A DNA stretch of 61,710 nucleotides from Streptosporangiaceae bacterium (lineage in GTDB: Bacteria; Actinomycetota; Actinomycetes; Streptosporangiales; Streptosporangiaceae). Below, one piece after another: positions 1 through 61,710 of the stretch. The translations under genes and the position numbers were made by a program. The DNA is taken from the NCBI GenBank assembly GCA_030041135.1, contig JASHOL010000108.1, positions 1 to 61,710 of the forward strand, read 5' to 3'. Position 1 is the stretch's first letter. Every line of letters starts with the position of its first letter. The notes beneath the pieces were generated by a model. That model did not search any database, was not told the origin of the DNA, and worked only from the letters and a program-made list of their open reading frames with translations.

Positions 1-10
1 CGCCGCATGG

Positions 11-718
11 CTAACGCCTGTCGCTGGCTGCCGGGCGATGGTCAGGGCCATCCCACTCGGTTTTGAGCACTGCGTACATGGCGCCGTCGCTGCGGGTCCC
101 ATCGCTCATTGCCCCATAGCCGCGCAGGATCCCCTCGAGCTGGAAGCCCAGGCGCGCGAGCACAGCACGCATCGCCCTGTTTCCGACGTCAGTGCCGGCC
201 TGCACGCGCTCAGCCTTGGCCCTCTCGAACAGCCACGTCGTCAGCAACTCGACGGCCTCAGCGCCGTATCCCTTGCCACGGTCCCGCGGCTGGTACAAGA
301 TCACACCGATCTCGTAAACGCCCACGGGCAGTGTTTGTGCCGGGCGTGTCCGGGCCTGGATAATCCCGACGAGCCGCCCGTCGCGATCAATCGCCAGATC
401 GAGGCGGCCGCGCCACATGCGCCCCGAGCGGTGTAGCTGCCGCCGGAACTGCTCCGAGGGCTGCGCGCGCCGGTCCTCCGGCCGACGACGCGGATGGGCG
501 GCTTCATCCTGTTGCGCCAGCCCCTGCCAAGCCGTCTCGACCTCTTCGGGCCTGAACGGGCGGAGCCGGATCTGCAGTCCCGGCAGATTCAGCAAGGGCC
601 GTGCCGGGGCCGCAACTGCCTCGACTGATCCGCTGTCAGCGTCCGTCATCGTCGTAGGCACAACGACTTGCCCGGCTGGGGAGTTGGCCATAGCTGTTTG
701 ATGGTAACGCTCTGGCAC
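11..718 (-). CDS. GNAT-family N-acetyltransferase (RimJ/RimL-like)
   Basis: A 235-residue protein. The first ~45 residues look disordered. The rest is a GNAT fold of the RimJ/RimL type: the opening strand LQIRLRPFRPEEV near residue 48, and the acetyl-CoA-binding motif QPRDRGKGYGAEA near residues 143-155. The late segment GNRAMRAVLARLGFQLEGILRGYG is typical of acetyltransferases acting on protein N-termini or small amines. The family moves acetyl from acetyl-CoA to an amine; the substrate here is unknown. The gene stands alone, converging on the left window edge. The 5' extension before the domain could mean a later true start. Confidence 0.85.
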   Translation of the reverse strand: MPERYHQTAMANSPAGQVVVPTTMTDADSGSVEAVAAPARPLLNLPGLQIRLRPFRPEEVETAWQGLAQQDEAAHPRRRPEDRRAQPSEQFRRQLHRSGRMWRGRLDLAIDRDGRLVGIIQARTRPAQTLPVGVYEIGVILYQPRDRGKGYGAEAVELLTTWLFERAKAERVQAGTDVGNRAMRAVLARLGFQLEGILRGYGAMSDGTRSDGAMYAVLKTEWDGPDHRPAASDRR

Positions 719-1346
719 GTCGCTCGCGCATTGGCAGGCGATAGCCGAGCCGGGGGCCGGATTTCAATCTAAGGGGAACACTCCGGCAGTCCGGCCGGTC
801 GCAGCGCCGGGCCCATCGTCATGTCACTGACCTCAGACTCGGCAGGCCGAACGCGAAGCTCGCCGAGGTCATGCTCCGCCAACACGAGCAGTTGCCGCTG
901 CTGATGTTGTGCTTCCTTACCCCGCGTCGCGAGCAGACCGCGCGCCGCGCCCTCGCCGCCAGCGCCGATTCGCTCAGCTTGCGGATCGCCACCGCCGCTA
1001 TCGATCCGCGCGTGACCTGCCCGGCCGGCACGTCTGGATGCCGCTGCATGGCTCAGGCCGCCAGGTCCGGCCGATCGATCTGGATGACAATCCCTTGGAG
1101 GCCGCCCCGTCCGCCTATGCGGCGGACCCGTACCGCTACCGTCTCGACGGCCGACCTCCTGCGGTTGCTGGGTGCATGCCCAGGGCATCTGCGGACGCCA
1201 CCGGCTGCCGCCTAGCGACGCGTTTGAACGCGTGCTCACGCGGTGTCACGCCCGGTGTCAAGCCCGGTCGCACCGTCTAACGACGGTCAAACGATCAAGA
1301 GCCGGGTCGCCATCCGCTGGCGATCCGGCCCTGACCTGCACTTACC
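719..1346. other. Intergenic region, possible eroded coding sequence
   Basis: No convincing gene in about 630 bases between the acetyltransferase and the tRNA. One plus-strand frame, roughly 820-1025, stays open and has coding-like composition (for example LAEVMLRQHEQLPLLMLCFL), but has no recognisable domain, no clear ribosome site and no proper end. It could be the remains of a gene. Nothing else is visible. Confidence 0.3.
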
Positions 1347-1423
1347 TGGTAGCGGGGGCGGGATTTGAACCCGCGACCTCTGGGTTATGAGCCCAGCGAG
1401 CTACCGAACTGCTCCACCCCGCG
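1347..1423 (-). tRNA. Initiator tRNA-fMet (anticodon CAT), CCA encoded
   Basis: Read on the minus strand the cloverleaf is complete. The acceptor is CGCGGGG against CCCCGCT, so C1 faces U72 and the first pair is unpaired. The anticodon arm is CTGGG-CTCATAA-CCCAG with three consecutive G-C pairs, and the T arm is GCGGG-TTCAAAT-CCCGC. The mismatch at 1:72 and the GGG/CCC anticodon stem are hallmarks of initiator tRNA rather than elongator tRNA-Met. The discriminator A at 1350 is followed by an encoded CCA at 1349-1347. Confidence 0.97.
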
Positions 1424-1544
1424 TCGTGTTAATCAACTGTATGGGCACCGGCTGCCGGTGGCAAATCATGGCTCAGGCCAGCAGGAGCTTGCCGCCACCG
1501 GCTCGGCAGCCGTCTACCTCGGGCACCTACGAGTAGACGCCGGC

Positions 1545-4334
1545 TCAGGTACCGGTCGCTGCCGTTGTCGGCGTAATCATCCACAGCACGTAATGAACGC
1601 GGGCCGGCGCGGTCGGCAGCTGGGTGAGCTCATGCGGATCTCCGGTCGTGACCAGATTCAGCACGCGGATCGGGCTGCCGCCGAATATGGAGAGCCGGGC
1701 CGAGGTCGAGGCAAGCAGTACCGGCCGGCGCCCGGCCGCGGCGATGGCGTGGACCACGAAGTCCACGGCCGCCGCCGGCTGACCGGCCATCGACGCGGTC
1801 GGCACCCCGCACATGCCCCTGACCACCTGCATGAACTGCTCAGCTGCGGTCGCGTCAACCACGATGACCGTGGCATCGTGTGGCATCTGCGCGCAGAGCT
1901 GATCGACGGCCAGGATCTGGCCGGCGCCGGTGCGCTGCAGCGCCATCCCCTGGGCTACCGGCTGCAAGCCGCCGCCTCGGCCGATGTGGCTGAGACCAAC
2001 GCCGAATGTGGTGGAGATGGTCGGCACCAGCATCGCGGCCGAGCAGAACAGGCCGACGACAGTCGCGGTAGCCCGGCTCGCGCCACGATGACGAGCCCTG
2101 ACCGCCAGCCAGGACGCAGCCCAGAGCGCACCGATGATCAGCCCAGGCAACACGACCACTACGAGCCTGCGGCTAGCCCATGGCTGATCGGGCACGATGT
2201 CAGGTCGCCAGAGGACCGCAGCCGACCCGACACAGAAGATCGCCAGCGGCAGCGCCCACATCCGCAGCTGTCCGTTCGGGTCCCGCCAGGTCAGCAGGCC
2301 GCGCAGGCAGCGCCGGACGAGGAGCACGATGCCGAACCCGCCTAGCAGCACGGTCGGCAGGCCGATATACCAGATCACCCAGTACAGCGTCTGCTCCGCA
2401 TAGGTGCGGGTCGGATCCACCCGCAGGCCCTGCTGGTGCTGCAGCGCCGCGATGAAGTGAATGGTCGCGGCGCTCGGGTGGCCGCGCACGGTCTGGACAT
2501 AGGGCCGGATGGCGAAGCCGATCAGCACCGCGGCGGCGAGCAGCGCGCCCGCCCCAGGCAGCCACCGCAACGGGATGCTTCTCAGGATCCTCGGCACCAC
2601 ACGGCGCACGGACGCGAGTCGCTTGAGCTGCCCGCCGATGACGCATAGCACGAGCAGCCATATGGCGGCGAGACCAGCGATGGCCACGGTTTGGCCGATG
2701 GTGTCGACGAACGCCCGGTCGAGCAGGAACGCGCCGAGCCCGCCGTAGACCCCGCCCACGATGAATCCAATAAGGAACGGGGTCGCCTGTGGCCGGCGCC
2801 CGACGAAAAGGATCGCGACGAACGGGACAACCGGCAGCAGGTACAGCAGGCTGTCGAGACTGATTAGCACGGCCAGGCCCAGAGCCAGGCCAGCCAGTCC
2901 TGCCAGCGCGCTTGGCGGGCTGGGCCAGGCGGCCCAGTCAACCGCCAATAGGAGCCTGCGCACGCGCGCGGAAGTCCGGCGCACGAGCGCGGTGAGGCGG
3001 CCCGCGAGCCCGGCGCGGCTCGGGTCGGGTCTCACCGGAGGTAGCACGACGGTGTCCGTCGCGGCCGACTCGTCATCAGCAAGCCCGTCGGCAAGCGACC
3101 CGGCGGCAATGGCCCCATCGGGCAGTCCGGCACCCTCCGAGCTGCCGGCCGCGACCGCAGTTCCGCCGCCAGCGACCGCAGTTCCGCCGCCAGCGTCCAC
3201 TCCGCTGCGGGCGTCCACTCCGCCGCCAGCGTCCACACCAACAGGAGCGACCCGCCTACTGAAAGCGCGCAAAGTCAGCGAGTCGGCCAGCAGGCACAGG
3301 CCGCCGAACAGCACGATCTGCAGGGCCGTCTCGCTCAGTGTCGAGCGGCTCACGTACTGCTGCGGCAGGCTCAGGCCTAGGACTAGCGCTCCGGCCGGCG
3401 CCCACTGCGGGCCGACCAGCCTGGCAATCAATCCGGCGAAGCTGAGTTCAGCCAGCCCCCCGAGTATGGGGCCCACGGCGCCGGCGCCCGTCAGCCCGTG
3501 GGCCCAGAAACCGGCGGCCAGCAGCATCGGCATCCCGGTCGTGACGGCCGGCACGACCGAGCTGCCACTGGCAAGGAAGCCGATGCTGGCGAAGCTCAGG
3601 CCGTGATGCGCCCCGCCGAAGGCCGACAGAGACTGCGGGATGGGCAGCGAGCCATGCTGCGCGATCCAGTAGCCGGCCTGCAGGTAGGTACCCGCATCAC
3701 GGAGCACGATGACCGACTCGGAACTTTCCCGCAGCTGCCACGCGGTTAGCCCGGCGACGACGGCTACGGTGGCCAGCAGGCCGAACCATGCCGTCCAGCC
3801 TGGGGCTACCTGGCCCCTGGCGCCGAGCCGGGGCCACGCGGCTGGTATCGCTCGGAGGCCGTTGACTGTGAGCGCAGCTGCCAACGGCACGGAGATCAGC
3901 AGCATGGGCACCGGCAGGAAGTCGCCGCCCAGCAGCAGCGGCAGCCCGGGTATCAGCCACGCCACGACGAGTACCGCCGGGAGCACGGTCAGCCGCGCGA
4001 ACGCCAGCCCGGCGGCTTCGCCCACCCTGGCCCGCGGGCTGACATCAGGTTGGCGGCCACTCCCGGACTTGGCCGCAGGCGCAGGCCGGGCGACCCGAAG
4101 CCCGACCAGCCAGGCCAGCGAAGCCAGCAGGCCGGCGACGGGCGCGGTCGCCCGGCGGATGATCCCAGTTGGCGAAGGCCTGGGGGGATCAGGGGGTGCG
4201 GGCGCGGGCGCTGACGTACGCGTCCCGGCCGACGCGATACCGGAGGCCTGATCCAGACCCCCGGCACCGGTCAACTCGGCGTCAGCCGGCTGCTCGCTGC
4301 CGGCTGTGCCGTCCGGGCGGTCGGTTGGGCGCAC
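1545..4334 (-). CDS. Large polytopic membrane protein, probable GT-C-type glycosyltransferase
   Basis: 929 residues with a disordered Pro/Ala-rich N-terminus and many hydrophobic segments spread over the protein. After the second or third membrane span comes an external loop with VIVLRDAGTYLQAG near residues 206-219. An Asp in the first large loop is typical of GT-C enzymes, which move sugars from polyprenyl-phosphate carriers on the outer face of the membrane. A cytoplasmic-looking, low-complexity insert lies around residues 360-440 and contains short GGGVDA/GGGTAVA repeats. The C-terminal ~200 residues form a soluble domain. The LCP gene downstream and two more GT-C-like proteins suggest a role in building a surface glycopolymer. 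Family assignment is by architecture only. Confidence 0.6.
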   Translation of the reverse strand: MRPTDRPDGTAGSEQPADAELTGAGGLDQASGIASAGTRTSAPAPAPPDPPRPSPTGIIRRATAPVAGLLASLAWLVGLRVARPAPAAKSGSGRQPDVSPRARVGEAAGLAFARLTVLPAVLVVAWLIPGLPLLLGGDFLPVPMLLISVPLAAALTVNGLRAIPAAWPRLGARGQVAPGWTAWFGLLATVAVVAGLTAWQLRESSESVIVLRDAGTYLQAGYWIAQHGSLPIPQSLSAFGGAHHGLSFASIGFLASGSSVVPAVTTGMPMLLAAGFWAHGLTGAGAVGPILGGLAELSFAGLIARLVGPQWAPAGALVLGLSLPQQYVSRSTLSETALQIVLFGGLCLLADSLTLRAFSRRVAPVGVDAGGGVDARSGVDAGGGTAVAGGGTAVAAGSSEGAGLPDGAIAAGSLADGLADDESAATDTVVLPPVRPDPSRAGLAGRLTALVRRTSARVRRLLLAVDWAAWPSPPSALAGLAGLALGLAVLISLDSLLYLLPVVPFVAILFVGRRPQATPFLIGFIVGGVYGGLGAFLLDRAFVDTIGQTVAIAGLAAIWLLVLCVIGGQLKRLASVRRVVPRILRSIPLRWLPGAGALLAAAVLIGFAIRPYVQTVRGHPSAATIHFIAALQHQQGLRVDPTRTYAEQTLYWVIWYIGLPTVLLGGFGIVLLVRRCLRGLLTWRDPNGQLRMWALPLAIFCVGSAAVLWRPDIVPDQPWASRRLVVVVLPGLIIGALWAASWLAVRARHRGASRATATVVGLFCSAAMLVPTISTTFGVGLSHIGRGGGLQPVAQGMALQRTGAGQILAVDQLCAQMPHDATVIVVDATAAEQFMQVVRGMCGVPTASMAGQPAAAVDFVVHAIAAAGRRPVLLASTSARLSIFGGSPIRVLNLVTTGDPHELTQLPTAPARVHYVLWMITPTTAATGT

Positions 4335-4703
4335 CGGTCAACTTTAGAGCGGAGTCGGCCAGGTCCCGAACCGATGACCACCCAAGTAACAACCAAATCC
4401 GCGATCCGCCGCGGCCGGCCGGGCGACGCGCACGACCAGCGCGCCGCGATCTCGCCCTATCCCAATCTTTATTCGCTCGGCGGCATTGGGCCTGGTAGAC
4501 GCCGTTCAAGTCGACGTGCGACCCAGTGGCCGGGCCCTTTCCCGATGCGCTCGGCGCGGGAAGCGTCGAAGACGACGAGCCGCCACCAGGATTTCCGGTA
4601 AATAGCCGCGGACGCCGATGAGGCTCAGGCGAAGGGACACGCCACAGCCGTCGCCAGGGTTGGTTACGCGCCGGGCGGGTACACCCCGCCTGGGAGGACG
4701 GCG
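4335..4703. promoter_or_regulatory. Divergent intergenic region before the LCP gene
   Basis: About 370 bases between two divergently transcribed genes, so it should hold promoters in both directions. The LCP ribosome site GGGAGGA lies at 4693-4699. I could not assign a confident -35/-10 pair and see no RNA gene. Confidence 0.4.
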
Positions 4704-6299
4704 ATGGGTCTCGGTAAGGGCTTCCGTGTGTCGCTGAGGCCCTCGTTCCGCCGCTCACCCGCGACTTTGCGCCGACGCCGCTACACCACGCGCCAAAAGA
4801 TCCTGGGCGGCATGGCGATCTTCTCCGCCGTCCTATTAGTGGGCGTGTCGCTCGACGCCTACCTCAACTTCCGGGCCGACTGGGACGGCGTCATACGGAT
4901 CAACGTGCAAAAGGATCTGCGGGCCGCAGGAGTCAAACTTCCTCCGCCCGATCCGAACGCCATGAACATCCTGCTGATCGGCTCGGACTCCAGGGCCGGG
5001 GCGAACCGCCAGTTCGGCGCCGGCATTACCGGCCAGCGCTCGGACACCATCATGGTCGTGCACATCGCGCCCGACGCACACGAGGTCGTGGTGCTGAGCC
5101 TGCCGCGGGACACCGTCGTCCCGATCCTGAACTGCACGCCCGAAGACGGCTCACCGGGCCAGACCGCGCAGCCGGGCCAGATCGAGCAGATCAACGCGAC
5201 GTTCGCCTACGGCGGGCCAGGGTGCCTCTGGGAGACCGTCGAGGCAACTACGGGCATCCACCTCAACGACTTCATCGAACTGACCTTCACCGGCTTCGAG
5301 CATGTCATCGACGACCTCGGCGGGGTCAACGTGTGCCTGCCGGTCGCGATCAACGACACCGACTCCAAGCTGCACCTCAGCGCGGGCAAGCACCACATCG
5401 GGGGCCAGGAAGCGCTGGCGTTCTGGCGGGTCCGCTACATCGGCGACGGCTCTGACCTGCAGCGCATCGAGCGGGATCAGTACTTGATGGCGGCCGTGCT
5501 GCAGGGCATCGAGCACAGCGGCCTGCTCAGCAGCCCGACCGAGTTGTACCGGGTCATCACCGACATCACGCGGAATCACCTCGTCGCGACCGACACGGGC
5601 CTGACGCCGGGGCAGCTGCTGACGATGGGGGAGGACCTGCGTGCTACGTCGGGCAGCGCCGTGCACTTCATCGAGGCGCCGGTGGTCCCTTACCCAGGCA
5701 ACCCGATGGCCTGGGTCCAGTGGGAGGAGCCACAGGCCGCCAGGCTGTTCGCCGCCATTGCCCACGACACCCGGCTGCCAGGCACGAGCAGGCCGGCCAG
5801 GCTCAAGAAGGGCAGCCCGCCTGTGCTGGCCAGCGTCAACCCGTCGGAGGTGCGCGTTAGCGTGCTCAACGGTACGACCACTTCGGGCCTCGCCACCTCG
5901 ACCTATGACGACCTCGCCAGCCTCGGATATACCCTCGTCGGCCAGCCAGGCGACGCCGCCAGCCCGGACTACGTCAAGTCCGTGATCGAGTACCCGTCGG
6001 CCGCCGGCCTGCCGGCCGCACAAACGCTGGCGCGCCTCGTCGGCAACTCCCGGCTGGTCGCCGACCCGGCCGTGACTCCAGGAACCGTGGTGCTGATCCT
6101 GGGCTCGACGTTCGCGGGCCTCAACACCGCGGCGGACTCGGCGTCGACGAGCCCGACCCCCAGCCCCAGCGCCACGCCAAGCCCCAGTCCAAGCGCCGGC
6201 TCAGCGCTCCAGAACGTGCAGAAGCAATACGGCGGCATCAGCGGAAACGTATCGATCTGCAGCGACTCGGGGGTTTTCTCTGGCCCGGACGGCCAGTAG
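4704..6299 (+). CDS. LytR-CpsA-Psr (LCP) family cell-wall glycopolymer transferase
   Basis: 531 residues. It has a basic cytoplasmic N-terminus, one membrane anchor near residues 31-52, and then an extracytoplasmic LCP domain. Conserved catalytic and lipid-phosphate-binding residues are seen in NILLIGSDSRAG (~87-98), QRSDTIMVVH (~111-120) and LSLPRDTVV (~132-140). A LytR_C domain follows at about 381-470, then a Pro/Ser linker (SPTPSPSATPSPSPS) and a short tail. LCP enzymes ligate undecaprenyl-linked glycans to peptidoglycan or arabinogalactan. The ATG is preceded by GGGAGGA at good spacing. The surrounding GT-C-like genes fit glycan assembly and attachment. Confidence 0.93.
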   Translation: MGLGKGFRVSLRPSFRRSPATLRRRRYTTRQKILGGMAIFSAVLLVGVSLDAYLNFRADWDGVIRINVQKDLRAAGVKLPPPDPNAMNILLIGSDSRAGANRQFGAGITGQRSDTIMVVHIAPDAHEVVVLSLPRDTVVPILNCTPEDGSPGQTAQPGQIEQINATFAYGGPGCLWETVEATTGIHLNDFIELTFTGFEHVIDDLGGVNVCLPVAINDTDSKLHLSAGKHHIGGQEALAFWRVRYIGDGSDLQRIERDQYLMAAVLQGIEHSGLLSSPTELYRVITDITRNHLVATDTGLTPGQLLTMGEDLRATSGSAVHFIEAPVVPYPGNPMAWVQWEEPQAARLFAAIAHDTRLPGTSRPARLKKGSPPVLASVNPSEVRVSVLNGTTTSGLATSTYDDLASLGYTLVGQPGDAASPDYVKSVIEYPSAAGLPAAQTLARLVGNSRLVADPAVTPGTVVLILGSTFAGLNTAADSASTSPTPSPSATPSPSPSAGSALQNVQKQYGGISGNVSICSDSGVFSGPDGQ

Positions 6300-6396
6300 C
6301 CAGCGATCCCGCCGAGCGCCCCCGTCGTCCGGCATTTCGCCGCCCATGAGGGGAACGAGGGGGTGTCCGGGCGCGCGTCTTGCGCCAGCTGACCGG

Positions 6397-7827
6397 CTAG
6401 CGCCTCACCCAGACGTTCGGGACCGGCCCCGGCAGGTGTATCTCGTGGTAAGCGCTCGCACCGCCCGGCATGCGCTTCAGGATCTCGTTGATGGACCCGC
6501 CGGACCACGGGGCCGAGCAGCCCACGTAGTAGGCGACCGATGGCGAGAAGATCACACAGGGCGGCTTGATCCCGTGGTCGCGCAGGTAGCTGGCCTTCCA
6601 GGCGAACGGCCGGACCGCGGCCGCGCTCGCGGTCTCGCTGACCAGGACCACGTGCTGGGTGATGACGCCGACCAGCAGGAAGGCGGCCGCGATCGCCGCG
6701 CCGACGCGTTTCAGGTCGGACTTCGTGGCGAGCCAGACGGCACCATCGGCCGCGATGATCGCGAACAGGGCCCAGGTCGGCAGCAGGTAGCGCGGAGCCC
6801 CGAACGGCACGAACAGGATGTAGCACGCCGCGCACCAGACTCCGGTGACGACGGCAAGCACGCTGGATGCCTTCGCCCGCGTGCGCCAGGCCGCGCAGAG
6901 GCCGACCGCGACGAGCACGAGCAAGCCCATCCACCACAGGGTCAGCAGTGGGTAGTTCCAGCCAGGGCAGGACGCGTTGGACGGGCAGTACCACGGCCCG
7001 CTCAGCGTCTTGGCCTGCATGATCAGCGAGAAGGTCAGGCCGAACTTGGGCGGCTCCTGGCCGGCCAGCGTGATCCGGCTGAACAGGCCGCCGAACCACA
7101 GGTAGGCCTCGGCGACCCAATCCAGCGTTCCGAGCGCTGTGCCCGCGATCATCGCGGCGAGCACACCTGGCTGGCGCCAGCGCCGGATCAGGAGGGCCGC
7201 CAGGAAGGTCGGAGCCAGCACGAACGCGATGTTCTGGGGCCGGAGCAAGACGACGAAGAAGGAAACGAACCCGATGAGCGGGACGACGAGCCTGGGCTGC
7301 CAGCGGTCGCCGGCCGAGTGCAGCAGGAGCCCGGTAAGCGCCAGCGCCCCGAAAGCGGCCCAGAGGTCTGGGTAGACCTGCACACCGCTGAGCTCAGTGA
7401 TCGCCAGGCTGCCGAAGATGAACCCGCCGAGGGCGAGCACCCAGGCCGGCCGTAGCCCGCGCCAGCACAGCAGCGACAGCCCGAGCCCCAGGGCCGAGAG
7501 GAAAGCCATCCAGATCCGCAGGGCCATCAGCGAGGTGGTCAGCAGCGTGACCGGAGCGGCTAGCAGCCCCGCCCCGTGCCCATGCACCGGCGGCAGGTAG
7601 ACCGCCGAGTGCTGCGCGCTCGTGCGGGCGATATAAGTGATCTCGTCGGCACCCAGCGGGAGCCGCAGCAGGTTCGGGAGCATCTGGACGAGCAGGAACA
7701 GCACCGAGACGCCGAGAATCCAGCCGAGGCCGTCGGGTCCGAACCACGGCCGCCTGACCGGTTTCCCGGCGTCCTCCGGCCGCTGCCCGGCATCCTCAGG
7801 CCGCACGCGTTGTCGAGTGTCCTGCAC
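6397..7827 (-). CDS. Polytopic membrane glycosyltransferase, PMT/ArnT-like (GT-C fold)
   Basis: 476 residues with about 11-12 predicted membrane spans. After the first span comes GADEITYIARTSAQHS near residues 57-72. An acidic pair at this place in the first external loop is the usual catalytic signature of PMT/ArnT-type enzymes that use polyprenyl-phosphate sugars. The C-terminal soluble tail carries FSPSVAYYVGCSAPWSGG. The GTG start at 7827 follows GGGAGA at a normal distance. It converges with the LCP gene and is divergent from the next membrane protein, so these may serve the same surface-glycan pathway. Donor and acceptor are unknown. Confidence 0.75.
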   Translation of the reverse strand: MQDTRQRVRPEDAGQRPEDAGKPVRRPWFGPDGLGWILGVSVLFLLVQMLPNLLRLPLGADEITYIARTSAQHSAVYLPPVHGHGAGLLAAPVTLLTTSLMALRIWMAFLSALGLGLSLLCWRGLRPAWVLALGGFIFGSLAITELSGVQVYPDLWAAFGALALTGLLLHSAGDRWQPRLVVPLIGFVSFFVVLLRPQNIAFVLAPTFLAALLIRRWRQPGVLAAMIAGTALGTLDWVAEAYLWFGGLFSRITLAGQEPPKFGLTFSLIMQAKTLSGPWYCPSNASCPGWNYPLLTLWWMGLLVLVAVGLCAAWRTRAKASSVLAVVTGVWCAACYILFVPFGAPRYLLPTWALFAIIAADGAVWLATKSDLKRVGAAIAAAFLLVGVITQHVVLVSETASAAAVRPFAWKASYLRDHGIKPPCVIFSPSVAYYVGCSAPWSGGSINEILKRMPGGASAYHEIHLPGPVPNVWVRR

Positions 7828-8143
7828 GGTCGATCTCCCTCTGCGGACGAATAAACCCGGCGTCCGCCGAACTCATGCTCTGGACCCGCCCGCTGGTTTC
7901 GCCGATGTAACGGCCGAGCAGATCTTAGGGGCGGCCAGCCCAGGCTCACCTGACCGTACCGTAAACTACAGACCGGCTTTCCCGGCGGTTACCGTCAGCC
8001 ACCGGGTAGGCATATCCATAACTTGCGCTTGATACGCATCAGGTCAAAGGTCAGCTAAGTGCCTGGCCTGCGCTATCTTTGCGGCTACCATCTGGCTCCA
8101 GATCGGTACCAACTGTCGACCGCCCGAGGCACGGAGGTAGAGG
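7828..8143. promoter_or_regulatory. Divergent promoter region between two GT-C-like genes
   Basis: About 315 bases between genes reading away from each other. The plus-strand gene has GGAGGTAG at 8133-8140. A less GC-rich stretch near 7965-8040 is a plausible promoter area, but no element can be assigned firmly. Confidence 0.35.
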
Positions 8144-9970
8144 GTGGGACTCGCCACGCCGGCGGTCAAGTCCTCCCAGGAGACTGCGGAGGAGCGACCG
8201 GGACCACGATCGATCGGGCCGTACCTGGTGCTGGCCGCTTACTTCCTCGGCGCGCTCTACCAGACGATCCAGCTGTGGGCCGATCCGGCCAGCCGGATGC
8301 AGGCCGGCGATGTCAACGACGTGGACCAGGCGAGCTGGTTCATGCGCTACAGCGCCGAGGCGGTCTCCCATTTCCGGCTGCCGGCGCTGGTGACCGGCGC
8401 GATGAATGCCCCGCACACGGTGAACCTGATGTGGAATACCTCGCTGCTGCTGCCGGGCGTGATCATGACCCCGGTGACCTTGCTGGCGGGTCCGCAGGTA
8501 TCGCTGAACATCTTGCTGTTCGTGGCCCTGGCCGGGTCGGCGGCCGCGATGTATTTCGTGCTCCGCCGGTGGGGTGCCAGCGTGCTGCCGGCCGGCCTGG
8601 GCGGGGCGCTGTACGGGTTCTCCCCGGCCATGATCGGGTCGGGGATCGGCCATTACCACCTGGTGCTGGCGATCGTGCCGCCGCTGATGATCGATGCCCT
8701 GCTGCGGATCGTGACCGGCCGGGGCCGCCCGGTCCGCACCGGCATCTGGCTGGGCGTGCTGGCCGCGGCCCAGCTGTTCATCGGCGAGGAAGCCCTCATC
8801 GACACCTGCATCGCCGGCGGCGTGCTGCTGATCGTGCTGATCGCCTGCCGGCCCGCCAGCGTGCTGGCCGGCGCCCGGCACAAGCTCGCCGGCCTGGGAT
8901 CGGCGGCCGTGGTGGCGCTCATCCTGTCCGCCAGGGCCCTGTGGGTCCAGTTCCACGGAGTCTCGCTGTCCAAGGGCGGCGCGTACAACGTGGTCATGCA
9001 CAATGGGAAGCCCACCCACCTGTACACGATCCCGTACGCGTGGGTGGTGCCGTCCGGCCGGGTGCTGCTGCACACGTACGCGTCCGAGGCCATCGCGAAC
9101 AGCTACCCCCAGCCCTCCCCTGAGTACCTGGCCTACCTCGGCATTCCGCTGATCATCGTGCTGGCGGCGGCCGGGATCTGCTTCTGGCGGAACCTCTACA
9201 TCCGGGTCGCGTTCCTGGCCTTCCTGCTGCTGGAGGTGCTGTCGCTGGGCGGCCAGCCGATCGGCCCCTACCCCGGCAAGCTGCTGCCCTGGTACTGGCT
9301 GCAAAACGTGCCGGCCCTGAAGTCCGTCCTGCCGGACCGGCTCACCATCCTGGCCGACGGGGCGGCGGCCGCCGTGCTCGCGTTCGCGCTGGACGAGGCC
9401 ATCAGGCGGTGGCAGGCCAGCGGCAAGGTCCGGATGGACACGATCCTGCATAACCCGTTCATCGTGTGCTACGGCATCACCTTCATCGCCCTGGCGCCGC
9501 TCTTCCCGACGCTCTACAACGCGGTCCCTGTGGCGACGGCTCCGCCTGGCTATTCGACGACGTTCACCGCGCTGCACCTGCCGTCTGACGCGACAGTCCT
9601 GGTCGTGCCCGTGCCCAACGGCAGCCTGACGTCGCCGCTGCGCTGGTATGCCGACAGCGGCGTCCCTGAGCAGATGATCGGCGGCGACTTCATCGACGTC
9701 AGCGTCCGTGGCCACGAGTCACGATCGGGCCGGGCCGGGCAGACTCCGCTGACCGAATACCTCAATGCCCTGCAGGCGAACATGACGCCGACGACCATCC
9801 CGACGAGAGCGCGGATCGTGGCGCAGATGGCCGCGTGGAAGCCCGCGGCGATCATGGCGTACTGCTCACCCGGTGGCGAGCTGAGTCAGTTCCTGACCAG
9901 GGAGTTCGGGCCGCCCCAGGTCCGTAGTGGCTACTGGCTCGGCTGGCGGCTGAACAGCTCAGGCATGTAG
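8144..9970 (+). CDS. Polytopic membrane protein, GT-C-like glycosyltransferase
   Basis: 608 residues with roughly 10-12 hydrophobic spans and a C-terminal external domain. The first external loop holds GDVNDVDQASWFMRYSAEA near residues 57-75, again acidic residues where GT-C enzymes place their catalytic base. It is followed by long hydrophobic hairpins such as PGVIMTPVTLLAGP. The C-terminal part after residue ~450 is soluble and begins after a span ending APLFPTLYNAVP. The GTG start is fixed by the GGAGGTAG ribosome site just upstream. This is the third GT-C-like protein in 8.5 kb. The exact family is uncertain; YfhO-like or GT39-like proteins are alternatives. Confidence 0.6.
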   Translation: MGLATPAVKSSQETAEERPGPRSIGPYLVLAAYFLGALYQTIQLWADPASRMQAGDVNDVDQASWFMRYSAEAVSHFRLPALVTGAMNAPHTVNLMWNTSLLLPGVIMTPVTLLAGPQVSLNILLFVALAGSAAAMYFVLRRWGASVLPAGLGGALYGFSPAMIGSGIGHYHLVLAIVPPLMIDALLRIVTGRGRPVRTGIWLGVLAAAQLFIGEEALIDTCIAGGVLLIVLIACRPASVLAGARHKLAGLGSAAVVALILSARALWVQFHGVSLSKGGAYNVVMHNGKPTHLYTIPYAWVVPSGRVLLHTYASEAIANSYPQPSPEYLAYLGIPLIIVLAAAGICFWRNLYIRVAFLAFLLLEVLSLGGQPIGPYPGKLLPWYWLQNVPALKSVLPDRLTILADGAAAAVLAFALDEAIRRWQASGKVRMDTILHNPFIVCYGITFIALAPLFPTLYNAVPVATAPPGYSTTFTALHLPSDATVLVVPVPNGSLTSPLRWYADSGVPEQMIGGDFIDVSVRGHESRSGRAGQTPLTEYLNALQANMTPTTIPTRARIVAQMAAWKPAAIMAYCSPGGELSQFLTREFGPPQVRSGYWLGWRLNSSGM

Positions 9971-9981
9971 CAGGCCTAGGG

Positions 9982-10629
9982 CTAGCGGACGCCCTGCGGG
10001 CGGAACTGAACGCTGATCCGCGGACCGGTCGGCCTGGACGTTTTCGGGACCGCGTGCTGCCAGGTGCGCTGGCAGCTGCCGCCCATCACGAGGAGGTCGC
10101 CGTGGCCGACTTCGTGCCGCAGGGTTGGGCCGCCGCCACTCCGGGGCCGCAGCAGGAGCGGGCGCGGCGTGCCCAGGGACAGGATCGCGACCATCGTGTC
10201 TTCCTTGCTGCCCCGGCCGATGGTGTCGCCATGCCAGGCAACGCTGTCTTTCCCGTCCCGGTACAGGCACAACCCGGCCGTCGCGAACGGCTCCCGGTCT
10301 TGGCTAACACAGGGCTCGGCTCGATAGTGGTCGTCGAGCGCGTCCCTGGCTTGGGTGAGCACCGGGTCGGGCAGCTCTTCATCCTCGGCGTAGAAGCACA
10401 GCAGCCGGGGGACGTCAACTACGCGGTCATACATCTTGCGGCGCTCGGCCCGCCAGGGCACGACCTGCAGCAGCCGGTCGAACAGTTCGTCGGCGCCGGC
10501 CAGCCAGCCGGGCCTGAGGTCCACCCACGCACCGTGCGCCAGCTCGGTCCGCTCGACGGCATCACCGAGCAAGCCCAGCCTGGGCTCGTCGGTCAGATCC
10601 AGCAGGGACCCCTGCAGTGCGGCGTTCAT
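9982..10629 (-). CDS. AlkB-like Fe(II)/2-oxoglutarate-dependent dioxygenase
   Basis: 215 residues, the usual size for bacterial AlkB-like enzymes. It carries the metal-binding WHGDTIG (His-x-Asp near residues 132-134), the distal His in RTWQHAVPK (~193), and the 2-oxoglutarate-binding RISVQFR near the end. The family oxidatively removes alkyl groups from damaged DNA or RNA bases, and some members act on tRNA or other substrates. The gene is divergent from rtcB, with about 110 bases between their starts, so they may share a control region. Whether the target here is DNA or RNA cannot be told from sequence. Confidence 0.88.
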   Translation of the reverse strand: MNAALQGSLLDLTDEPRLGLLGDAVERTELAHGAWVDLRPGWLAGADELFDRLLQVVPWRAERRKMYDRVVDVPRLLCFYAEDEELPDPVLTQARDALDDHYRAEPCVSQDREPFATAGLCLYRDGKDSVAWHGDTIGRGSKEDTMVAILSLGTPRPLLLRPRSGGGPTLRHEVGHGDLLVMGGSCQRTWQHAVPKTSRPTGPRISVQFRPQGVR

Positions 10630-10741
10630 ACATTCGATGATACGCGCCTAGTTCCGATATGTGTTCGATTTATATGCCGGAAAAAGTGGTGCGTACCGGT
10701 CTGGCCGGTGGCTACCGTGGTTGGTTACGGGAGGCGGGGAC

Positions 10742-11920
10742 ATGGAGCAGCTCAGCAAGCGGCTGATGAACTGGGCGTCGATCTTGGACGACAAGACGAG
10801 GGCACAGGCCGAGCGGGCCGCGTCGATGCCGTTCATCTTCCCGCACGTCGCCCTGATGCCCGATGCGCACCTGGGGCTGGGCGCGACGGTCGGGTCAGTC
10901 ATTCCGACCGTCCGCGCGATCATGCCGGCCGCGGTCGGCGTCGACATCGGCTGCGGCATGATTGCCGTGCGGACGCAGTTCACGGCGGCCGATGTGACGG
11001 CACGGTCCCAGAAGGTCAAGCTGACGGCGCTGCGCGAGGCGATCGAGCGAGCCATCCCGCTATCGGCAGGCAAGCACAACGCGTCGGTGCGCGATGCCGG
11101 AACGCAGGCGCGGATCACCGAGCTCGAAGAACTCGACGGCGCGGACAGCGCCGATCAGATCGCCGGCAACTGGCGGCTCCAGCTGGGCAGCCTCGGGTCA
11201 GGCAACCACTTCATCGAGGTCAGTCTCGACGAGGAGGACCGGGTCTGGCTGTTCCTGCACTCCGGTTCGCGAGGCGTGGGGAACAGGCTGGCGAACAAGC
11301 ACATCAAGATTGCGCGCACGCAGTGCGAGAGGTGGTGGGTCCAGCTGCCCGACGCGGACCTGGCCTACCTGCCTGAGGGGACTGGCGAATTCTGGGCCTA
11401 CATCCGCGACCTGCGGTGGGCGCAGCATTTCGCGCTGCTTAACCGGGCCGAGATGATGGCGCGGGTGACCGGCTGCCTGGAGTCCTGGCTGGGCGAGGAC
11501 GTTGTCGCCGACGAAACCGTCAACACCCACCACAACTACACCGAGCAGGAGGAGCACTTCGGCCAGCAGGTCTGGCTGTCACGCAAGGGCGCGATCGACG
11601 CGTCCGCGGGCCGGCCAGGCCTGATCCCTGGCTCCATGGGGACCAGGTCGTACGTGGTGACCGGCAAGGGCTCGAGGATGGCGCTGAACTCCGCGCCGCA
11701 TGGCGCCGGGCGTGCCTACAGCCGGTCCGCCGCGCGCAAGACGTTCAGCCGCGCCGACCTCGACGCCGCGATGAAGGGCATCGAGTGGCGGCGGACCGAC
11801 GCGTTCCTTGACGAGATCCCGGCCGCGTACAAGGACGTCGACCAGGTCATGGCCGATGCGGCCGACCTGGTCGAGGTCCGCCATACGCTGCGGCAGATCG
11901 TCAACGCCAAGGGCGACTGA
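10742..11920 (+). CDS. rtcB: RtcB-type RNA ligase (tRNA/RNA repair)
   Basis: 392 residues. It shows the RtcB metal-site signatures in order: MPDAHLGLGATVGSVI, GVDIGCGM (Asp and Cys ligands), LGSGNHFIEV, LHSGSRGVGN, and the nucleotidyl-histidine region APHGAGRAYSRSAA. RtcB joins RNA 2',3'-cyclic phosphate or 3'-phosphate ends to 5'-OH ends, using GTP and Mn(II). I chose the ATG at 10742 because GGGAGGCGGGG sits just before it; upstream GTG codons would add 27 residues of poor character. No archease or RtcR partner is visible. Its last 20 bases overlap the end of the converging trehalase gene. Confidence 0.95.
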   Translation: MEQLSKRLMNWASILDDKTRAQAERAASMPFIFPHVALMPDAHLGLGATVGSVIPTVRAIMPAAVGVDIGCGMIAVRTQFTAADVTARSQKVKLTALREAIERAIPLSAGKHNASVRDAGTQARITELEELDGADSADQIAGNWRLQLGSLGSGNHFIEVSLDEEDRVWLFLHSGSRGVGNRLANKHIKIARTQCERWWVQLPDADLAYLPEGTGEFWAYIRDLRWAQHFALLNRAEMMARVTGCLESWLGEDVVADETVNTHHNYTEQEEHFGQQVWLSRKGAIDASAGRPGLIPGSMGTRSYVVTGKGSRMALNSAPHGAGRAYSRSAARKTFSRADLDAAMKGIEWRRTDAFLDEIPAAYKDVDQVMADAADLVEVRHTLRQIVNAKGD

Positions 11921-14303
11921 GCAGCGGCGCGCTCTGCGCTAACTGGACGCCAGGGGTCGCGGCGGTGCCTTCCAGCGCCTTGCGCGCCTCGGCCTGTTCG
12001 TGCTGGACGACGTGCATGACCGCGTTGATCAGGGCCAGGTGCGTGAACGCCTGGGGGAAGTTCCCTAGGTGCCGGCCTGACTTGGCCTCGATCTCCTCGG
12101 CGTACAGCAGCAGCGGGCTGGCGTGGGAGAGGACCTTCTCGCAAAGATCGCGCGCCTTGCGGTGCTCGCCGATCTCGGCCAGGGCCGAGACCAGCCAGAA
12201 CGAGCAGATCGTGAACGTGCCCTCATCGCCGCGCAGGCCGTCGTCGGTGTCCTCGACCCGGTACCGCAAGACCAGCCCGTCGCTGGTCAGCTCCTGCGCG
12301 ATCGCCCGTACGGTCGCCTTTATCCGCGGGTCATCTGGCGGCAGGAACCGGAGCAGTGGCATCAGCAGCAGCGACGCGTCAAGCGCCGTCGTGCCGTAGT
12401 GCTGGCAGAAGACACCACGCTCGTCGAGCGCGTTCGCGCAGATGTCCGCGTGGATCTCGTCGGCTGCATCCTGCCAGCGGGCCGCGATGTCGGTGTCGTC
12501 GCGGACCCTGGCGAGCCTGGCGCCCCGGTCGGCGGCGACCCAGCACATGAGCTTGGACGAGGTGAAGTGCTGCGGCTCGCCGCGAACCTCCCAGATGCCG
12601 TGGTCCTTCTCCCGCCAGTGCTGCAGGGCGTGTTCGACCTGGTTGCGGGCCATCTGCCAGACCCGGTCGTCGAGCCGGTCCCGAGACCTCGTGTGCAGGT
12701 AGAGGGAGTCGAGCACGACGCCCCAGACGTCGTTCTGCTGCTGGGCGTAGGCCTCGTTCCCGACCCGGACCGGCCGAGCGCCCTGATAGCCGTGCAGGTG
12801 CTTGAGCTGTTCCTCGGACAGGTCGCACCGGCCATCGATGCCGTACACGATCTGCATGTCGCCCCGGTCCCGCTCGACCACCTCGGTCAGGAACGCGAAG
12901 TAGTCACTGGCCTCCCAGTCGAACCCGAGGGTGAACAGGCCCCACAGCGCGAATGTCGCGTCCCGAATCCAGCTGTAGCGGTAGTCCCAGTTCCGCTCGC
13001 CCCCCGGAGTCTCCGGCAGCGAGGTGGTCGCCGCGGCCGCGATCGCGCCGGTCGGCGCGAACGTCAGGCCCTTCAGGGTCAGCGCGCTGCGGGTCAGATA
13101 GCTGCGCCAGCGGTGATCAGGGAAGTTGCCACGGGCCAGCCAGTGCTGCCAGTGATGTGCGGTCCATACCTGCCGCCTGTACGCCTCGTCATATGTTGTC
13201 GGCGGCGGTACGTGGCCCCACGACAGAGCGCAGAACCTGGTGTCGCCCTCGTGCAGCAGAGTGCGCGCCCTGGCGCTCGGGCCCTCTATCCCGATGCGGA
13301 TGTCTGATGTCAGCGTCAGCGTGAGGTCGTCGAGCCCGGACGAGACGGCCGCCTGGTAATACTCGCGGCCCGTTCGATGCCAGTTCTCCCTGTGCCTGCC
13401 GTAGTCGAAGACGGGCTCGCAATCCATGACCAGCTGGACCGTCCCGTTGACGCACCTGACTGTCCGCAACAGGATGTGCTCGGCGTCGTAGTCGGTGGGC
13501 GGCCTGGTATGGGAGCTCTTCTGCGGGTGCGTGTGCCGCCACGGGCCCATGATCAGGCAGTCCCTTACGATGATCCAGCCTTCGCCGCAATCCCAGCTTG
13601 TCTCCACGACCATGGTTCCCGGCAGGTAGCGCCGGTCGGCCGGTACGGCGACGTCCTCGGGCGCGAACAGGAAGCGGCCGGCGTCCCGGTCGAGAATCGC
13701 GCCGAACACGCTGGGGCAGTCGAGCCGAGGCAGGCACAGCCACTCGATCGCGCTGCTCGGCGCGACGAGGGCGGTCACCTCGCAGTCGGAGAGGAAGCCG
13801 TAGTCGGCGATCGGCGGATAAGGCGAGAACTCGCTGGCGAGGGTGCTGATCGGGAAGGCGCTCGGGGACGGCGGCGCGAGGCCGTTCGACGACGCATCGG
13901 GGTAGCGCCTGCCGGTGAAACCACGCCGTCCCGTGTTGGGCTGGCCGTGCGCGTCGAGGGGCCGCGCCGGGTCGACATCGTCTGGCCGCTCGACGTCGTC
14001 TGGCTGGTCGACCTCGTCCGGAGCTTCGGGGCTCGTCTCGGTCGTTATGCCGAGAGCTACGGCCTTCTTGATCGCCTGCTTCTTGCCGACCCGCCCTGTC
14101 CTGGCCGCTTTCGTCTGGCCCGCTGCCTTCGCCTTGGCCTGGGTCTTCGCGTGGGCCTCCGTCTTCCTGGGTGCCACCGCGCTCCTCTGCCCTGTCCTCG
14201 TCGTAGCCTCTGACGCTGACTCACCGGGCGCCGTCGTTGCCCGACCGATCCTGGCTGAGCCGCCAGGCTGCTCGCCCGAAGATTTCCCGCCGTCTGCCGT
14301 CAT
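11901..14303 (-). CDS. GH15-family trehalase/glucoamylase with Lys/Ala-rich N-terminal extension
   Basis: 800 residues. From about residue 165 it is a complete GH15 protein of the actinobacterial trehalase type: PPIADYGFLSDCEVTALV, the substrate-site region GGERNWDYRYSWIRDATFALWG, the general-acid region GDEGTFTICSFW and the general-base region YAEEIEAKSGRHLGNFPQAFTH. The expected product is glucose from trehalose or alpha-glucans. The first ~160 residues are unusual: low complexity, rich in Lys, Ala, Thr and Gln (AKTQAKAKAAGQTKAA), then an acidic DDVERPDDVDPARP stretch. Such AK-rich tails resemble nucleic-acid-binding tails. A downstream start would remove it, but the frame stays open with coding-like composition. 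It overlaps rtcB tail to tail by 20 bases. Confidence 0.85.
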   Translation of the reverse strand: MTADGGKSSGEQPGGSARIGRATTAPGESASEATTRTGQRSAVAPRKTEAHAKTQAKAKAAGQTKAARTGRVGKKQAIKKAVALGITTETSPEAPDEVDQPDDVERPDDVDPARPLDAHGQPNTGRRGFTGRRYPDASSNGLAPPSPSAFPISTLASEFSPYPPIADYGFLSDCEVTALVAPSSAIEWLCLPRLDCPSVFGAILDRDAGRFLFAPEDVAVPADRRYLPGTMVVETSWDCGEGWIIVRDCLIMGPWRHTHPQKSSHTRPPTDYDAEHILLRTVRCVNGTVQLVMDCEPVFDYGRHRENWHRTGREYYQAAVSSGLDDLTLTLTSDIRIGIEGPSARARTLLHEGDTRFCALSWGHVPPPTTYDEAYRRQVWTAHHWQHWLARGNFPDHRWRSYLTRSALTLKGLTFAPTGAIAAAATTSLPETPGGERNWDYRYSWIRDATFALWGLFTLGFDWEASDYFAFLTEVVERDRGDMQIVYGIDGRCDLSEEQLKHLHGYQGARPVRVGNEAYAQQQNDVWGVVLDSLYLHTRSRDRLDDRVWQMARNQVEHALQHWREKDHGIWEVRGEPQHFTSSKLMCWVAADRGARLARVRDDTDIAARWQDAADEIHADICANALDERGVFCQHYGTTALDASLLLMPLLRFLPPDDPRIKATVRAIAQELTSDGLVLRYRVEDTDDGLRGDEGTFTICSFWLVSALAEIGEHRKARDLCEKVLSHASPLLLYAEEIEAKSGRHLGNFPQAFTHLALINAVMHVVQHEQAEARKALEGTAATPGVQLAQSAPLLSRPWR

Positions 14304-14382
14304 ATCGCCTAACTTGCCCCTACAGCCGCCTTTGTAATCGCAAGGCCCAGGCCACTGGCAAGGGCGGGCCAGGGCGATCTGG

Positions 14383-15129
14383 CTATTGTGCCGCTAGCCA
14401 CTCGGCGAACGTTACGGTGCCCCGGATGTCCGGCTGTCCGGCGGTCAGGGCGCCATCGCGAAGATCATGGCCGAGCTTGCCTGGTATCGGTAGCGGCACG
14501 AGCACGGTCCTGCGGCCGGTCGCACGGCGCCACGTCAGGGCGAGATCCCTGGCGGTGTTGACCTCAGGCCCGGCGACGCGGATCCGGCGCCCGCGGCACG
14601 ATCCCTCGGCGACGTCCGCGACGGCATGGGCCACCTCGGCGGCGGCGATCGTCTGCAGCTTCATGGCGGGGACCGGGACTACCCGGAACTTGGCTGCTCC
14701 GGCCAGCGTGGTCGCCGCCAGTTCATGGAACTGGGTGGCCTGAACGATGCTCCACGGCACCTGGCCGCCTTCGACAAGGTGCTCCTGGTCCACCTTGACC
14801 TTGTAGTAGCCAATTGCCACTTGGTCGCAGCCGACAATCGACAGGCAGACGTGGTGGCTCACGGCGGCTTCTCGTTCCGCCGTTAGCAGCCGCTGTGTTC
14901 CGTCGACCAGCACCTGCCTGGCTCGTTTCGCGGACGTGGCGTTGCTCGCATCGACAACGGCGCCGCAGCCCCGCAGGGCCGCGGTCAGGCCCTCACCGGT
15001 GGTCAGGTCCACCCGGTATTCCCCGCCGCGACTGAGCACGCGGACCTCGTGGCCGCGCTCGGCTAGCTCGGCGACCACTTTCTGGCCGAGCGTTCCCGTT
15101 CCTCCGACAATTGCGATTCTCATAACCAC
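14383..15129 (-). CDS. NmrA/SDR-type NAD(P)-binding protein
   Basis: 248 residues opening directly with the Rossmann signature MRIAIVGGTGTLGQKVVAELAERGHEVR (split here as IAIVGGTGTLGQ at residues 4-15). The catalytic Tyr-x-x-x-Lys region of classic short-chain dehydrogenases is replaced by YYKVKVDQEHLVEGG, as in atypical NmrA-like SDRs that act as reductases or redox sensors. The GTG at 15129 and the ATG at 15123 are both possible starts. It is a single-gene unit; its substrate is unknown. Confidence 0.85.
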   Translation of the reverse strand: MVMRIAIVGGTGTLGQKVVAELAERGHEVRVLSRGGEYRVDLTTGEGLTAALRGCGAVVDASNATSAKRARQVLVDGTQRLLTAEREAAVSHHVCLSIVGCDQVAIGYYKVKVDQEHLVEGGQVPWSIVQATQFHELAATTLAGAAKFRVVPVPAMKLQTIAAAEVAHAVADVAEGSCRGRRIRVAGPEVNTARDLALTWRRATGRRTVLVPLPIPGKLGHDLRDGALTAGQPDIRGTVTFAEWLAAQ

Positions 15130-15189
15130 TCAGACGATGGGCTGCCCCGTCCTGTGACACTCCTCGCGCAGGGCCCCGAGTTCCGTGCT

Positions 15190-15264
15190 GTGGGTGATCA
15201 GCCGTTGTTGTGGCAGTCGGTCCTGCCGCCGGAGTTGCTGCGGCTGACGGAGGAACTCAGCAAT
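15190..15264 (+). pseudogene. Fragment of an insertion-sequence transposase N-terminus
   Basis: The plus strand reads VGDQPLLWQSVLPPELLRL, then TEELSN, before similarity is lost. This resembles the first ~25 residues of DDE transposases that begin with a ...LW..VLPEELLRLPEELARVD pattern. No catalytic domain or terminal inverted repeat remains. It lies between two genes and appears to be a scrap from an old insertion. The match is from memory of the family, not a search. Confidence 0.4.
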
Positions 15265-15314
15265 TCCGGGGTGACCCGCACGAACTTCGGAGCCTCCAGC
15301 GGAACCGGGGCATC

Positions 15315-17540
15315 TCAAGCATTAAGCGTGTAGCCGAAGAAGGTGTTAGCCGCATCCTGCCAGCCGTTCTCGCCGACCTCGTCTGCGCCGGTACCCGGGA
15401 AAGCAGCGAACTTATCGGACGACTGGCTCGTGTTGTAGTCCCATTCCTGGGCGACGCAGATCCCGGCATTGACGTACTCCGGCATGTTATCTGACACCCA
15501 CTCTGAGCCGCCGGTCATCGAGTGGGTTCCGTCGACCGGCGCCCAGCCCCACTCATTCATGAAGAACGGGCAGTTGGCGTAGTCCGGGGAGCAGTAGTAC
15601 GCCTGCGGTGCAAGGTAGCAGACCTTCTGGATCTGGCACTCGGCGCTGGTAAGCCCGGTCGGCGGGTAGCTAGGGAAACTGGAGTCATCGACGTGGATGA
15701 TGCTGCTGCCTTGGCCGCCGGTAGCGTTCCGGCCATCGGTCTGTAGCCCGCCCGTGACGCCCAGGAAGTAGTCATGCAGGTCGATGCCGAAGTTCGGCCC
15801 GGCGACCGGGGTGTATGTATGGCCGTATAGCGGGTTGACCGCCCCGGAGGTGAACGTTTGGGTGTGCTGGCCGCTGCCGGGGGCGTTGGCGTAGATCGCG
15901 TTCCCGCCGTAGCCGGCCGACATGAGGACGATCCAGGCGGGGGCGTTGCCGCCGGAGCCCCGGATCCAGTCAGTCATCGTGGCCTGGTAGCCCAGCATGG
16001 TGGTGACCTGGCTGTTGCCCTGGATGTCAGGGTCGCGGGTGTCGACCGCGGGCTCGTTCAGCTGGAAGCCGATCACCATCGGGTTGTAGGTGCTCGCGCC
16101 GTTGTACGTATCGGTGGTAGCCGGGTTGCCGTAGCGGTTGGCGAGATACTCGGTGATGTACTGGCCGTGGGTGGTGTAGGTGTAGGTGTTGTTGTCGCCG
16201 TTGCCGTCCGCCCAGGGCGGGAAATACCCGGAGGTCGGGCCGTAATAGAAATTCAATATGACATACGGCGTGGTGTTGTTCACCCCGGCGGCCGCCGCGA
16301 TATTGGCGAGTGTCTCATCTATATGCTCGACATAGGCAGAGGAGACGCTGGTGCCGTTGGTGGGCTGCAGGCACCCGTCGGTCGTGTTGCCGGAGTTGTA
16401 CCAGTAAATCACTAGCCTGAATATCTGAGCGCCCTCGGTCATCATCTGCTCGAAGTCGCTCTGCCCCCAGGGCACTGCCTGCACATCGAGGCCCCGCAGC
16501 ATGGTCTGGGTGAGTACGTAGCCGTTGGCATCGACCAGGTTCTGCTCGCTGCACGACACCACGGATGGCCAGGCGGCAGGGACCGGCTCGGTGAACGTGA
16601 CCACCGATCCGGCCCACCCGTCGGCGTCCAGGGTCCCGGTCGTTGAGACCGAGGCAGAGCACGTCTGGGTGCCTGCCGCCGGGGCGGCCAGCTGGTACCA
16701 GGAAGAGTCATGATGGCTCGCCGAGTTGCTGGCGTGCGTGCCGAGCTGGGTGAACCCGGACGGGCCGGTCCAAGTCACCGTCGCGGCGCTGTCCATCGTG
16801 TGGCTGAACCCGGCGAGCACCAGGTCCCCCATATGGGTGTTGTTGTTGCCGGTGGAGACGCTGTCCGAGCTGACCGCCCCGGCGAAGCCGTTGCCAAAGT
16901 CGGACGGCCGGGCCACCATCGAGACGTTAGTACAGGTGAACTCCGCTATTTCTACGGTGAGCGTGGACGGGCCGGACCAGGTAAAGCTGGTGCCCGCGGT
17001 GAATCCCGGGTTGTTGTAGCAGAACCACCACTGGCCCTGGCTGACGGTCCCATTGACGGCTGCGGCGGGCCCGGCCACGTACTGCTGGGCACTGGAGGTA
17101 CCTGGGACACCGCAGGTCCAGCCAGGTGGCCCCTCAATCGCGCTAGCAGAATTGCTTGTAACCCAGGCGACGAGCAGGTTACCCACGGCCGTGGGGTTTG
17201 CGAACGAACTAGTGCCGGTTGCACTGTCGGCAGGCTTTTGAACCAGGGACCAGCCCGAACCCGAACCAGTGGCCGACGCATCGGTCCTGGTGGCCGTTGA
17301 CGACGGAGACGCGACGGCGGCACGGGCCCTATTGCTTCGCAGGACCCAGGCGGCGAGGCCGACCGCACCAGCCACTCCAGCGCCTTTGAGGAAAGCCCGC
17401 CGCCCGGCCGTCTTCGACCAGATCGACCGGGCCCCTCCATCGGTGGGCCCAGTTTCACGGTCCACGCCAGCCTCCGGGCCGCAGCAGCGGGCCGGCTCGG
17501 GCGAAGCGGTTCCGTCAGCTCCTTGGGTACGTTCTTCCAT
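15315..17540 (-). CDS. Tat-exported GH5-like glycoside hydrolase with N-terminal beta-sandwich domain
   Basis: 741 residues. The twin-arginine signal GRRAFLKGAG near residues 48-57 is followed by a hydrophobic stretch and an AxA-type end, so export is folded, by Tat. Residues ~90-330 are Ser/Thr/Gly/Trp-rich and probably a beta-sandwich. Residues ~335-741 look like a TIM-barrel hydrolase of the GH5/cellulase type: LRGLDVQAVPWGQSDFEQM, a catalytic acid in GFQLNEPAVD (Glu ~496) and a nucleophile in FFMNEWGWAP (Glu ~663). A beta-1,4-glucan or related polysaccharide is the likely substrate. The ATG has GGGAGGCTGAC before it. Codon use in the barrel is less GC-biased than in neighbours. Confidence 0.8.
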   Translation of the reverse strand: MEERTQGADGTASPEPARCCGPEAGVDRETGPTDGGARSIWSKTAGRRAFLKGAGVAGAVGLAAWVLRSNRARAAVASPSSTATRTDASATGSGSGWSLVQKPADSATGTSSFANPTAVGNLLVAWVTSNSASAIEGPPGWTCGVPGTSSAQQYVAGPAAAVNGTVSQGQWWFCYNNPGFTAGTSFTWSGPSTLTVEIAEFTCTNVSMVARPSDFGNGFAGAVSSDSVSTGNNNTHMGDLVLAGFSHTMDSAATVTWTGPSGFTQLGTHASNSASHHDSSWYQLAAPAAGTQTCSASVSTTGTLDADGWAGSVVTFTEPVPAAWPSVVSCSEQNLVDANGYVLTQTMLRGLDVQAVPWGQSDFEQMMTEGAQIFRLVIYWYNSGNTTDGCLQPTNGTSVSSAYVEHIDETLANIAAAAGVNNTTPYVILNFYYGPTSGYFPPWADGNGDNNTYTYTTHGQYITEYLANRYGNPATTDTYNGASTYNPMVIGFQLNEPAVDTRDPDIQGNSQVTTMLGYQATMTDWIRGSGGNAPAWIVLMSAGYGGNAIYANAPGSGQHTQTFTSGAVNPLYGHTYTPVAGPNFGIDLHDYFLGVTGGLQTDGRNATGGQGSSIIHVDDSSFPSYPPTGLTSAECQIQKVCYLAPQAYYCSPDYANCPFFMNEWGWAPVDGTHSMTGGSEWVSDNMPEYVNAGICVAQEWDYNTSQSSDKFAAFPGTGADEVGENGWQDAANTFFGYTLNA

Positions 17541-17995
17541 GTCAGCCTCCCGGATTCCAGGTCATATGGGTGGCTGTGATCCCCCAAGGCGACAAGACCG
17601 GATGCCGTCACGCCAGCCACAACGTCCAAGACGCATCCTGGAACAGGTCTGTGGAGTTACCGTCGCATCTGCGTGGAGTCTGATAGCGCTCAAGCTGCGA
17701 GCCGAGCAGGATACGCGGCGGCCCTGACCACCAAGGCTGATCGCAACGGGCCCCTTCCGCAGCGTTAGCCGCGTCCACTTCGACGTCTGGATGCAGCCGG
17801 AGCTGGCCGCGACGCGTGCAGAGGATGCCAGAGCACCCGCGGCGGTCATACCGGGCTTGGGTGCGCCACGGAGCGCCGCGGGCTAGCGCAGCACGCGATC
17901 GGGATGGCGAAGCACAGCCGTTCGGTTATCGTCCAGGAGTGGGACGCCAGGCAGGACCGGCTCAACCGTCGCGGTCGGGCAGAGAGGACGAGTCG
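17541..17995. promoter_or_regulatory. Divergent intergenic region
   Basis: About 455 bases between the exported hydrolase and the amidotransferase. It holds their ribosome sites (GGGAGG for the former, AGAGAGGA for the latter). Small open frames are present, but none has a domain or good start context. I see no RNA or repeat. Confidence 0.3.
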
Positions 17996-18715
17996 ATGCG
18001 CGTAGCCGTGATCAAGCATCACGACATCGACGACGCCGGGTTCATCGGCACCGCGTTCGTGGCCCGTGGCGCGGAGTTGATCGTGCATCTGGTTCCCGAC
18101 GACGGGCCGTTGCCTGCGCTGGACCAAATCGATCACGTCGTCGTGCTCGGCGCGGCGTGGTCGGTCTACGACCACGAGAAGATCGGGCACTGGATCGACG
18201 CCGAGCTGGAGTGGCTGCGCGCCGCCGACGCCGCGGGCGTTCCGGTGCTCGGGATCTGCTTTGGCTCTCAGGCCCTCGCGGCGGCGCTGGGCGGACAGGT
18301 ATCGGCGGCGCCGCGGATGGAGATCGGCTGGACCATGGTCGAGCCGCTTGAGCAAGGCGAGATCGAGCCGGGCCCGTGGCTGGAGTTCCACGGCGATCAG
18401 TGCGTCCTTCCGCCCGGTGCCCGGCTGCTGGCCAGGACCGACGTGTGCGCGCAGGCGTTCACGGTCGGCCGGCATCTCGCTGTGCAGTTCCATCCCGAGG
18501 TGGACGGCGCCCAGCTCAAGCGGTGGCTGGACGTCGGTGGCGGCGCCGAAGCCGACCGTGAGGGGGTTGACCCGGCCGCGCTGCTCGCTCAGACGGTGGC
18601 CGAGGAGCCCGACGCCTCCCGCCGGGCGGACCGGCTGGTCGCTTACGCCCTGCGGCTGGGCGCGGCCGCGACCAACGGCCTGTCAGCGAACGCTGGGCCG
18701 GCGGGCGCCGAGTAG
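17996..18715 (+). CDS. Class I glutamine amidotransferase (GMP synthase-like GATase domain)
   Basis: 239 residues forming one GATase domain. The nucleophile elbow VLGICFGSQALAAALGG has Cys near residue 88, and AVQFHPEVD supplies His ~166 and Glu ~168, a complete Cys-His-Glu triad. Stand-alone GATases of this kind release ammonia from glutamine or cleave gamma-glutamyl bonds; the partner or substrate is not evident. I chose the ATG at 17996 because the domain begins there (MRVAVIKHHD) and AGAGAGGA lies just upstream. Just after the stop, GCGAACGCTGGGCCG is repeated directly, extending the end of the gene. Confidence 0.87.
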   Translation: MRVAVIKHHDIDDAGFIGTAFVARGAELIVHLVPDDGPLPALDQIDHVVVLGAAWSVYDHEKIGHWIDAELEWLRAADAAGVPVLGICFGSQALAAALGGQVSAAPRMEIGWTMVEPLEQGEIEPGPWLEFHGDQCVLPPGARLLARTDVCAQAFTVGRHLAVQFHPEVDGAQLKRWLDVGGGAEADREGVDPAALLAQTVAEEPDASRRADRLVAYALRLGAAATNGLSANAGPAGAE

Positions 18716-18820
18716 GCGAACGCTGGGCCGCCGGGCGCACGGTCAGCGGGCGGTCAGATGGCGCCAGGCCAACCGGGCGGCCACCCGTGAGCTCGGCTGC
18801 CCAGAAGTGCGTCACGGTGA

Positions 18821-19045
18821 ACTGACCCGCGCCGGCAACGGCCCGAGAACGGGAAGCCAGGTTCCAACCAGAGCGCGCCGGTGCGGCCGGTGATCGGCGG
18901 CGGCGGCACCATGCAGGTGATCTTCTTCGGCCGGTCCGGCGCGGTTGTCCTGGGCGACGACGGCAACGACAACGAGCAGCCCGCGATGTGGCACAGCGCC
19001 GATGCCGGGCGTACCTGGACGGTGGTGATGCCGGCTCTCCGCTAG
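18821..19045 (+). pseudogene. Remnant of a sialidase/BNR-repeat exoprotein C-terminus
   Basis: A short open frame ending at 19045 contains MQVIFFGRSGAVVLGDDG and MWHSADAGRTWTVVMPALR. The SxDxGxTW pattern is an Asp-box, as found in BNR/sialidase-like beta-propellers. There is no start, signal peptide or further blades upstream; the frame is closed at 18820. It is best read as the surviving last blade of a deleted gene. Confidence 0.5.
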
Positions 19046-19144
19046 CTCCGGGCGAAAATCACGAGTCCAGAATGATGACAAGCATGCCTGTAACAGGACA
19101 GGGTGTTAAGGGACTCGCTGAACTGCGACGAGGAACAGGCGGAG

Positions 19145-20701
19145 ATGCAGGACATCCTTTCGATCTATGCCCAGAGCCAGCCAGGCAAGCCAGGCGTCGT
19201 CGACGACAAACCGGATGGCACCATCGTCCTGTGGACGTATGCCGAGCTCGAGGCCCAGTCGAATCGGGTGGCCAACCTGCTGCTCTCGCTGGGCTGCGGA
19301 CCGGGCAAGAAGGTGATCTGGTGCGGTCCGAACTCGCCCCAGGTGGTGGCGGTCATGAACGCCGCCAGGAAGATCGGCGCCGTCGCGGTCCCGCTGAACT
19401 ACCGGTTGACCCCCGAGGAGGCCCTCTACGTCGTCAACCACAGTGACGCCGAGACCGCCTACGTCGACTGCGAGCAGGCGCCCATGTTCGCCGCGCTGCG
19501 TGACCGGCTCGAGAAGGTGCAGCACATTATCGGGGTCGGTGGCCCGGTCCCTGACGGGATGCTGAGCGACGCCGACGTCGCTGCGTCTTCGAGCGATGCA
19601 CCCGATGTCGGGGAGGCGGCCGGGGCAGGCGGGACGATGATCTACACCTCGGGTACGACGGGGAAGCCTAAGGGCGCGGTCCGGGTTGGCCCTCCGAATC
19701 CCGAAGTTTTCGGGGCGCTGTTCAGCCTGTTCGGGTATCGGCCCGACGACGTCTACATCACCTCAGGTCCCCTTTATCACAGCGGACCAAGCGCGTTCAT
19801 GGGGGCCGGCCTCCTCTACGGTCAGACCGTCATCGTCCAGCGCAAGTTCGATGCCGAGGACTGGCTCCGGCTTGTCGACAAGTACAAGGCAAGCTCGACA
19901 TTCTCCGCCCCGGCACTTGTCCGGATCATCTGCGCCCTGCCCAAGGAGGTGAAGGACCGCTACGACCGATCCTCCATGCGCGTGATGCTCGCCAATGCCG
20001 CGCCGTGGAGCTTCGCGCTCAAGCAGCAGTACGTGGCCGACTTCCCGCCCGAGTCGCTGTGGGAGATCTACGGCTCGACCGAGCTTGGCGTGGACACGGT
20101 CCTGGAGCCCAAAGACCAGTTGCGCAAGCCTGGCTCGTGCGGCAAGCCCGCGCCAGGGATCGAGATCAAGCTCTTCGACGACGACGGCAACGAGGTGACC
20201 GGGACCGGGCCAGATCACGCCGGCGAGGTCTACATCCGCTCCAAGGGCGTATTCGACGCTTACTACAAAAACGACACCAGTTACGAGTCGAGCAGCCGCG
20301 GTGACTTCCATACCGTCGGCGACGTCGCGTACTGGGACGACGAGGGATACCTGTACATCTGCGACCGCAAGACCGACATGATCATCTCGGGCGGGATGAA
20401 CATCTACCCGGCGGAGATAGAGGCGGCGCTTGAACAGCATCCGGAGGTCTTCGACGTGGCTGTGTTCGGCATCCCGTCCGAAGAGTGGGGCGAGGTCGTG
20501 CACGCCACCGTGGTGCTGTCCCCTGGTTCGTCGCTGACAGCCGAGCAGGTGACGGCATTCGCCCGCGAGCACCTGGCTAGCTACAAGGTGCCGAGGTCAG
20601 TGGAATTCACCGACGAGTTGCCGAGGACAGGGTCGGGCAAGCTCCTCAAGCGTCAGCTGCGGGCGCCTTACTGGGCTGGCCGTACGGCCCAGGTCGGCTG
20701 A
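19145..20701 (+). CDS. Acyl-CoA synthetase (AMP-forming, ANL superfamily)
   Basis: 518 residues from the chosen ATG. It has the P-loop-like motif MIYTSGTTGKPKGA near residue 165, the adenine-binding IYGSTELG, the hinge and cap region YWDDEGYLYICDRKTDMIISGGMNIYP (two motifs, ~397-425), and the C-terminal catalytic Lys in RTGSGKLLKR. These enzymes activate a carboxylate to acyl-AMP and load it on CoA. The length and the VP-LNYRLTPEE segment fit medium/long-chain or aryl acids; the substrate cannot be set. The chosen start is where family similarity begins. The last 56 bases overlap the converging kinase gene. Confidence 0.92.
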   Translation: MQDILSIYAQSQPGKPGVVDDKPDGTIVLWTYAELEAQSNRVANLLLSLGCGPGKKVIWCGPNSPQVVAVMNAARKIGAVAVPLNYRLTPEEALYVVNHSDAETAYVDCEQAPMFAALRDRLEKVQHIIGVGGPVPDGMLSDADVAASSSDAPDVGEAAGAGGTMIYTSGTTGKPKGAVRVGPPNPEVFGALFSLFGYRPDDVYITSGPLYHSGPSAFMGAGLLYGQTVIVQRKFDAEDWLRLVDKYKASSTFSAPALVRIICALPKEVKDRYDRSSMRVMLANAAPWSFALKQQYVADFPPESLWEIYGSTELGVDTVLEPKDQLRKPGSCGKPAPGIEIKLFDDDGNEVTGTGPDHAGEVYIRSKGVFDAYYKNDTSYESSSRGDFHTVGDVAYWDDEGYLYICDRKTDMIISGGMNIYPAEIEAALEQHPEVFDVAVFGIPSEEWGEVVHATVVLSPGSSLTAEQVTAFAREHLASYKVPRSVEFTDELPRTGSGKLLKRQLRAPYWAGRTAQVG

Positions 20702-22211
20702 GGCGGTAACCCGACCACACTCTGTCCGGGCAGGACGGCGTAGGCGGGGCGGGCGGCGACCCGGGCGCCGATGCCGGGGTTACCGCGTCGGCGGGCCACG
20801 AGTACACGGCGAGCACCTTTCCTGCGGTGATGAGCCCGTTCCGCACCGTGTACTCAACCTTGAAGACCTGAGTCGCGCCGCCGAGTTCGTACGCCCGGAG
20901 TGAGACGATTACGTGATCCCCTGACACTCGCGTCAAGGCGACGGCATCCCTGATGGTGTCCGTGTATCCGGCCACCATCGAGCCGTAGCTCTCGCTCATG
21001 TGATCGCCGCCGATGCGCCATACCTTCGGCCAGTCCCGCGCGTTGATCGCGGCGAAGTATGCGCGGACGACCTGCCGCGGAGTTGGCGGAGCAGCGACCT
21101 CGATGTGCTTGCGGGCCTCGGACCGCGGCGCCGGGACCGAGTTGGCAGCCTGGTGGACGGTCGAGTGATGGCTCGATGCCGCGATGCCGAACGCCGAGGC
21201 GGCACCCGCCGCCACCACGGCCGCGGACAGCCAGCTAATCAGCGCGGTGCGGCTGCGCCAGACCCAGGCCAGACCGGCCGGCCTGGTCCGATCCGACGCG
21301 ACGTCGTATTGGCCTGCGCCGTTTGCCTGGGCGTGCTCGCCGTCCGCCGCCGCTGGGTGGCCGGCGACCGGGGAGTGATGGATGTGCCTTGACAGCCACC
21401 CCTTCGCCAGTTGGGCTCGCCCGAGTTCGGCCAGCAATTGATCGGTGGTCGGCCTGGCGGCCGGGTCCTTGGCGAGGCAGCGCTCGACCAGTGGCCGAAG
21501 CTCGCATGGCACGTGGCCCAGGGATGCGGTGCCGTAGACGACGCGATGCAGCAGCGTGGCTGTCGAACCGGTACCGAACGGAGGGCGTCCCGACGCGGCG
21601 AATGCCAGCACGCCGCCGAGGCTGAAGATGTCGGTGGCCGGACCGACCACCCGGCCCTCAGCCTGCTCAGGCGACATGAATCCTGGTGAGCCGATCACTC
21701 TGGCGTCGCCGGCCAGCCAGGCCGACGGCCGCGCGCGCGAGATGCCGAAGTCGATGATCCGAGGCCCGTCGCCGGCCAGCAGCACGTTCGACGGCTTGAG
21801 ATCGCGGTGCACGATGCCGACCGCGTGGACGGCCCTGAGGCCCTCCGCGAGGCCAGCGGCCAGCATCCTGACCGCGTCCGGCGGCAGCGCGCCATAATCG
21901 TTCACCGCGTCGGCCAGGGAAGGCCCGGCGACGTAGGCGGTCACCAGCCACGGTTGCGGGCCTTCGGGATCGGCATCCACCACGGGAGCGGTGAAGATCC
22001 CGCTAACTCGTTTAGCTGCCTCCACTTCCTGGGCGAACCGGCGCCGGAAGTTGGGATTGCCAGCAAGCTCGGCCCGGATCAGCTTGACCGCGACCATCTG
22101 ACCGCTGGGGGATTGCCCAAGATAGACACGGCCCATTCCGCCGGTACCAAGCCGGTGAAGCAATAGGTATATACCAACCCGCTGCGGGTCCTCTGGCTGT
22201 AGCGCATCCAC
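20646..22211 (-). CDS. Membrane Ser/Thr protein kinase (Hanks type, PknB-like) with extracytoplasmic domain
   Basis: 521 residues. The kinase domain spans about 12-275: glycine loop LGTGGMGRVYLG, Lys43 in VAVKLI, catalytic HRDLKPSNV (~132), DFGISRA (~151) and SPEQAEG. A Pro/Ala-rich juxtamembrane part follows, then one membrane span near 322-344, then an external ~110-residue domain (VVRAYFAAINARDWPKVWRI) resembling an NTF2/SnoaL-like sensor fold. It has no PASTA repeats. The GTG start follows the usual layout. The C-terminal ~20 codons lie inside the end of the acyl-CoA synthetase gene on the other strand. Confidence 0.93.
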   Translation of the reverse strand: MDALQPEDPQRVGIYLLLHRLGTGGMGRVYLGQSPSGQMVAVKLIRAELAGNPNFRRRFAQEVEAAKRVSGIFTAPVVDADPEGPQPWLVTAYVAGPSLADAVNDYGALPPDAVRMLAAGLAEGLRAVHAVGIVHRDLKPSNVLLAGDGPRIIDFGISRARPSAWLAGDARVIGSPGFMSPEQAEGRVVGPATDIFSLGGVLAFAASGRPPFGTGSTATLLHRVVYGTASLGHVPCELRPLVERCLAKDPAARPTTDQLLAELGRAQLAKGWLSRHIHHSPVAGHPAAADGEHAQANGAGQYDVASDRTRPAGLAWVWRSRTALISWLSAAVVAAGAASAFGIAASSHHSTVHQAANSVPAPRSEARKHIEVAAPPTPRQVVRAYFAAINARDWPKVWRIGGDHMSESYGSMVAGYTDTIRDAVALTRVSGDHVIVSLRAYELGGATQVFKVEYTVRNGLITAGKVLAVYSWPADAVTPASAPGSPPAPPTPSCPDRVWSGYRLSRPGPYGQPSKAPAADA

Positions 22212-22321
22212 TACGCCGAACCCCCGTGCTTCCGGACGATGAAGCCGTAATGGAAAATCTATCGCGAATACCGCCGGTGAGCGAGCAATTACACCGCCGG
22301 ATTCGAGATGACTTGAGACTG

Positions 22322-23158
22322 CTATCCGGCATTCAGGAAGCGTTCACCGATAAGGACGGGAACGGAGTTGCTCGAGTCAAGCTCCGCGGCGATCGCAACG
22401 TCGTCGGCAAAGCCGGCCATGGCCAGTTCCTGACCGGAAGCACAGTCCGCGAGTTCGGCTGCCAGGCTCTCCTCGACGCCTCTGAACGCCGCCTCGGCTG
22501 TCCACGCCTCCGGGCTCTGGTCGCCGATGCCAAGTTCGGACAACGCGGCGATGATGGCGCCCGCGCCCCATAGGTCCTCAACGGCGGGGCGGAGCGAGCC
22601 GTCCGGCCAGCGCTCACCCGCCGCAAGCACGGCGATCGCCGGCGGCCTGCCTCCGTCCGATGGGCCGGCTGGCCCCGCTCCGGTCGCCGGGCCGGCCGGA
22701 GTATGGGCCGCTGTCTCGGCCGCGAGCAGGTCGGCGATCCAGCGCGCGACGGCGGAACGATTGCGCAGTGCCGCTCCGATCACCGTCGCGCCGCCTCCCG
22801 CGAGCGCGTGGGCCAGCGCCGACCCGTTCGGCGAGGGCAGCACGATCCGGTTCAGCCCCTTCGCGGCCTGGATGCTGGCAGGTGACAGGCTCACCGCGCG
22901 CTCGGAAGGGCTGGCATCGCGCGCCTCGAACCTCCCGACCGCGAGCACCGCGTCGCGCTCCCTGGCGAACTCGCGGGCGGAGTCGTCTTTCCAGCGGAAC
23001 GGGTAGACTTCCGCGCCGGCGTCGACCGCCAAGGTCAGCGTCGTGGTGAAACTCAGGACATCGACGACCACGGCGATGGCGGCGTCCGCGCTGACTGCCT
23101 CGGCTCCGGCCAGGCCCCAGTCCATCCGGACCATCGCATCCCGCTGTGCATGCTCCAT
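22322..23158 (-). CDS. ComB-family 2-phosphosulfolactate phosphatase-like protein
   Basis: 278 residues. It has family features throughout: VVVDVLSFTTTLTLAVDAGA, LPSPNGSALAHAL, VIGAALRNRSAVARW, LAAGERWPDGSLRPAVED and LWGAGAIIAAL. In archaea ComB removes phosphate from 2-phosphosulfolactate on the way to coenzyme M; bacterial homologues are widespread and most have no proven substrate. No ComA, ComC or other sulfolactate genes are nearby. The insert around residues 145-175 (Ala/Gly/Pro-rich) is longer than usual. It is divergent from the ligase gene. Confidence 0.85.
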   Translation of the reverse strand: MEHAQRDAMVRMDWGLAGAEAVSADAAIAVVVDVLSFTTTLTLAVDAGAEVYPFRWKDDSAREFARERDAVLAVGRFEARDASPSERAVSLSPASIQAAKGLNRIVLPSPNGSALAHALAGGGATVIGAALRNRSAVARWIADLLAAETAAHTPAGPATGAGPAGPSDGGRPPAIAVLAAGERWPDGSLRPAVEDLWGAGAIIAALSELGIGDQSPEAWTAEAAFRGVEESLAAELADCASGQELAMAGFADDVAIAAELDSSNSVPVLIGERFLNAG

Positions 23159-23262
23159 AGCCGAATGGTGCCAGGCTTCGGGATGGCGACCATCAGCCGG
23201 TTCGTGCTGCGTTATCTGCCATGATCCGGCTATCCGGGTTGGCGGCGGGTAAGGATTCGGCT

Positions 23263-24249
23263 GTGGTCAGCAAGTGGGAGCAGGCGGGCCCGGACGGGCT
23301 GCGCCCCATGCTTGCCACGCCGGGCACCCTGCCGGTCAGGGACGCCGGCTGGGGCTACGAGATGAAGTGGGACGGCATCCGCGCGCTGGCGTTCATCGAG
23401 GACGGGGCGGTCCGGCTGATGTCCAGGACGGGGCGTGACATCACCCACGTCTACCCCGAGCTGGCAGGCATCGCAGGAGCGGTCGACGAAAGTCAGGCGG
23501 TGCTCGATGGCGAGGTTGTCGCGTTCGGCGACAGCGACTGGCCGGACTTCGAGGCGCTGCAGCAGCGGATGAACATCAGCAGCCCGGCCCAGGCGCGCAT
23601 GCTGGCTAAGCAGGTGCCAGTCAGTTACCTGGCCTTCGACGTGCTCTGGCTAAACGACAAGCCGTTGCTTGACCTGCCATACGTCGGGCGCCGGGAGGTG
23701 CTGGACGGGCTCGGGCTGGCGGGCGGGCGGTGGCAGGCACCGCCTTCGTTCATCGGCGAGTCGGGCGTGGACGTGCAGGCGGTCAGCAAGCAGAACGAGC
23801 TGGAAGGCATCATGGCCAAGCGCCTCCAGTCGCGGTACGAGCCGGGGAGGCGCTCGCAGTCCTGGCTGAAGATCAAGAACCTGTTCCGTCAGGAAGTCGT
23901 GATCGGCGGCTGGAAGCCGGGTGAAGGGGCCAGGGCCGGCGGCATCGGCTCGCTCCTGGTTGGCGTGCAGGATGGCGGTGAGCTCGTCTACTGCGGGCAC
24001 GTTGGCACCGGCTTCACCCAGCAGACGTTGCACATGCTGGCTGGCAGGCTGAAGCCGCTAGTGCGGGCGACGTCCCCGTTCGGGAGGACAGTTCCGGCGG
24101 ACGAAGCCCGTTACGCCCGATGGGTTGAGCCCGAGCTCGTCGCCGAAGTCGAGTTCGTTAAGTGGACCAAGTCCGGTCGGCTCCGCGCTCCGGCCTATAA
24201 GGGCCTGCGCGACGATAAGGATCCAGCGGAGGTCGTGCGTGAGTCCTAA
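23263..24249 (+). CDS. ATP-dependent DNA ligase, LigD ligase-domain type
   Basis: 328 residues from the chosen start. The adenylated Lys sits in EMKWDGIRAL. Further nucleotidyltransferase motifs are SRTGRDI, VLDGEVVAF, FDVLWLNDKPL, LEGIMAKRLQSRYEPG and SWLKIKN, followed by an OB-fold domain (VIGGWKPGEG, YCGHVGTGF). This is the ligase module of LigD, which seals breaks in non-homologous end joining. The GTG at 23263 has AGGA at a good distance; an ATG at 23221 is the alternative, adding 14 residues with no ribosome site. The stop overlaps the start of the polymerase gene by 11 bases, so they are coupled. Confidence 0.93.
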   Translation: MVSKWEQAGPDGLRPMLATPGTLPVRDAGWGYEMKWDGIRALAFIEDGAVRLMSRTGRDITHVYPELAGIAGAVDESQAVLDGEVVAFGDSDWPDFEALQQRMNISSPAQARMLAKQVPVSYLAFDVLWLNDKPLLDLPYVGRREVLDGLGLAGGRWQAPPSFIGESGVDVQAVSKQNELEGIMAKRLQSRYEPGRRSQSWLKIKNLFRQEVVIGGWKPGEGARAGGIGSLLVGVQDGGELVYCGHVGTGFTQQTLHMLAGRLKPLVRATSPFGRTVPADEARYARWVEPELVAEVEFVKWTKSGRLRAPAYKGLRDDKDPAEVVRES

Positions 24250-25135
24250 CGCTCAGAAGGTGTCGGTGCAGGTCGATGGGCACAAGCTGGAGCTGTCGAA
24301 CCTGGACAAGGTCTTGTATCCGGCGGCCGGGTTCACCAAGGCGCAGGTCATCGACTACTACCAGCGGATCGCACCGGTGCTGCTGCCGTACATCGCCGAC
24401 CGGCCGGTGACGATCAAGCGGTATCCGGACGGCGTGGACGGCAAGTTCTTCTTCCAGAAGAACGCTCCGGCGCATCCGGACTGGGTGCCGACAGCCCGGA
24501 TCCCTTCACCGGGGTCGACCAAGTCGAGGGAGGAAGTGGACTACATTCTCGGTGGCGACCTGGCCACGTTGATCTGGGCGGCGAACTTGGCGGCGCTCGA
24601 ACTGCACGTGCCGATGTGGCGGTATCCCGAGATAGGCAAGCCTGACTTGCTGGTGTTCGACCTGGATCCCGGGGCGCCGGCGACGATCGTCGAGTGCTGT
24701 GAGGTCGCGCTGTTGCTGCGCCCTTTGCTTGCCGATCGCGGGCTAGAGCCGGTGGCCAAGACCTCGGGCAGGAAGGGCCTGCAGCTGTACGCGGCGGTGT
24801 CTGGCGTGACGTCCGAGCAGACAAGCGACCTGGCGAAGGAACTTGCCGAGCAATTGGAAGAGGCGCAGCCGGAACTCGTTGTTTCGCGGATGACGAGGGC
24901 GCTCCGGCCGCGCAAGGTGCTCGTTGACTGGAGCCAGAACAACGCGGCCAAGACGACGGTGGCGCCCTATTCGCTGCGTGCGACTGACCAGCCGACCGCG
25001 TCAACGCCGGTGACGTGGGACGAGGTCGAGTCGTGCCGGAATGCGGATGACCTGAGGTTCACCGCAGAAGACGTCCTCGACCGGGTCGCGGAGTCCGGCG
25101 ACCTGTTCGCAGCGGTTACCGGGCCGGGTCGGTAA
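24239..25135 (+). CDS. LigD-type primase-polymerase domain protein
   Basis: 298 residues of the archaeo-eukaryotic primase fold used in end joining: KVLYPAAGFTKAQVIDYY, KRYPDGVDGKFFFQKNAP, the metal-binding LVFDLDPG, KTSGRKGLQLY, and DWSQNNAAKTTVAPYSLR. It adds nucleotides, preferring ribonucleotides in known members, at break ends. The GTG start has GGAGG at 24228-24232 and overlaps the ligase stop. Together the two genes give a split LigD. No phosphoesterase domain and no Ku gene are in the window. Its stop overlaps the converging DUF397 gene by 20 bases. Confidence 0.93.
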   Translation: MSPNAQKVSVQVDGHKLELSNLDKVLYPAAGFTKAQVIDYYQRIAPVLLPYIADRPVTIKRYPDGVDGKFFFQKNAPAHPDWVPTARIPSPGSTKSREEVDYILGGDLATLIWAANLAALELHVPMWRYPEIGKPDLLVFDLDPGAPATIVECCEVALLLRPLLADRGLEPVAKTSGRKGLQLYAAVSGVTSEQTSDLAKELAEQLEEAQPELVVSRMTRALRPRKVLVDWSQNNAAKTTVAPYSLRATDQPTASTPVTWDEVESCRNADDLRFTAEDVLDRVAESGDLFAAVTGPGR

Positions 25136-25352
25136 CCCTAAGAGGGTCAAGTTCGCCGGCCTGAATGGCTTGCACAAGCGCCCGCCACGCTGTCGGCGTC
25201 ACGCTGATCGTGTCGTCCGGAGCCCGTGAGCTGCGTAAGAGTATCTGGCCGTTCCGCACGGCCACCTCAACGCACTCGCCGTTCTGACACCGGCTCGGCC
25301 TGCGCCAGCCGCCTGTTGCGGCTTCACGCCGCCGAGTTCTGGAGTCAGCCAT
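25116..25352 (-). CDS. DUF397 protein
   Basis: 78 residues with the DUF397 pattern WRRPSRCQNGECVEVA, then ILLRSSRAPDD and WRALVQAIQAGEL. DUF397 proteins are small partners, often encoded beside XRE-DUF5753 regulators in actinobacteria. I chose the ATG that begins MADSRTRRRE. It converges on the LigD polymerase gene and is about 60% alike by eye to the DUF397 gene 320 bases away on the other strand. Confidence 0.85.
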   Translation of the reverse strand: MADSRTRRREAATGGWRRPSRCQNGECVEVAVRNGQILLRSSRAPDDTISVTPTAWRALVQAIQAGELDPLRVTDPAR

Positions 25353-25670
25353 TGTCCACCAGCCAAACGCTTGCAAAGAACTCTCGGCAACGGAATACCC
25401 ATGCCTGACCACGTCCACTCGGGCCCAAGCCCCGATGGGTCCATAACGCTAAGCCAGGACCTCCGAAGGATGTCCACGTGGCGGCCTCCCGGCTGATCAA
25501 GGTCACCCCGTGCGCAAGCCTGTGGCAAAGCCTAGGCATGGCCAGGAACACGATCATTCAAAGCGCCGTTTGGCCCGGCCGAATCATGATCACGTGGTTA
25601 GATAACCCCGTTCCTCGTCGGCGGGGCGCTTGCCTCGACCATGACTTCACTAAATGCGCGGAAGGCCCTA
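25353..25670. other. Spacer between two divergent DUF397 genes
   Basis: About 318 bases. It should hold promoters for both DUF397 genes. AATCATGATCACG near 25584-25596 includes the short palindrome ATCATGAT. An open frame from a GTG near 25478 crosses it but has no family character. Confidence 0.3.
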
Positions 25671-25874
25671 ATGATACCTTTTGGTGGGCAGCTGCAGCCG
25701 GGAATGTGGTATAAATCCAGTTTCTGTCAGAACAGCGAGTGCGCCGAGATCGCAGTGCGGGACGGAGAGGTCTTGCTGCGAAGCTCACGGGAACCAGAGG
25801 ATGTGGTCCGCCTGACTGCCGCCGAGTGGCGGGCACTAGTAAAGGGCGTTCAGGCCGGCGAGTTCCCGGCTTAA
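25671..25874 (+). CDS. DUF397 protein
   Basis: 67 residues: WYKSSFCQNSECAEIAVRDG, EVLLRSSREPEDVV and WRALVKGVQAGEF match the DUF397 pattern end to end. I chose the ATG at 25671 because CGGAAGG precedes it at proper spacing; an ATG 30 bases upstream is possible. It is a close paralogue of the minus-strand DUF397 gene. The nearest XRE-DUF5753 gene is 2.3 kb downstream. Confidence 0.87.
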   Translation: MIPFGGQLQPGMWYKSSFCQNSECAEIAVRDGEVLLRSSREPEDVVRLTAAEWRALVKGVQAGEFPA

Positions 25875-25961
25875 ACGACAGCGTCGGGTCCGTTCTCGGG
25901 TACCAGCTCTAGGCCAGGTCCCGATAGCTTTGATGGTCTGCTGGCGGTTTAGCGTGGGCCC

Positions 25962-26618
25962 GTGTTCAAGGGTATTCGGTATGTAGGGCGGGTGCGTCCT
26001 GAGCAGGCCGCTGCTGGTGTCCTTGACGAGGTGCCGGTCGATCTGTGGCCGCGGCTGGCGGCTCGCTGGCTGGCCAAGGGGTTCGACTCAGGTCCGTTGC
26101 GTCAGCTTGCGGCGCTTCAGCCGGGCGAGGCCCATGCGGCCCTGGATCTGATGCCGGTGGCTCTGCGGTCGATCGGCTTCGACCCTGCTGTCGCCGACGA
26201 TCAGTTCGTGGTGCGCTGCCAGGCTGCGCTGGACGTCGTGCAGCGCGACCTGGACGTCACCGGGTTCGGCCGGTACCGGGTGCACGCAGGGCGCCCTGGG
26301 GGCTGGCCAGTGATGGTGTTCGCCGTGTTGCCTGACGGTTCGTACTGGTCAGGGGCATGGGGGATGACCCGGCAAATGAACGATGCCGAACTGCTGTTGC
26401 ACGCGGCCGGATCGGTTTCCGGCACGATCGAGGACGTGCATGAGATCGAGTGGCCGGTCTGCGCCGTCCACGGCGACGATCCCGCAACCCGCTATCTAGA
26501 TGGCATGGAGTCCGTTGATGACATCGACGGAGTTGCATGGTGGTGGTGCACTCGCGCCGGGCATGGGATCGCGCAGGTCGGCCGGCTCACCGGCGGGACC
26601 GCCAGGACGCTGTGCTAG
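25962..26618 (+). CDS. Hypothetical protein
   Basis: 218 residues from a GTG. I do not recognise a family. It is soluble, with no signal peptide or membrane span. Trp is frequent, and the C-terminal half looks well folded (WPVMVFAVLPDGSYWSGAWG, ASIDDIDGVAWWWC-like region). GC-rich third positions support coding. It follows the second DUF397 gene by 87 bases in the same direction and could be co-transcribed. Confidence 0.7.
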   Translation: MFKGIRYVGRVRPEQAAAGVLDEVPVDLWPRLAARWLAKGFDSGPLRQLAALQPGEAHAALDLMPVALRSIGFDPAVADDQFVVRCQAALDVVQRDLDVTGFGRYRVHAGRPGGWPVMVFAVLPDGSYWSGAWGMTRQMNDAELLLHAAGSVSGTIEDVHEIEWPVCAVHGDDPATRYLDGMESVDDIDGVAWWWCTRAGHGIAQVGRLTGGTARTLC

Positions 26619-26652
26619 GCAGCCGGAACCAAGATGCCCCTGCCAGGCTGGG

Positions 26653-27459
26653 CTATGCAGGCCTGAGGGTCTCGGGCTTGTATGACCTGGTGGCGAAAAA
26701 GCCCGGCATGTAGTCGGCCGTCGCGCCGACGAGGTGCGGGCGCTCGCGAAACGCGGTGATGACGAATCCGGCGGCTAGCTGGCCGCCGATTTGCTCGGTG
26801 AGGGAGTGGCTGTATTCAACGGGCGCGTCCAGGCCCCACACCCGCGCGCGCTCCTCCGGGCTCAGGTGCGTGAGGTCGGAGTAAGGCAGCGCGTGCCGGA
26901 CGATTAGCTCGCCACGGTTCTCGCAGGCGTCGGCATCGAAGATGAAGATGTCGGGGTTCATGAACCCGGCGAGCAGGACGCCGCCGGGCCGCAGGACGCG
27001 GAAGCACTCTCGCCAGACCGGCTCGATGTCCGGGCAGAACACGTTGGACACCGGGTGGAAGACCAGGTCGAAGCATTCGTCGCCGAACGCGCCGAGGTCG
27101 CGCATGTCGCCGAGCACGGTTGTGAGCTCCAGCTTGTCGCGATCGGCCACCAACCGGTCCTGCGCAAGCTGGCGCGGCGAGTTGTCCAGGACGGTCACCC
27201 GCGCGCCTGCTGCCGCCAGCACCGGACCTTGCTGGCCGCCGCCGCTGGCCAGGCACAGCACGTCGACTCCTGCCAGCGTGGGCGGGAACCAGTCGGGCGG
27301 CACGGGATCGTGGCCGATGAGTACGACCGACCAGGTCCCGGCCCTGGCGGCGGCGATCACCTCGGGCCCGACTGGCACCGTCCACTCGTTGCCTGACTCA
27401 ACCTCACGGTCCCAGGCCGACCGGTTGTGCGCCGCGACGGGATCAAGTTCGCTTGTCAC
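26653..27459 (-). CDS. SAM-dependent methyltransferase (class I, UbiE/type 11 like)
   Basis: 268 residues. Motif I is present as VLCLASGGGQQGPVLAAAGA, followed by VTVLDNSPRQL (motif II acid), then DLVFHPVSNVFCPDIEPVW and VLRPGGVLLAGFMNP (post-motif region). This is a class I methyltransferase of the UbiE/type 11 group. The N-terminus, WDREVESGNEWTVPV, recurs in stand-alone actinobacterial methyltransferases. The GTG at 27459 starts TSELDPVAAHNRSAWD; longer versions begin in low-quality sequence. Substrate unknown. Confidence 0.87.
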   Translation of the reverse strand: MTSELDPVAAHNRSAWDREVESGNEWTVPVGPEVIAAARAGTWSVVLIGHDPVPPDWFPPTLAGVDVLCLASGGGQQGPVLAAAGARVTVLDNSPRQLAQDRLVADRDKLELTTVLGDMRDLGAFGDECFDLVFHPVSNVFCPDIEPVWRECFRVLRPGGVLLAGFMNPDIFIFDADACENRGELIVRHALPYSDLTHLSPEERARVWGLDAPVEYSHSLTEQIGGQLAAGFVITAFRERPHLVGATADYMPGFFATRSYKPETLRPA

Positions 27460-27596
27460 GCCAGAACGGTAGCAATATCGCGACCGGCCATGTCGAGAAG
27501 CAGCTCTGATCGGCGCCGGTCGGCACGGCCTGGCCCGCGTGGTCGCGGGCAAGCGGTGGCACCTGGGAGATCCGGTGCCGACTGTGCTTACGCGAG

Positions 27597-28130
27597 GTGG
27601 TGAAGGCGATGATGCCGGGACTGGGCAGGCCGCCTGCCGAGGTCGCCGCCCTGCGGACAGTCGATCCCGCGGGCGGCCCGGCCAGTGAGTTCCGGCGCGG
27701 TCTGGCCAGCCGCGACCGGGTGGTCACCAGTGCCATTGATGCGCTGGGAGACGTGCCGTATCGCGAGCCGGCGATCGGCGCCTGGCGCCGCGCGCGGGCC
27801 GCTCCGACGTGGGATGGCCCGCCAACGTGGATGCACGGTGACCTTCATCCGGCGAACTTGCTTGTCACCGACGGGCAACTAAGCGGCGTGGTCGACTTCG
27901 GCCTGCTTGGCGTCGGCGATCCCGCCGTCGACCTGATGGTGGCCTGGACGTTGCTGTCCGGAACGGCCAGACTGGCCTTCCGGTCCGCATTGCCGTGCGA
28001 TAACGCGACCTGGGAGCGCGGTCGCGGCTGGGCGCTGGACCTCGGGATTCGGTGCGCCGCCTACTCCGCGGATAACCCGCTGCTTGGCGAGGTCGGAAGA
28101 TACACGATCACTCAGGTCCTCACCGGCTAA
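27597..28130 (+). pseudogene. Decapitated aminoglycoside phosphotransferase-like gene (C-terminal lobe only)
   Basis: The 177-residue frame holds only the second half of an APH-fold kinase: WMHGDLHPANLLVTDGQLSG (catalytic loop), VVDFGLLGVGDPAVDLMVAW (metal-binding Asp) and ATWERGRGWALD. The N-lobe, with the glycine loop and ATP-binding Lys, is absent, and upstream sequence does not encode it clearly in any frame. The intact relative at 59755-60648 is 297 residues and shares the same C-lobe order. A product without the N-lobe should be inactive as a kinase. Deletion of the 5' part is the simplest reading. Confidence 0.7.
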
Positions 28131-28164
28131 GGCGCTATTGCCGAGGCAGGACCGGGCAGCTGCG

Positions 28165-29013
28165 TCAGCTGTCGAGCGCATTGGCGACCGAGCGCATGAT
28201 GTCGCGAGTTCGCGCAGGGGGCTCCGCCATCTCGCGCATGAGAGAGAACGTTTCCTCGTAAGCCGCTACCTCATCAGCACGGTCGAGGTACAGGTCACCG
28301 GCGAGGTGTTCGATGAAGACAATCTCAGGGACAGTGGCTTCAGCGAATGTCAATAGTATGAATTTATTTATGCTGGACGGCATCAGGCCGGATTTGTAGG
28401 GCAGCAGTCTGATGTCGAATCCGGGGGACTCCGATACCGCGATGAGCTGGTGAAGTTGAGCGCGCATGATGCGGCTGCTGCCCGCTACCCTATGCATCAC
28501 CCCTTCGTCGATCACCGCCTCGAACTGCGGTGCGTTGTCAGATGTCAGTAGTCGCTGGCGCTCAAGGCGGCTAGCGACGCGCTCCTCGATCACGTTCTCT
28601 GCCAGAGCGGGACGAGTTGAGCGCAGCACCGCTCGGCCGTAGTCGGCGGTCTGAAGCAGGCCAGGGACGACGCCGAGTCCGAAGTCGCTGATCACCGTCG
28701 CGGCGGCTTCGAGGCCTACGTAGTGGGAGTATGAGATATTGCGGGACTGCCACCACGCCTGCTGCTTGCCTGCGGCGGCGAGGTCCAGGAGTTGCTGCCT
28801 GCGCTGGTCGCCCACGCCGAACAAGTCGCAGAGGTCCCGGATGTCCCTGGCACTGGCTCCGCGGTGACCTGTCTCAAGGCGACTGACCTTGCTGGGGGAG
28901 AACTCCAGTTGCTCCGCGACTTGCTCGACGGTCCAGCCCCTCTCCGTCCTTAGGGCCTTGATGAGCGCACCAAGTTCCCGGCGGCGGAAGGTCGGGCTGG
29001 CGGATCCTGGCAA
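28165..29013 (-). CDS. XRE-family regulator with DUF5753 domain
   Basis: 282 residues. Residues ~10-65 form a Cro/CI-type helix-turn-helix (LGALIKALRTERGWTVEQVA, then FSPSKVSRLETGHRG). The rest is DUF5753: YVGLEAAATVISDFGLGVVP, GLLQTADYGRAVL and FIEHLAGDLYLDRADEVAAY. These regulators often pair with DUF397 proteins in actinobacterial development. The start is a TTG at 29013 with GGGAGGAA upstream. A palindrome lies about 85 bases upstream. The usual adjacent DUF397 gene is missing; two DUF397 genes lie 2-3 kb away. Confidence 0.93.
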   Translation of the reverse strand: MPGSASPTFRRRELGALIKALRTERGWTVEQVAEQLEFSPSKVSRLETGHRGASARDIRDLCDLFGVGDQRRQQLLDLAAAGKQQAWWQSRNISYSHYVGLEAAATVISDFGLGVVPGLLQTADYGRAVLRSTRPALAENVIEERVASRLERQRLLTSDNAPQFEAVIDEGVMHRVAGSSRIMRAQLHQLIAVSESPGFDIRLLPYKSGLMPSSINKFILLTFAEATVPEIVFIEHLAGDLYLDRADEVAAYEETFSLMREMAEPPARTRDIMRSVANALDS

Positions 29014-29546
29014 CTTGCGTCCCGTTCCTCCCAGTGAGCAGGTCTCGCCTCAATGGACGAATTTCGGTCCGATCCCGCACTCTATTGCTCGTTATTGGCA
29101 CTTGCCAATGGCTATTGCCAAACCGCACCATTGAATCAACCAGGCAGTTTCCTCAAGACTCGCTCGCTGAGTGAGCCGGCGAGGCGGCAGGGGCCGCCTT
29201 GACAGATCGCCGCCGTGATGGTCACGGCCGCGGAGGGGAGGCGTGTCTGGAGTAGGCCAGGCGATGAAGCGCTGACAGCAGCGCGACCTGCTCATGCAGC
29301 AGAGCCGGTACGTGACGGCGAGAGCCACCGGCAGCCGTGCCCGCGGAAGAGACGGGCCCCGAACGCACAGCGCGGCCGATGTTGCCGCATCGACCGCGCC
29401 ATTACCACCAAGCCAGCCCAGGACAGGACAGGTCGGCGATGGGGATCATGCTAGACCGCCACGGTGACGGAACGCAACCGTCGGTTTGTCTGCCGGTAAC
29501 TGTCGCCTGACCTGTCCTGACGGCATCAGCCAGTCAGGAGAGGTCG
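29014..29546. other. Intergenic region between XRE gene and a small membrane protein gene
   Basis: About 530 bases with no convincing gene. It contains the TTGGCA/TGCCAA palindrome described separately. Near the right end are the complementary arms GGACAGGTC (29426-29434) and GACCTGTCC (29509-29517), which could pair around a 74-base loop in the leader of the small membrane gene. Confidence 0.35.
29095..29121. promoter_or_regulatory. Candidate operator: TTGGCA-CT-TGCCAA palindrome plus third half-site
   Basis: A perfect palindrome at 29095-29108 is followed 13 bases later by another TTGCCAA at 29115-29121. It stands about 82 bases upstream of the XRE-DUF5753 start codon, in a locally AT-richer stretch. 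Autoregulation by the XRE protein is an inference. Confidence 0.4.
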
Positions 29547-29729
29547 ATGCACGTTATTGCAGCAGGAGGTGCCCAGGCAGTCGAGTCAGCCAAGGTGATC
29601 GTGGTCCTGATCGCCCTTGCGCTCATGGCATTCTGGCGGGCCATTGTCCGTCTCGTGCTCGCACTGATCACGATCGCGATCCTGGTGACGCTCGGCACCG
29701 GGCTCGTTGAGCTCATGCACATCATGTAG
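29547..29729 (+). CDS. Small membrane protein
   Basis: 60 residues. One long or two short hydrophobic segments run from about residue 15 to 56 (KVIVVLIALALMAFW, then LVLALITIAILVTLGTGL), split by WRAIVR. AGGAGAGG lies right before the ATG, giving strong start support. No family is recognised. It is a single-gene unit followed by a hairpin. Confidence 0.65.
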   Translation: MHVIAAGGAQAVESAKVIVVLIALALMAFWRAIVRLVLALITIAILVTLGTGLVELMHIM

Positions 29730-29749
29730 TGAGCTCACCGTAGTACGAA

Positions 29750-29799
29750 CTGCCGGCCGACCGGCCCGCGAACTCACGCGGAGGCCAGCCGGCCGGCAG
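29750..29799 (+). terminator. Long GC hairpin after the small membrane protein gene
   Basis: CTGCCGGCCG at 29750-29759 is the exact reverse complement of CGGCCGGCAG at 29790-29799, with a 30-base loop. There is no T-tract, as is common for actinobacterial terminators. It lies 20 bases past the stop. Confidence 0.45.
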
Positions 29800-29931
29800 C
29801 GTAGCGCTTCAGCTGCTGCAATTGCGTCCTGTAAGTGTCACGTTCCCCGCATGCGGCTAGGCGGACAGAAGTATCGTGTCTGTTACGTTGTGCGATGGCT
29901 TGGCTCTTGCCCGTAGTGTTATGGAGCCGCG

Positions 29932-31833
29932 ATGCGATTCAGCATCCTCGGACCGTTACTGGCCGAAGCCGACGATGGATCCCCGCTGGCCTTGTCCCGG
30001 CCGTCACAGCGGTCGACGCTAGCCGTCTTGCTCCTGCACGCGGCCCAGCCGGCCACCAAGACCTTACTCATCGAAGCGCTATGGGGGGACAGCCCGCCCG
30101 GCGACGCGGATACCGCCTTGCGGGTGCGGATGCGCGATGTCAGGCGCGCGCTGGCTGGCCACAAGAGCATCGAGACGCACCAGGCGGGCTACCAGATTGC
30201 CGTCAAGCCGGGCGAGCTGGACGCCGATAATTTCCGGGCGATCATCGGACATGGTCGCGCCGCGCTGGACAGCGGCAGCGCCGAAAGCGCCGCACGGCTG
30301 CTCGAGCAGGGCTGCCGGCTTTGGCGGGTTCCGCCGCTGGCGGACGTTCCCGATACACCGCTGATGCACACCATCACGACGGCGCTGCTCGAGCAGTGGC
30401 GCGACGCGCGTGAATGGCTCACCGATGCCCGCATCGCGCTTGGCCAGCATCACGAGATGCTCAGCCAGATCCGTGCCGTCATCGCCGGTGATCCCCTGCC
30501 CGAGCACCGGCACGTGCAGCTCATGCTCGCGCTCTACCGCTGCGGCCAGAAGGCAGCCGCGCTCGATGCCTACAGCCGGCTGCGTAAGCTCACCACGCGC
30601 GAGTTCGGCCAGGAGCCCGGCCCTGAAGCCCGCGAGCTGCTCGCGCAGATCCTCGATGACAGTCCGGCACTGCAGTTCAGGACGCGAGCGCTCGCCGCGA
30701 CCGGCCAGGGTCCACGTCCCGCCTGGACACCACTGTGCCAGCTGCCGGCACCGCCGCCCGACTTCACCGGGCGGGTTGTTGCCATCGAGGCGCTGGCTCG
30801 CCGGATGCCTGCGAGCGAGATGTCGGTGACCGTGGTCACCGGGCCACCAGGCGCCGGTAAGACCGCACTGGCGGTGCAGGCGGCCCACCTTGCCAGCGAA
30901 GCATTCCCCGACGGGCAGCTCTACGTCGCTTTCGGTGGGGGAGCCGAGCTGAGGCAGCCCGCGGACGTCCTCGGCGAAGTGCTCCGTTCGCTCGGTGTCC
31001 CCGCACCCGGCGTTCCCGAAGCGATGGCGGAGCGAGCGGCTCTCTACCGTTCGCTGCTCGCCGGGCGCAGGGTGCTGGTGCTGGCCGACGACGTGATGGC
31101 GGCGGCCCAAGTGCGCCCGCTGTTGCCGGGCTCTCCTGGCTGCGCGGTGCTCGTCACCAGCAGCTCGCGGCTTTCTGACCTGGAAGGCGCGCACGGCATC
31201 GAGGTTGGTCCCATGAGCCAGGACGAGGCCATGACCTTCCTCGGCAAGATCGTCGGGGCAGACCGCCTCGCCGCCGATCCCTCGTCGGCGGCTGCCATCG
31301 CATCCGCCTGCGACGGGCTTCCGCTGGCGATCCGTGTTGCCGGAGCCAGGCTCGCGGCGAGTCCGGTATTGCGTCTGGCCGACCTGGCCAGTCTTCTCTC
31401 GACGCCCGCGGGCCTGCTGGCCGAGCTCGCGATTGGCGACCTTTCCGTGGCGGGCCGTCTGAACGACGCCTGGCAGGCCCTGAACCTCGGGGCGCGCCAT
31501 TCGCTGTGGCTCCTGGCCCAGGGTCGGCTGGCTGTCGTGCCGGGCTGGCTGGCATCGGCAGTGACGGCCAACCCTCACGTGGCCTCGCCCACGCTGACGG
31601 ACTCATGCCTGCTGATGCAGGACGGAGCTTCGGCCAGCTATCAGCTCGCCCCGCTCCTCGAGACGTTCGCGCTCGCGCAGCGGCCGCCGCGCGACGCGGA
31701 CGCATCGAGGGACGCGGACGCATCGCGCGACGCCACGGCCGCGGGGGAGCGCGCCGCGAAGACCGCCGCGCGACCGCGCTTCGCATGGGGCTTTGCCGAC
31801 TACGAGCACGGGGTCGCCGCGGCTGGCGGCTGA
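29932..31833 (+). CDS. SARP/AfsR-like transcriptional regulator with NB-ARC ATPase domain
   Basis: 633 residues. Residues 1-90 form an OmpR-like winged helix (MRFSILGPLLAEADDG, ALWGDSPPGDADTALRVRM). Residues ~95-240 form the bacterial transcriptional activation domain (LIDAR-like HEMLSQIRAVIAGDPLPEH, ALYRCGQKAAALDAYSRLR). From ~275 there is an NB-ARC ATPase with P-loop TGPPGAGKTALAV near 302-314. It lacks the TPR tail of full AfsR. Near the end RDADASRDADASRDA is a short tandem repeat. SARPs bind direct repeats spaced 11 bases and recruit RNA polymerase. The Tad operon starts 221 bases downstream with such repeats in front, so it is a candidate target. Confidence 0.92.
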   Translation: MRFSILGPLLAEADDGSPLALSRPSQRSTLAVLLLHAAQPATKTLLIEALWGDSPPGDADTALRVRMRDVRRALAGHKSIETHQAGYQIAVKPGELDADNFRAIIGHGRAALDSGSAESAARLLEQGCRLWRVPPLADVPDTPLMHTITTALLEQWRDAREWLTDARIALGQHHEMLSQIRAVIAGDPLPEHRHVQLMLALYRCGQKAAALDAYSRLRKLTTREFGQEPGPEARELLAQILDDSPALQFRTRALAATGQGPRPAWTPLCQLPAPPPDFTGRVVAIEALARRMPASEMSVTVVTGPPGAGKTALAVQAAHLASEAFPDGQLYVAFGGGAELRQPADVLGEVLRSLGVPAPGVPEAMAERAALYRSLLAGRRVLVLADDVMAAAQVRPLLPGSPGCAVLVTSSSRLSDLEGAHGIEVGPMSQDEAMTFLGKIVGADRLAADPSSAAAIASACDGLPLAIRVAGARLAASPVLRLADLASLLSTPAGLLAELAIGDLSVAGRLNDAWQALNLGARHSLWLLAQGRLAVVPGWLASAVTANPHVASPTLTDSCLLMQDGASASYQLAPLLETFALAQRPPRDADASRDADASRDATAAGERAAKTAARPRFAWGFADYEHGVAAAGG

Positions 31834-31932
31834 TCGCATACCGGCAACGCCTGAACACATGGTGGTTGCGCATGCCGTAGTCCGGCGAGCCGTCCAGCCG
31901 AGGTTACTTCGCCGCGGTCAGCCCGTACCTCC

Positions 31933-31960
31933 GTAACCTGCGCGCTAACGCTTGGCTAAC
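31933..31960 (+). promoter_or_regulatory. Phased TAAC direct repeats, candidate SARP-binding site
   Basis: TAAC occurs at 31934-31937, 31946-31949 and 31957-31960, spaced 12 and 11 bases, and the last two copies extend to GCTAAC. Repeats on one helix face are the usual form of SARP sites. The site lies between the SARP gene and the first Tad-operon gene. The repeat unit is short, so chance cannot be excluded. Confidence 0.4.
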
Positions 31961-32054
31961 AGGCTGCTCACACCGTGCTCCTAGGGTGCAAACCGCTGGC
32001 TCGCATGCGAAAAGCCGCCCACAGTGCCATGCCGGGCCAGTCGGAGCGCGAAGC

Positions 32055-32645
32055 ATGACAACGACTTTCCCGACCTGGCAACGCCCTGCCTGGCGCCTGC
32101 CCGCGTTGCTCTCCGTCGCCGCCTGTCTCCTGCCGCTGCTGGTCGCCTGCACGGCCACGGCTCCGCTCGTACATCTGCCGGCCAAACCCAAACTGCACGC
32201 GGCCAGGGCGGCCGCTGCGACGGTTCAGCGACCACCTTCGGCGCGACAGCAGGTGATTGACGCGTACCTCGGCTACACGACCGCGATGACCGACGCGTTC
32301 AACTCGCGCAGCGTGGCCGAAGTTCGCCATTACCTCGCGCCTTACCTCGATACCGCTACCGTGCGCAACGCGATCCGCGCGTTCACCGAGGCGTGGGCAC
32401 GAGACGAGGTCAGTTACGGCCAGGTCGAGCGGCACATCATCGGCGTCAATATCGAGGGGAAGGCCGCCTGGGTGCACGACTGCGACAACACGAGCGACTC
32501 GGGCCTGGCGTATGCCGGCACTGATCAGATCGTGCCCGGCTCGCTTGGCATCCGCGACGACAACCTGGTGACCAGGCTCAATCTCGTCCATGGTCGCTGG
32601 GTCGTCTACGTGCAGACCGTCGAGGACGTCTCGTGCACGCCGTGA
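32055..32645 (+). CDS. Predicted lipoprotein, first gene of the Tad operon
   Basis: 196 residues. A signal peptide ends in the lipobox LLPLLVAC, so Cys ~35 should be lipidated. The mature part (QVIDAYLGYTTAMTDAFN, SVAEVRHYLAPYLD, GKAAWVHDCDNTSD) resembles small NTF2-like or mycobacterial-type lipoprotein domains. The ATG at 32055 is chosen since the signal peptide begins there. Its end overlaps the start of the next gene by 13 bases, indicating coupling. A periplasmic-face role in pilus assembly is inferred from position only. Confidence 0.8.
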   Translation: MTTTFPTWQRPAWRLPALLSVAACLLPLLVACTATAPLVHLPAKPKLHAARAAAATVQRPPSARQQVIDAYLGYTTAMTDAFNSRSVAEVRHYLAPYLDTATVRNAIRAFTEAWARDEVSYGQVERHIIGVNIEGKAAWVHDCDNTSDSGLAYAGTDQIVPGSLGIRDDNLVTRLNLVHGRWVVYVQTVEDVSCTP

Positions 32646-33517
32646 GGCTGGCGGCCCTCTCCGCCGTTGCGCTGGCCGCGACCGTGCTCTTCTGCGCCGG
32701 GCCGGCGGCCGCCGGCGGGAGCGGTGGGGGCAACGGCGGCGGACAGTGCACGGTCGACATCGGTGGCCAGTGGGTGACCGTCCAGTGCGGCTACGGCGGC
32801 GGAAATGGCGGCGGCCCCGGCGGAGGCGGCGGTGGCGGCGGAGGCACCAAGATCATCACTACCTGCACCTTTATCCCGCTGACCGAAACGGAGGCCAAGA
32901 ACCTGGGCCTGGCCTGGCCGCCACCGAAGGGCTTCAGCTGGGCTCTGATGGACTGCCTGGGCGGCAAGACCGGACCCGGCCCGCAAGCCGCACTGATCAA
33001 CAACGCAACCGGCGCGCCCAGGATCACTCCCCAGCAGCTACTCCAGGAGGCGCTGAGCGAGTTGTACATACCCGCCCTGCGCCCGGACACTGCCCCGCCG
33101 CGCGGTAGGGACGGCTTGGTCGGCCTGCCCGAGTGGTTCTGGGTTCCGGCCGCCGACTGGCACGCGCGCAGCGTGACTGTGAGGGCCGGGCCGGTGTGGG
33201 CGACCGCCACCGCGACCCCGGTGGGCCTGTCGTTCGAGCCCGGTGGGGGCCAGCCCGCCGTGGACTGTCGCGGGCCGGGCACCGCCTATCAGCCGGGCAA
33301 GCCGGCGTCCGGGCAGCACTCGCAGTGCTCCTACGTCTACGACCAGTCCTCGGTCGGCCAGCCGGCCAACGCCTACCAAGCCTCTGTCGTCATCACGTGG
33401 CGCGTGTCCTGGACCGGGTCCGGCGGTGCGGGCGGCGTGCTGAACGGTGGACTGCTCGTTCCGTTCTCATTCGCGTTGCCGGTGGCACAGGGAGAGGCGC
33501 TGGTGAGCAATCCATGA
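32633..33517 (+). CDS. Secreted Gly-rich protein in Tad operon
   Basis: 294 residues from a GTG. There is a clear Sec signal peptide (LAALSAVALAATVLFCAGPAAA), a glycine-rich spacer around residues 29-80 with a run of nine glycines, and then a compact domain with paired Cys, Trp and Pro (LPEWFWVPAADWHARSVTV, then a C-terminal beta-rich part). No known family is recognised. Genes of this kind often accompany actinobacterial Tad loci. The overlap with both neighbours places it in the operon. It could be a minor pilus or surface component. Confidence 0.75.
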   Translation: MHAVRLAALSAVALAATVLFCAGPAAAGGSGGGNGGGQCTVDIGGQWVTVQCGYGGGNGGGPGGGGGGGGGTKIITTCTFIPLTETEAKNLGLAWPPPKGFSWALMDCLGGKTGPGPQAALINNATGAPRITPQQLLQEALSELYIPALRPDTAPPRGRDGLVGLPEWFWVPAADWHARSVTVRAGPVWATATATPVGLSFEPGGGQPAVDCRGPGTAYQPGKPASGQHSQCSYVYDQSSVGQPANAYQASVVITWRVSWTGSGGAGGVLNGGLLVPFSFALPVAQGEALVSNP

Positions 33518-34251
33518 GCAGGCAGCCGCCCGCTTCGATCGGTACGGCTTACTTTCCCGAAGCCGACATCCCCAGCAGCAACGGCCAGGCAGTCGGCCAC
33601 CCGAGTTCTGAAGGACCGGCGGGGAGGCTGCGCGGGCTACCCAGGCGCAGGCGCCCAGCGATGATCGCGCTCGCGGTTGCGATGGCCGGTGCCGGCGTTC
33701 TTGCCAGCGCGGCCGTCTACGAGCGAACCGATCGCCTGGTGCCAGTGGTCGTGGTCACGGCCGGCGTCCCGGCCGGGGCCGTCATCAGCGCCGCCGACAT
33801 CACTACGGCCGATGTTTCTGTACCGTCCGGCGTTCACGTGATCCCCGGCTCGCAGCTCGGACAGGTTGGCGGGCAGACGGCGGCGGTCGCGCTCACGCCC
33901 GGCACGTTGCTCGCCCCGGCCGACCTGACCAGGGCGCAGCCGCCTGGACCGGGTCAGGTGCTGGTCGCTGTCCCGGTCAAGCCGGAGTCGCTGCCTGCCA
34001 GCGGACTAGAGCCCGGCGACCAGGTGCTAGTCGTCGGGACGCCAGGCGACCAGGGGCAGTCGGGTAACTCCGGCCAGGCGGCCCCGCTCCAGTCGCCGGT
34101 GGCCGCCATCGTCGAGGCCGTTAACACAGTGACCGACCAGGACGGGTTCGACGTCGTCGATCTGCTGGTTCCGCCGTCGGCCGGCGTGTCCGTAGCGGCC
34201 CAGGCGTCGACCGGTCAGATCGCGCTCATCGTGACCAAGCGGGGAGGCTAG
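33514..34251 (+). CDS. CpaB/RcpC-like SAF-domain pilus assembly protein
   Basis: 245 residues. A Pro/Arg-rich cytoplasmic N-terminus is followed by a membrane span near 50-68 (AMIALAVAMAGAGVLASAA). A SAF domain follows: VVVTAGVPAGAVISAADITT and GGQTAAVALTPGTLLAPADL. CpaB/RcpC proteins sit at the outer side of the inner membrane in Tad systems. The ATG at 33514 overlaps the previous stop (ATGA); upstream extensions are not supported. Confidence 0.85.
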   Translation: MSRQPPASIGTAYFPEADIPSSNGQAVGHPSSEGPAGRLRGLPRRRRPAMIALAVAMAGAGVLASAAVYERTDRLVPVVVVTAGVPAGAVISAADITTADVSVPSGVHVIPGSQLGQVGGQTAAVALTPGTLLAPADLTRAQPPGPGQVLVAVPVKPESLPASGLEPGDQVLVVGTPGDQGQSGNSGQAAPLQSPVAAIVEAVNTVTDQDGFDVVDLLVPPSAGVSVAAQASTGQIALIVTKRGG

Positions 34252-34253
34252 CC

Positions 34254-35045
34254 GTGGGCTCCGTCTATGCGCTGGTTTCCCCCGGCGGCTCACCCGGCGC
34301 GACGACTGCCGCGCTCGCGCTGGCGCTCGGCTGGCCGGCGCCGGTGATCGTGGCCGAATGCGATCCCGCGGGCGGAGCAGTGCTAGCCGGGGCGCTGGGC
34401 GGACACGAGCCAGCGGCCACCGGCTTGATGGAACACGCCATCGAGGCCGGCCGTAACCCGCAGGCGGCCGCGGCGGGCCTGGTCGCGCGACTGGTACCGC
34501 TAGACACGAGCCGCACGCGCATGGTGCTGCCAGGCCTGAGCGACCCGCGCCAGGCCGTTGGGCTGGTGGCGGCCTGGCCGGCCGTCGCTATGACGCTGGC
34601 AGGGCAGCACTGCGACGTTATCGCCGACTGCGGCCGCCTGGACGCTTCGGACGCGCAGCCGCATGCCGTGCTCGCCGCGGCCAGCACGGTGGCCGTTGTG
34701 CTGCGGCCGACGCTGCGCCAGGTCTGGGCGGCCAGGCCCCGGATCGACATGCTGGGGCAGTTGCTCGGCAGCACCGGCCGGGTAGTCCTGCTGGTCAACG
34801 GTCCTGGCACGCATCCGCCCAGGGAAATCGCGGGGACGCTTGGCGTCCCGGTAGCGGCCGTATTGCCGGCCGACGCCAGATCAGCCGCCGTCCTTTCCGA
34901 CGGCGCACCTCGGCGCAGGCAGTTCGGCTCCGGTCCGCTGATGGCGGCAGCGAAGGGAGCCGGACAGGCGCTGCGCAGGCACGCGGCTGCTCATGCATCC
35001 GCATCGGCGTCCAGCCAGTTCACGGTTATGGGAGCGCAGCGGTGA
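34254..35045 (+). CDS. TadZ/CpaE-like MinD-type protein with degenerate Walker A
   Basis: 263 residues of a ParA/MinD-like Rossmann fold: ALVSPGGSPGATTAALALAL at the N-terminus, AECDPAGGAVLAGALGG as the second signature, then CDVIADCGRLDASD. TadZ/CpaE proteins position the pilus machine at a cell pole. The phosphate loop lacks both Lys residues of KGGxGKTT: the second position is Ala in PGATT. Reduced or absent ATP hydrolysis is likely, as in some TadZ proteins. The GTG start lies two bases after the cpaB-like stop. Confidence 0.8.
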   Translation: MGSVYALVSPGGSPGATTAALALALGWPAPVIVAECDPAGGAVLAGALGGHEPAATGLMEHAIEAGRNPQAAAAGLVARLVPLDTSRTRMVLPGLSDPRQAVGLVAAWPAVAMTLAGQHCDVIADCGRLDASDAQPHAVLAAASTVAVVLRPTLRQVWAARPRIDMLGQLLGSTGRVVLLVNGPGTHPPREIAGTLGVPVAAVLPADARSAAVLSDGAPRRRQFGSGPLMAAAKGAGQALRRHAAAHASASASSQFTVMGAQR

Positions 35046-36619
35046 GCTTGCAGTGGCCGCCCGCGCCGCCTGAGGAACTGGCCGGACAATTGCTCGCGGG
35101 GGCAGCCGCGGCGGCTCCGCAGGACCACGTCGGGCAGCACCCCGGCGCTCCTGCGGGGCCGCAGCCACTGGCGGCCTGGGTGCAGTTGCCCGCCCCGGCC
35201 GACGGGTTGCCCGGGCCGGCCGGCGGGTTGCCCGGGCCGGCCGGCCGGCCGAGCTCGTCGGTGGCCGAGCCAAGCGATCCAGTGGACAGGCTAAGCGCCC
35301 CGGTGGGCGGACTGAGCGATCCACGGCTGATCGATGGGGTCGGCGAGATCACCTCGATGCTGGCGGCGCGGCTAGATGATGGCGCGGCCACGGCCGAGGT
35401 GATGCCGGTCATCAGGGAGATGGCCCGCCGGTGGCTGGAGGGCCAGGTCAGGTCCGGCGTCCTGCCGGCCTCGGCCGGGGGCCAGCTCGACACACTGGCC
35501 AGCGCCGTGCACGACCGGCGATACGGTCTCGGGCCACTGTCGGCTTACCTGCGCGACCCGCAGGTCGAGAACGTCGACGTTAACGGGTGCGATCAGGTGT
35601 GGGTGACCTACGCCAGCGGCGAGCGGGTCGCTGGTCCCCCCGTAGCAGCCAGCGATGACGCGCTGATCTCGATGATCCGCACCTGGGCCACTCGTGGCGG
35701 GCAGACGGCCCGCGACTTCTCCGCCGCCGCGCCGCTCGTGAACGTCGCGCTGACCGGCAGCGCGCGCATGACGGCCACGATGTCGGTCACGCCCCGGCCA
35801 TGCGTGTCACTGCGGCGGCATGGGCAGATCGACATCACCCTCGAGCGGCTGGTGCAGCTGGGCAGCATCGACCCCACCCTGGCCGCGTTCCTGTCAGCCG
35901 CCGTTCGCGGCCGGTGCAACATCATCGTCACCGGTGGCGTCAACGCGGGCAAGACCACGCTCTTGCGCGCGCTGGCCAGCGAAATCTCGCCTGGCGAGCG
36001 GGTGGCGACGCTGGAGTCGGAGTACGAGCTGTACCTGCATGAGCTCGGCCAGCACCCGGACGTGATCGCGTTCGAGGCGCGCGAGCCGAACTCCGAGGGC
36101 GTGGGCGCAATAACCCTGCACGACCTGATCGCGCACGCGCTGCGGCACAACCCCCGGCGCATCCTGGTTGGTGAGGTCCGGCGCAGCGAGATCATGCCGA
36201 TGCTGGAGGCGATGAACTCCGGCCAGGACGGCTCGATGTGCACGCTGCACGCGAACTCGCCGGCCGAGGCGTTCGACCGCATCCTCATCCTTGGGCTCCG
36301 TGGCGGCCTTGCCCTGGCCGAGCGTGCCATTCACATCCTGGTCGGGATGGCGGTGGACCTGATCGTGCATATCCGGCGCGGTTACGACGGCTCCCGCACG
36401 GTCAGGTTCGTGTCAGAGGTCCTCGAGGTCATGCCGCCCGGAGACACCGAGCGGCCGTCGGTAAACCGGTTGTTCCTGCCGGATCCGAGCACGGGCCGGG
36501 CCCGCCCGGCCCACACGCCGTCGCCCGCCATGCTCGGCAAGCTCGCTGCGGCCGGGTTCAACGCGAGCATGCTCGACGAGCGCCAGGTGCAGCTGCAGCC
36601 GGGGAGCTGGTCCCGGTGA
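35042..36619 (+). CDS. tadA: TadA/CpaF secretion ATPase
   Basis: 525 residues. A low-complexity N-terminus of ~100 residues includes PAGGLPGPAGRP repeats. It is followed by the CpaF N-domain (GPLSAYLRDPQVENVDVNG) and a RecA-like motor: Walker A VTGGVNAGKTTLLRAL near 297, ESEYELYLHE, Walker B RILVGEVRRSE near 373, and the His box CTLHANSPAEAFDR. It powers Flp pilus assembly from the cytoplasm as a hexamer. The GTG overlaps the TadZ stop, and its own stop overlaps the tadB start (GTGA). Confidence 0.96.
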   Translation: MSLQWPPAPPEELAGQLLAGAAAAAPQDHVGQHPGAPAGPQPLAAWVQLPAPADGLPGPAGGLPGPAGRPSSSVAEPSDPVDRLSAPVGGLSDPRLIDGVGEITSMLAARLDDGAATAEVMPVIREMARRWLEGQVRSGVLPASAGGQLDTLASAVHDRRYGLGPLSAYLRDPQVENVDVNGCDQVWVTYASGERVAGPPVAASDDALISMIRTWATRGGQTARDFSAAAPLVNVALTGSARMTATMSVTPRPCVSLRRHGQIDITLERLVQLGSIDPTLAAFLSAAVRGRCNIIVTGGVNAGKTTLLRALASEISPGERVATLESEYELYLHELGQHPDVIAFEAREPNSEGVGAITLHDLIAHALRHNPRRILVGEVRRSEIMPMLEAMNSGQDGSMCTLHANSPAEAFDRILILGLRGGLALAERAIHILVGMAVDLIVHIRRGYDGSRTVRFVSEVLEVMPPGDTERPSVNRLFLPDPSTGRARPAHTPSPAMLGKLAAAGFNASMLDERQVQLQPGSWSR

Positions 36620-37470
36620 TCACGCTGGCCGGAGCGGCCGGCGGACTCATCGTGATCGGCGTGATCCTGCTCGTCAGGGAGCTCACCAGGCGAGCCCTGG
36701 CTCCACGTGCCGGGCGTCGGTCGCCGCGGCGGCTGAGCCGGGACCGGCTCAGGCAGATCCTGATTGCCGGCGGGGTGGGCCTCATCACGCTGGCCATCAC
36801 CCGGTGGCCGGTTGCCATGATCGCGGCAGCCGCGGCAGTGCTGTTCGTGCCCCATATCACCTCGACCAGGGCCGCGCGCGAGCGGGCCGCCGTCCTGGAG
36901 GGGCTTGAGCAGTGGACCCGGCGGCTGTCGGACATGCTGACCGCGAGCCGGGGTCTGGAAGACGCGCTTGAGGCCTCGGTGCGCTCGGCACCGAAGGCGA
37001 TCGAGCCCGCCGTCGTGCGCCTTGGCCGCCGGCTATCTGCCCGCACCGGCACCGAGGCGGCGCTGCGGACGTTCGCCGAGGACATCAACGATCCGGCCGC
37101 GGACCGGATCGCGGCCGCGCTGATCATCGCGACCGGCCGTCGCGGCGGCGGAGTGCGGGACGTGCTCAATCCGCTCGCTGCGATGCTCGCCAGGGATGTG
37201 GCCGCGCGCCGGGAAATCGAGGCCGAGCGCGCCCAGCACAGGACCACCGTGAAGTGGCTGACCTGGTTCGTGGCCGGATTCACGGTGTTCGCCGTGCTAA
37301 ACCGCTCTTACTCGGCGCCGTACGGTACGCCGGGCGGGCAGCTGGTACTCGCGCTCGTGGTCCTGCTGTACACCGGGGGGCTGTGGTGGCTGCACCACCT
37401 CGGCACGGTGCCCGTCGCCGGCCGGTTCCTGGAGGGGTCGGCAGAGCCAGGGAGCCGGGTGCGGCAATGA
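36616..37470 (+). CDS. tadB: TadB-like pilus platform protein (type II secretion F domain)
   Basis: 284 residues. A hydrophobic N-terminus with about three membrane segments up to residue ~77 is followed by the cytoplasmic T2SF domain (LEQWTRRLSDMLTASRGLED, ALIIATGRRGGGVRDVLNPL) and a C-terminal pair of spans (WLTWFVAGFTVFAVLN, LVLALVVLLYTGGLWWL). TadB and TadC form the inner-membrane platform that TadA drives. The GTG start is dictated by overlap with the tadA stop. Confidence 0.92.
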   Translation: MITLAGAAGGLIVIGVILLVRELTRRALAPRAGRRSPRRLSRDRLRQILIAGGVGLITLAITRWPVAMIAAAAAVLFVPHITSTRAARERAAVLEGLEQWTRRLSDMLTASRGLEDALEASVRSAPKAIEPAVVRLGRRLSARTGTEAALRTFAEDINDPAADRIAAALIIATGRRGGGVRDVLNPLAAMLARDVAARREIEAERAQHRTTVKWLTWFVAGFTVFAVLNRSYSAPYGTPGGQLVLALVVLLYTGGLWWLHHLGTVPVAGRFLEGSAEPGSRVRQ

Positions 37471-38339
37471 ACCTGTGGGTGATCTTGGCCGGGCTGCTCT
37501 GCGGGCTCGGTGCCTGGCTGGCCGTTCGCGAATTGGTGCCGTCGGGGCCCAGCTTGCAGGCCGCCGTCGAGCGGCTCGGCGCCGACCGTGCGATCGATGG
37601 GCCTCCAGGCGAACGGCAAGGCCTGCGCGAACTCGCGCGCAGCGTGCGAACGGCAGTCCCCTGGCTTCCGGTGCCCGCGGCCGACCTGCGGCTACTGGGC
37701 CAGGAGAGTGACGGGTGGCTCGCGAGCAAGCTCGCGTTTGGGCTGGCTGGCCTGGCCCTGGTTCCGGTCGTGGCTGCCCTGTACGCGCTTGCGGGCCGTA
37801 ACCTGCCGTGGACAATCCCGGTCGCGGGCTCGCTGGCGGTGGGCGCCGCGATGTTCTTTGTCCCCGACCTCGTCACCCGCGTCAACGCCGCCGAGAAGCG
37901 CCGCGACTTCCGGAACGCACTCACGAGCTACCTGGACCTGGTGGCGCTCGAGCGCGGGGCCGGTGCCGCGCCAACGGAGGCGCTCGAAGCCGCCGCACGG
38001 GTCGGCGGCGGGTGGGCCTTCGAGCGGATAGCCTCGGCCCTCGACGAGGCCCGCAAGGCGACAAGGCCACCGTGGGAAGCGCTCTCGCGCCTTGCCGGCG
38101 AGACCGGCGTTCAAGAGCTTGCCGACCTCGCCGAGATAGCCGCGATTGCCGGGAACGATGGTGCCCGGATTCTCGACACCCTGGGCGCACGGGCTGAGTC
38201 CATGCGGGCTGAAGCGCTGGCCGCGACGAAAGCGCAGGCCGGAGCGCGCAGCACGACCATGGTGCTGCCGATCGCGATGCTGGCAGGCGGCTTCCTGGTC
38301 CTTCTCATTTACCCCGACTTTTACCGGCTCTTCGGATGA
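37467..38339 (+). CDS. tadC: TadC-like pilus platform protein (type II secretion F domain)
   Basis: 290 residues. It has an N-terminal span (MNLWVILAGLLCGLGAWLAV), two spans near 91-131, a T2SF domain (ALTSYLDLVALERGAGAAP, ALSRLAGETGVQELADLAE) and a final span with GGFLVLLIYPDFYRLF. It partners TadB in the pilus platform. The ATG overlaps the tadB stop (ATGA). Confidence 0.93.
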   Translation: MNLWVILAGLLCGLGAWLAVRELVPSGPSLQAAVERLGADRAIDGPPGERQGLRELARSVRTAVPWLPVPAADLRLLGQESDGWLASKLAFGLAGLALVPVVAALYALAGRNLPWTIPVAGSLAVGAAMFFVPDLVTRVNAAEKRRDFRNALTSYLDLVALERGAGAAPTEALEAAARVGGGWAFERIASALDEARKATRPPWEALSRLAGETGVQELADLAEIAAIAGNDGARILDTLGARAESMRAEALAATKAQAGARSTTMVLPIAMLAGGFLVLLIYPDFYRLFG

Positions 38340-38373
38340 GGAGTACCGGCCGACACGTGAAAGGCAGGCAGCC

Positions 38374-38577
38374 ATGCCATCCTTCGTCCTGCACTACCTG
38401 GTTACCGGGATCCGCGCCCGCCTGGCAGCGGTCCGATCCGGGAACCTCGACCGGGGCGCCCTCAGCCTGGAGTGGGTGGCGATCGCCATCGGTCTTGTGG
38501 CCGCGGCCGTCGCGGTGGGTGCGTTCATGCTGACGAAGCTGCACAGCATGGAAGGCAACATCGGCAACGGCAAATGA
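38374..38577 (+). CDS. Flp-like pilin
   Basis: 67 residues. A 25-residue basic leader ends in DRGALSLEW, directly followed by a hydrophobic helix (VAIAIGLVAAAVAVGAFML). Cleavage after Gly, with Glu at mature position 5, is the class III prepilin pattern. The mature pilin would be about 37 residues, normal for Flp. AGGCAGG precedes the ATG. It lies between tadC and three pseudopilin genes and should be the major pilus subunit. Confidence 0.8.
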   Translation: MPSFVLHYLVTGIRARLAAVRSGNLDRGALSLEWVAIAIGLVAAAVAVGAFMLTKLHSMEGNIGNGK

Positions 38578-39023
38578 CCTGGCCCCCGCCGCGCCGCATC
38601 GCGCCGCCGCCACGTGGCATCACGCCGCCACGTGGCATCGCACCGACGCCCCGAGGTACGGAGCGGGGCGCGCTGAGCCTCAGCTATGCCGTGATCCTGC
38701 CGATCGTGCTGTTGTTCATCATGCTCGTGATCCAAGCGTCGTTCTGGTTCCTGGCCAGGGAGGCGGCGCTCGCCGCCGCCCGGCAGGGCGCCGACGCGGC
38801 CAGGGTGCTCGGCGGGTCTCCTGAAGCCGGGAGGGCCGCCGCGCTGGCCTTCGCCCGGCACTCGGGCGCCGGTTACCTGCTTGACCCTGGGGTGAGCACG
38901 GGGGGCAGCACAGCGTCCACGGTGGCTGTCACTGTGACCGGCCGGGTCCCTTCATTCGTGCCTGGTCTGGTCGTGGACGTGTCGGAGACGGCCCAGGCGC
39001 CGGTAGAGGAGTTCCAGCCATGA
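38574..39023 (+). CDS. TadE-like pseudopilin
   Basis: 149 residues. A Pro/Arg-rich leader with repeated PPRGI units comes before RGALSLSYAVILPIVLLFIM, a prepilin-like site and hydrophobic helix. A small external domain rich in Ala and Val follows. The Glu usual at +5 is Ser here. TadE proteins are minor pilins processed by the prepilin peptidase. ATGA overlap with the pilin stop and the next start shows coupling. Confidence 0.82.
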   Translation: MTWPPPRRIAPPPRGITPPRGIAPTPRGTERGALSLSYAVILPIVLLFIMLVIQASFWFLAREAALAAARQGADAARVLGGSPEAGRAAALAFARHSGAGYLLDPGVSTGGSTASTVAVTVTGRVPSFVPGLVVDVSETAQAPVEEFQP

Positions 39024-39463
39024 CGGATCGTCTCAGGAGAGGCCTGCGCTCGGACGCGGGCAACGCGGCACTTGAACTCGTCGTGCTCGCGCCGGTGCTG
39101 CTGGCCATTCTCGGCCTGGTTATCGCGGCCGGCCGTACCTCCGTCGCACGGGGCGCGGTGGAAGCCGCCGCCAGGGACGCGGCGCGGCAGGCGTCGATCG
39201 CACTGAACCCGGCGGCCGCAGAGGCGGCAGGCCAGGCCAGTGCGCAGGCCGCGCTGCGCGAGGACGGCCTTGACTGCGATCCCTCGGTCAACATCGACAC
39301 CGAGGGTTTCACGGCTGCCCAACCTGGCCAGCCCACCCTGCCGGTGGTCGCGACCGTGACCTGCACCGTGCCGTTGGCCAACCTCTACCTGCCAGGTCTG
39401 CCGGGCGTGCTCACGCTGCGGGCGTCCTTCTCCAGCCCGCTCGATCTGTACCGGGCAAGGTGA
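39020..39463 (+). CDS. TadE/TadF-like pseudopilin
   Basis: 147 residues: leader MTDRLRRGLRSDAGNAALELV, in which Glu follows a GNAAL site, then a membrane helix (LAPVLLAILGLVIAAGR), then an external domain with GAVEAAARDAARQASIA, the standard TadE segment, and a Cys pair. It is the best canonical TadE of the three. It overlaps its upstream neighbour by four bases. Confidence 0.88.
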   Translation: MTDRLRRGLRSDAGNAALELVVLAPVLLAILGLVIAAGRTSVARGAVEAAARDAARQASIALNPAAAEAAGQASAQAALREDGLDCDPSVNIDTEGFTAAQPGQPTLPVVATVTCTVPLANLYLPGLPGVLTLRASFSSPLDLYRAR

Positions 39464-39557
39464 ACCGACGATGGACTGTCACTCCGCTGTCACACCACTA
39501 GGGACACTGTGTGGCCTGAGCGGGCGGCTGCGTGCACGCGGGCGGGACGGAAGGCCG

Positions 39558-40007
39558 ATGAGACAAGCCCGGCACGCCTGGATGGGCGGCGGCGAGGACA
39601 GCGACCGGGGCGCGCTGTCCCTGATGATCGTCGCCCTCTTCGTCGCTTTCATCGCGCTGGCCGGGATCGTGGTGGATGGCGGGGCCAAGCTCGACGCCGA
39701 TGAGAACGCCTACGCGTTGGCTCAGGAGGCCGCGCGGGCAGGCGCGACCTCCGTGGATACGTCGACCGCGTACCGGTCCGGCTCCTTCGTCGTGAATCCG
39801 GAGCAGGCACAGGAGGCTGCGGCCAGCTACCTTGCTATGGCCGGCCAGCACAACTTCAGCGTGCGCGCCATCGGCAGCCGCGAGATCTCGGTCAGCGTGA
39901 CGATCACCGAGCCCACCACGTTCCTGGCGATTATCGGCATTGGCCACTTCACCTGCACGGGCACGGCAACCGCGACGCTGGTGACCGGAGTGGCGGGAGG
40001 AACGTGA
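39558..40007 (+). CDS. TadG-like pilus protein
   Basis: 149 residues from the ATG after GGAAGG. It has a short leader, then DRGALSLMIVALFVAFIALA (prepilin-like site and helix), then VVDGGAKLDADENAYALAQE, the Tad_N/TadG signature, and an external domain. It lacks the long von Willebrand part of full TadG. An ATG at 39471 would add 29 residues of doubtful quality. Its stop touches the start of the LysM-SARP gene. Confidence 0.82.
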   Translation: MRQARHAWMGGGEDSDRGALSLMIVALFVAFIALAGIVVDGGAKLDADENAYALAQEAARAGATSVDTSTAYRSGSFVVNPEQAQEAAASYLAMAGQHNFSVRAIGSREISVSVTITEPTTFLAIIGIGHFTCTGTATATLVTGVAGGT

Positions 40008-43000
40008 TGAGCCGCGCACGGTCCCGGCTCACCGGGCTCATGGCCATGGCCGCGCTGGTCGCGGTCACCGTCGGCCTGCCCATGGTGCTCTATCACTTCG
40101 GCGGCTCGCCTTTGCCACATCGAGTCGCGAACTGGCATCGCGTGCTCACGGTGCTGACCAGCCAGGACAACGGGACCGTGTTGCTGAGCATCGTCCGCGA
40201 TGTCTCGTGGCTAGCGTGGCTGGTCTTCGCTATCGCGGTGCTGGCCGAGGTGCAAGCCGCAATGCGTGGCCGCGCCGCGCCGCGGCTGCGACTCGGCGGC
40301 ATCCAGGGCGGCGCCGCGCGGCTAGTAGCGCTGGCAGCGCTTGCGTTCACGGCGCCGCCGGCCCTGACGCTGACAGCGTCTGCCGCGACGGTCCCGGTGG
40401 CGCACCAGCTCGTCGCGGCAACCACCGCAGACCCGACCGGTGCGCCACTAGCGGCTCCCATCTCGCCAGCCGGGAACCTGGACAGCGCGGCAGCCAGCCG
40501 GATCGTCACGGTCCGCTGGGGAGACTGCCTGTGGAGCATCGCCCAGGACTATCTCGGGGCGGGCGACCTATACCCGGAGATTTTCAACATGAACTATGGC
40601 CACGACATGGGAGACGGGCAGGTATTCAGCAACCCCTCCCTGATCCAGCCCGGCTGGCGGCTCTTGCTGCCCGATGTCGCCGGCCATGATGACGTGAGCC
40701 GCGGCGCCGCGGGCCCGGCCCGTCACATCGGTCACGCGACGCATGACCCGCACTTTCGTCGCCAGCACCCGGCTGCCGGGCTGCGCGCGGCCACCAGCCA
40801 GCACAGTGCCGCCAGCCAGCACAGTGCCGCCAGCCAGCAGGGCGCCGCGACCCAGCACGATACGGTCGGCCAGCACGGGGCGACGAACTTTGACGTGCCG
40901 CGGCAGGGCGCCACCGGTGGCACCTACCAGACCTCGGCCGACGTCGCCGCATCGACGGGCGATCATCTCCCGGCTGCCGCCGTGTTCGGCGCCGGAGCCC
41001 TCGCGGGCGCCGTCCTCACCAGCCTCGGCCGGCTCCGCCGCCGTCAGCGGCAGTACCGGCGGCGGGGCCGGCGTATCGCGCTGCCAGCCGATGCCAAAGT
41101 GCTCGCGACCGAGCAGCGATTGCGCGCCGCCGCGCCCGTGGATACACCATCGACCCTCCACGATGCGCTGAACCTCCTCGAGGCGGGCATCACCGGGGCC
41201 GGGCTCGTGCTGCCCGACATCGTCGGGCTGCACGTGACGCCGAGCGCACTCGAAGTGCTGCTCGCGGCCCCCGCTCTTGACTCGCCGCCACCGCCGTACA
41301 GCATCAGCCCGGGCAGGCAGGGGATGTGCTGGCAGCTGCCACTCGCTGGCGACGGCGGCCTGACCGGTCCCGGCGCCTGGCCAGAGTCGGGCGGACCGGC
41401 CTGGCGTGGCAGCGGACTGCTGCCTGGCCTGTTCACCGCGGGGGCGACCGACGACGGCTACCTGCTGCTTGATCTGGAGTCGCTGCAGGTCACCGGCTGC
41501 GACGGTCCACCCGAACTCGTCGACCAGGTGATTGCTGCCATTGCGACCGAGCTCGCGACCGGCCAGTGGAGTGGCTGGTATGACCTTGTTCTTGTCGGCT
41601 TCGACGAGCTGGAAGTGCTAGGCCGCGCGGAGCACTGCGCGACCGTCGACGCGGCCGTCAGCCACCTGGAGATGCGATGCCTGGCGCTGAGCCGGCGACT
41701 GGGCGAAGACGCGTCATCCGACGTGCGGGAGCTGCGGCTGGCGGCACCTGACGACGAGGACTGGGGTCTGACGATCCTGGTCAGCCGGACCGAGCCACAG
41801 CCAGATGAGATGGCGCGCCTGCTTGAGCTGGCCGAGGACGGTCCCGGCGGCGTCGCCGCGCTGGTTGCCGGTGATCCAGAGACCCCTGATGGCCGGATGT
41901 CGCCGACCGTGCTTCAGCTCGCGCCCGACCCTGAGCAGCCAGAACTGATCCTGGCGAACATCATCCCGCTGCAGATCATCGTCAGGCCCCAGATGTTGTC
42001 TGACGCGGATTACCAGGCAATCGGCACGCTGTTTGCGACCGCAGCCGACCTCGAAGACGTCAGCCCGCTGCATGCGCCGTACGAGATTTACGGCGCGCCG
42101 CCGTGGATCCCTCAGGCAGCGGCGATGCAGTCACAGCTGCGCAGCGAGTCTTCATCCGCCAGTGTTCTCATGAAGGAGCGAGGGTACGGAGGCGATGAGC
42201 CTGGCGAGGACGAGGAAGACCAGGCAGACACCGAATACGCGGGCAGCGGCGATTATCTCGGGCGCCACAATTACGAGGAGCCCGCCTGGCACGATGCTGG
42301 CGAGTTCGCCAGGCCCCAGTGGCCCATGCCCGGGCAGGACGACGCGGGTCAGGACAGACCAGACGCGCATCTGGGGGTCCTGCCAGGAGCCGAGTGGCAG
42401 GCGAACAGTGCGCTCGTCCCCGATGCCGATGGGAACTCCACACCCGCCGACGGAGTGTCGGCCCGACCGTGGGCGGCGACAGCCGGCGGGCCGGACTCCG
42501 AACGGCAGGCAGCGCCACGGCTGGAAGTCAAGATCCTCGGCCCGTTCGCCGTCACGGGCGCGGCTGGTCAATTGCAACCCAAGCAGGCCGAGCTGGTACT
42601 GGCACTCGCGCTTGCGGCACCGGGCGGTCTCACGAACTCCGCACTGTGCTGCATGCTCGGAGCCGACGCCGACCATCCGAAGCCGTCCGACGCCGTGCGG
42701 CAGATCATTACCAGAACCAGGCGCCGACTCGGAACGGCTAGCGACGGCCAGGAGTACATCATTCACACCGGTAACGGCAATTACGTGCTGCACCAGGAGG
42801 TGTCGCTGGACTGGACCGAGTTCCGCGACCTGGTCGCCACATCCAGCGCCGACGACATGCGCTCCGCGCTGTCCATGGTGCGTGGCCAGCCGTTTACCGG
42901 CAGCTACCACTGGTGGATCGACATACCCCTGCTGGAGACGGTAAGGGCCGAGATTGTCGATGCCGCCGAGACGCTGGCTGAGTACGAACTTGCCACCGGC

Positions 43001-43249
43001 GCCGCGCGGGCGGCGGCTCGGGCAGCGCGAGCCGGACTTGCGGCCGAGGCCGCGGCCGAGCAACTGTGGCGGCTCCTCATGCGCGCCGAGCACGCGACCG
43101 GAAACTTCGGCGGCGTGGCCGAGGCCTGGCGCCGATGCCTGGATGCGATCGAGGACATCGCTCCCGGAGGCGAGCCGCACCCGGATACGGAGGCCCTGTA
43201 CCGGCAGCTGACGACGGCTACCAGGCAGCAGGCGCCGGCCCGCGGCTGA
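40007..43249 (+). CDS. Transmembrane protein with external LysM domain and cytoplasmic SARP-type DNA-binding/BTAD module
   Basis: 1080 residues. Predicted order: TM1 ~11-30, TM2 ~66-86, an Arg-rich inside loop, TM3 ~104-125, an external LysM domain ~165-223 (VRWGDCLWSIAQDYLGAGD), a Gln/Ala/Ser repeat linker (SQHSAASQHSAASQQ), and TM4 ~323-342 followed by the strongly basic RLRRRQRQYRRRGRR. Next come ~480 cytoplasmic residues of unknown fold. At ~838-930 there is an OmpR-like winged helix (LEVKILGPFAVTG, PSDAVRQIITRTRRRLG), and at ~935-1075 a BTAD (LDWTEFRDLVATSS). The positive-inside rule puts LysM outside and the SARP module inside. Related LysM-BTAD proteins occur with other actinobacterial Tad loci; their role is inferred. 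The ATG is chosen for its spacing to GGGAGG. Confidence 0.85.
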   Translation: MSRARSRLTGLMAMAALVAVTVGLPMVLYHFGGSPLPHRVANWHRVLTVLTSQDNGTVLLSIVRDVSWLAWLVFAIAVLAEVQAAMRGRAAPRLRLGGIQGGAARLVALAALAFTAPPALTLTASAATVPVAHQLVAATTADPTGAPLAAPISPAGNLDSAAASRIVTVRWGDCLWSIAQDYLGAGDLYPEIFNMNYGHDMGDGQVFSNPSLIQPGWRLLLPDVAGHDDVSRGAAGPARHIGHATHDPHFRRQHPAAGLRAATSQHSAASQHSAASQQGAATQHDTVGQHGATNFDVPRQGATGGTYQTSADVAASTGDHLPAAAVFGAGALAGAVLTSLGRLRRRQRQYRRRGRRIALPADAKVLATEQRLRAAAPVDTPSTLHDALNLLEAGITGAGLVLPDIVGLHVTPSALEVLLAAPALDSPPPPYSISPGRQGMCWQLPLAGDGGLTGPGAWPESGGPAWRGSGLLPGLFTAGATDDGYLLLDLESLQVTGCDGPPELVDQVIAAIATELATGQWSGWYDLVLVGFDELEVLGRAEHCATVDAAVSHLEMRCLALSRRLGEDASSDVRELRLAAPDDEDWGLTILVSRTEPQPDEMARLLELAEDGPGGVAALVAGDPETPDGRMSPTVLQLAPDPEQPELILANIIPLQIIVRPQMLSDADYQAIGTLFATAADLEDVSPLHAPYEIYGAPPWIPQAAAMQSQLRSESSSASVLMKERGYGGDEPGEDEEDQADTEYAGSGDYLGRHNYEEPAWHDAGEFARPQWPMPGQDDAGQDRPDAHLGVLPGAEWQANSALVPDADGNSTPADGVSARPWAATAGGPDSERQAAPRLEVKILGPFAVTGAAGQLQPKQAELVLALALAAPGGLTNSALCCMLGADADHPKPSDAVRQIITRTRRRLGTASDGQEYIIHTGNGNYVLHQEVSLDWTEFRDLVATSSADDMRSALSMVRGQPFTGSYHWWIDIPLLETVRAEIVDAAETLAEYELATGAARAAARAARAGLAAEAAAEQLWRLLMRAEHATGNFGGVAEAWRRCLDAIEDIAPGGEPHPDTEALYRQLTTATRQQAPARG

Positions 43250-43403
43250 TTGCGTTGCGCCGCCGCGCCCCGCCGGGCGCCTGCCCGCGGCCAAAGTGCC
43301 GTGCGTCGGCCGCTGCCAGACTGGAGTAATATCTATTACGCTGATTGCTGCAGAAACTCGCTGGCGCACTTAGCTGCCAGCAGAACCCGGACGGGCGGAG
43401 CAG

Positions 43404-43964
43404 GTGGAACGAGAAGCCGCAGCGCAAACCGAGAGCAAGATCACCGACGAGATAGCGAAGCGGTTCCCCGACGTGCCGCTGAAGCGCGTCGCCGTGCTGC
43501 AGTACGGCGACGACCCAGTGGTCGAGCCGGGCGAGGTCGTCGTCCGGATCGTCGTCGACGCACCCGAGGGGAAAGAGTTGCGCAGGCAGGCAATCGAGGC
43601 CTTCCACGCCGATCGCGAAGCGTTCGAGAAGTTCCGCGACGACGTGGCCGCGAGCCTGCCGGACGCCAGGGTGCTGGAGATCCTCACGGAGAACGAAGGC
43701 CGCGATCGCGGCCCGCACATGCGGCTGCTGCTGAAGGCACAGAAGGGCGAGGGCCGCCCGTTCGCCCCCGGCGAGCTCACCCCCGTAATGGCCCGGCTCG
43801 GGCCCGCGGACCTAGAGACACTTGACACGCTGATTACCGCGGGCATCGCACCGAACCGCGCGGAAGCCGTGCGCTGGGTGCTGGCCCGGATCAGACAGCG
43901 CCCCGCGTACGGCCAGCTCCGCGAGCGGGCCCAGGCGATCGAGGAGCTCAAGGCGCAATTCTGA
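43404..43964 (+). CDS. Hypothetical protein with RHH-like C-terminal region
   Basis: 186 residues from a GTG with GGAGCAG upstream. It is soluble and rich in Glu and Arg. The N-terminal half has alternating strands (KRVAVLQYGDDPVVEPGEVV). The C-terminal ~55 residues (LGPADLETLDTLITAGIAPN, RAEAVRWVLARIR) resemble a ribbon-helix-helix dimer: one strand and two helices with a turn at PN-RAE. DNA binding is possible but unproven. Confidence 0.7.
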   Translation: MEREAAAQTESKITDEIAKRFPDVPLKRVAVLQYGDDPVVEPGEVVVRIVVDAPEGKELRRQAIEAFHADREAFEKFRDDVAASLPDARVLEILTENEGRDRGPHMRLLLKAQKGEGRPFAPGELTPVMARLGPADLETLDTLITAGIAPNRAEAVRWVLARIRQRPAYGQLRERAQAIEELKAQF

Positions 43965-43970
43965 CCAGGG

Positions 43971-44016
43971 CGCGCCCGCTAATACGCAGGTCCACTAACG
44001 CGCCCGCTAATACGCA
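43971..44016. repeat. 18-bp direct repeat after the RHH-like gene
   Basis: CGCGCCCGCTAATACGCA occurs at 43971-43988 and again at 43999-44016, a 28-base period. It fills the short space between two converging genes. Function is unknown. Confidence 0.8.
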
Positions 44017-44031
44017 AGGCCACCGGCGATC

Positions 44032-45192
44032 TCAGTTGTCGGTGGAGTGGATCATCACCGGCGGGCCGTCGTGACCGTCGATATTGTCGTAGATGCCGGG
44101 GAAGGTCTGGAACTGGCCGCTGATGTTGTGGTGCAGTGTCGACTCGTTGAAGGTCAGCTTGCCCCAGCCGCTGTCGACCACGAAGAAGACGGCGCCGCCA
44201 CCCTCGCGCGCGGTGTTGTCTCGCATGATCGTTCCGGCGACCAGGGTGTCGTAGTCATCGCCGTCGTTGTAGATCGCGCCGCCGCTGCCGCCGCCCGGCG
44301 TGCCACTGGCCGCCGGGTTCGCTCCCCAGCCAACGGCGCGGTTGTTGACGAGCACGCTATTGAGGACGTCCCACTGCACTGCGATGCTGCTCAGCGCGCC
44401 GCCGTTGGAGCACTGGCCGCCGCTGAACGTGTCGCTCGTGATGTACACCGGCCGGTTCCGGTACTGCGCCAGCGCGCGGATCGCGCCTCCGCCGAGATCT
44501 GGTCCCGCGCTATAGCAGCGGTTGTTGATGAACCGCGAGTTGACTGCCTTGAACTGGCCACCCTCGGCGTAAATGGCTCCGCCGCCGTCCACCCCGCCGT
44601 ACCAGCACCGCGGGATGTTCGCCGTGCACGTCGCCTGGTGGGTGCCGTTGTAGCCGTCGGCGAACGTGATGTTCTGCACCACGATCTGCGGATAAGGCTG
44701 GTCGATGCAGTCGTCGGTCGACCAGGTCCCGGCGCAGGTGTCAGAGTACAGGATCCGGCGCTGGCGGCCGCCGCTGAGCGTGACCAGCCCGCCACCATCC
44801 AGGACGACCAGGCGCGTTGTCTTGTTGACGGTCGCGGTCGCCTTCATCACGATCGTGACCGGCTTCGGGCCGCAGTTGAACCGGATGATTCCGCCCGCGG
44901 CCACGGCGCGAACGACGGCCGCTGACGTGCAACTGGCCGGCGTGCCGTCGCCAACGACGTGGTTAGGGTGCGAGGTATTGACGGCCCGGCCGGCGGGCGG
45001 AACGTAGAAGTGGCCCTTGGGATTGCCGAAATCCGGCAGGGCTGCCGGCCGGGTCGCCGCGACGGCACCGGCCGAGGACTGCGCTCCGCCGGCCGGCGCG
45101 GTCACGCCGTGGCCAATGAGCAGCGAAAGGACCAACCCGGCTATTGCGACCAGGGCTCCCAGCCAACCTCCGAAACCGCCTATCTCGCGCAT
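44032..45192 (-). CDS. Exported right-handed beta-helix protein
   Basis: 386 residues. An N-terminal membrane segment or signal (LGALVAIAGLVLSLLIGHG) is followed by a beta-helix with many short turns rich in Asn and Gly: VVQNITFADGYNG, GGGAIYAEGGQFKAVNSRF, NSVLVNNRAVG, GGAIYNDGDD, GGGAVFFVVDSG. This is the pattern of polymorphic-membrane-protein or pectate-lyase-like exoproteins. Paired Cys residues occur. It might bind or cleave polysaccharides. No catalytic site is identifiable. Confidence 0.8.
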   Translation of the reverse strand: MREIGGFGGWLGALVAIAGLVLSLLIGHGVTAPAGGAQSSAGAVAATRPAALPDFGNPKGHFYVPPAGRAVNTSHPNHVVGDGTPASCTSAAVVRAVAAGGIIRFNCGPKPVTIVMKATATVNKTTRLVVLDGGGLVTLSGGRQRRILYSDTCAGTWSTDDCIDQPYPQIVVQNITFADGYNGTHQATCTANIPRCWYGGVDGGGAIYAEGGQFKAVNSRFINNRCYSAGPDLGGGAIRALAQYRNRPVYITSDTFSGGQCSNGGALSSIAVQWDVLNSVLVNNRAVGWGANPAASGTPGGGSGGAIYNDGDDYDTLVAGTIMRDNTAREGGGAVFFVVDSGWGKLTFNESTLHHNISGQFQTFPGIYDNIDGHDGPPVMIHSTDN

Positions 45193-45373
45193 GCCGCCAG
45201 ATGTTAGCGCAGGCAGCCGCGATCAGACTGTCGATCCAGGAAGGGAACGAGGGGTTGCCGTGGTCGGCCGCGTATGGCTTGATCAGACGTACAAGATGCG
45301 GTCGGAGAAAGCTGCGTTCCGTTAATGTCCAATTAAACGACGATCCGGTTACGCGTCCGGAGGGTGGGTGTTC

Positions 45374-46048
45374 GTGGTGACGTCGTACGAAACCATGATC
45401 GACATGCTGGAGGCCGAGCTTGACGCCGTTTCAGGCGCGTTTAGCCAGCTCAAAGAGGAGGACTGGGCGAAGCCGACGCTGCTCGTTCCGGTCGATCCCG
45501 ACCTGCCGAAATGGACGGTGCTCGAGCTGGCCGGCCATTTCGATGTCGCGATCGGGCTGACAAGGACGCTTATAGCGGAAAAAGAGGACTCGCAGCCGGC
45601 TAGGGACAGCACGAGCTTCTTCATTAACGCGCGATCGGAGACCGGGCCGGTCGTGTACTCGTACGCATACAAGGTGGTCGAGGGCAAGACGCCCGCGGAC
45701 ATGCCCGGCGTCCTCGCGGAGACGTTCAGCAAGACAATCTCCGAGGCGCGCGACGTGCCCGCCGACTTGGTCGGACCCGGTTACTTCGCGCCCATGCGGG
45801 TCGACGAGTTCGTGTACAGCCGGATCCTCGAGGCGGTCGTGCACGGCATCGACCTGGCCCAGGCCGTGAACGGCCCGATCTTCGCCACGCCGGACGGCAT
45901 TACCACGACCGCGTCGATCCTTGATGACCTGCTGGCGCGTCGTACCCGCGGGACCCGGCCGCCTGAGCTGAAGGACGACCTCGCCTGGATCCTCGCGGCC
46001 TCGGGTCGCGCAGAGTCCGCCGACAACCGGCTGCCGCTGATCGGCTGA
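45374..46048 (+). CDS. DinB-like mycothiol-dependent maleylpyruvate isomerase-family protein
   Basis: 224 residues. The N-terminal four-helix bundle has WTVLELAGHFDVAIGLTRTL, with His in the place of the first metal ligand, and later VYSRILEAVVHGIDLAQAV, with the His-x-x-D pair. A short C-terminal part follows. These metal-binding proteins use mycothiol in actinobacteria; the exact reaction here is unknown. GGAGGGTG lies 8-9 bases before the GTG chosen; GTG codons at 45368 and 45377 are alternatives. Confidence 0.85.
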   Translation: MVTSYETMIDMLEAELDAVSGAFSQLKEEDWAKPTLLVPVDPDLPKWTVLELAGHFDVAIGLTRTLIAEKEDSQPARDSTSFFINARSETGPVVYSYAYKVVEGKTPADMPGVLAETFSKTISEARDVPADLVGPGYFAPMRVDEFVYSRILEAVVHGIDLAQAVNGPIFATPDGITTTASILDDLLARRTRGTRPPELKDDLAWILAASGRAESADNRLPLIG

Positions 46049-46170
46049 CGGCCGCCTGCGTCTGACTTCCTGCGAGTTGTCCGGAACGAATGGGGGCAAG
46101 CCGGGCGCGATTTAACCGACAATCTGTATGGTGTCAGTTTGGAGCGGCCGAGCCGGGGGAGGAGAGCGCG

Positions 46171-47004
46171 ATGACATCCATACCCGATGTCCTGCTGAAC
46201 AACGGCCAGAAGATCCCCCAGTTCGGGTTCGGCGTCTTCCTGGTAAAGCCCGAGGAGACCTTCGCGGCGGTGACGTCCGCACTAGCGTCCGGCTACCGGC
46301 ACATCGACACCGCGGAGATGTACGGCAACGAGAAGGAAGTCGGCGAGGCGGTCGCGAAGTCGGGCCTTGACCGGGCGGACGTCTTTCTCACCACGAAGCT
46401 GAACAACGACGCGCATCGCCCGGATGACGCACGACGGGCCTTCGACCGGTCACTCTCGGCGCTCGGTACCGACTACGTGGACCTATTCCTGATCCACTGG
46501 CCGCTGCCAACCCGCTACGACGGGGACTATGTGTCGACGTGGAACACCCTGGAGGAGTTTTACCGGGACGGCCGGGCGCGTTCGATCGGCGTGTCCAACT
46601 TCCAGGCCCATCACCTGCGTCGGCTGCATACCGAGTCCGAGGTCCCGCCGGCCGTCGACCAGATCGAGGTCAACCCGTACCTGACCCAGGACGAGCTCCG
46701 GCAGTTCTGCGGGGAGCATCAGATCGCGGTGGAAGCCTGGTCGCCACTCGGGCGCGGGCGAGACCTCGGCGACCCGACGATCGACGCGATCGCCCGCCGG
46801 GTGGGCAAGACCCCGGCCCAGGTCATCTTGCGCTGGCACATCGACCGCGGCGACATCGTGTTCCCCAAGTCCGTGAATGCGGCCCGGATTAGGGAAAACA
46901 TCGACATCTTCGACTTCGAGCTGTCCGGCGAGGACGTCGAGGCGATCACCGCGCTTAACCGGAACCAGCGAACCGGGCCGGACCCCGACAAGTTCGCCGG
47001 CTAG
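46171..47004 (+). CDS. Aldo/keto reductase (2,5-diketo-D-gluconate reductase type)
   Basis: 277 residues, full length. Catalytic set: Asp in HIDTAEMYGNEKEVGEAV (Asp and Tyr), Lys in FLTTKLNN, His in FLIHWPLP. NADPH-site residues are in FPKSVNAARIRENIDIFDF. It is closest to AKR5-type carbonyl reductases (VNPYLTQDELRQFC). It should reduce small carbonyl compounds with NADPH. ATG with GGGGGAGGAG upstream. Its last codon overlaps the end of a tiny minus-strand exoprotein frame. Confidence 0.93.
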   Translation: MTSIPDVLLNNGQKIPQFGFGVFLVKPEETFAAVTSALASGYRHIDTAEMYGNEKEVGEAVAKSGLDRADVFLTTKLNNDAHRPDDARRAFDRSLSALGTDYVDLFLIHWPLPTRYDGDYVSTWNTLEEFYRDGRARSIGVSNFQAHHLRRLHTESEVPPAVDQIEVNPYLTQDELRQFCGEHQIAVEAWSPLGRGRDLGDPTIDAIARRVGKTPAQVILRWHIDRGDIVFPKSVNAARIRENIDIFDFELSGEDVEAITALNRNQRTGPDPDKFAG

Positions 47005-47171
47005 ACGGGGCCGCGCTCATAACTGCCCAACGGCCGGGGGCGTGCCGCTGCCGTCACCGCCCCGCGCCCAGCGAGCGATGCGGCTTTCGCTGCCGTCGTG
47101 CCGATCCCGAGTATCGCGGCACTCAGGAGCGCCGTTGCGGCAAGACCCGTCCCCTGGCGCCCGACAGCCAT
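47001..47171 (-). CDS. Small predicted secreted peptide or 5' remnant of an exoprotein gene
   Basis: A 56-residue frame. It begins MAVGRQGTGLAATALLSAAI, continues LGIGTTAAKA, and has an AxA cleavage site followed by ~25 residues and a stop. The first 30 residues are a textbook Sec signal peptide. There is no mature domain of any size. It is either a secreted peptide or a gene cut off shortly after the signal sequence. A promoter-like region with a TGGTCTATACC element lies upstream. Confidence 0.4.
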   Translation of the reverse strand: MAVGRQGTGLAATALLSAAILGIGTTAAKAASLAGRGAVTAAARPRPLGSYERGPV

Positions 47172-47228
47172 CGGTTTCTTCCGCCGAGATGCCTCCCGTT
47201 TGCTGACCCTAATCCGAATTGACCAATG

Positions 47229-47239
47229 TGGTCTATACC
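47229..47239. promoter_or_regulatory. DasR-site-like element TGGTCTATACC
   Basis: It resembles the actinobacterial GntR/DasR consensus TGGTCTAGACCA, with one internal change and the last base missing. It is 58 bases upstream of the minus-strand secreted-peptide start, the position expected for control of an exoenzyme gene. Confidence 0.3.
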
Positions 47240-47545
47240 CTTAGACATCACCCGATGCCCTGATGATGGCATCTATAAGAGATTTACAGCTGATTTCGGG
47301 TTCTGGCGCGCCTGCCGGATTCGGCCGCGAGGATTCGACGGCCCGATTTCGTTATGACAGGCGCACGGGGCCGACGGCCTTAATTGTTGTCTGTTCGGCG
47401 CCGGCCACCGGCGTTACCGTGGTCGATGTATTCCACCTGCCGCCCTTTAGCCGCAGGCGTCGTGATGACCGCGGTACCGAGCCGCTGATGCCGGCGTACT
47501 TTCTGCAACTAAGTTTCTGACGACCGAGAACTGGCCTCACTTAAC

Positions 47546-47561
47546 GTAGTACAAAAACTAC
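47546..47561. promoter_or_regulatory. AT-rich inverted repeat upstream of the MreB-like gene
   Basis: GTAGT and ACTAC flank ACAAAA, about 180 bases before the MreB-like start. It is unusual for this GC-rich DNA and could be an operator or part of a promoter. Confidence 0.3.
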
Positions 47562-47743
47562 TTATCGTGACGGCACAATTAAGCCCGGTTGGTGAGCGGA
47601 GTAGCGCCAGAACCGTAAGCCAACGGCTCCGCTCGGCGCCCGGCCGCGACTTAGGTCACATTGGTCCTGCGACGGACGGCGTTCGGGCCCGCGTGGATCG
47701 CGCCATACTGGGTAGCGGGCCATTTCGGGCAGAGGACGAAGTG

Positions 47744-48745
47744 ATGGGGCTGCGGTCGGGCGTCGCGATTGATCTCGGGACGGTGAACACGCTTGTGTAC
47801 GTCACCGGCCGCGGCATCGTCATCGACGAGCCGTCGGCGATAGGTATCGACCGTAGTACGGGCGCGATAACCGCCGTCGGTCAGGCCGCGGACTCGCTTA
47901 CCGGTAAGGAGACCCAGCATGTCGAGGTTCTCCACCCGCTCCGCGATGGGGTAATCGCCGATCTTAATGCGACTGCGGCCATGATCCAGGCGTTCCTAGC
48001 CCGGGCTAAGGTCGGGCGCGGGTTTGGCCGCAAGCAGTGCGTGATCTGCCTGCCCGGCGAGGCGACGACGGTCGAGCGGCAGTCCGTACTGGCTGCCGCG
48101 GAGGCGCTGCGACCCAGGCGCAGCATTCAGCTTGTCGACGAGCCGGTCGCGGCCGCTGCCGGAGCCGGATTCGACCTTGAAGCCGGCGTCGGCGCATTCC
48201 TCGTTGACATCGGCGGCGGCACCACCGAAATCGCCGTGATGGCGGGCGGTCACGTGGTGCGGGCCCGTTCCCTTCGAACCGGAGGGAACGCGATGGATGA
48301 GGCGATCATGCGCGCGGTGAGGTCCGAATTCGGGCTGCTGCTAGGCCGGGATGCCGCGCGCGCCCTCAAAATGACGCTCGGTCTCGGGGACGGAACCATC
48401 TCGGACGTAGAGACCGTGGGCGTCGACGCGGCCCGCCGGACGCCGCGCGTCGAACGCATATCGGCTGCGCTGGTTGCCGCGGCGGTCGAGCCCACCGTGC
48501 GCGCAATAGTCGGCTCAGTTACCGAGCTGCTGGCCGACATTCCGCCGAATCTCGCCGAAGACGTGTTCCGCGGAAAGATCAGGCTAGCGGGCGGCGGCGC
48601 CCTGCTGCCCGGCCTGGCATACCGGATCGAGGCCGAGGCGGACATCGCGACGATGGTTGTCGATGATCCGCTGCGGTGCGTGATCAGGGGTGCGGCTTAC
48701 ATCCTGGAGCACGGTTACGAGCTTCCAGGCAGCGGCGCCGCCTGA
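47744..48745 (+). CDS. MreB/Mbl-like actin-family protein
   Basis: 333 residues, near full MreB length. Actin-fold signatures: phosphate 1 VAIDLGTVNTLVYV, PLRDGVIADLNATAAMIQAF (MreB-type), phosphate 2 FLVDIGGGTTEIAVMAGG, and adenosine loop LAGGGALLPGLAYRIE. It lacks an obvious N-terminal amphipathic helix. MreB organises cell-wall synthesis or, in actinomycetes, spore walls. mreC, mreD and rodA are not next to it. ATG chosen after AGAGGACGA; the GTG one codon earlier is equivalent. Confidence 0.92.
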   Translation: MGLRSGVAIDLGTVNTLVYVTGRGIVIDEPSAIGIDRSTGAITAVGQAADSLTGKETQHVEVLHPLRDGVIADLNATAAMIQAFLARAKVGRGFGRKQCVICLPGEATTVERQSVLAAAEALRPRRSIQLVDEPVAAAAGAGFDLEAGVGAFLVDIGGGTTEIAVMAGGHVVRARSLRTGGNAMDEAIMRAVRSEFGLLLGRDAARALKMTLGLGDGTISDVETVGVDAARRTPRVERISAALVAAAVEPTVRAIVGSVTELLADIPPNLAEDVFRGKIRLAGGGALLPGLAYRIEAEADIATMVVDDPLRCVIRGAAYILEHGYELPGSGAA

Positions 48746-49282
48746 GCACCACGCGGGCCTGCAGGCTCAAGGGGCCATCCGAACCGGCCTAGATGCCGAT
48801 CTGCGCTACAGCGCGCACCATCGGGTCTTCTGGCGCTCTTTCAATAAAGCACTCATATGGCTTTTCTGATGGTGTTAGCCTGCTCGCGGGCCTTGAAGTC
48901 GTTCTTTACTGATCGAGCGCGTATGAGCCCGATCAACGAAACGCAATGTGCAGTTATCGGTAGACAACATGAGCCGAGATGACGCGGCCTGAGCACCACT
49001 GCGCATTTGCATAGCGCAATTGCCTTCGGCATAGAGGTGGGGGAGAGGCGGGCGTGACTGAGTTAACCGCGACGGCACTCGTAACTTGCACGGAATCGCT
49101 TGCCGTCACCGGAACCCGGTCGCGGTTTGCGTCGGGAACCTGTGATCGGCTCGGCAGGCGTGCTCCCATCCAGAGCTTGCCGATGGCTCTCCCGCCTGGG
49201 GGCGGCGGGACGCTGCGGCCGCGACAGGCAGGGCCACGGGGAATACCACCACGCCGAGCGGAGCCTCGGCGGAAGGAGCGTC
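48746..49282. promoter_or_regulatory. Long leader region before the conservon operon
   Basis: About 540 bases. The part 48830-49010 is clearly AT-richer than its surroundings and is likely to hold the operon promoter. A GTG at 49054 with GGGGGAGAGG upstream opens an 83-codon frame running past the kinase start; it may be a leader frame but has no family. CCTGAGCACCAC occurs at 48741-48752 and 48988-48999. Confidence 0.35.
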
Positions 49283-52200
49283 ATGCCCCCGCAAACACGC
49301 CGTAACCGCCAGCGGTCGATCCGGGTTTTGCTTGGCTCCATCTTTATCGTCCCGCTTGCCTCGCTGCTCGGCCTGTGGATTTTCGCCGCGACCATCACGG
49401 TGTCCAGCGCAATCCAGGAGCATGACTTCAACAGCCAGGATCAGCGCTACGGCTCGTGGGCGCAGACGCTGTTCACGCAGCTAGCGCAGGAGCGACTGGT
49501 CGCTTACGAGTGGCTCAGCAGCAGGCACCGCGGGTCGGATCCCGCGTACCTCGCGCAGCAGAAGCTGACGAACACCGCCGTCAGAATGCTCCTGGATGGC
49601 CTGAGCTCGAGCCCGCCGGGCTCGCCCGCGGCCCGGCCGGCGCTCGCCGACTTCAAAACCGAAATATCGGCGCTAGGACGCATTCGCGCTTCGGTCATGC
49701 TTGGGAAGGTTTCGGCACTTACATCGTTTACCGAATATAACAGTATAGTTGATGCCGAATTCAACCTCTACGGCGATCTCGTCGTGGTAAACAACACGCC
49801 GCTGTACATGCAGGCGGCCGCCAGCGTTGAAGCGGGCCGCGCGCTCGAGCTAGGCAGCCGGGAGGCAACCCTCGCAGCCGGCCCGATCATGTCCGGCGTG
49901 CGGATGAGCCAGGCGGAGCGGGCGCTGTTCGCGCAGACCGCGGCGAACCGGCAGTACCTGATGGCAGACGCGATCAGGAACCTTGACCCGGCCCTCGGCT
50001 CCGGATACCAGCGCGCCGACGCCTCGCCGGCCTATCAGAGCTTCAGCACCCTTGAGGCGGCCATCTCCGACAGCACAGGAAGCAGGGGCCCGACGTTCGG
50101 GGAACTGGCCGCATTCGCGCTCGTCTCGAAGGTTCTCTTCGGCGAGTATCAGTCCGCCGAGGTGCAGAACCGGCTGGCGCTGTCCAGCCTCGGCACTCAG
50201 ATTGGCAATCACCTGCTCTGGGAAGTCGGCCTCGCCGGCGGTATCGGCTTGCTTGCGGTCGTGCTTTCTGTGTTCCTCATGGTTCGATTCGGCCGGCGGA
50301 TCAGCCGTGACCTCACCGGGTTGCAGCACGCCGCACTGGACCTGGCGGAGGAGCGGCTGCCGCAGATGGTCGACCGGCTGAGCCGCGGCGAGGACGTGGA
50401 CGTGCCCGCCGAAGCGGCGACGGGGACGCAGGGCCGGATCCTGGAGACGGCAAGGGTTGCCGCGGCATTCTCCTCAGTGCAGCGCACCGCGGTCGAAGCG
50501 GCGGTCGGCCAGGCTCGGCTGCGCGCAGGCGTCGCCCAGGTCTTCCGGAACCTCGCCTGGCGCAGCCAGTCGCTGCTGCACCGGCAGCTAACGCTCCTGG
50601 ACGGAATGGAGCGCAGATCGAGCGAGCCAGAAACGCTGGAAGAGCTTTTCCAGCTCGACCACCTCACGACCCGCATGCGTCGGCACGCCGAGGGCCTGAT
50701 CATCTTGTCGGGCGCGAGCCCCGGCCGTGGCTGGCGCGAGCCAGTGCCGATCATGGACGTGCTGCGTGGCGCTATCGCGGAGGTGGAGGACTACAAGAGG
50801 GTTGCGGTCATCTGCGAATCGCAGGACGCCGTGATCGGCTCGGCCGTTGCCGACGTGATTCACATGCTCGCCGAACTCATCGAGAACGCGACCACGTACT
50901 CGCCCGCCAGCACCGAGGTCACGATCAGGGCCGAGCGCGTGGCGAACGGCTTCGCCGTGGAGATCGAGGACCGCGGTATCGGCATCGGCGCGGACGAGCT
51001 TGCTGCCTTCAATGGGCGGCTCGCGAACCCACCCGAGTTCGACATCGCCGACACCAACCAGCTGGGCCTGTTCGTGGTCGGTCGGCTGGCGGCGAAGCAC
51101 CACATCAGGATCACGCTGCGGATGTCGCCATTCGGCGGCACCTCAGCGATCGTCCTGCTCCCGCACGCGATCGTCGCGTTGAGCGACGCTAGCGGTGCGT
51201 ATCCCCCCGGTGTGCGCGTTCTCGGGAACGGCCGCGAGCTCGTCAGCACAGGCCGGGAACTGCCGGGGGGCGGCGGCGACCACGGTGGCAATGGCAGGGA
51301 TCTGGGCGGCGCCGGACAGGATCGGGGCGGTAATTGGCGCGAGCTCGGCGGCAGCGGGCGCGAGCTCGCAGCTGGCGGTCGCCGGGACGCCGCCGACACC
51401 GGCCCAGGGCTTGCCGGCACCGGCCCCGGACCAGTCGGCACCGGCCGAGAGCCAGTCGGCACAGGCCCTGGGCCTGCCGGCACCGGTCCTGGCCTAGCTA
51501 GCACTGCTTTCGGTCTCACCGCAACTGGCCCTGGTCTCACCGCCACCGGCCCTGGGCTTGCCGCCACGGGCCTCGGGCACGATGGCCCAGGCCTGGCCGT
51601 CGATGGCCAGGAGCAGACGGCGACCGGGCAGGAGCCCTCCGGTCCCGGCCTTCAGCCGCCCGGTCCTAGTCTTGAGCCGCCCGGTCCCAGGCTTGAGCCT
51701 GCGGGAGGTCAGAACTTGCCCGGCGGAGGCCTCGATCTGGCTGGCACTCGATCCGTACCAGGCGTCGACACCCGTGAGCCCGCCGGCGCGGCCACGGTGC
51801 CGCAAGAGGGAACTCCCGGCGCAGACTCCTTCGATGTGTTCCGCATCAATCCGCCCGCCGGAACCCGCAACACTGCCGACGCGGGGACCCCCTGGCTAGG
51901 GAACGGCAGGCGCGAGTCCGCTGTCACGGCCGACAACCAATCGGCGTGGCCGGATTCCCCGCCCCAGCGTCCGACGAGCGGAGCCGACTCCGACAAGCCG
52001 TGGCTACCGCGCCGGGTTCGCCAGGCGAGCCTGGCACCGCAGCTCAAGACCGATGCTCCGCGGATACCCGAGAGTGCTCAGGTGGGTGCGAGCCAGCCTG
52101 AAAGCGACGGCGAGCCGGTCGGCGAAGGACCCAATCCGGCCGACACCCGAGCGCTCGTGCAATCGCTACAGTTCGGGCTCGAACGCGCCAGGACATCGGA

Positions 52201-52354
52201 AGCACCGGAGGAAGACTCCTGGGCCACGTCGCCTGACCGGTCGTGGCCGCCGATGCCCGGTGAATCCTGGCCGCCTCCGGCCTCCGAGCCCTGGCAGTCA
52301 CCGGCCGGCAACCCGGATCTGGCCGCCCGGACAGAGGACGAGGGGGAGCAATGA
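49283..52354 (+). CDS. Conservon histidine kinase with NIT sensor domain (CvnA-like)
   Basis: 1023 residues. TM1 ~13-37 and TM2 ~315-336 flank an external nitrate/nitrite-sensing (NIT)-type helical domain (QRYGSWAQTLFTQLAQERLV). HAMP follows, then a dimerisation region with LDHLTTRMRRHAEGL (~455-470) and an ATPase: N box MLAELIENATTYSPAS (~529), G1 DRGIGIG (~563), GLFVVGRLAAKHH. From ~648 to ~820 the tail consists of about 25 degenerate 7-residue repeats; the last 200 residues are disordered. In conservons this kinase-like protein works with Roadblock, DUF742 and GTPase partners on the membrane. ATG after GGAAGGAG. Confidence 0.93.
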   Translation: MPPQTRRNRQRSIRVLLGSIFIVPLASLLGLWIFAATITVSSAIQEHDFNSQDQRYGSWAQTLFTQLAQERLVAYEWLSSRHRGSDPAYLAQQKLTNTAVRMLLDGLSSSPPGSPAARPALADFKTEISALGRIRASVMLGKVSALTSFTEYNSIVDAEFNLYGDLVVVNNTPLYMQAAASVEAGRALELGSREATLAAGPIMSGVRMSQAERALFAQTAANRQYLMADAIRNLDPALGSGYQRADASPAYQSFSTLEAAISDSTGSRGPTFGELAAFALVSKVLFGEYQSAEVQNRLALSSLGTQIGNHLLWEVGLAGGIGLLAVVLSVFLMVRFGRRISRDLTGLQHAALDLAEERLPQMVDRLSRGEDVDVPAEAATGTQGRILETARVAAAFSSVQRTAVEAAVGQARLRAGVAQVFRNLAWRSQSLLHRQLTLLDGMERRSSEPETLEELFQLDHLTTRMRRHAEGLIILSGASPGRGWREPVPIMDVLRGAIAEVEDYKRVAVICESQDAVIGSAVADVIHMLAELIENATTYSPASTEVTIRAERVANGFAVEIEDRGIGIGADELAAFNGRLANPPEFDIADTNQLGLFVVGRLAAKHHIRITLRMSPFGGTSAIVLLPHAIVALSDASGAYPPGVRVLGNGRELVSTGRELPGGGGDHGGNGRDLGGAGQDRGGNWRELGGSGRELAAGGRRDAADTGPGLAGTGPGPVGTGREPVGTGPGPAGTGPGLASTAFGLTATGPGLTATGPGLAATGLGHDGPGLAVDGQEQTATGQEPSGPGLQPPGPSLEPPGPRLEPAGGQNLPGGGLDLAGTRSVPGVDTREPAGAATVPQEGTPGADSFDVFRINPPAGTRNTADAGTPWLGNGRRESAVTADNQSAWPDSPPQRPTSGADSDKPWLPRRVRQASLAPQLKTDAPRIPESAQVGASQPESDGEPVGEGPNPADTRALVQSLQFGLERARTSEAPEEDSWATSPDRSWPPMPGESWPPPASEPWQSPAGNPDLAARTEDEGEQ
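51224..51750 (+). repeat. Tandem 21-bp (7-residue) repeat tract in the conservon kinase tail
   Basis: Units read as GNGRELV, STGRELP, GNGRDLG, GAGQDRG, GNWRELG, GSGRELA, then TGPGLAG, TGPGPVG, TGREPVG, TGPGPAG, TGPGLAS, TGPGLTA, then GPGLQPP, GPSLEPP, GPRLEPA. The seven-residue period is held across three sub-blocks, implying repeated expansion with divergence. Confidence 0.75.
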
Positions 52355-52788
52355 TGCAGCGGGGGGGATTTACGGCGACGATGGACTGGGTTCTCGATGA
52401 CCTGGTTCGCCGGGTCAGCGGGATCAGCCAGGCGGTCGTCTTGTCCCGTGACGGCCTGACGCTTGGCGCGTCACACGGTCTGAGCCGCGAGGATGCCGAG
52501 CACATGGCCGCCATCGCGGCCGGATTGCAGAGCCTCGCCCGCGGCGCCGCGCTCCGCTTCCACGGCGGCGAGGCCCGGCAGGCAATTGTTCAAATGGACA
52601 CGGCTCTGCTGTTCGTGATGGCCGCCGGACAGGGTTGTTGCCTCGCGGCGCTCTGCCCGGCCGATGCAGACCACGGTCTTGTCGTCTACGAGATGGCGAT
52701 GCTCGTTAAGCGCCTTGGTCAGTACCTGTCCACGAACCCGAGGACAGCGGCAGTCACAGTCGGGGCAGTGGAACGGCTGATGGAATGA
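52351..52788 (+). CDS. Roadblock/LC7 domain protein (CvnB-like)
   Basis: 145 residues, a complete Roadblock/LC7 fold: LDDLVRRVSGISQAVVLSRD, GLSREDAEHMAAIAAGLQSL, VYEMAMLVKRLGQYLS. These act as regulators of the small GTPase in the same operon. ATGA overlaps at both ends couple it to its neighbours. Confidence 0.95.
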   Translation: MMQRGGFTATMDWVLDDLVRRVSGISQAVVLSRDGLTLGASHGLSREDAEHMAAIAAGLQSLARGAALRFHGGEARQAIVQMDTALLFVMAAGQGCCLAALCPADADHGLVVYEMAMLVKRLGQYLSTNPRTAAVTVGAVERLME

Positions 52789-53156
52789 CTGATGGCGGAG
52801 ATAGGTGGCTCGACCGGGAAGCCGGCCCAGTCGTCCGACCCTATGCACTGACTCGCGGCCGCACCAGGCCGCACGGCGCCACACTCGGCTTGATCGACCA
52901 CGTCGCGGCGGCAGGGCCGCTGGTGGTAGATGCCAGGGGCCTGGGGCCCGAGCATCGGCACCTGCTTCACCTGTGCCGCAAGCCGACCGCGGTCGCGGAG
53001 CTTGCGTCAGAAACGGACCTGCCGCTCGGCGTTGTCCGGGTGCTGCTCGGCGACCTACTCGAACGCGGCGCGGTGACCGTCGCAGCGCCTCCGGACGCGG
53101 GAACTCCGGAAGAAAGTGTTATGAGGAGCGTGCTTGATGGACTCCGGGCGCTATGA
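52785..53156 (+). CDS. DUF742 protein (CvnC-like)
   Basis: 123 residues. Hallmarks are VVRPYALTRGRTRP, LHLCRKPTAVAELASE and LPLGVVRVLLGDLLERGAV, a winged-helix-like fold standard as the third conservon gene. It overlaps the Roadblock gene by 4 bases and the GTPase gene by 20. Confidence 0.95.
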   Translation: MTDGGDRWLDREAGPVVRPYALTRGRTRPHGATLGLIDHVAAAGPLVVDARGLGPEHRHLLHLCRKPTAVAELASETDLPLGVVRVLLGDLLERGAVTVAAPPDAGTPEESVMRSVLDGLRAL

Positions 53157-53739
53157 GGCAGTGGCCGGAGCCCTGGCTGCGCCGGTCGTCACGAAGATTC
53201 TGATTGCGGGAGGCTTCGGCGTTGGGAAGACGACGCTGGTCGGGGCGATCAGCGAGGTTCGGCCGCTGCGCACCGAAGAGGTATTGAGCGAGGTCGGAGT
53301 CGGAGTCGATGACACCGCCGCCATCGAGCACAAAAACACGACGACGGTGGCCATGGACTTCGGCCGTATCACGTTCCCGAGCGGCGTCGTACTTTACCTG
53401 TTTGGCACGCCAGGCCAGGAGCGGTTCTGGTTCATGTGGGACGAGCTTGCCTACGGCGCGCTAGGCGCCGTGGTGCTAGCCGACACCAGGCGACTCGCCG
53501 ACTGCTTCTCGTCGGTCGACTACTTCGAGCGGCGGAGGACCCCGTTCGTGGTGGCGGCGAACAAATTCGACGGTGCGCCTGAGTATGAAACCGAGACGAT
53601 CCGCGATGCGCTGGACCTGGACTCCGACGTGCCGGTGTTGATGTGCGACGCGCGAAGGCGGGAGTCAGTCAAGGAGATCCTCATCGCGGCGGTAACTCAC
53701 TCGCTCACGAAGCACAGGATGGCGGCAGCACATCGCTGA
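53137..53739 (+). CDS. Conservon small GTPase (CvnD-like)
   Basis: 200 residues. P-loop GGFGVGKTTLVGAIS; switch II region LFGTPGQERFWFMWDEL, with a Pro where Ras has Ala; base-recognition VVAANKFDG. It matches MglA-like conservon GTPases. The ATG at 53137 follows GAGGAG; a TTG just before it is less likely. As last gene of the operon it probably acts as the switch read by the kinase and Roadblock proteins at the membrane. Confidence 0.95.
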   Translation: MDSGRYEAVAGALAAPVVTKILIAGGFGVGKTTLVGAISEVRPLRTEEVLSEVGVGVDDTAAIEHKNTTTVAMDFGRITFPSGVVLYLFGTPGQERFWFMWDELAYGALGAVVLADTRRLADCFSSVDYFERRRTPFVVAANKFDGAPEYETETIRDALDLDSDVPVLMCDARRRESVKEILIAAVTHSLTKHRMAAAHR

Positions 53740-54005
53740 GCCGACTGGCCGTCGAACTGCCCCCGTTTAGCACTGTTTTGTGTGGTTGCTGGTCAGCTCA
53801 GGCGCGGCTAGCGAGGCCATCGGCGGGAAGCTATAGCAGGCTATATCCGGATAACAGCGCAGCAATATTACCCGCGAGTAGTGAACTACGTCTCACTGCG
53901 AAACCAGCTGTGCTCACTCGGCGTCGAACCTCCCGTTGCTCACCGTGACGGACGCCGGGCCGATCGCCCGGGCCGCGCGGCCAGTACCGACAGGAAGGAC
54001 GCTTC

Positions 54006-54707
54006 ATGCCCCCCACGGCCCGACTGACCGACGCCCTGCGCGGCCGCCGTAAGGCCGTAGCGCTAATCGGCGCCGCCGCTGCGCTCGCCGCCGGTGCAGG
54101 CAGCGCCAGCGCCGCGCTCGCGGGCGGCCCAGCGCAGCAGGCGCCCATTCAGCACGCCGCGACCGTCGCCGCCGTATCACGCGAGCAGGTCCAGCACGCG
54201 TCGGCCGACCGTAGCGCGCCTATCTCCCGTCCCGCCCCTGAGACCAACGCCGCGCCAGCGCGGCCGTATGAGATCTATGACTCGGTGACGCCGTCGGCAA
54301 TCCCGGCCGGTCATGAAGTGGCGACCTATGCAGACGGGTCGTTCGCGGCATCGCCGTCGTCGATGACCGGCAAGAAGGTGCTGTGGATCGACGCCAACGG
54401 ATCGGACCCGCGGGCCGCTGCGGTGGATGCCGAGCCCGGTGACGTGACCCCGGGAGGCGCGGCCAGCTGGGCGGCGCAGAAACTGCACGCCGATCCCAGC
54501 GGTCAAGCGATCATCTACACGATGCGGTCGGAATGGTCTGCGGCGCAGGCGGCGGTCCGGACGGCAGTGCCGTCGGCGGAGCAGTCGCACGTGCGCTGGT
54601 GGATCGCCGACCCGACCGGGGTGCCGCACGTGGTGCCGGGGTCCTCGGCCACGCAGTGGTACTGGGGGTCCAACTACGACATCTCCACCGCCACTCCCGG
54701 CTTCTGA
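54006..54707 (+). CDS. Secreted GH25/DUF1906-like protein
   Basis: 233 residues. The signal peptide (VALIGAAAALAAGAGSASA) is followed by ~55 disordered residues, then a fold with EIYDSVTPSAIPAGHEVATY, WIDANGSDPRAAAVDAEPGD and RWWIADPTGVPHVVPGSSA. This order matches actinobacterial DUF1906/GH25-like proteins, which look like TIM-barrel lysozymes although activity is often unproven. AGGAAGGA lies before the ATG. It stands alone. Confidence 0.75.
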   Translation: MPPTARLTDALRGRRKAVALIGAAAALAAGAGSASAALAGGPAQQAPIQHAATVAAVSREQVQHASADRSAPISRPAPETNAAPARPYEIYDSVTPSAIPAGHEVATYADGSFAASPSSMTGKKVLWIDANGSDPRAAAVDAEPGDVTPGGAASWAAQKLHADPSGQAIIYTMRSEWSAAQAAVRTAVPSAEQSHVRWWIADPTGVPHVVPGSSATQWYWGSNYDISTATPGF

Positions 54708-54775
54708 CCCTCTTGACCGCCAGCCACAATCTCGCGGCCGAGTCGTTCCCCCCGGGCCCGGCCCACCCAGCGTCC

Positions 54776-54802
54776 CGCCCCTTCCCCGAGGGGGGCGGGG
54801 CG
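54776..54802. terminator. Bidirectional GC-rich hairpin
   Basis: CGCCCCTTCCCC pairs with GGGGGCGGGGCG around GAG, with one mismatch and one wobble. It lies between converging genes; no T-run follows. Confidence 0.55.
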
Positions 54803-54837
54803 CTCTCCCGCGCCCGGCTCTGCCTCGGCTCGCGCGG

Positions 54838-55057
54838 CTATGCCGTGGCTTTCGACTGGCCAACCTCGATGAGGTACCCGTCTGGATCGCGGATGTAGGC
54901 ACGAAACTCGCTGGGATGGTCCTTGGGCTCGGTGAGGAACTTGGCGCCTCGGCCGGACCACTCGCGGTAGGCAGTCTGGATATCGGCAACCCGGATGTTC
55001 AGGAACGCGCTGGTCCGATCGGGGTCGGGCGGGGTGGTGAGCGTGCACCCCAGGCCA
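54838..55057 (-). pseudogene. C-terminal half of a VOC/glyoxalase-family gene
   Basis: Minus-strand sequence reads TSAFLNIRVADIQTAYREW, GRGAKFLTEPKDHPSEFRAY and IRDPDGYLIEVGQ, the second beta-alpha-beta-beta-beta unit of a VOC metalloprotein. The final Glu of YLIEVGQ would be a metal ligand. The first unit is missing, and no start codon in this frame precedes it. Directly upstream is the end of a different small gene in another frame. This looks like a deletion junction. Confidence 0.65.
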
Positions 55058-55060
55058 GCC

Positions 55061-55390
55061 TCAGTCGCCAAAGCCGATCGTGACGCTGATCGACGTCCCG
55101 ACCGTGACCGAGTATGACAGCGCTCCCAGCGCCAGGGCGATCGCCCGCAGCCTGGAATAGAGCGCCTGCAGCCACCGCCTGAGTTTGTCGACCATGCCCG
55201 CGGTGTACCCGGCCAGCGTCTCCCCCGGCGGCGCGGTGATGGGCGCGGGCTCGCTGGTGGCGAGCACCCGGTTGGCGCCGGCGACCGCCGCAAGGATGTC
55301 GGGCAACGCCCGTTCTGCTTCGGCCGGGCCGATGGAGTCGGCCAGATCGGGCAGGTCCGGAAAATCAGGCACGGTGAGTTCGCCGTACAT
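55061..55390 (-). CDS. Hypothetical small protein
   Basis: 109 residues. GGAGAGG stands ahead of the ATG. It starts acidic (FPDLPDLADSIGPAEAERAL), then has helical parts DILAAVAGANRVL and MVDKLRRWLQALYSRLRAIA, and ends in a mildly hydrophobic ALGALSYSVTVGTSISVTIG. Family unknown. The last residues adjoin the VOC fragment, so its own 3' end may have been changed by the same event. Confidence 0.6.
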   Translation of the reverse strand: MYGELTVPDFPDLPDLADSIGPAEAERALPDILAAVAGANRVLATSEPAPITAPPGETLAGYTAGMVDKLRRWLQALYSRLRAIALALGALSYSVTVGTSISVTIGFGD

Positions 55391-55525
55391 GTCTGGCCTC
55401 TCCGTGGTGAATCAGTCCCCCTGGGGCGAAGTTTCATTACGCGGTGTGCATTACCCGGTCCGCGGGGTGCTCCACCACCTGACCTCTCGCGAACGACGAC
55501 CGAGGCTCGCCGCCGCCCGCTACCC

Positions 55526-56137
55526 CTACGTCGCGCTGATCGCAGCGAGCGTCGCCAGCAGGAACGTCGCGATCGCGAGAACCCCGTGCGCGAGCGGAAT
55601 GGTCGCGCGCACGTCGAGCCGCACCGTGCGCTCGGTCGTCCGCGCCTCGTAGGCGAGGTTGCGGATCAGCAGGTCCTCGGCGAGCTTGCTCGCGAAGGCG
55701 TCGTCCTCCATGGCCCGTGCCAGCACCTCGTCGGGGATGGCCGCGTGGCGCCAGTCAACCTGGCCGCCGGGCCCCATGGGCGCCGGGCGCCCGGGATCCG
55801 CGCCGCGGAAGGGCGCCGCCTCCGGTTGCGCTCGCCGCACGGGGTACGGAGTCCAGATACTCACCGTAGAGACGCCGAGCCCGATGGCCGGAATCATGAA
55901 CGCCAGCGCCAGCCAGGCCGCGATCGGTGCCTTGCTCAGGAGAAAAGCGACCCAGCACACCATTCCGGTGAGATTGAGTCCGGCATGGCTCGCCAGCACT
56001 GGCAGCGACATGCCGTCGGGCTGGGTCTTGCGGACCCGGGCGGCACCGCTGGAAACCCAGCGGGTGAGCATCAGCGCGCCTAGCGCCTCCGCGAGCAGCC
56101 AGCAGGTCAGGGCGCCGACTGCCAGCGTGTGGTTCAC
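55526..56137 (-). CDS. Membrane protein coupled to the PLP decarboxylase
   Basis: 203 residues. About three spans are N-terminal (ALTCWLLAEALGALMLT, NLTGMVCWVAFLLS, LALAFMIPAIGLGVST), followed by a soluble middle part and a C-terminal span (GVLAIATFLLATLAAIS). No known family. Start GTG shares GTGA with the stop of the decarboxylase gene, so both are translated together. Transport or anchoring related to the decarboxylase product is a guess. Confidence 0.75.
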   Translation of the reverse strand: MNHTLAVGALTCWLLAEALGALMLTRWVSSGAARVRKTQPDGMSLPVLASHAGLNLTGMVCWVAFLLSKAPIAAWLALAFMIPAIGLGVSTVSIWTPYPVRRAQPEAAPFRGADPGRPAPMGPGGQVDWRHAAIPDEVLARAMEDDAFASKLAEDLLIRNLAYEARTTERTVRLDVRATIPLAHGVLAIATFLLATLAAISAT

Positions 56138-57522
56138 GTCGCCTGCAGCGCGCAGGCGCGCACTGCAGCGATGCTCCGGTCGACATCGTCTTCGGTCGTG
56201 CTCCAGCCACTGACGCTGACCCGCATCGCACGGTGACCCTGCCAGGTTGTCGGCCCGCACCAGCACGTCCCTTCGTCCTGGACGGCCGCGATGACCGAGT
56301 CGGTCCGCTCCGCCGGCCCGAACGATATGAGTACCTGGTTCAGTACGACGTCGTTCAGGACGTCGAGGCCGGCGGTCCTCATGCCATCGGCGAACCTCCG
56401 CGCGAGCCGGCAGCACCGGTCTACTAGCTCGGCCACGCCGTCCCGGCCGAGGGAAGCGAGCACCGCCCAGACCTCGACGCCCCGCGCGCGCTGCGACGAC
56501 TGCGGGGTCAGGCCCATGGCCTCGGCCTCGGCGCCGGGAAGGTAGGAGGCCGTAGCCTCCATGGCCCGTCGCAGTGTCCCGGAGTCGGACACCATGGCCA
56601 GCCCGCAGTCGTAAGTCGTATTTAGCCACTTATGGCAGTCGGTGGCCCACGAGTCGGCCAGTTCCACGAACGTGAGCTGAGCCCTGGTCACCGGCGAGCC
56701 AGCCGCCCACAACCCGAAGGCGCCATCGACGTGAACCCACGCCCGGTACTTTTGCGCCCACTCGATCAGCGGGCCGAACGGGTCGCTCGCCCCGGTATTC
56801 ACGTTCCCGGCCTGCAGGCAGACGATGGCCGGGCCGGCCAGGTCCGGCAGGTCGCGCGGCTCAATCCGGCCCTGGCTGTCCGCTGGCAGGACGATCGCGC
56901 GGTCGCGGCCCAGGCCGATGATGCCCAGAGCCTTCCGTATCGTGGCGTGTACCTCGGCCCCGACGACCACGGTGACCGGCGGCGAGCCGACCAGGCCCTG
57001 GCTCGCGGCATCCCAGCCGGCCCGGGTCAGCATCGCGTCCCTCGCGGCGGCCAGGCAGGTCGCGTTGGCCATCGTGGCACCGGTGACAAAGCCGCCGGCA
57101 GCGTCACCAGGCAGACCGAGGAGGTCAGCGATCCAGCCGATCGCCACCTCGTCGCATCGTGCCGCGACCGGGGACATCACGCGCAGGGCGGCGTTCTGAT
57201 CCCAGGCCGCGCTCAGCCAGGATGCGGCCACGGCCGTTGGCAGCGCCCCGCCGGTGACGAACCCGAAGTAGCGCGGGCCGTTGCTCGCGACCGTCGCCGC
57301 GGAGCCGATCTCGTCGAGCAGGCGCAGCGCTTGCCCTCCGCCCAGCCCGCGATCGGGCAGCGGGAACCCGAGGTCCAGCAGGCCGTTAACTGCCGCCTTG
57401 CCCGGCGCTACCGGCCGGTCGGTCACGCCGTCGAGGTAGGCCACCCCCCGCTCGCAGGCATCGCGGAGCAACGCGGCACGCCCCGCGAGCATGGCCTGGA
57501 CGTCGAGCGCGGACTCCGGCAC
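56134..57522 (-). CDS. PLP-dependent group II decarboxylase-like enzyme
   Basis: 462 residues. Fold type I: GNGPRYFGFVTGGALPTA-like opening near residue 80, FVTGATMANATCLAAARDA, WVHVDGAFGLWAA (PLP-binding Asp), and SWATDCHKWLNTTYDCG with the PLP Lys ~298. Such enzymes decarboxylate aromatic amino acids, Glu, 2,4-diaminobutyrate or related compounds; some cut C-C bonds by other routes. The substrate is not set. GTG start after AGGAG. An AT-rich palindrome lies 78 bases upstream. Confidence 0.9.
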   Translation of the reverse strand: MPESALDVQAMLAGRAALLRDACERGVAYLDGVTDRPVAPGKAAVNGLLDLGFPLPDRGLGGGQALRLLDEIGSAATVASNGPRYFGFVTGGALPTAVAASWLSAAWDQNAALRVMSPVAARCDEVAIGWIADLLGLPGDAAGGFVTGATMANATCLAAARDAMLTRAGWDAASQGLVGSPPVTVVVGAEVHATIRKALGIIGLGRDRAIVLPADSQGRIEPRDLPDLAGPAIVCLQAGNVNTGASDPFGPLIEWAQKYRAWVHVDGAFGLWAAGSPVTRAQLTFVELADSWATDCHKWLNTTYDCGLAMVSDSGTLRRAMEATASYLPGAEAEAMGLTPQSSQRARGVEVWAVLASLGRDGVAELVDRCCRLARRFADGMRTAGLDVLNDVVLNQVLISFGPAERTDSVIAAVQDEGTCWCGPTTWQGHRAMRVSVSGWSTTEDDVDRSIAAVRACALQAT

Positions 57523-57599
57523 GGGTGATCTCCTGTCAGCCGCCCTTGCGGATAAGTCCTACCCCCGTCGGGGCCAGCGGGCCAGGGCCTGGCGCGCTG

Positions 57600-57615
57600 A
57601 AAGATCAAAATCTTT
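57600..57615. promoter_or_regulatory. AAAGAT-CAAA-ATCTTT palindrome upstream of the PLP enzyme gene
   Basis: A perfect 6-base inverted repeat in a fully AT-rich patch within very GC-rich DNA. It lies 78-93 bases before the decarboxylase start and ~135 bases before the divergent VOC gene. It may serve as an operator for either gene. Confidence 0.45.
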
Positions 57616-57750
57616 TAGACCGGAACGAGGTGCCGCCCCGGCCTGCCCCTCGTCCGGCCCCTGGGGTTGGCCCGTGATCGCCGCAAAAGCCAAGCGCGGG
57701 GTTCGCCGCTACAGGGCCGCTGACCGGCCCTCGGCCGTAACATCGGGAAA

Positions 57751-58131
57751 GTGGCAGAGGTCTCGGTGTTCCGTCCAGGTGGCATGTCGTATGTGCGCAT
57801 CCCGGCCCCGGATCCGGCGGCGGCGGCGGAGTTCTATACCGCGGTCTTCGGGTGGAAGGTCCGGCCCGGCTCGACCAGCTTCGAAGACGGCACCGGGCAC
57901 GTCATCGGCCACTTCATGCCAGACCTGCCGGTAGCGGGTGAGGCGGGCGTAGTGCCTTATATATATGTGCCGGACATCGACGACGCTCTGCATAAGGTCC
58001 GTGACGGGGGCGGCAAGGTCAGCAGGGAGCCCTATCCGGAAGGCGAGCTATAGGTGGCGATGACCGCCGATCCGGCCGGCAACGCCATTGGCGTGTGGCA
58101 GCGCGGTCCGCGACAGCCGGTCCAAGCATAG
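57751..58131 (+). pseudogene. VOC/glyoxalase-family gene with in-frame TAG
   Basis: From a GTG the frame encodes MSYVRIPAPDPAAAAEFYTA, VFGWKV, VPYIYVPDIDDALHKVRDGG and REPYPEGEL, then a TAG at 58051-58053. The same frame continues with VAMTADPAGNAIGVWQRGPR to a stop at 58129-58131. The continuation is the expected last strand of this family, where the site of the TAG is usually Trp (GELWVA). A single TGG-to-TAG change is the simplest account. The product would lack its last metal-site strand unless the stop is read through. Confidence 0.75.
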
Positions 58132-58293
58132 GAATGGCTGGAAAGGGCGGGTAAAGCCTCGGCCTGGAATGGCCGAAAGTTCCCAGGACACCGCCACCTG
58201 TGCGTGTCGGCGCATCAGCGGCTGGGTACGGCTGCGCTGCGAAAGTCAGGCGCCTGTGTTGCGTCCGGGCGCACCTGCGTCAGAAAGGTGTAT

Positions 58294-59025
58294 GTGAGCG
58301 AAGGCATCAGACGCCGCGCTTCTACTCGACTGGTTACTTACTTGCGCGGCGTGATGCTAGCCGCGCTCGCCGCTGTCCTCCTCGCCGTCGGGACCACCGG
58401 GCTCGAACAGCCCGTTTCTGCCCATGCCGCCGTCGTCAGGCCGCCCGCTGATGCGGCTAAGACGCCGGCAGCCAGGCGGGCGGCGGCGGCCGCTGCGCTG
58501 GACGCGCGAATCCGGATCACAGCCTGGCGATGGGCGCTACGTCAGCGCGGCAAGCCGTACATCTGGGGCGGTACCGGCCCGGTGGGCTTCGACTGCTCGG
58601 GCCTCGTCTATGCGGCCTACCGGGCCGCGGGCCTCACCCTCCCGCGAACGACCTACGAGATGCTGGACAGCTGGCGGCTCGTGCGGATCCCGAAGTGGAA
58701 GGCTCGGCGCGGTGACCTCGCGTTCTTCGGCTCCGGTCACGTCGAGCTGTACGCCTGGGGCAACTGGACGTTCGGCGCGGCGACGACCGGGACCCTGGTC
58801 GGATTCCACGAGATGAACTCGTTCTGGCATCCCACCATGTACTTTGAGGTCCGCGCGTTACCGACCTCGGCATCGCGGAGGTACCTGTGCAATCCGGACG
58901 TCCCGGTCACCGATGTCCCGGTCGTGCCCTGGCGGCCTGAGCAGGCCGGCGCCGATAACCAGCATCCGGACGATCCCGCCATACTGAGGCAACGCCTTGC
59001 GGCCCGGCCGCGAAGATGTCCGTGA
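58294..59025 (+). CDS. Secreted NlpC/P60 cell-wall peptidase
   Basis: 243 residues. Signal region: basic head, then LAALAAVLLAVGTTGL. Catalytic domain ~85-190: GKPYIWGGTGPVGFDCSGLV (nucleophile Cys), RRGDLAFFGSGHVELYAWG (His). The C-terminal ~50 residues are Pro-rich. It should cut gamma-D-Glu-diamino acid peptide bonds in peptidoglycan. The GTG at 58294 after AAAGG is chosen. No coiled coil is present, unlike RipA-type enzymes. Confidence 0.9.
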   Translation: MSEGIRRRASTRLVTYLRGVMLAALAAVLLAVGTTGLEQPVSAHAAVVRPPADAAKTPAARRAAAAAALDARIRITAWRWALRQRGKPYIWGGTGPVGFDCSGLVYAAYRAAGLTLPRTTYEMLDSWRLVRIPKWKARRGDLAFFGSGHVELYAWGNWTFGAATTGTLVGFHEMNSFWHPTMYFEVRALPTSASRRYLCNPDVPVTDVPVVPWRPEQAGADNQHPDDPAILRQRLAARPRRCP

Positions 59026-59108
59026 CCGCGGCCACGGCTGTCGGTTACCGTCGAAGTCATACTCAGTCGCTGCCGCCGGACGGCAGCCGGCGTTCTGGAG
59101 GTTCGCCG

Positions 59109-59351
59109 ATGGACGAGATTGCTGACAGGTTCCTGGAACTCATCCACGAGTTGGAAGAGGTGGCGTGCAGCATACCTGCCCAGCGTGCCCTGACCGAGTT
59201 CGACGAGACGACGCTGCAGGTCTTCTGGAAGAAGTGGCCGCACCTGTCGGGCTGGGCCGGGTCGTTGTGGACGATGCTCTCGGCCGAGCTGGCCGAGCGG
59301 GCCGCCGCGCTCGATGACCCTGACCTGGACGAGATCGGCGAGAGCGGTTAA
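59109..59351 (+). CDS. Hypothetical small acidic protein upstream of the CBS protein
   Basis: 80 residues, helical and acidic: MDEIADRFLELIHELEEVAC, TTLQVFWKKWPHLSGWAGSL. TGGAGG lies before the ATG. Family unknown. It ends 3 bases before the CBS gene, so the two form one transcript. Confidence 0.65.
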   Translation: MDEIADRFLELIHELEEVACSIPAQRALTEFDETTLQVFWKKWPHLSGWAGSLWTMLSAELAERAAALDDPDLDEIGESG

Positions 59352-59354
59352 GCG

Positions 59355-59729
59355 ATGGCGAAACTTCGCGATCTAATGAATACGTCCGTCGTGAGCGCGA
59401 CGCCCGACTGCGCGGTCGCCGAGGCCGCGGCCAGGATGGTGGCGGCCAGGGTCGGATCCGCGGTGATCATGCAAGGCGCGTTCCTGGCCGGGATCTTGAC
59501 CGAGCGCGATGTCCTCCGGGCCGCGGCGTCCGGGGAGGACCTGCACGAGTCGGTCGTCTCGGAGTGGATGACGCCCGACCCTCAGTCGGCCGACCCGGAC
59601 GCGACCGCGGAGGACGCGGCGCAGATCATGCTGCGGGGCGGCTTCCGGCACCTGCCGGTCGTGGAGGGCCGGGAGGTGCGCGGCGTCGTCAGCCTGCGCG
59701 AACTGTTCGCGGCCAGGATCCGCCGGTAG
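59355..59729 (+). CDS. CBS-domain pair protein
   Basis: 124 residues forming two tandem CBS domains: LRDLMNTSVVSATPDCAVAE and ILTERDVLRAAASG, then VSEWMTPDPQSADPDATAED and HLPVVEGREVRGVVSLRELF. It is a full Bateman module with no effector domain. It probably binds adenyl nucleotides and regulates a partner; the co-transcribed 80-residue protein is a candidate. Confidence 0.92.
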   Translation: MAKLRDLMNTSVVSATPDCAVAEAAARMVAARVGSAVIMQGAFLAGILTERDVLRAAASGEDLHESVVSEWMTPDPQSADPDATAEDAAQIMLRGGFRHLPVVEGREVRGVVSLRELFAARIRR

Positions 59730-59754
59730 CCCGGTGCTGGTGACGGGAGGCTGG

Positions 59755-60648
59755 TCAGGCCGCCGCGGCCAGGTGGTCGGCGAGGATCTTCTCGATGACG
59801 TTCTTGGTGTAGGCGGCGTCCTGCGGGTCGTCTTCGAGGGCGCGGACGAGGACGATCATGGCCTTCCAGATCGCCCAGCCGCGGCCGCGGACCCAGGTGG
59901 CGTCGTCCACGGGCAGTCGCTCCTTGAACACGCGAGTGCTCTCGCCTGAGAAGAAGGTCCAGGCGATCGTGGTGTCGCAGGAAGGGTCGCCGACGCCCGA
60001 GGTGCCGAAGTCGATCACGGCGCCGAGGCGCCCGTCTCGCAGCAGCAGGTTGCCGGGCTGGGCGTCGCCGTGGAACCAGACCGGAGGGCCGTCGATGGGG
60101 CAGTCAAGCGCGGCCTGCCAGACCTCGGCCGCGAGTGCCGTGTCGATGTGCCCGTGCAGCGCGGCCAGCGCCTTCCGCGTGTCCTCGTCGTACACGGCCG
60201 GCGGCCCGCCGCGGTACCAGTTGTGGAGTCCTGGTCCCGGGCCGCCTGCCGAGTCGATCCGGTACAAAGCGCCGAGAAAGTCAGCCAGGTCGGCCGCGAG
60301 CGCGGGCATGTCGCTCACCGTTTCCTCGGTGACCGGGTCACCCTCGATCCACTGGTAGACCGACCACGGGCGCGCGAAGCCGCGACCTGGCCTGCCCAGC
60401 CCGAGCGGAACCGGGATGGGCAGCGGCAGCCGCGGGGCCAGGACGGGCAGCCAGCGCTGCTCCTTCTCCACCGCCTCCACGTAGTGCTCGGTGCTGGGCA
60501 GGCGGACCGACATGGTCTCGCCGAGCCGGAACGTGGCGTTGTCCCAGCCGTCGATGTCGACCGGGCGTACCGGCAGGCCGGCCCACTCGGGGAACTGCAC
60601 AGCCACCAGCCGTGCGACAAGATCGACGGTGATGTCTGCTTTGCGCAC
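59755..60648 (-). CDS. Aminoglycoside phosphotransferase-like kinase
   Basis: 297 residues, complete. N-lobe: VRPVDIDGWDNATFRLGETM, VRLPSTEHYVEAVEKEQRWL. Hinge: WSVYQWIEGDPV. Catalytic loop: WFHGDAQPGNLLLRDGRLGA; metal Asp: VIDFGTSGVGDPSCDTTIAW. This branch is common in actinobacterial genomes and is not by itself evidence for antibiotic resistance; small hydroxyl substrates are likely. GTG start. It is the intact counterpart of the truncated gene at 27597-28130. Confidence 0.9.
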   Translation of the reverse strand: MRKADITVDLVARLVAVQFPEWAGLPVRPVDIDGWDNATFRLGETMSVRLPSTEHYVEAVEKEQRWLPVLAPRLPLPIPVPLGLGRPGRGFARPWSVYQWIEGDPVTEETVSDMPALAADLADFLGALYRIDSAGGPGPGLHNWYRGGPPAVYDEDTRKALAALHGHIDTALAAEVWQAALDCPIDGPPVWFHGDAQPGNLLLRDGRLGAVIDFGTSGVGDPSCDTTIAWTFFSGESTRVFKERLPVDDATWVRGRGWAIWKAMIVLVRALEDDPQDAAYTKNVIEKILADHLAAAA

Positions 60649-60713
60649 GTTCGGGATTGTCGCATGGCGCTGAGGTCGCGCTCCACGGGTTATCGGGCGG
60701 CGGAGCGCCGTCC

Positions 60714-61706
60714 TCAGTGGTCCGGGCCTGAGCTAGCCGACACCGCGGCGGCGGCGCGGAGCGCGCGGTAGAGGAGCTGCTGATCACCGAGCCGGCGGCG
60801 GAGTTCGCGCTCGAGCCCGCCGATCGGTACCAGGTTCTGCGGGGCGCGCGGGTCCTTGTGCGGCGCGCTGGCCAGTGGCGGCAGCAGCCTGGCGCTGAGG
60901 TCGGCCAGGCGCGTCACCTCGGGCACGGGCAGCTCGGCCGAGCACTCGAGCCGGACGACCCCCGACCAGGGCGCGCCGGGAGCGCCGGGAAGCTTGAGGT
61001 ACCAGGAGTTGCGGCGCCAGGACGTGCCCATCGTGAAGGCGGGCGTGCGCTGACCTGGATCGAGCACGGCCACCACCGCGGCCTGCTCCGCCGGCAGGTA
61101 AGTGATGTGGTGGGTCTTGATGAAGCCGATGGTGGCGTCCAGGTGCGTGCGGCCACGCAATGGGCCATCGACGAACAGCAGGTCATTCGCGTCGGGGTTC
61201 TCCTTGCGGAACAGCAGGGCCAGCTGGACCTCGGCATCGCTCAGGCGCTGCTGCAGCGCGAGCGAGAGCTGGTCAAGACCTGGCCCGACCGCCCGCCTGG
61301 CCGGGTAGTCGCCGTGGCGGCTGGCGAGGTCGGTGGCGTCGGGGGCCGCCGTGAACAGGCCGCGCTCGACCACGACCTCGCTGACCCGGGCCGAGCCGTT
61401 GATGCACACCAGGCCCGCCGCGTAGGACGCGGCGATGCCAGGCGCCGGCTGCGGGTCGGCGCCGTGGACCCAGACGCGGGCGTCGATCCGGCGCACTCCG
61501 TCGAGGAACAGCACCGTGTCGGGAGGCTCCGCCCGCGCAGGGGGGCTGAGGGGCCGCCACCGGTCGCGCGGAAGCTCCAGGTCGAGGTTGAGCTCGGCCG
61601 TGGATTCCTCGAGGGCCTGGCCGCTCATTTCCTCGCCGAAGGCCATCCCGTAGCCGGGATCCCACGGGTCCACAGAGAACGTGACGGCCGCCGAAGCCGC
61701 CGTCAC
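60714..61706 (-). CDS. NurA-domain nuclease-like protein
   Basis: 330 residues. TVLFLDGVRRIDARVW carries a first acidic site; a second conserved site is DLLFVDGPLRGRTHLDATIG, followed by FIKTHHITYLP, and near the end WSGVVRLECSAEL. These match the NurA pattern of spaced acidic residues in an RNase H-like nuclease fold. NurA works with the HerA translocase in resecting DNA ends. A GTG at 61706 is the first start seen; the true one may lie outside the window, as may a HerA partner. Confidence 0.65.
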   Translation of the reverse strand: MTAASAAVTFSVDPWDPGYGMAFGEEMSGQALEESTAELNLDLELPRDRWRPLSPPARAEPPDTVLFLDGVRRIDARVWVHGADPQPAPGIAASYAAGLVCINGSARVSEVVVERGLFTAAPDATDLASRHGDYPARRAVGPGLDQLSLALQQRLSDAEVQLALLFRKENPDANDLLFVDGPLRGRTHLDATIGFIKTHHITYLPAEQAAVVAVLDPGQRTPAFTMGTSWRRNSWYLKLPGAPGAPWSGVVRLECSAELPVPEVTRLADLSARLLPPLASAPHKDPRAPQNLVPIGGLERELRRRLGDQQLLYRALRAAAAVSASSGPDH

Positions 61707-61710
61707 GAGG

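Follow-up and report, generated by a model that had tools for sequence, protein, structure and literature searches.

The window analysed here is the whole stretch of 61,710 nucleotides from a Streptosporangiaceae bacterium (contig JASHOL010000108.1, assembly GCA_030041135.1), and all the features described below lie on its forward strand (+). It carries a Tad/Flp operon (32055..40007) that starts with a lipoprotein gene (32055-32645), whose comparison rests on a nucleotide match (82% over 727 bp) and on positions, and a gene for a secreted Gly-rich protein (32633-33517). These are followed by genes for RcpC/CpaB (to 34251), a TadZ-position protein (34254-35045), TadA (35042-36619), TadB and TadC (to 37470 and 38339), a Flp-like pilin (38374-38577), two TadE-type proteins (to 39023; 39020-39463), and a TadG-like protein (39471-40007). 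The operon runs without a break from the lipoprotein gene at 32055 to its last gene, which occupies 40007..43249 (ATG at 40007, stop at 43247-43249) and whose ATG overlaps the TGA of the upstream TadG-like ORF (TGATG). The location inside a pilus operon that had been proposed for this gene is thus borne out, both by the Tad genes directly upstream and by the Tad linkage seen in most relatives. On the other side of the operon, an AfsR-like SARP-NB-ARC regulator gene (29932..31833) lies directly upstream of a set of short direct repeats, which we describe further below.

The product of the last gene (1080 residues), which we call the LysM-SARP protein, shows three transmembrane spans, a LysM domain, a fourth span, a predicted FtsK/EccC-like pseudo-ATPase domain, a linker, a winged helix, and a BTAD domain. 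A chance ORF or a misassembly is ruled out by full-length homologues in many genera, and the architecture itself is not a product of chance, because over 30 homologues, about 24-80% identical, have the same layout.

The first three spans (residues 10-28, 62-80, and 106-124; 40034..40378) were located from hydropathy and are conserved in homologues. The fourth (residues 323-341), located from hydropathy and positive-inside counts, is followed by a strongly basic stop-transfer stretch (residues 343-355; both within 40973..41071). All four have mean Kyte-Doolittle hydropathies of 1.7-2.2, and K/R-rich flanks occur at residues 1-9, 83-103, and 343-372. Between spans 3 and 4 lies the LysM domain (residues 168-222; 40508..40672), which in the window protein alone scores 13.8 bits with the Pfam LysM model, against a cut-off of 20.9 bits. 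The segment matches NF008399 at 1.6e-5, and 13 of 34 homologues match Pfam LysM at E<=0.01 (best E 3e-14). The LysM columns are strongly conserved in the family alignment, with the core kept in nearly all members; the homologues L127 and L130 show no detectable LysM.

The LysM domain is predicted to be outside the cell and the SARP module inside, because lysine and arginine residues within 15 positions of the spans are in excess at the predicted inside ends in 33 of 33 homologues, i.e., all those counted with an N-terminus present (means 15.3 vs 3.4). In no homologue counted do these values place both the LysM domain and the SARP module on one side of the membrane, in agreement with the original prediction. 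The layout which that prediction had described, with four spans, the LysM domain between spans 3 and 4, the basic stretch after span 4, and a C-terminal winged helix plus BTAD, likewise stands up to hydropathy, domain profiles, the predicted model, and comparison with homologues.

The cytoplasmic middle of about 480 residues had been left unassigned, which no longer holds, as we can assign residues 352-715 (41060..42151) to a P-loop fold of the FtsK/EccC type. The predicted model of this region has a mean pLDDT of 83, and its best Foldseek matches are FtsK and EccC, with VIA-align scores of Z 15.3 against FtsK 6t8b_C (3.5 Å, 227 residues aligned) and Z 13.8 against EccC 4nh0_B. The identification comes from the fold search only; a profile search of the PDB with this region returned no meaningful match, and neither Pfam nor NCBIfam gave any. 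The membrane spans followed by a P-loop domain of this fold recall FtsK/SpoIIIE and the EccC proteins of type VII secretion. Unlike them, the window family has no Walker A motif: GxxxxGK[ST] is absent from every homologue aligned, and the equivalent loop reads, for example, VTGCDGPPELVDQ. Judged by its residues, the middle domain is a pseudo-ATPase on a predicted FtsK/EccC-type fold. A low-complexity, poorly conserved linker (residues 716-835; 42152..42511) joins it to the C-terminus.

The C-terminus consists of a winged helix of the OmpR/SARP type (residues 838-930; 42518..42796) and a BTAD domain (residues 935-1075; 42809..43231). Pfam detects BTAD above its cut-off at residues 945-1068 and does not match the winged helix, which was recognized from the family profile and the predicted model. 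A family profile was needed here because phmmer with the single C-terminus found no match in the PDB. With the profile, both the winged helix and the BTAD domain are covered in EmbR 2fez (2.7e-12) and in AfsR (9.5e-8), and there are weak matches to CadC 5ju7 and TcpP 9gdr. The predicted model (mean pLDDT 96.1) superposes on AfsR 8k60 (Z 16.5, 4.9 Å, 229 residues aligned) and on EmbR 2fez (Z 15.9), whereas unrelated structures score only about Z 10; the BTAD part resembles TPR folds. The C-terminus is, by profile and predicted fold, a SARP module, as was expected from its winged helix and BTAD.

The recognition helix of this module (residues 894-908, SDAVRQIITRTRRRL; 42686..42730) can be compared with that of AfsR, whose DNA contacts include R87, T88, S91, R92, R94, and K95 (PMC10936776). 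The equivalents in the window protein are R898, Q899, T902, R903, R905, and R906, so that the four basic contacts (R87, R92, R94, and K95 in AfsR) are all retained and no DNA-contacting residue of this kind has been lost, which was the point on which the proposed DNA-binding function had been made to depend. Nine genus-level and paralogous sequences, with identities down to 43%, all have R898, Q899, R903, R905, and R906 unchanged; W74 of AfsR is not kept in the window protein. A large sub-clade of distant homologues, to which the window protein does not belong, has VRDATIARVADWLG or a similar recognition helix of near-zero net charge. There, R87 and K95 of AfsR are replaced by acidic or neutral residues and the equivalent of R92 is usually kept, with few other basic contacts, which suggests that DNA contact in this sub-clade may be weaker or different. 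The rows L002, L005, and L007 for canonical SARPs were excluded from this comparison.

Whole-genome searches detected relatives of the LysM-SARP protein in 38 of the 60 related genomes, and a search using only the middle domain detected them in 23 of 246 genomes drawn from across the phylum; the close relatives come mostly from uncultured Streptosporangiaceae. The order three spans, LysM, one span, middle domain, winged helix, and BTAD is shared by nearly all full-length homologues, and in most the gene directly follows rcpC-tadZ-tadA-tadB-tadC-tadE-tadE-tadG. On named plasmids of Nonomuraea, Micrococcus luteus, Cutibacterium modestum, and Streptomyces anulatus, it lies just after the Tad genes or a few genes downstream, annotated as 'BTAD domain-containing putative transcriptional regulator' or 'LysM peptidoglycan-binding domain-containing protein'. 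Some copies, a minority, are orphans with no Tad genes nearby, and all the orphan-bearing genomes tested encode TadA relatives elsewhere. The LysM-SARP protein is therefore a member of a conserved, widespread actinobacterial family whose gene is usually the last of a Tad/Flp operon. The survey of Tad loci suggested in the original prediction does find that the fusion recurs: it is not a one-off, and the family is widespread and already carries automatic LysM or BTAD annotations.

One member, PAGK_2369 of the C. acnes plasmid pIMPLE, was tabulated in 2013 with Pfam LysM and BTAD matches, without being discussed (PMC3666418, Table 2). Like the window protein, it combines LysM and BTAD, and it comes after the TadE genes in a Tad locus of this kind (PMC3666418). 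It was labelled 'TadB', although TadB is a different membrane protein family. Among open-licence PMC papers we found no functional description of the family, which is apparently unstudied.

The repeats upstream of the Tad operon (31944..31973) are three tandem 11-bp direct repeats, GCTAACGCTTG-GCTAACAGGCT-GCTCACAC, with the cores GCTAAC/GCTAAC/GCTCAC, and a -10 element, TAGGGT (31982..31987), starts exactly 8 bp after the third 8-mer repeat. This geometry fits the published rule for SARP sites, in which direct repeats follow each other at a spacing of 11 or 22 bp and the last one lies 8 bp from the -10 (PMC10936776). The window contains a single exact copy of the full motif; two further matches with three mismatches correspond to this copy read one repeat out of register (0.05 expected). 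The copies are 6-7 bp long, short enough for a general repeat search to miss, and the triple-repeat box at the Tad promoter is newly described here.

Within the genus, the box recurs at Tad promoters and before an orphan paralogue. In the window's own genome, GCTAACN5GCTAACN5GCTMAC (<=2 mismatches) has only two matches. One is the Tad promoter; the other lies on contig C122, about 220 bp ahead of the N-terminal end of an orphan paralogue, and this contig contains no Tad genes and no other SARP. In nine genomes of the genus, GCTMACN5GCTMACN5GCTMAC (one mismatch) gives 14 matches vs 0 for the reversed control, and 11 of the 13 distinct sites are at promoters of Tad operons or of an orphan paralogue. 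A TANNNT -10 follows at exactly 8 bp in eight of those sites and at 9 bp in one, and two genomes (G004 and G007) have their Tad genes split into two units, with one box each. Outside the genus, no comparable box was seen upstream of Tad operons, apart from the weak case L135 and L055, a distant orphan homologue from another family whose start is immediately preceded by four 11-bp repeats of GGTCAA (reached by 0 of 2000 shuffles). A general 11-bp repeat box at Tad operons beyond the genus was not found; a lag of 11 is not enriched there over control lags.

The likeliest reading, which we consider moderately probable, is that the LysM-SARP protein is a membrane-anchored SARP putatively regulating its own pilus operon. 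To the computed elements of this reading, i.e., the architecture, the predicted fold, the predicted topology, and the box, we add DNA binding, activation, and a signal as inferred ones. The four spans would hold the protein in the cytoplasmic membrane and the LysM domain in the cell wall, while the predicted pseudo-ATPase domain would join the membrane part to the C-terminal SARP module inside the cell. The target of the SARP module is most likely the set of three 11-bp repeats upstream of the Tad -10, from where the module may recruit RNA polymerase as AfsR does, so that the last gene of the operon would feed back on the operon. The LysM and pseudo-ATPase domains probably read out the condition of the wall or that of the assembled Tad machine, the particular signal being speculative. 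We also hypothesize, tentatively and with more doubt than confidence, a machine-embedded transcription factor across Actinomycetota, i.e., a SARP that is physically part of the Tad machine and whose activation of its own triple-repeat promoter is set by wall contact through LysM and by the state of the machine through the pseudo-FtsK domain.

An alternative that we consider somewhat unlikely is that the box belongs to the NB-ARC SARP (29932-31833), and that the membrane protein has other DNA targets or modulates the NB-ARC SARP, e.g., by hetero-dimerizing on the repeats. Indeed, the gene of this canonical AfsR relative adjoins the box in the window, in L039, in L166, and in several of L174-L180, as in most of the genus. 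Nevertheless, the NB-ARC SARP has Asp in place of R92, a base-contacting arginine of AfsR, in the window and in three relatives, and in G001 its identity falls to 45% and its recognition helix differs, whereas the box sequence is kept. Moreover, the boxes of C122 and L055 have no NB-ARC SARP neighbour, and the recognition helix of the membrane protein is invariant across the same genus. The Asp, the divergent helix in G001, and the neighbour-free boxes favour, short of proof, the membrane protein as the binder of the box.

Sensing of peptidoglycan by a one-component regulator, as the original prediction had it, with a free muropeptide or a wall glycan bound by LysM as the signal, appears unlikely. 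The external LysM domain, with its core conserved in nearly all members, is consistent with such a role, but a LysM in an envelope-spanning pilus operon may simply be an anchor, and it escapes detection in L127 and L130. Least likely is a purely structural or assembly part in the Gram-positive Tad machine, in which LysM would be a peptidoglycan anchor, the pseudo-ATPase would dock on TadA/TadZ, and the SARP module would be a protein-protein scaffold no longer acting on DNA: the nearly constant position as last Tad operon gene, an FtsK/EccC fold typical of secretion machines, the TPR-like BTAD, and the neutral recognition helix of a large sub-clade point that way, but the window's lineage retains the basic DNA contacts intact and without variation, a SARP-type box is present at the operon promoter and before the orphan paralogue, and orphan copies exist away from Tad genes.

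The membrane-anchored SARP that we favour differs from the regulators it recalls. It shares with AfsR, EmbR, DnrI, and ActII-ORF4 a winged helix followed by BTAD, with the same fold and basic DNA contacts, and the 11-bp direct repeats 8 bp from the -10 at the Tad operon promoter. In contrast to these known SARPs, which are soluble with an N-terminal module, it is a polytopic membrane protein with LysM and FtsK-like domains and has the module at its C-terminal end; it is not a classical SARP, because the module comes C-terminal to four spans. ToxR, CadC, and TcpP are also membrane proteins with an OmpR-type winged helix inside and a sensor-like domain outside. Unlike them, the window protein is actinobacterial and has four spans instead of one, a C-terminal DNA-binding part with BTAD, and LysM outside. 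The likeness to ToxR/CadC that had been proposed can be retained as an analogy in the way the protein may work, whereas membership in that family is contradicted by the opposite domain order and the four spans.

In actinomycetes, antibiotic clusters are activated mainly by SARPs, which are known as soluble proteins. A branch of them anchored in the membrane with a wall-binding domain, if true, would be a new regulatory layout. Tad pili of actinobacteria serve in adhesion and, in Micrococcus luteus, in DNA uptake, and those of Cutibacterium are plasmid-borne; to our knowledge, their control is poorly understood. For this control, our analysis names a candidate regulator and pinpoints a promoter site.

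An AfsR-like SARP-NB-ARC regulator gene (window 29932-31833) lies directly 5' of the Tad promoter box, the direct repeats upstream of the Tad operon, and this arrangement is kept in most of the genus. The window regulator carries Asp at the position of R92, the base-contacting arginine in the AfsR recognition helix. Four 11-bp GCTAAC/ACTAAC repeats also occur at locus L181 (1501-1540, contig G006:C198), where Tad genes do not adjoin them.

Within the operon, a small ORF (window 38374-38577; MPSFVLHY...RGALSLEWVAIAIGLVAAAVAVGAFML...) has a prepilin-type motif and is likely a Flp pilin. About 4 kb 3' of the operon, the ORF at window 47567-48745 looks like an MreB-type actin when its sequence is judged by eye.

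No LysM was detectable in the L127 and L130 homologues of the LysM-SARP protein, the product of the last Tad operon gene; these homologues end their Tad operons and retain the N-terminal membrane region, the middle and the SARP module. At L083 (7726-13859), the LysM-SARP protein gene is present as two tandem copies, 3' of a single Tad operon.
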